Translations under genes and position numbers: made by a program
The notes under the pieces: model-generated
Database searches by the model: none
Told to the model about the DNA's origin: nothing
Seen by the model: the letters and a program-made list of their open reading frames with translations, nothing else
Shown: positions 1-20,144 of the stretch, piece by piece
How the letters are laid out: each line of letters begins with the position of its first letter
How positions within the stretch are numbered: the first letter of the stretch is position 1
Source: Lachnospiraceae bacterium
Lineage (GTDB): Bacteria > Bacillota > Clostridia > Lachnospirales > Lachnospiraceae
DNA: 20,144 nucleotides
Direction: 5' to 3'
Assembly: GCA_017477005.1 (NCBI GenBank)
Contig: JAFUXY010000113.1
Location: 1 to 20,144, forward strand

Positions 1-5
1 GCGTT

Positions 6-1160
6 TTGACATATCAGATATTGGCAAAGGATGGAAGAGCAAAGCGGGCGCGTTTTACTACGGTGCATGGCGTGGTAGAAACGCCCGTTTTTATGAATGT
101 GGGAACGGCGGCCGCGATCAAGGGGGCTGTTTCCACGGAGGATTTGTACCAGATCGGGACGCAGATAGAATTATCCAATACCTATCATCTGCATCTGCGT
201 CCGGGAGATGAGGTCGTGTACGAGCTGGGCGGTCTGCATCGGTTCATGAATTGGGACAGACCGATTTTGACGGATTCCGGTGGTTTTCAGGTGTTTTCAC
301 TGGCCGATCTGCGGCAGATCAAGGAGGAAGGCGTGACCTTTGCCTCCCATATTGATGGGCATCGGATCTTCATGGGGCCGGAGTAGAGAATGAAGATTCA
401 GTCGCATCTGGCATCGACGGTGGCGATGGCCTTTGATGAATGTCCGAGCGCGAGAGCCGAGCGGAGCTACGTGGAGTAGTCGGTCGCCCGCACGACCCGG
501 TGGCTGCATCGCTGCAAGGCGGAGCTTGCGCGGCTGAATGAGAAAGAGGAAACGATCAACAAGGAACAGTTGTTGTTCGGCATCAACCAGGGCGCGGTGT
601 TTGCGGATATTCGCATCCGGCACGCCAAGGAGATTTCGGAGCTGTCTTTGGATGGATACGCCATTGGCGGATTGGCGGTCGGAGAGACCCATGAAGAGAT
701 GTATGCGATTTTGGACGAGACCGTGCCGTATTTGCCGGAGGAAAAGCCCACCTATCTGATGGGAGTGGGCACGCCGGTCAATATTATTGAGGCGGTAGAT
801 CGGGGCGTGGATCTCTTTGACTGTGTCTATCCGAGCCGCAATGGGCGGCATGGCCATGCTTATACCGCCTATGGCCGGATGAATCTTTTGAACAAGCGTT
901 ATGAGAAGGATTCAAGACCCTTGGAGGAAGGCTGTGGCTGTCCGGCTTGCAGACGGTATTCGAGAGCCTACATCCACCATCTGTTCAAGGCGAAGGAAAT
1001 GCTTGGGATGCGTCTTTTGGTGCTGCACAACCTTTATTTCTACAACCATTTGATGCAAGAAATCCGGGATGCGATCGAGGCGGGGCAGTTTTCTACCTGG
1101 AAACGCAACAAGATACTTGCGTTATCCGGAAACCTTGTGTATAGTAAACGAGATGAATAA
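6..1160 (+). pseudogene. tgt: Queuine tRNA-ribosyltransferase (tRNA-guanine transglycosylase), interrupted by two in-frame TAG codons
   Basis: One reading frame runs from the TTG at 6 to the TAA at 1158-1160 and matches the TGT family throughout: TPVFMNVGT near the N-terminus, [24 protein letters not shown], and the nucleophile region DCVYPSRNGRHG (Asp codon at 819-821). A zinc-binding CGCPAC with a downstream His follows. The family enzyme swaps guanine 34 of GUN-anticodon tRNAs for preQ1 or queuine in the cytoplasm. The frame is broken by TAG at 384-386 (after GPE) and TAG at 477-479 (after SYVE), with family-like sequence between and after them and no frameshift. Each TAG is one change from GAG, AAG or CAG, residues expected there. 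The true start may lie just upstream of the window. It is either a recently inactivated gene, sequence error, or amber readthrough. The downstream fragment could restart near 570. Identity is certain; disabled status is likely. Confidence 0.85.
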
Positions 1161-1202
1161 TGGTCCAATCAAGAGACCATGGAAACGAATGAATTCGTTT
1201 CC
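1160..1202. repeat. Two adjacent inverted repeats between tgt and yajC
   Basis: ATGGTC at 1160-1165 pairs with GACCAT at 1175-1180. Immediately after it GGAAACGAAT (1181-1190) pairs with ATTCGTTTCC (1193-1202) around a 2-bp centre. There is no T-run after either, so an intrinsic terminator is unlikely. They could be an RNA processing or stabilising hairpin between tgt and yajC, or a protein-binding palindrome. The pairing is seen; the role is a guess. Confidence 0.5.
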
Positions 1203-1243
1203 AAATTGAATAGCAGGTAGCAAATAAAAAGGAGGACATGGGA

Positions 1244-1576
1244 ATGATTTTGGCAAGTTCGGCGGCTGGCGGGATGCTGAGCATGGTATCCTGGTGGGTT
1301 ATTATTTTCGGAATATTCTATTTTATGATGATCCGACCGCAGCAAAAGGAGCAGAATCAAAAGAACGCGATGCTGGCGGAGCTGGCGCTAGGGGATACGG
1401 TTTTGACAAGCAGCGGTTTCTATGGTGTGATCATCGATATCGAGGACGATACGGTGATCGTGGAATTTGGAAGCAATCGCAATTGTCGGATCCCGATGCA
1501 GAAGTCCGCGATCGCGGCGGTGGAAAAGCCGGAGGATGCGACCAAGGAGCCGGAAGAGGACAAGAAGAAAAAATAA
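1244..1576 (+). CDS. yajC: Preprotein translocase subunit YajC
   Basis: A 110-residue single-pass membrane protein that in the family associates with SecDF and the Sec translocon. One hydrophobic segment (about residues 10-30, SWWVIIFGIFYFMMI) is followed by the family signature MIRPQQKEQ, then a small basic/beta domain (LGDTVLTSSGFYGVI) and a charged Lys/Glu tail. The start at 1244 is preferred over the in-frame ATG at 1238. GGAGGA at 1231-1236 is 7 bases from 1244 but only 1 base from 1238. It follows tgt by about 80 bp, the classical tgt-yajC order. An intrinsic terminator follows the stop. Identification is firm. Confidence 0.93.
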   Translation: MILASSAAGGMLSMVSWWVIIFGIFYFMMIRPQQKEQNQKNAMLAELALGDTVLTSSGFYGVIIDIEDDTVIVEFGSNRNCRIPMQKSAIAAVEKPEDATKEPEEDKKKK

Positions 1577-1590
1577 AGAAAATGGTGAGG

Positions 1591-1620
1591 ATACCCCGTG
1601 GTCTTTGGCGGGGTATTTTG
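1591..1620 (+). terminator. Intrinsic terminator after yajC
   Basis: ATACCCCG (1591-1598) pairs with CGGGGTAT (1609-1616) over a 10-base loop, followed by TTTT. It closes the tgt-yajC unit and lies just before the ribosome binding site of the next gene, which therefore needs readthrough or its own promoter. Confidence 0.75.
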
Positions 1621-1645
1621 CATGGTGTTTTGGGGAGGGGAAGCG

Positions 1646-2203
1646 ATGTCAGAAAATGAAAAACGTTTGGCGGGCGAGCTTTATGATCCAATGGATCCGG
1701 AAATTATGGCTGAGCAGAAAGGTGGACTGCGGGCGATGGAGGCCTTCAATGCAACGACCTGCGATGAGGGCGAAAAGCGGCAGGAGCTTTTGAAGAAAAT
1801 GTTGGGAGCCGTCGGAGAGGGTTGCTATATAGAGCCTCCGTTTCACGCCAATTGGGGCGGCAAGAATTTGTTTTTTGGGAATCAGGTGTACGCCAACTTC
1901 CATCTTTCCGCGGTGGATGACCTGCCGATTTATGTAGGTGATGGAGTGCTGTTTGGACCGAATGTGTCGCTGATTACCGTCAATCATCCGAAGGATGTCG
2001 ACCAGCGCCGATTGGGGCTGCAGTACGGTCGTCCTATCTGGATCGAGGAAGATGCCTGGATTGGCGCCGGGGCAATCCTTTTGCCCGGAGTCCGGATTGG
2101 GCAGGGCGCAATCATCGGGGCGGGAAGCGTGGTGACAAAGGACATCCCCCCGGGGGTGGTCGCTGTAGGGAATCCCTGCCGCGTGATTGGAAAAAGCGAA
2201 TAG
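1646..2203 (+). CDS. Maltose/galactoside O-acetyltransferase (LacA/Maa family)
   Basis: A 185-residue left-handed beta-helix acetyltransferase, the usual length for Maa/LacA enzymes, which move acetyl from acetyl-CoA to a sugar hydroxyl in the cytoplasm. The N-terminal Mac region (EKRLAGELYDPMDPE) is followed by EPPFHANWGGKN, the ITVNHP segment carrying the likely catalytic His, and hexapeptide repeats (WIGAGAILLPGVRIG, IIGAGSVVTKDIPP, VAVGNPCRVI). The start at 1646 is chosen because GGGGAGGGG lies 5 bases before this ATG; a longer GTG frame from 1598 overlaps the preceding terminator. It sits next to a galactoside locus but points the other way and is separated by a terminator, so a link to that locus is only suggestive. 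It ends in TAG directly before a terminator, which shows TAG works as a stop here. Confidence 0.9.
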   Translation: MSENEKRLAGELYDPMDPEIMAEQKGGLRAMEAFNATTCDEGEKRQELLKKMLGAVGEGCYIEPPFHANWGGKNLFFGNQVYANFHLSAVDDLPIYVGDGVLFGPNVSLITVNHPKDVDQRRLGLQYGRPIWIEEDAWIGAGAILLPGVRIGQGAIIGAGSVVTKDIPPGVVAVGNPCRVIGKSE

Positions 2204-2210
2204 AGAAGAA

Positions 2211-2270
2211 AGCCGCCGAAAGAGCAGCTGATTTTAGGCAATATCAGTTGTTCTCTCGGCGGCTTTTTTT
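2211..2270 (+). terminator. Strong intrinsic terminator between the acetyltransferase and the convergent permease
   Basis: AGCCGCCGA at 2211-2219 pairs with TCGGCGGCT at 2255-2263, extended by an imperfect inner stem (CAGCTGAT with ATCAGTTG), followed by a run of T at 2263-2270. It lies between convergent genes and could also stop transcription from the minus-strand permease, though the opposite-strand T-run is poorer. Confidence 0.88.
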
Positions 2271-2293
2271 CGTTTACCACAAGGATTGTATTA

Positions 2294-3124
2294 TTATTTC
2301 ACAGCACCAGTAATACCTTCTGCGAACTGCTTCTGCAAAACAAAGAATACGACCATTGTAGGAATCGAGCAGAACAGTACGCCCATCATCAAAAGACCAT
2401 AATCAATTGTATATCCGCCGGCAAGATTCGCGATCAGCATCGGCATCGTTTGTGCACGGTTGTCTGTCATGACAACCTTCGGCCACAGATAGGAATTCCA
2501 GGCATTCATAAAGGAGATAACCGCCGCCGCCGCATAGGTCGATTTCATGACCGGCATATACATGCGGAAGAATATGGCCAACTCGGACAGACCGTCCATC
2601 CTGGCCGCTTCCAGGATATCAGGAGGGAAATTTCTGGAATTCTGTCGAAACATCATGATCATAAATGGCGTCGAAATTGCCGGGAGAATAAAGCCGGCCA
2701 CAGAGTTCAGCATTCCCATGCGAGAAATCATCTTGAACAACGGAATCATAGTCGCAACCTGGGGTACCATCATCGCAAGGAGGAGGATGGAGAAAAGCCG
2801 GTCTTTCCCCTTGTCATGATACAATTCAAATCCATATCCCGCAATGGAGCAAATCAACAGGCAAAGTACTGTCTGAACAATGGCATACAGAAAGGAATTT
2901 CCCATTGACTTTCCCAAATCCTGGCTTTGAATCAGCTTCTGGAAGTTTTCCATGGCATGAGAGCCAAACCATATTTTCCCTCTTGCTACGTCCACAGTAT
3001 CGTTTGTCGCTGCTGTAATCATCCAATACAGCGGGAAAACCGAGAAAAAGCAGGCAATAATCAAAAATATATAACTGGGAATCAGGCGTCTCTGCACCAT
3101 AGATATATTTTTCTTTTCAGTCAC
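2294..3124 (-). CDS. Carbohydrate ABC transporter permease (CUT1, MalG-like)
   Basis: A 276-residue inner component of a sugar importer, with about six membrane segments starting at IPSYIFLIIACFFSVFPLYW. The cytoplasmic EAA loop, EAARMDGLSELAIFFRMYMP, is the contact site for the ATPase in this family. The GTG at 3124 is chosen over the upstream GTG at 3133 because AGGTGA lies 5 bases before it. The gene starts 8 bases inside the end of the preceding permease, indicating translational coupling. No ATPase gene is nearby; Firmicute CUT1 importers commonly borrow a shared MsmX-type ATPase, so one elsewhere is inferred. It is the last gene of the three-gene importer operon. Confidence 0.93.
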   Translation of the reverse strand: MTEKKNISMVQRRLIPSYIFLIIACFFSVFPLYWMITAATNDTVDVARGKIWFGSHAMENFQKLIQSQDLGKSMGNSFLYAIVQTVLCLLICSIAGYGFELYHDKGKDRLFSILLLAMMVPQVATMIPLFKMISRMGMLNSVAGFILPAISTPFMIMMFRQNSRNFPPDILEAARMDGLSELAIFFRMYMPVMKSTYAAAAVISFMNAWNSYLWPKVVMTDNRAQTMPMLIANLAGGYTIDYGLLMMGVLFCSIPTMVVFFVLQKQFAEGITGAVK

Positions 3125-4007
3125 GAGTATCACCTACCTTTATATTGATGAACGCAAGGACAGCCACCATGATGAAGACGAGGAAAGCCATCGCTGATGC
3201 GTATCCGAAGTTTGCAACTCCAGTTCCGAAAGAATTGTTGTAAATGTAATGCGACATTGTAATTGTGGAATTCGCCGGTCCGCCATTTGTGAGATTGACA
3301 GACTCGTCGAACAGCTGCAGGGTTCCGTTGATCGACATGATAAAGGTCATGACGATGGTTGGACGAAGCAACGGAACTGTGATGCTCCAAAATGTTGTCC
3401 ACGAAGAGGCACCGTCAATCTTTGCGGCTTCGTATACCGCGTAATCGATATTTTGAAGTCCAGCCAGGTAGAAGACCATATTGTACCCTGTCCAGCGCCA
3501 GATCAGAGCGAGGATGATGACGATTTTCGCACTAGCCGGATGTCCAAGGAAGTTGTAGGGTTCCGACAGAATATGCAAATTCACCAAAAAGCTATTGATC
3601 AGTCCGTTCGTTGAGAACAGAGACTTAAAAATCAATGCGTATGAAACAAGTGACGTGGCACAAGGCAGGAAGATCATAGTTCGAAACCATCCCTTTGCCA
3701 TCAGATGCCGGTTGTTTAGAATCTGTGCTAAAAGAATGGCCAGCACCAGCATGATCGGTACCTGAATGATCAGATAAAGGAACGTGTTTCCTATGGATGT
3801 CACGAAGACCTTGTCCTGAAACATCCGCGTATAGTTGAATGAGAATGGATTGGCCCATTTCATAGCTGCGCTTGAACCCGTTCGGAAAGAAGTGATAAAC
3901 GCTTCCACCATCGGGTAAAAGCTCATAATGAAAATCATCACGGTTGCAGGGGTAACAAAGGCCCATCCGGCTCTCCCCTGCTTCGCTTCAATATTTCCTT
4001 TCTGCAA
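3117..4007 (-). CDS. Carbohydrate ABC transporter permease (CUT1, MalF/LacF-like)
   Basis: A 296-residue permease with about six membrane segments: TPATVMIFIMSFYPMVEAF first, then the TSFRTG periplasmic region. The EAA loop is YEAAKIDGASSWTTFWSITV and the last segment is AMAFLVFIMVAVLAF. The start is the TTG at 4007: AAAGGGGG lies 7 bases upstream and the product begins MQKGNIEAKQGRAGW, a normal cytoplasmic N-terminus. A longer frame from 4088 would overlap the end of the binding-protein gene. It sits 40 bp after the binding protein and overlaps the second permease. With them it forms the galactoside importer inferred from the operator shared with lacZ. Confidence 0.93.
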   Translation of the reverse strand: MQKGNIEAKQGRAGWAFVTPATVMIFIMSFYPMVEAFITSFRTGSSAAMKWANPFSFNYTRMFQDKVFVTSIGNTFLYLIIQVPIMLVLAILLAQILNNRHLMAKGWFRTMIFLPCATSLVSYALIFKSLFSTNGLINSFLVNLHILSEPYNFLGHPASAKIVIILALIWRWTGYNMVFYLAGLQNIDYAVYEAAKIDGASSWTTFWSITVPLLRPTIVMTFIMSINGTLQLFDESVNLTNGGPANSTITMSHYIYNNSFGTGVANFGYASAMAFLVFIMVAVLAFINIKVGDTRD

Positions 4008-4047
4008 AGCATTTCCCCCTTTCAAAGCTTTGGCATTCGAAAATTCC

Positions 4048-5406
4048 TCAATTTCCCCCCATCTCAAACACAGTCTGATCCTGGGCATCTTTCAATGCGT
4101 CTCCAACGGCCATGCCGTTTACCATATTGACGATGGCTGTGTCGGTGTTGTTTCGCAGGCTGTAGTGGAAATCGCTCTGCTCAATGGGTTTGACCTTCGA
4201 GCTCATCTCCACAATGTCCGAATAGATTGGCTGTCCGTTGAAATAATCCACTCCTTCCTGATACACATCAGATTGTCCTGCGGAAATGCAGCAGGTGATC
4301 ACACCACCGTTTTTCAATGCGTTGTCGTAGGTCTCGGTGCTGCCGCCAAAGGTTTTGGCAAGAAAATCCTTCGCCAATTCCGGATTCTTGCAATTGGAGG
4401 TAATGTAGAAAGAAGAACCACCGTTGCTGGCGTATCCTTCGTCGCCGGAAAGAGTCGGCATAGAGGTAATCGCCCACTTTCCGCTATTGTCCGCAACTTG
4501 CTCGATCGTCGGGATAATCCAGTTTCCGTTCATGACACCGCACACCATATCTCCTACAATAGATTCATTGGTATAGCCGGTCCAGTCATTTGGCATATAC
4601 AGCACGTTTTCATTGATCATCTGGGCAATTGTCTCATAGATTTTGACAACAGTTTCGTTGTCTGTCAGATTTGGTTGTCCATCCTCGAACTGGGAAACAC
4701 CCTCTGCCTGCAGCATAATATAGGGCATATCATTTCCGTCTGCCGGCATAGAAACCAGATATTTTCCGCTCTTTTCATAGACGTCTTTGCCGATTTCAAT
4801 AAAACGATCCCAAGTAATCCCGGTCATATCGTCGAGAGAATACCCGCAATCTTCCAGGATATCCGTGCGATAAGCCGCTACTACGGTGCCGTTGTCCAAA
4901 GGCACGCCAAAATGTTTTCCATCGATCATAGAGTAGGATAGCTTTTCCTCACCAAAATCACTCCAGTCGATGTCTGCGTCATCTACGTCCAGCCATGCAT
5001 CGGGATAATCCACGTTGAATTTGTGGAAATAATGATCCTGAAACAGAACGATGTCCGGCAGCTGTGAATAATCGCCGGAAGAACCTGCGAGAGTAATCGC
5101 ATTTTCCACGTCCGAGGATGCAGATTGCTCCACGATGTTCAGTTCGAAATTGGAATCCACATTGTTCTTGTAATCCTCGCCTGCCGCTTCGAGAGCGGGG
5201 ATATTGAAGCTGGCGTCCCAGGCATAGACAGACAGGGAGTTGTCTCCTCCTTCCGCGGAGGAATCATCGGAAGATGCTTCTTCCGCAGAATCGCCGGACG
5301 AAGTCGAACCGGTGTCGCTTCCCCCCCCTGAGCTTCCGCCGCAGCCTGCCAGAAGGCTACCGGTCATTGCCGCAATCATCAACATGGATAACACCTTTTT
5401 TTTCAT
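4048..5406 (-). CDS. Sugar ABC transporter substrate-binding lipoprotein (extracellular solute-binding family 1)
   Basis: A 452-residue secreted lipoprotein. MKKKVLSMLMIAAMTGSLLAGC is a lipoprotein signal with lipobox LLAGC, followed by a Gly/Ser/Asp/Glu-rich linker to about residue 55, then the binding domain (SVYAWDASFNIPALEAAGEDY, GVPLDNGTVVAAYRTDILED, ASNGGSSFYITSNCKNPELA). The YAWD...FNI opening resembles lactose-type binding proteins, fitting the beta-galactosidase nearby; substrate assignment is inferred. The start at 5406 is chosen because AAAGGAG lies 8 bases before this ATG and a normal signal peptide starts there; the longer frame to 5457 would bury it. It is first in an operon with two permeases. 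Expression probably depends on the AraC-type regulator through the operator at 5557-5585. Confidence 0.93.
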   Translation of the reverse strand: MKKKVLSMLMIAAMTGSLLAGCGGSSGGGSDTGSTSSGDSAEEASSDDSSAEGGDNSLSVYAWDASFNIPALEAAGEDYKNNVDSNFELNIVEQSASSDVENAITLAGSSGDYSQLPDIVLFQDHYFHKFNVDYPDAWLDVDDADIDWSDFGEEKLSYSMIDGKHFGVPLDNGTVVAAYRTDILEDCGYSLDDMTGITWDRFIEIGKDVYEKSGKYLVSMPADGNDMPYIMLQAEGVSQFEDGQPNLTDNETVVKIYETIAQMINENVLYMPNDWTGYTNESIVGDMVCGVMNGNWIIPTIEQVADNSGKWAITSMPTLSGDEGYASNGGSSFYITSNCKNPELAKDFLAKTFGGSTETYDNALKNGGVITCCISAGQSDVYQEGVDYFNGQPIYSDIVEMSSKVKPIEQSDFHYSLRNNTDTAIVNMVNGMAVGDALKDAQDQTVFEMGGN

Positions 5407-5449
5407 TTTCTTTTCTCCTTTCTTTGCAGAAACATTTTCACTATCTATA

Positions 5450-5467
5450 CGTTTCACTTCGGAAACG
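5450..5467. repeat. Inverted repeat in the binding-protein leader
   Basis: CGTTTC (5450-5455) and GAAACG (5462-5467) are separated by six bases. They lie between the predicted start of transcription (near 5520) and the ribosome binding site, so they could form a leader hairpin or a second operator. No family consensus was recognised. Confidence 0.35.
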
Positions 5468-5526
5468 AATAAACCATATCAAAAAGAGTTTGATCCGGTG
5501 CAGGCGTCTGCCTGACCGCTTATTTG

Positions 5527-5585
5527 ATTATACCTATTTCGTCTGTTCATTTGTGTGCAAAATAAACGGCATACTATGCAATTTC
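5527..5585 (-). promoter_or_regulatory. Activator-dependent promoter and two-block operator for the sugar importer
   Basis: Read on the minus strand, GAAATTGCA, 8 bases, then CGTTTATTTTGC (5585-5557) is followed 24 bases later by a perfect TATAAT (5532-5527). The -35 region at the usual distance (5555-5550, CACAAA) is poor, typical of a promoter needing an activator. On the plus strand the half-sites TGCAAAAT (5556) and TGCAATTT (5577) are direct repeats 21 bp apart, two helical turns, which is how AraC-family proteins bind. The same arrangement recurs before lacZ. The AraC-type gene at 5747 is the obvious candidate ligand. The rest of the 340-bp gap 5407-5746 holds the leader and the promoters listed next. 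Confidence 0.75.
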
Positions 5586-5613
5586 GACAGAGATTTCACC
5601 GCTTTTATTCGAT

Positions 5614-5642
5614 ATTTTATACAAATTTTCTTTTCATGTCAA
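5614..5642 (-). promoter_or_regulatory. Second, near-consensus promoter directed towards the importer operon
   Basis: On the minus strand TTGACA (5642-5637), a 17-base spacer and TAAAAT (5619-5614) form a good sigma-A promoter. Its start site would fall near 5607, upstream of the AraC-type operator, which would then lie in the transcribed region and could act as a roadblock. This is motif-based only. Confidence 0.5.
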
Positions 5643-5673
5643 ATATGTTTGCACTCTTTTTCAAGCAGATACC

Positions 5674-5702
5674 TTGATTTCAAACTCGTTTTCGCATACA
5701 AT
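5674..5702 (+). promoter_or_regulatory. Promoter for the AraC-type regulator and diguanylate cyclase
   Basis: TTGATT (5674-5679), a 17-base spacer and TACAAT (5697-5702) precede the regulator's AGGAAGG ribosome binding site (5734-5740). It is back to back with the importer promoters. Confidence 0.6.
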
Positions 5703-5746
5703 GAGATTTGGAGAAATGGATTGTGTAGAGCATAGGAAGGAATGGT

Positions 5747-6682
5747 ATGGAAAAAGCACCTCGGGATGGCGTGATCGAATTTCGCTATTACGATATGCCG
5801 CTCATCAACCCGGTCATCGTATTTCACGGACCAAACTGGCGAAGAATATACGGCCTGGATGCTCCCCGCCTTCATTTTCACAATATCTTGGAGATCGGTA
5901 TCTGCCGCGAGGGAGAGGGGAGGATGGTATATGAAGATGGCGAGTATTTCTACCGGGAGCGGACTATTTCTGTTGTACCCCGGCAGCTCCCTCACAATAC
6001 GATGAACGAAGAGGGAGTGTATTCTACATGGGACTATTTGTTCATCGATGAGGGTGCTTTCCTGAGCAGGTTTGGCTATGAAAAAGCCTTCGTAGAGGAC
6101 GCTATTCAGAAAATCAACAGTCGATATCTGCTGACGGACTGTGAAGAGTCGCCGGGTATTGCGTCCATTCTAGACAGCATTGTCTATGAATATGAACACA
6201 ACCAGTCGTATCAAGAGGAGACGATACCCCACTTGATCGTGTCGCTGCTATTGATTTTGGCGAGAAAAAATTCCGATGCCCAAAATATAAAGCAGGGCAG
6301 CAGGCCAAAGGGGGAATGGATCCGGAATTGTCTCCGGTTTATGGAGAATCATTACGCAGAAGATATCAGCATCCGCGAGATCGCCTCGTGTATTCACATG
6401 GGAGAGACGAGGTTTCGAGAACTTTTCATCAAGAGCATGCGCATGACGCCGCTGGACTATCTCAATTCGATCCGTATCCGAAACGCCTGTGTCATGCTGC
6501 AGGAAAGCGACCTCTCTATCGAAATGATCGCGTTCAAATGCGGTTTTTCTACCTTATCCACCTTCAATCGCAATTTTCGTCGATATATGGGCGCTTCTCC
6601 CTCGAAATGGAGGAAAGATTTCCGAAAGGAGCCTGCGTCCGGGACAGGTATGAGCATAGAAACACTGAAAGGGTGGTATTGA
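5747..6682 (+). CDS. AraC-family transcriptional regulator
   Basis: A 311-residue DNA-binding protein. The N-terminal half is a cupin-like effector domain (RLHFHNILEIGICREGEGRM, FYRERTISVVPRQLPHN). The C-terminal AraC domain starts near residue 191 and has two helix-turn-helix units: ISIREIASCIHMGETRFRELF, then LSIEMIAFKCGFSTLSTFNR, ending in the typical GASPSKWRKDF. It probably senses a galactoside or its product and activates the divergent importer operon and lacZ through the shared operator; effector and target are inferred from context. The ATG at 5747 has AGGAAGG 6 bases upstream. The next gene begins 4 bp after its stop, so the two are co-transcribed. Confidence 0.92.
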   Translation: MEKAPRDGVIEFRYYDMPLINPVIVFHGPNWRRIYGLDAPRLHFHNILEIGICREGEGRMVYEDGEYFYRERTISVVPRQLPHNTMNEEGVYSTWDYLFIDEGAFLSRFGYEKAFVEDAIQKINSRYLLTDCEESPGIASILDSIVYEYEHNQSYQEETIPHLIVSLLLILARKNSDAQNIKQGSRPKGEWIRNCLRFMENHYAEDISIREIASCIHMGETRFRELFIKSMRMTPLDYLNSIRIRNACVMLQESDLSIEMIAFKCGFSTLSTFNRNFRRYMGASPSKWRKDFRKEPASGTGMSIETLKGWY

Positions 6683-6686
6683 ACAT

Positions 6687-8087
6687 ATGATTGACGATGT
6701 TTTAGAACAAAAAAATGAGGCGGATCGCCTGTTTTCCTTCCGATTAGACGCATTGGCTATATCCAACTTTCTTTTACTCTACCGTACTATCCGCTACTCC
6801 GAGGTCGTGTATGCCGTTTTCCTGCTTTTTCAGTTTGCGTCGCTGGTATTGAATTTTATTGCCAGCTTCCATCATATCCACTGGGAATACAGCGCCTTGA
6901 TTCCGGTGTTTTGCGTATTCCACGAGATTACAAGACGCATGAGAAAAGCGGCAAATCTTTCCTTTTTTCGGGTCAGGGTGTTGTCCTTCTTGTATTACGC
7001 ATGTTTTTTCTCTGCCGTGAGCATTATGAATCTGTTTTCCGTTTCAGAAAAACCGTTCGTAGAGATTTTTCCTCTGTTGCTCGTAGCTTTTGCCGGTTTA
7101 TATATGGATCGTCTGTATGTGGTTTTGCTTTTTGAGGCTGTCTATGTCGGCTTGTATGAAATGATCGCCTTCCTTTGCGGTCAGTTGACGCAGGGGCGCA
7201 TCAATTTCGGGATAGCTTCCTTGTTTGTTTCGGTTCTTCTCTACTGGTCTGTGCTCGGGATATACACCGAGGAACGCAGGGACAATCGACTTCTGGAAGA
7301 AAAAAGTTCTACGGACGGGCTGACCGGACTGCTCAACAAAACCTCTTTTGAAGAGGAAGCCAGATACTTTATCGACCATAGAAAAGATGGGGTAGCCTGC
7401 GCTCTGATCGTTTTGGATTTTGACAATTTCAAATCCGTCAACGATGATTTTGGTCACCAGATCGGAGATATGGCGCTGAAGAAATTCGGAGAAATACTCC
7501 GAACAAATTTCCGGGCTATCGATATCCTGGGCAGGGTAGGGGGCGATGAATTCATGGTTTTGACCAAATCACCCTCGGATGAGGAGTTTCTGATCAAGCG
7601 GTGCAATCGCGTATTGATGGAGCTGGGGACTGCCAGATTTGGCGAGGCCAAGGGCTTTTCTTGCAGTATTGGCATTGCCAGGGACCCGGAAGGATTTTCA
7701 TTTGATAGGCTGTATCATCTTGCGGACGACGCGCTGTATGAAGCGAAGGCAAGGGGAAAGGCGCAATATGTTTTGTGGAATACAAAGAAAATTGTGCCGC
7801 AGGACAAACGAGCCATCTATATCGCTTCGCCGAATAGGGGAAAAATAGAAGCTATCCGGCAGATTTGCGGAAAGGACTACATATATCTCATTGGAGAAAA
7901 TGCTACATGTGCCTTCAATGAGATCAGTTTATATGGCGAGGGGCGTCTGGAGTCCGTCTATTTTGACTATCAACAGCCGGACATGCCGGAGGAGCAGATC
8001 CGTGCTTATATGGAATCCCGTCCATTGTATCAGGCGATTCCATTGCATGACCTCTCGTTGGAGCTTCGGGAATATGACGCTCCATGA
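6687..8087 (+). CDS. Membrane diguanylate cyclase (GGDEF) with an unassigned C-terminal extension
   Basis: A 466-residue protein. Residues about 35-205 hold roughly six membrane helices (FLLLFQFASLVLNFIASF, FPLLLVAFAGLYMD, FVSVLLYWSVLGIY). A GGDEF domain runs from about 207 (SSTDGLTGLLNK) to 365, with intact GGDEF at 285-289 and an inhibitory-site RxxD (RAID, 276-279) five residues before it. It should therefore make cyclic di-GMP from two GTP at the membrane, with product feedback. About 100 residues after the domain (RAIYIASPNRGKIEAI onwards) match no family I recognise. It starts 4 bp after the AraC-type gene with only a modest GGGTGG binding site, suggesting coupling. Why a sugar-responsive operon carries a cyclase is unknown. 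Confidence 0.9.
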   Translation: MIDDVLEQKNEADRLFSFRLDALAISNFLLLYRTIRYSEVVYAVFLLFQFASLVLNFIASFHHIHWEYSALIPVFCVFHEITRRMRKAANLSFFRVRVLSFLYYACFFSAVSIMNLFSVSEKPFVEIFPLLLVAFAGLYMDRLYVVLLFEAVYVGLYEMIAFLCGQLTQGRINFGIASLFVSVLLYWSVLGIYTEERRDNRLLEEKSSTDGLTGLLNKTSFEEEARYFIDHRKDGVACALIVLDFDNFKSVNDDFGHQIGDMALKKFGEILRTNFRAIDILGRVGGDEFMVLTKSPSDEEFLIKRCNRVLMELGTARFGEAKGFSCSIGIARDPEGFSFDRLYHLADDALYEAKARGKAQYVLWNTKKIVPQDKRAIYIASPNRGKIEAIRQICGKDYIYLIGENATCAFNEISLYGEGRLESVYFDYQQPDMPEEQIRAYMESRPLYQAIPLHDLSLELREYDAP

Positions 8088-8146
8088 TGTCTTGCAGGAT
8101 TCGTCTATGTGCGCCGGACGGATCAGAAGCAGTGTTTGTCCAGCAT

Positions 8147-8192
8147 AAAAAAACTCCCGGACCGTTCCACAAGGGCCGTCCGGGAGTTTTTT
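8147..8192. terminator. Bidirectional intrinsic terminator between the GGDEF gene and lacZ
   Basis: ACTCCCGGAC (8153-8162) pairs with GTCCGGGAGT (8178-8187). A run of A precedes the left arm (8147-8153) and a run of T follows the right arm (8187-8192), so it can end transcription from both convergent genes. Confidence 0.92.
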
Positions 8193-8213
8193 CATCGAAA
8201 TTTCTTCAGATGC

Positions 8214-11348
<3,135 letters not shown>

Positions 11349-11404
11349 TTATACCCGCGAAACAAAGAATCCAGATGAATCCAAACCTTTGCTCCACAGA
11401 TAAT

Positions 11405-11462
11405 ATTATACCCGTCTTTGGGGAATTTTGTACGCAAAATAAACGAAAAACTGTGCAATTTC
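11405..11462 (-). promoter_or_regulatory. lacZ promoter with the operator shared with the importer
   Basis: On the minus strand GAAATTGCA (11462-11454), 8 bases, and CGTTTATTTTGC (11445-11434) precede a perfect TATAAT (11410-11405) by 23 bases; in the importer promoter the distance is 24. The -35 region (GTACAA) is poor. All 21 bases of the two blocks are identical to the importer operator, and the half-sites are again direct repeats 21 bp apart. This is strong evidence for joint control by the AraC-type protein. Confidence 0.78.
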
Positions 11463-11478
11463 AACTTTGGGCCTGTGC

Positions 11479-11507
11479 TTGCAGTGAGAGAAACATGGTG
11501 GTATAAT
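11479..11507 (+). promoter_or_regulatory. Promoter of the MATE transporter
   Basis: TTGCAG (11479-11484), a 17-base spacer and TATAAT (11502-11507) precede the gene by about 45 bp. The lacZ operator ends 16 bp upstream of this -35, so the bound regulator could also influence this promoter. Confidence 0.65.
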
Positions 11508-11552
11508 TTTCTGCGAATGAAAACGAAATGATTGAAAAGCAAGGACTTGATT

Positions 11553-12914
11553 ATGGAAACAAATATGACTACGGGGCGGCCGATGGGGCTGATTTTTCGC
11601 TTCACGGTGCCGCTGTTTTTGGGAAACGCATTTCAGCAAATTTATAATATGGCAGACTCTATGATTGTCGGCAAGTTTGTCAGCGCCAACGCACTGGCTG
11701 CGGTGGGTTCTACCGGGACGATCATGTTTTTGGTATTAGGCATCGCGATCGGACTGACGACGGGTTTTTCGGTGATGACGAGCCAGTATTATGGAGCAGG
11801 AAATTCGCAGGGTGTCCATTATTCGGTCACAAACGGCATTTTGATGTCGATTGTTTTTACACTTTTTTTGACGGCGGTGTCGCTTTTTTCGATGCCAGGG
11901 CTGCTACGATTGATGAACACACCGGAGGATATTTTTGACGATGCGCTGCGTTATATTTCGATCATCTGCGCGGGAACGGTGGCGATCATGTTCTACAACC
12001 TGTTTGCTGCCTATTTGCGCGCCATCGGAAACAGCAAAACGCCCTTGTTCTTCCTCGTGTTTTCCGCCATATTGAATATCCTGCTGGATCTTTTGTTTAT
12101 TGTGAGCTTCCACATGGGCGTGGCGGGCGCGGCGCTTGCGACCGTTGCTGCGCAGGGGCTGTCTGCCGTCCTATGTGCGATTTATATTTATCGGCATGTC
12201 GACGCGCTGCGGCCTGACAAAACAGACTGGCATTTCGTGGGAACCTGCGCCGCAAAACAGCTATCCATCGGCATTCCTATGGCTTTGGAAACGGGGATTA
12301 CTGCGAGTGGTACGCTGATCATGCAGGCCGCCTTGAATATCTACGGGACGTTGTCTATTGCGGGCAGTACTGCCGCCTACAAGGTTATCAACTTTTTGTC
12401 GCAGGGCTTGTATTCCCTCGGGCAGACGATGGCCAGTTATGCGGGGCAGAATTTCGGTTCCGGAAAGATCGAACGGATTTGGTCTGGTACCAAGGCGGCT
12501 ATGGTATTGGTGATTATCTACTCGCTTTCGGCCGCAGGACTGGGCGTGGTCTTTCTGCCGCATCTGATCTCGTTGTTTTTCTCCGGCGACGTGTCTCTGG
12601 CGGAGGTACTGCCCTGGGCCAAAATCGCCCACCACGAATGCGCTCTGTTTTACCCGTTTCTTGGCGCCATCTTTGTCTATCGCAATACCCTGCAGGGCTG
12701 CGGCTTTAGCGTGCAGGCGATGGCGATGGGTGTTTTTGAATTGGGCGCCCGCATCTGCATGGCGCTGCTTTCGATGCATATTCACAGCTATCCGCTGGCG
12801 ATTGGTGCCGATCCATCCGCTTGGTTGGCCGCCGGAACCTTGGGGTATATTTTGTATCGGTATCTACTCGGAAACAAGCATAAGTCCGTGGTACAGGGTG
12901 ACGGAGAGGGCTGA
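11553..12914 (+). CDS. MATE-family multidrug/organic cation efflux transporter
   Basis: A 453-residue polytopic membrane protein with about 12 helices in two related halves, normal for MATE exporters, which use a sodium or proton gradient to expel cations or drugs. Family features include the opening GRPMGLIFRFTVPLFLGNAFQQIYNMADSMIVGKFV, the stretch LAAVGSTGTIMFLVLGIAIG, and the second-half segment YSLGQTMASYAGQNFGSG. The start at 11553 is chosen because AAGGA lies 7 bases upstream; a longer TTG frame from 11532 lacks a comparable site. It is GC-rich compared with the following ATPase gene (43 of 60 bases G+C at 12121-12180). Substrate is unknown, and a sugar-export role in this locus cannot be excluded. 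Confidence 0.92.
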   Translation: METNMTTGRPMGLIFRFTVPLFLGNAFQQIYNMADSMIVGKFVSANALAAVGSTGTIMFLVLGIAIGLTTGFSVMTSQYYGAGNSQGVHYSVTNGILMSIVFTLFLTAVSLFSMPGLLRLMNTPEDIFDDALRYISIICAGTVAIMFYNLFAAYLRAIGNSKTPLFFLVFSAILNILLDLLFIVSFHMGVAGAALATVAAQGLSAVLCAIYIYRHVDALRPDKTDWHFVGTCAAKQLSIGIPMALETGITASGTLIMQAALNIYGTLSIAGSTAAYKVINFLSQGLYSLGQTMASYAGQNFGSGKIERIWSGTKAAMVLVIIYSLSAAGLGVVFLPHLISLFFSGDVSLAEVLPWAKIAHHECALFYPFLGAIFVYRNTLQGCGFSVQAMAMGVFELGARICMALLSMHIHSYPLAIGADPSAWLAAGTLGYILYRYLLGNKHKSVVQGDGEG

Positions 12915-12917
12915 AAT

Positions 12918-13161
12918 GGAGATTTTATGGTAAACAGGGGCGCAAAAGTTGGAGATTTTGTGATATTCGGCGTTGAAAAAGTTGGAGATTTCGTGATGAA
13001 AGGCGGTGCAAGAACTGGAGATTTTGTGATACAGAAGGATGAAAAGGCGGAGATTTTGTGGTAAACAGGGGCACAAAAGTTGGAGATTTTGTGATATTCG
13101 GCATTGAAAAAGTTGGAGATTTTGTGATATCATGGCAGAGAAATGATGGAGATTTTGTGAT
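12918..13161. repeat. Eight-unit 33-bp tandem array upstream of the ATPase gene
   Basis: The 14-bp core GGAGATTTTGTGAT, or a 1-2 base variant, starts at 12918, 12951, 12984, 13017, 13049, 13082, 13115 and 13148. All steps are 33 bp except one of 32. Between cores are 18-19 variable, purine-rich bases. The spacers after units 1 and 2 are repeated with single changes after units 5 and 6, indicating a block duplication. The array begins 3 bp after the MATE stop and ends just before the GAGG binding site of the ATPase, so it fills the 259-bp gap. Each core contains GGAG five bases before GTG (ATG in unit 1). The period equals 11 codons or about three helical turns. Confidence 0.93.
13104..13133 (+). 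promoter_or_regulatory. Candidate promoter inside the repeat array
   Basis: TTGAAA (13104-13109), an 18-base spacer and TATCAT (13128-13133) lie in the spacer of unit 6 and at the end of unit 7. Transcription would start near 13140, leaving units 1-6 upstream as possible binding sites and unit 8 in the leader. Earlier units lack a matching -10. Confidence 0.45.
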
Positions 13162-13173
13162 GAGGTATCGAAA

Positions 13174-14532
13174 ATGCCGAAGATCAAGCTGAAAAGAAAA
13201 TTGTACGAAGAGCTGTTGAAATGGAAGAAGGAATATGCTCCTGAGTATGTCCTATTCATTAAAGGAGCGCGTCGTGTCGGAAAGACAACTGTGGCAGAAG
13301 ATTTTGGCCGAAATGAGTATAGGTCCTATGTGACGATCAATTTTCAGTCTGCAAACGATACGATTCGTGATTTGTTTGTGAACAGTTTGTTGGATTTGGA
13401 TTACCTGTACAATGTGATTCAGATGCAGTACGGAGTGAAGCTGTATCGCCGGGAATCCTTGGTTGTCTTAGATGAAATACAGCTTTATCCATTGGCTAGG
13501 CAGGCATTGAAAACACTGCTTGCAGACGGAAGATATGATTTTATTGAGACAGGTTCTTTGGCGGGCATTCAGAAAAAGAGCAAGAAGTCCGAGATATTGA
13601 TTCCTTCCGAAGAATATGCGATCGAAATGTTTCCATTGGATTTCGAAGAGTTTTTGTGGGCGTTGGGTGATGAAATGACGATGCCCATGATGCAAGCCAG
13701 TTTTGACAAAATCAAACCTCTGGGAGCCCTGCACAAAGACATTTTTCGAAAGTTTCGAGAATATATGTGCGTTGGCGGAATGCCGCAGGCCGTTGTGAAA
13801 TATTCGGAAGAAAAAGATTTCGAAAGGGTGGATTTTGCAAAAAGAGAGATTCTTGCTTTATACAGGAATGATATCAAAAATCAGAGGGAAGAAAACAGCG
13901 CTTATATTGGAAATATTTTGGATAATATACCATCGGAGCTGTCGAAGCATAAAAAGAGCAGTACGTTCAAATTGTCACATATAGACAAAAATGCCAGATA
14001 TCGCGAATATAGTGGATCTCTGAACTGGCTTATGGAGGCTATGATCGTGAATGTCGCAAGAAATGTCACGGATCCGAGTCCGGCTTTGACACTCACAATG
14101 GACGATGAACGGTTCAAGTGCTATTTATTGGACACTGGCCTGTTGATCAATCTCAGCTTTGGCGATGGATCCTATATGGACAACGAGTTTTACAAAGCGA
14201 TTTTGACGGACAAGCTTCACATCAACGAGGGGATGTTTGTGGAGAATGTGGTGGCTCAATGCCTCCGCAGCAATGGTCACAAAGTTTTGTTTTATATAGA
14301 ATACAACGACCGAGGAAAGCCTTTGATGGAGATTGACTTTTTGATCCGAAAGGAAAGAAAAGTAATCCCGATTGAAGCGAAATCCGGAAGATCCTTTGCG
14401 ATGAAATCTCTTCAAAATTTCAAAACAAAATTCACCAATCGAGTAGGCATGCAATACATGCTTTATGATGGAGATGTGAAGCGGGACGGAGAGGTACTGT
14501 ACCTTCCGTATTACATGGCGTCTATTTTGTGA
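13174..14532 (+). CDS. AAA-family ATPase with C-terminal PD-(D/E)XK-like domain (DUF4143 type)
   Basis: A 452-residue protein of the widespread AAA_14/DUF4143 family, of uncertain cellular role. Walker A is GARRVGKT (31-38), Walker B VVLDEIQ (97-103), followed by ETGSLAG (125-131), a sensor-like segment. The C-terminal part has GMFVENVVAQCL and then D388, E401 and K403 in MEIDFL...IPIEAKSGR, the layout of the PD-(D/E)XK nuclease fold; many relatives are not proven nucleases. The ATG at 13174 has GAGG 8 bases upstream, directly after repeat unit 8. It is clearly AT-richer than MATE (23 of 60 bases G+C at 13201-13260 and again at 13921-13980), suggesting transfer together with its array. The next gene is close behind and may be co-transcribed. 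Confidence 0.9.
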   Translation: MPKIKLKRKLYEELLKWKKEYAPEYVLFIKGARRVGKTTVAEDFGRNEYRSYVTINFQSANDTIRDLFVNSLLDLDYLYNVIQMQYGVKLYRRESLVVLDEIQLYPLARQALKTLLADGRYDFIETGSLAGIQKKSKKSEILIPSEEYAIEMFPLDFEEFLWALGDEMTMPMMQASFDKIKPLGALHKDIFRKFREYMCVGGMPQAVVKYSEEKDFERVDFAKREILALYRNDIKNQREENSAYIGNILDNIPSELSKHKKSSTFKLSHIDKNARYREYSGSLNWLMEAMIVNVARNVTDPSPALTLTMDDERFKCYLLDTGLLINLSFGDGSYMDNEFYKAILTDKLHINEGMFVENVVAQCLRSNGHKVLFYIEYNDRGKPLMEIDFLIRKERKVIPIEAKSGRSFAMKSLQNFKTKFTNRVGMQYMLYDGDVKRDGEVLYLPYYMASIL

Positions 14533-14549
14533 CCGGGGGAGAATGCGGT

Positions 14550-15110
14550 ATGAATGCAGATAGAATAAACAAACAAATGCTTCAAATCGAGATCGGGGAA
14601 AAAGGGACGCCCTTATTTTATACGGAAACTGTGAATATAGTCGGTCAGTACCGAAGGCTGAAGAGAAAACCGACAAGAAAGCTGATCAATTATTTTGTTC
14701 AGCTAAAACTCAATATGGCGATCTGCCTGGCTGTTCTGGCGTTTTCGATTTGGAGCGGCTGGACGTGGGGGTGGGGAGCGATAGAAATAGCAGGGAGTGT
14801 CATCATGCTCTTTTGTATCATACTCAATGCGTCTTTTTTGGCGAGTTTCATTCGGCTCAAAAACAATTTGCTCAAAGATGAGAGGACTTCGGTTTTGACC
14901 TTGGACGACAAAGGTATTGAGTTAAACAAATCAAACGCCCAGATCGTTTGTATGAGTTGGGAAAATGTGGACTTTGTTCGTAGCTTCAAGGAGACCGTTT
15001 GCTTTTTCGCCAAGGACGAAATGGGGTTTGTTATCACTGTAGCAAAGCGTTATGAAAAAGATATTTTGGAGTATATTCAAAGAGTACATCCCGCATTGCG
15101 GGTGATCTGA
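14550..15110 (+). CDS. Small membrane protein with YcxB-like C-terminal domain
   Basis: A 186-residue protein with two adjacent membrane helices (MAICLAVLAFSIWSGW and IEIAGSVIMLFCIILNASFL, about residues 52-105). A cytoplasmic C-terminal domain (LTLDDKGIELNKSNAQ, then MSWENVDFVRSFKETVCFF) follows the pattern of YcxB-like proteins, whose function is unknown. The ATG at 14550 is preferred: GGGGGAG lies about 8 bases upstream, while a GTG at 14529 overlapping the ATPase stop has no binding site. It follows the ATPase by 17 bp and is probably in its transcript. The family call is from pattern only. Confidence 0.75.
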   Translation: MNADRINKQMLQIEIGEKGTPLFYTETVNIVGQYRRLKRKPTRKLINYFVQLKLNMAICLAVLAFSIWSGWTWGWGAIEIAGSVIMLFCIILNASFLASFIRLKNNLLKDERTSVLTLDDKGIELNKSNAQIVCMSWENVDFVRSFKETVCFFAKDEMGFVITVAKRYEKDILEYIQRVHPALRVI

Positions 15111-15135
15111 GCTCCAAAAGCCCCCGCCTTCCGCC

Positions 15136-17859
15136 TTATGCTGACTCCAACGCCTCCTGAATCTTCTCGACCAACTCCAAATAATCAGAAACGAATCCCG
15201 GATAGAGATTTTTGATCAAATCCGCTTTCCCGTTTTTTGCGGCTTTCTCCAGAGACAATGCCTTTTCGGAAAGCCCGAACGCGCCTATGGTTTTCGAAGA
15301 GCTTTTCAAGGAGTGAATATTGATTTCAAACCCGTGCCAATCGCCTTCTTCATAGCAGATGTCCAACTCTGCATGTTTTCGCGGACAGATTGCCGCATAA
15401 TCAGAAAGCACATCCATGTAGAATGCGATATTTCCGCCGCAGAAGCGCAGAGCCTTGTTTGTATTGATTCCCCATTCATTTAGTCTATTTATCATGATTT
15501 CATCCCTCAAAGCAGGATATACCGAGTCGATGATCCCATCCATTTCATCCGAGGCAGGAGCAAATTCCAAAATTTTATCCTCTGCCGTTTCTTCTGGGTC
15601 TGGAGCAAATTCCCAAACCCTATCCTCCGCTGTTTCCTCCGGCGCGGCAGCAATCTCCCTCGCCTTCTCGCCCGCTTCGTCCTTCGCGGCTTCCCGCTCC
15701 GCGATATCCTTGGGAAGCCATTTTTTCAAGATCTCTTCAAGCTGCCGCACTTCCATAGGCTTTGACAGATAATCATCAAATCCGGCGGAAAGATACCTTT
15801 CCTTGGCATCGTTCACAGCATTGGCGGTAAGGGCGACAACCTTTGTATCGTCCGAAAGAAGCTGTTCTTGTTTTAGTTTCCTGAGCGTTTCTATGCCATC
15901 CATTTTTGGCATCATGTGGTCTAGCAAAATGACATGGTAATGCTCTGCTTTCAGGCGTTCGATGGCGTCAAATCCCGATCTGGAGGTCTGTGCTTGAATC
16001 CCAAACAGTCCCAGAAGATTTTCTGCGACTTTGAGGTTCATTTCATTATCGTCTACGACCAACACCCTTGCATGCGGTGCACGGAGCGATTCGGCGCGGT
16101 TTTTCTTTCGGCTTTGCGCAAGTCGTCTGGAATAATTTCCAATCGGCGTCTCATCTGAAATCTTCTGTTGAATGAGGAAAGAAAAAGTGGAACCCACGCC
16201 GTACTCGCTTTCCACACGGATTTCGCTGTCCATCAGTTTCAAAAGATTTGTCACGATGGACATCCCGAGTCCGGTTCCCTCGATGCTGTGGTTTTTCACC
16301 TCGTCCAGCCGTTCGAATGAGGCGAAGAGCCGCTGCGTGTCCTCCTTGCGAATACCGATGCCGGAATCCTCCACGGAAACATACAGCCAAACAGCGTTTC
16401 CCTCCTGGCGTTGTTTTCGAATGGTGAAACGCACAAATCCCGATTCGGTATATTTGACAGCGTTGGTCAGCAGGTTCATAATCACCTGTGCAATCCGCAC
16501 ATCGTCGCCTTCCATCTTGGCCGGCAAAGCTTCGTCCACATCCACCGAAAAATCCAGCCCCTTGTCCTTCGCCCGTTCCGCAACGGAGACGACGAGGTTG
16601 TTGATCATGGAGGCCGTGTCGTATACCACGGGGACAATCTCCATTTTTCCTTCTTCGATCTTCGAAAAATCCAGGATGCTGTTGATCAGCGACAGCAGGG
16701 TCCTTCCGGCGTTTCGGATATTCGAAGAATGCTCCAGGATTTTTTCATCGTCTGTCTCTCTCAGAATCATCTCGTTCATCCCGAGAACAGCGTTGATTGG
16801 CGTGCGGATCTCGTGAGACATACTCGACAGGAAGGAGGATTTGGCTTCGCTGGCTGCGACCGCCCGCTCCGAGACAATGAGCAGTCGTTCTCTGTCGTCC
16901 CGCTCCCTTTTGGAACGTATGAGGATGGCCGCAACCGTGGAAATCAATATTACCATGACGAGCAGGAACAATACGACATTCAGAAAAATAATATTAATAA
17001 ATTCCCTGTTGATCGCGGTGGGCGCGCTCCTGACTACCAGATACCAACCGAGATATTCTACATATTTTGTCACGGTAAACTCGTCGTTTCCGGTGGTTTG
17101 GTAAGTGTACTCGTCCGTTTCCTTTTTGCTCAGTACATTCTCATCCAGCCATGCGTTTTCAATATTGATATCCTCGGTATCCACCTGTACAAGACCGTTT
17201 CTGTCCACGAGGTTGATCTTTACACCGTATTCCTGTTCGGATGTCAGAAAAAGCTCCTGCAGATTTGTCATCTGAACACCGACGCCGCATACGCCCAGAA
17301 GTTCCCCGTCGTTATCCTCGATCCGGGCGTTGACAAAGACCGTCCACTGGCCCCGATTCATCTCATCACTGTCTACATCCAAATCGTATGGCTTGTTCTT
17401 CTCCAGAAAAAGAGAATACCAGATATCGTGCGGATCGTTTTTGGGGTCTACGATTTTGTTCAGTCCTTCATAGGTGTAATACCGCCGACTCTTTGCGGAT
17501 ACCAAAAAGGCCGAGTCGTATTCCAGTCCATCTTTCAGGCTGCTTAAATATTTCTGCATAATAGCCACAGCCTCGTTTTCTTCTATAACATCCTCGTTTT
17601 CCAGAAAATCTGCGAGGAAATCGTCGCAAGCCATGGTTCTGCCGACAACGATTGGCTCATTCAAGCTGTTGGCTATAGAATCATAGATGCGGTAGGTCAG
17701 CATCGTATCGATTTCCTTTGTGTTTTCCCTCGCCAACTTCGCCAACGAATAAATGGATACAATGATCGCCATCAAGAAGCTGACGGAAACCGCTGCGAAA
17801 ATGGGAAACATGCTTTTGTCTCTGTCGGTTTTTTCAACCTTTTTCGTCTTATTTACCAT
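15136..17859 (-). CDS. Hybrid sensor histidine kinase (Cache-HisKA-HATPase-REC-HPt)
   Basis: A 907-residue membrane kinase. TM1 is about 18-39, an extracellular Cache-like sensor follows (SRRYYTYEGLNKIVDP, GVCGVGVQMTNLQ), and TM2 is about 288-314. HisKA holds His349 in SMSHEIRTP. The ATPase domain has NLLTNAVKYTE, DSGIGI and GTGLGMSI. The receiver has VVDDNEMN and phospho-acceptor Asp647 in LLDHMMPKMDG. After a repetitive acidic linker, an HPt domain carries His849 in IHSLKSSSKTIGA. All phosphorelay residues are present, but no output domain, so phosphate must pass to a separate regulator. The ATG at 17859 is chosen because AAAGGA lies 6 bases upstream; the frame to 17955 has no binding site and covers the regulatory region. 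It is divergent from the LytTR regulator, a plausible but unproven partner. Confidence 0.93.
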   Translation of the reverse strand: MVNKTKKVEKTDRDKSMFPIFAAVSVSFLMAIIVSIYSLAKLARENTKEIDTMLTYRIYDSIANSLNEPIVVGRTMACDDFLADFLENEDVIEENEAVAIMQKYLSSLKDGLEYDSAFLVSAKSRRYYTYEGLNKIVDPKNDPHDIWYSLFLEKNKPYDLDVDSDEMNRGQWTVFVNARIEDNDGELLGVCGVGVQMTNLQELFLTSEQEYGVKINLVDRNGLVQVDTEDINIENAWLDENVLSKKETDEYTYQTTGNDEFTVTKYVEYLGWYLVVRSAPTAINREFINIIFLNVVLFLLVMVILISTVAAILIRSKRERDDRERLLIVSERAVAASEAKSSFLSSMSHEIRTPINAVLGMNEMILRETDDEKILEHSSNIRNAGRTLLSLINSILDFSKIEEGKMEIVPVVYDTASMINNLVVSVAERAKDKGLDFSVDVDEALPAKMEGDDVRIAQVIMNLLTNAVKYTESGFVRFTIRKQRQEGNAVWLYVSVEDSGIGIRKEDTQRLFASFERLDEVKNHSIEGTGLGMSIVTNLLKLMDSEIRVESEYGVGSTFSFLIQQKISDETPIGNYSRRLAQSRKKNRAESLRAPHARVLVVDDNEMNLKVAENLLGLFGIQAQTSRSGFDAIERLKAEHYHVILLDHMMPKMDGIETLRKLKQEQLLSDDTKVVALTANAVNDAKERYLSAGFDDYLSKPMEVRQLEEILKKWLPKDIAEREAAKDEAGEKAREIAAAPEETAEDRVWEFAPDPEETAEDKILEFAPASDEMDGIIDSVYPALRDEIMINRLNEWGINTNKALRFCGGNIAFYMDVLSDYAAICPRKHAELDICYEEGDWHGFEINIHSLKSSSKTIGAFGLSEKALSLEKAAKNGKADLIKNLYPGFVSDYLELVEKIQEALESA
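15557..15646 (-). repeat. Two 45-bp tandem repeats in the hybrid kinase linker
   Basis: Units starting at 15557 and 15602 each encode a 15-residue acidic segment, PEETAEDRVWEFAPD and PEETAEDKILEFAPA, between the receiver and HPt domains. The frame is kept. It is a flexible linker that can change length by slippage. Confidence 0.8.
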
Positions 17860-17892
17860 TAGAAATCCTTTCGTTTCTTGTTTTTCCCATCG

Positions 17893-17921
17893 AGTATAAG
17901 AATCATTGTCATCATTTTCAA
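17893..17921 (-). promoter_or_regulatory. Promoter of the hybrid histidine kinase
   Basis: On the minus strand TTGAAA (17921-17916), a 17-base spacer and TATACT (17898-17893) precede the kinase start by about 34 bp. Confidence 0.65.
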
Positions 17922-17928
17922 TAAACCT

Positions 17929-17963
17929 GTGACAAGCCGCAAGGTTTTGTGACAAGTGGCAAT
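17929..17963. promoter_or_regulatory. 20-bp-spaced direct repeats between divergent signalling promoters (candidate LytTR site)
   Basis: TGTGACAAG, two bases, GCAA occurs at 17929 and again at 17949 (TGTGACAAG identical, then CC or TG, then GCAA). Paired direct repeats about two turns apart are the usual target of LytTR regulators such as AgrA. The site ends a few bases before the weak -35 of the response-regulator promoter and starts 7 bp from the -35 of the divergent hybrid kinase, so it could control both. Confidence 0.6.
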
Positions 17964-17968
17964 GGATA

Positions 17969-17997
17969 TTCTATAGAAAACGCACGGATAGTATGAT
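17969..17997 (+). promoter_or_regulatory. Promoter of the LytTR regulator-sensor operon
   Basis: TATGAT (17992-17997) is a fair -10. The hexamer 17 bases upstream (TTCTAT, 17969-17974) is a poor -35, as expected if an activator bound at the neighbouring direct repeats is needed. Autoregulation is inferred. Confidence 0.5.
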
Positions 17998-18041
17998 AGT
18001 CTTACTTTGGAGAATTTTCATCAGAAGGGAGGAAGCGCGAT

Positions 18042-18794
18042 ATGAATATAGCCATTGTGGACGACGAAGCAAAGGAAATCGAAACGCTTGCGTCTGTTCT
18101 CAGAGAATATGCCGTTGCGGGCCAAATGGATATTACGATCCACGCCTTTTGCAGCGCAGAAGAGATACTGCAAAATTATCATCCCTATGCCTATACTGCT
18201 ATCTTCATGGATGTGTATATGGACGGGCTGGACGGGGTGTCGGCGGCACGGCAGATCCTCGCCATCGATCGGCAGGCTGTGTTGATCTTTTTGACCTCAA
18301 GCGATCAACATATGCCGGAGGCGTTCTCGCTGCATGCGTATGACTATATCGGCAAGCCCGCCAAAAAGGAGCGAATCTTCAAGGTCATGGACGATGTAAT
18401 GATCCGACAGACGGAATACATCGCATCGCCAAGGCTGACTTTTACGCACAACCGGCAAAAAATCAGCCTCCCGTATCTCGACATTGTTTTGATTCGTACG
18501 GCAGCGCGGAATTATCTGGAGATTTTGGATGCCTCCGGAACCACTTATCGCGTCCGGCTTACGTTTTCAGATGCGGTGGAATTCCTTTCGAACGATCATC
18601 GTTTTCTTTTGATTCTTCGCGGCGTGCTTGTGAATATGGATTTTATCAAAAAAATGGAAAAAGAAATTTGCGAGTTGGCGGACGGTACCCGGCTCTCTTT
18701 GAATGTAAAAAACGCGAAGGAGCTGACGGCCACATGGCAGAATTACAAGCTTGATTGTATTCGCAATGAAAGAAGGAGGAAACGCAGCAAATGA
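18042..18794 (+). CDS. LytTR-family response regulator (AgrA/LytR type)
   Basis: A 250-residue two-domain regulator. The receiver (1-120) has acidic Asp7/Asp8 (VDDE), phospho-acceptor Asp57 in FMDVYMDG, and Lys105 in YIGKPAKKE. The LytTR DNA-binding domain spans about 134-240 (IVLIRTAARNYLEIL, FLLILRGVLVNMDFIKKM). GGGAGGAAG lies about 6 bases before the ATG. It overlaps the next gene by four bases (ATGA, 18791-18794), so it is translated together with the sensor kinase that presumably phosphorylates it. It is a candidate binder of the direct repeats upstream of itself. Confidence 0.93.
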   Translation: MNIAIVDDEAKEIETLASVLREYAVAGQMDITIHAFCSAEEILQNYHPYAYTAIFMDVYMDGLDGVSAARQILAIDRQAVLIFLTSSDQHMPEAFSLHAYDYIGKPAKKERIFKVMDDVMIRQTEYIASPRLTFTHNRQKISLPYLDIVLIRTAARNYLEILDASGTTYRVRLTFSDAVEFLSNDHRFLLILRGVLVNMDFIKKMEKEICELADGTRLSLNVKNAKELTATWQNYKLDCIRNERRRKRSK

Positions 18795-20131
18795 ATCTTG
18801 TTAGCTTTTATACATCCCTGCTTTCGTGGTTTACGGTTGTGCCGGCAGCCGCACTGTGCTTTGCGCCGATGAAGAACCAGATGCGTACACGCCCCAAGAT
18901 CCAGGTACTCCATACCTCCGTGCTGCTTTTTCTGCTGCTCATAATCATGGCGCTGCTTGAAACAAGGTTTTCCCTTGCGTATAATGCGTTGCTTCTGCCG
19001 CTCATGCTCGTTGCCTTTGCCTTCTATCACAGGAGCCTTCGGACCCCTGTTTACAAAAGCCTGGCTGTTTTTATGTTGGTGTTTGCTTTTATGAGTTTTC
19101 TGTCCAACTGCGCCAATGGCTACGATGCCTGGCTGCATCCTACTTATACCCTCAATGATTTCAGCCTGCAGGCGGCTGTCTTTCAAGCGATCCTCACTTT
19201 GGCGGTCGCAGCGATCCTCTTTCTTCCCGTATCGAGATTTGGCGGTTATTTGATCGATCATTTCGATATTCCACGGGCATATTATGCGACGATTCCAGTC
19301 TCGGCTATCTTTCTCACATACAATCTGCTGATCTCGCCGCGAAAATATGAAACCCTCTATGTCAATCGGATAGCCCTTGTCTTCTGGGGCTTTCTGGTAC
19401 TGTTCCTCAGTTTGCTTTGCCTTTTGTGCGTTCTGTTCTACTTTATTGTGTCCGGTATGATGGAAAAAGCGAAGACGGATGAAAGGAATCGTTTTCTGGA
19501 GATGCAGGAAAGCGCCTATCTCGCCCAGCAGAGATATATGGAAGAGACGGCGAAGGTAAGCCACGACTTCAAGCATACGATCAGCGTTCTCGTCGAGCTA
19601 TCAACGGATGGGAATATGGAAGCTGTCAGAAATTATCTGAACGACTACCTGGCCGCCCTGCCTCGAAAGGAAACGGCTTATTTTTCGGAAAATACGGCGG
19701 TCAACGCCCTCTTGAATTATTATATGCATCTTGCGCAAAACAACGGAATTGATTTGGAGTGGGAGATAGACATCCCCAAAGGGCTGTCCGTTTCAGACAT
19801 TGACCTCTGCGGGATTTTGGGGAATATTCTGGAAAATGCTGTCCTCGCCTGTGGGACGATTGAGAATGGGGAAAAGTATATCGACCTTGCGGTTCGGTTT
19901 GAGGATGGTGGAATTCTCTATATCGTGGCGACAAACTCCTTTGACGGGCGGATCCGGCAAAAAGAGGGACATTATTTTTCGACCCGCCGATCCGGACAGG
20001 GGATGGGGTTGATCTCTATTGCCCAGGCTGCGGAGAAATATGGCGGCTCGGCCAGGTTTGCCCATGAAGGAACGGAATTTTATTCGGATGTGGTGCTGCC
20101 TGCAGGCGGTGTTTCATCTGCGGAAATTTGA
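18791..20131 (+). CDS. AgrC/ComD-like sensor histidine kinase (GHKL ATPase)
   Basis: A 446-residue membrane kinase. About six to seven helices fill residues 1-225, as in peptide-sensing kinases of this class. The phospho-acceptor region is SHDFKHTI (His258), followed by the ATP-binding domain with NILENAVLAC (Asn345 region) and GQGMGLISIAQAAEKYGG. It starts inside the stop of the LytTR regulator. The membrane part suggests detection of a peptide or membrane signal, but no agrB- or agrD-like gene is in the window, so the ligand is unknown. The reading frame is complete, 13 bp before the window ends. Confidence 0.92.
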   Translation: MNLVSFYTSLLSWFTVVPAAALCFAPMKNQMRTRPKIQVLHTSVLLFLLLIIMALLETRFSLAYNALLLPLMLVAFAFYHRSLRTPVYKSLAVFMLVFAFMSFLSNCANGYDAWLHPTYTLNDFSLQAAVFQAILTLAVAAILFLPVSRFGGYLIDHFDIPRAYYATIPVSAIFLTYNLLISPRKYETLYVNRIALVFWGFLVLFLSLLCLLCVLFYFIVSGMMEKAKTDERNRFLEMQESAYLAQQRYMEETAKVSHDFKHTISVLVELSTDGNMEAVRNYLNDYLAALPRKETAYFSENTAVNALLNYYMHLAQNNGIDLEWEIDIPKGLSVSDIDLCGILGNILENAVLACGTIENGEKYIDLAVRFEDGGILYIVATNSFDGRIRQKEGHYFSTRRSGQGMGLISIAQAAEKYGGSARFAHEGTEFYSDVVLPAGGVSSAEI

Positions 20132-20144
20132 TTCGGAAGGCACC

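Follow-up and report, generated by a model that had tools for sequence, protein, structure and literature searches.

Why does a row of eight near-identical 14-bp words stand directly before a single ATPase gene, and does that row belong to this locus or to the protein encoded behind it? The window examined here, meaning the whole 20,144-bp stretch of DNA that was analyzed, holds eight cores with at most two mismatches to GGAGATTTTGTGAT, all on the plus strand and five of them exact, with core-to-core steps of 33, 33, 33, 32, 33, 33, and 33 bp (Table 1). Dinucleotide shuffling of positions 12900 to 13173 gave a mean of 0.028 cores and a maximum of 2 in 1,000 shuffles, and the rest of the window contained no further core on either strand at the same mismatch limit. 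TRF recovered the array with a period of 33 (12917 to 13161 in its longest row), and the array was the single segment scoring at least 20 at lag 33 across the whole window. Coordinates and shuffles thus bear out the first-pass annotation, which had described eight cores at 33-bp spacing with one 32-bp step. Its placement of the array also held: the MATE open reading frame (ORF) ends at 12914, which leaves a 3-bp gap before the array, and the last core abuts the ATPase ribosome binding site. In the remaining assembly (2.6 Mb, 538 contigs, 76.4% complete), we found five scattered single cores with one mismatch each and one match to the reversed core pattern. With 10.5 bp per turn, a spacing of 33 bp comes to 3.14 turns, slightly more than three. 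Copies 1 to 3 and 5 to 7 form a 131-bp duplication with 76 of 81 bases identical, indicating that part of the window array arose by recent copying. Elsewhere in the window, a 45-bp repeat lies at 15497 to 15686 within a hybrid histidine kinase gene (15136 to 17955, minus strand).

Table 1. Positions of the array, its cores, and the adjoining gene features in the window
Feature	Position	Strand	Remarks
Full 33-bp-period array	12918..13161	+	Core matches and TRF
Core 1	12918..12931	+	2 mismatches
Core 2	12951..12964	+	Exact
Core 3	12984..12997	+	1 mismatch
Core 4	13017..13030	+	Exact
Core 5	13049..13062	+	1 mismatch; follows the single 32-bp step
Core 6	13082..13095	+	Exact
Promoter-like site TTGAAA-18-TATCAT	13104..13133	+	TG before second hexamer; 10/12 matches
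Core 7	13115..13128	+	Exact; within the spacer of the promoter-like site, last base in its second hexamer
Core 8	13148..13161	+	Exact; abuts ribosome binding site
Ribosome binding site GAGG	13162..13165	+	By eye
ATPase gene, 452 aa	13174..14532	+	ATG at 13174; AAA_14 residues 26-161, DUF4143 residues 238-405; PADLOC PDC-S01
Winged-helix-like region, residues 236-335	13879..14178	+	Helices and strand hairpin in model; proposed core reader
PD-(D/E)XK-like nuclease (putative), residues 336-452	14179..14529	+	Conserved residues in 77 aligned sequences

A 33-bp-period array is almost certainly associated with one clade of ATPases, part of which lacks the array. For the comparison that carries this conclusion, the clade was defined as ATPases with a profile score of at least 180, and loci were chosen by protein only. 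A region passed the strict test when, in the 330 bp upstream of the gene, the best local self-match at lags 32 to 34 exceeded the maximum over lags 20 to 79 in all 50 dinucleotide shuffles. Pattern-fetched loci, contig-scan loci, and the window itself were excluded from the resulting count of 102 genes, as were late-starting profile matches, upstream regions below 150 bp, and duplicates; three mid-score genes, two of which passed, were listed apart. The test was passed by 77 of 102 clade ATPases versus 1 of 41 distant DUF4143 ATPases, and the top lag fell at 32 to 34 (3 of the 60 lags) in 73 of 102 versus 5 of 41. Passing genes were found in the window's family (25/27), in its own genome (3/3 clade ATPases), in the genomes of loci from the two-core scan (18/18), in the phylum of a Treponema genome (6/10), on plasmids (6/9), and in viral contigs (19/26). 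The passing plasmid loci came from Agathobacter, Collinsella, Fusobacterium, Glaesserella, Vibrio, and Prevotella, with Segatella added in a set of 78 regions, and the failing ones from Ruminococcus, Phocaeicola, and Vescimonas. A sample from the window's phylum gave 0 passes in 9, with a top lag of 32 to 34 in 4 of the 9, which argues against a general claim for the clade.

A motif-chain spectrum, computed on a set that includes pattern-chosen loci under a laxer cut, had a single peak at 32 to 34 in 102 array-positive regions, a slight peak there in 19 array-negative clade regions, and none in 43 distant ones (region totals vary with set and limits: 78, 80, 102, or 121). Operon position as an explanation for absent arrays found no support, since a same-strand ORF of at least 80 aa ending within 60 bp preceded 2 of the 19 array-negative genes and 4 of the 61 array-positive ones. 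Three further clade ATPases in the window's genome (L056, L057, and L058) each have their own 32- to 33-bp array, and all three tested distant DUF4143 ATPases of that genome fail the array test. Upstream of the start of another distant DUF4143 ATPase, L155, CGCCAAACAGCAAAGT occurs three times with a 23-bp step; other DUF4143 subfamilies may thus carry arrays of another period.

Control regions gave few arrays away from these genes. Upstream regions of other ORFs passed in 11 of 157 cases, the control genes being mechanical ORFs of at least 150 aa, some of which may not be genes; 8 of the 11 were divergent neighbors of ATPases, 7 of which share their top lag score with the ATPase's own region, and 3 were in L022. 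A gene-blind scan covered 911,247 bases (60 contigs or contig starts of G201 and one whole S. copri plasmid) that hold six ATPases scoring at least 180. At lag 33, four segments scored at least 20, all four directly before clade ATPases, and lag 32 gave three, of which two are low-complexity repeats and the third lies 322 bp upstream of an ATPase scoring 186. One of the six ATPases was without such a segment (L232, 30403 to 31609) and was matched only from profile position 32.

Searching from the array instead of the gene led to the same proteins. Two adjacent GGAGATTTTGTGAT cores, queried against a collection of 84,980 species genomes, matched six contigs from Treponema, Spirochaetaceae/Spirochaetes, and Lachnospiraceae, and in five of the six an ATPase gene, gene start, or fragment lay directly behind the array. 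In L018, L020, and L023 the array runs into an ATPase start with a long open frame; the L019 contig ends after the first ATPase codons, and L021 includes only the front part of the ATPase. The sixth, L022, has two arrays without an ATPase, with a helix-turn-helix (HTH) protein and a weak MqsR-like/SocA-Panacea pair nearby. Among 150 genomes of the window's family, the GGAGATTTTGTGAT pair occurred only in the window's own genome and in G068, where the array (L014) is preceded by a Fic-family gene and the 3 kb retrieved hold no ATPase. A second core type, GGGGATTTGCG, gave 10 arrays in 10 of 397 family genomes, 9 of them directly before an ATPase that in two cases (L273 and L277) is broken into two frames behind an intact array, and one alone (L275); the reversed GGGGATTTGCG pattern was absent from the same 397 genomes. 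The exact pattern of two adjacent window cores had no match in viral contigs.

The proposal that the array belongs to the ATPase was thus upheld by the recurrence of core and approximately 33-bp spacing before the gene in five of six contigs and of the period before most relatives. The first-pass annotation had named arrays apart from ATPases and ATPases lacking arrays as signs against such a link; both do occur, at low frequency, the former in L014, L022 (twice), and L275 and the latter in the 25 of 102 relatives in which the strict test detected no clear array, some of which show short 33-bp-spaced words by eye that were not counted. The stand-alone arrays of L022 (about 2383 to 2560 and 3940 to 4070) are near-identical, consist of GGAGATTTTGTGAT cores followed by GGGGATTYGCG words resembling the core of another ATPase group, and stand near toxin-antitoxin-like genes; the best match to the window ATPase in that genome has an E value of only 2.5e-11. 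In L275 the next gene is approximately 250 bp away, and its start resembles, by eye, another P-loop ATPase.

A single universal core was rejected, since cores differ between ATPase groups, and the 14-bp word is therefore not the general feature that the search proposed by the first-pass annotation had presumed; what stays constant is the 32- to 34-bp step. Family relatives of the ATPase at 35 to 50% identity have the same 33-bp upstream period with other cores (a comparison drawn on the 26 of 30 loci where a simple rule found the gene), and core similarity was high only at ATPase identities of at least 70% among 65 protein-selected arrays. As judged from these comparisons, the period is common across phyla and the core spelling goes with the ATPase. 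In ATPase pairs at least 60% identical, the mean match probability was 0.69 for core columns and 0.41 for spacer columns, with core above spacer in 91 of 96 ordered protein-selected pairs; core columns were defined on one array, and the phase was set on the whole unit. The earlier remark that cores are kept while spacers vary, through selection or recent copying, was thus supported on both counts: this contrast between loci favors selection on the core, and the 131-bp duplication is recent copying. A previous estimate of 93% versus 33% (228 unit pairs, six loci) carries a bias, because matching to the core had located the units and a core-pattern search had supplied four of the six loci.

Which part of the protein might read the core was approached by partial correlation of core similarity with each ATPase segment, using 75 arrays with a chain score of at least 9 or the 65 of these not fetched by pattern. 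In the set of 65, the correlation was 0.166 for residues 236 to 335 (0 of 499 permutations as large), 0.066 for residues 166 to 235 (9/499), 0.042 for residues 6 to 165 (52/499), and 0.009 for residues 336 to 452 (174/499); all 75 arrays gave, in the same order, 0.154 (0), 0.077 (4), 0.058 (9), and 0.028 (71). This suggests that the core follows the winged-helix region best, as recognition by a winged helix predicts, although the effect is small and partly reflects shared descent of the whole locus. The PD-(D/E)XK-like domain, named in the first-pass annotation as a possible reader, is disfavored by the same comparison.

In the predicted protein, both Pfam domains scored above their curated cutoffs (AAA_14, 80.1 bits against 27; DUF4143, 76.9 against 28.1), and the window protein models as a STAND/NLR-type ATPase joined to a PD-(D/E)XK nuclease, with the ATPase and winged-helix arrangement seen in SSO1545, CED-4, and NLRs. 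In 77 aligned sequences, E357, E386, E401, and K403 are invariant and D388 is conserved in at least 90%; we assign these residues to the PD-(D/E)XK motif. The catalytic E, D, E-x-K pattern of these enzymes is present, marking the domain as a putative nuclease. A sequence search of the PDB returned one match, with an E value of 0.17, which was not accepted as a relative.

Array anatomy was compared in 61 arrays with a chain score of at least 9. This limit requires three sites and so sets the minimum of the copy numbers: three in 38 arrays, four in 15, five in 7, and seven in 1, the last being the window array without its weakest copy. Two-site chains were present in 11 of 80 regions. The 155 steps measured 33 bp in 121 cases, 32 in 23, 34 in 10, and 31 in 1, and the median distance from the end of the last core to the projected protein start was 27 bp. 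The usual upstream region of one AAA_14-DUF4143 clade is, as far as DNA sequence can tell, a same-orientation row at 32 to 34 bp, commonly with at least three sites. Such repeats, uniform in orientation, nearly constant in spacing, and adjacent to the gene of their presumed reader, have the form of an iteron-like element. L028 and L158 have two different 33-bp arrays in tandem before one ATPase; two chain groups occurred in 8 of 80 regions, some probably by chance. In L035, L040, L043, and L130, a 23-bp repeat, GTCTACTTTTCTTGACTGCTACA (within four mismatches), immediately precedes the ATPase array, closing a 42-bp-period stretch in L043 and L130; it resembles an insertion-element end, and on that resemblance the arrays may be an insertion hot spot.

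The promoter-like site in the window is weak evidence alone, with one found versus 1.1 expected by shuffling, and L018, L020, and L023 share its promoter-core layout. Across the 61 regions, such sites were found in 42 versus 9 after shuffling, and the best site overlapped the array in 31 of the 42, preceded it in 6, and followed it in 5. Given these varied positions and the 19 of 61 regions without any site, no single fixed geometry of repression suits every locus.

Taken together, the array is probably a self-recognized, iteron-like operator that the ATPase reads, thereby controlling its own gene, with binding itself something we infer from sequence; the data suggest a control switch in which every protein recognizes the row before its own gene. 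The winged-helix region would read the core, and the roughly three-turn spacing would place several protomers on one side of the DNA, where their STAND-type ATPase domains may let them bind jointly. Given that most promoter-like sites overlap the array, binding may keep transcription of the gene low and hold the nuclease harmless in a DNA-bound state, and loss of binding, for example, upon phage infection, would increase expression and release the nuclease. These repression and release steps are drawn from predicted promoter positions and the defense annotation. The fullest version is a DNA lock, in which an NLR-like ATPase-nuclease sitting on a private promoter array silences its gene and keeps the nuclease inactive, infection breaks the bound state, and array and winged helix coevolve so that the pitch is kept while the spelling changes; we consider it possible, though on the doubtful side.

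Alternatively, the row may be an assembly platform resembling plasmid iterons or a partition centromere, gathering protomers by handcuffing or into a filament or ring, with any effect on transcription a by-product. Several features would suit such a platform: the sites share one orientation, lack dyad symmetry, and recur at near-helical intervals, as many as eight times in the window; the arrays lie before, across, or after the promoter-like site; and the ATPase domain aligns structurally with ORC/Cdc6 chains. A pure platform, however, needs neither the closeness of the array end to the projected start nor the frequent promoter overlap, and we rate it as rather unlikely. A selfish unit, in which ATPase and array move together, the nuclease or core recombination inserts or removes the unit, and stand-alone arrays are empty or vacated sites, appears less probable again. 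In Treponema and Lachnospiraceae, ATPases sharing 80 to 84% identity with that of the window have the same core and different neighbors, so that gene and array seem to travel together. The gene is also found on plasmids and in viral contigs, stand-alone arrays and broken ATPases behind intact arrays exist, and in L169 (G201:C74) matching array copies lie before the start and across and after the stop codon, an arrangement from which recombination could excise the gene with only an array left behind. Copies of a locus's own core downstream of the gene are rare, however, and were rejected as a general feature: they occurred in 5 of 58 cases at P ≤ 0.02, most of them weak, and L169 alone reached full strength. 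On an Agathobacter rectalis plasmid (L123), a MATE transporter gene precedes the ATPase, as in the window.

The remaining readings fit the array poorly. Action as RNA, through repeated 5' leader elements that are protein bound or structured, would suit those loci in which cores follow the promoter-like site (core 8 in the window; L049 and L036 by eye). Most such sites overlap the array, however, leaving upstream cores untranscribed, Rfam at the gathering threshold gave no match in 12600 to 14700, and spacers diverge more than cores; an RNA role is accordingly very unlikely. Neutral tandem duplication or a repeated peptide is the least credible origin. Duplication did contribute to the window array and could still account for single copies, but not readily for clade-wide recurrence of a shared period in different sequences or for the core-spacer contrast between loci. 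The peptide reading was rejected, since 32- and 34-bp steps (33 of 155) break any reading frame; open-frame arrays (53 of 61 versus 43.3 expected) are uninformative on this point.

The wider interest of a self-reading ATPase lies in its annotation. PDC-S01 models of PADLOC matched all 53 members of alignment A2, including the window ATPase, which aligned to the PDC-S01 profile with an E value of 2.6e-101 over residues 5 to 451 of 452 (model positions 2 to 431 of 439). In the sections of the sources covered here, this single-gene, unvalidated candidate is given as the fourth most common defense across all prokaryotes, with validation pending for most PDCs (PMC12988326), and as the individual locus encountered most often in a survey of the rumen (PMC13356809). 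A phage defense role of the window ATPase is a candidate function derived from this PADLOC annotation. Those same sections on PDC-S01 mention neither an upstream array nor target DNA, and the literature searched yielded no description of its target or trigger. A DNA partner shared by the clade and written in a readable code would thus be a direct handle on the PDC-S01 target question. If the proposal is true, a STAND-type ATPase-nuclease is controlled by its own promoter DNA, and one of the commonest unexplained defense candidates of prokaryotes carries a lock of its own.

No description of arrays before such ATPase genes was recognized in the open-access literature searched, but several known systems share parts of the arrangement. 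Plasmid iterons with Rep and ParR with parC combine same-orientation, near-helical sites with the adjacent gene of the reader protein, whereas here a STAND-type ATPase carrying a nuclease domain is the presumed reader. MalT, also a STAND ATPase, recognizes DNA sites that are repeated and directed, but it is an activator of sugar genes with a separate HTH domain; Foldseek rows for the window ATPase include the maltose-system entry 8bob. Orc1/Cdc6 at origin repeats likewise places an AAA+ domain and a winged helix on DNA, but it is a replication initiator, and its structure match had a lower Z score than the STAND rows and a low TM-score. RptR, the product of the first gene of a defense locus, in the portion of the report covered here binds three direct repeats overlapping the promoter (PMC12255303). 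The likeness lies in direct repeats at the promoter of a defense or defense-like locus that also encodes the presumed reader. The RptR-type palindrome TAGCTA does not occur in 12900 to 13173, and the window core matches its own complement at no more than four positions. Whereas RptR is a small separate repressor of adjacent 9-bp repeats with a 6-bp palindrome (PMC12255303), the window array has sites without dyad symmetry, 33 bp apart, whose presumed reader is the ATPase-nuclease itself.
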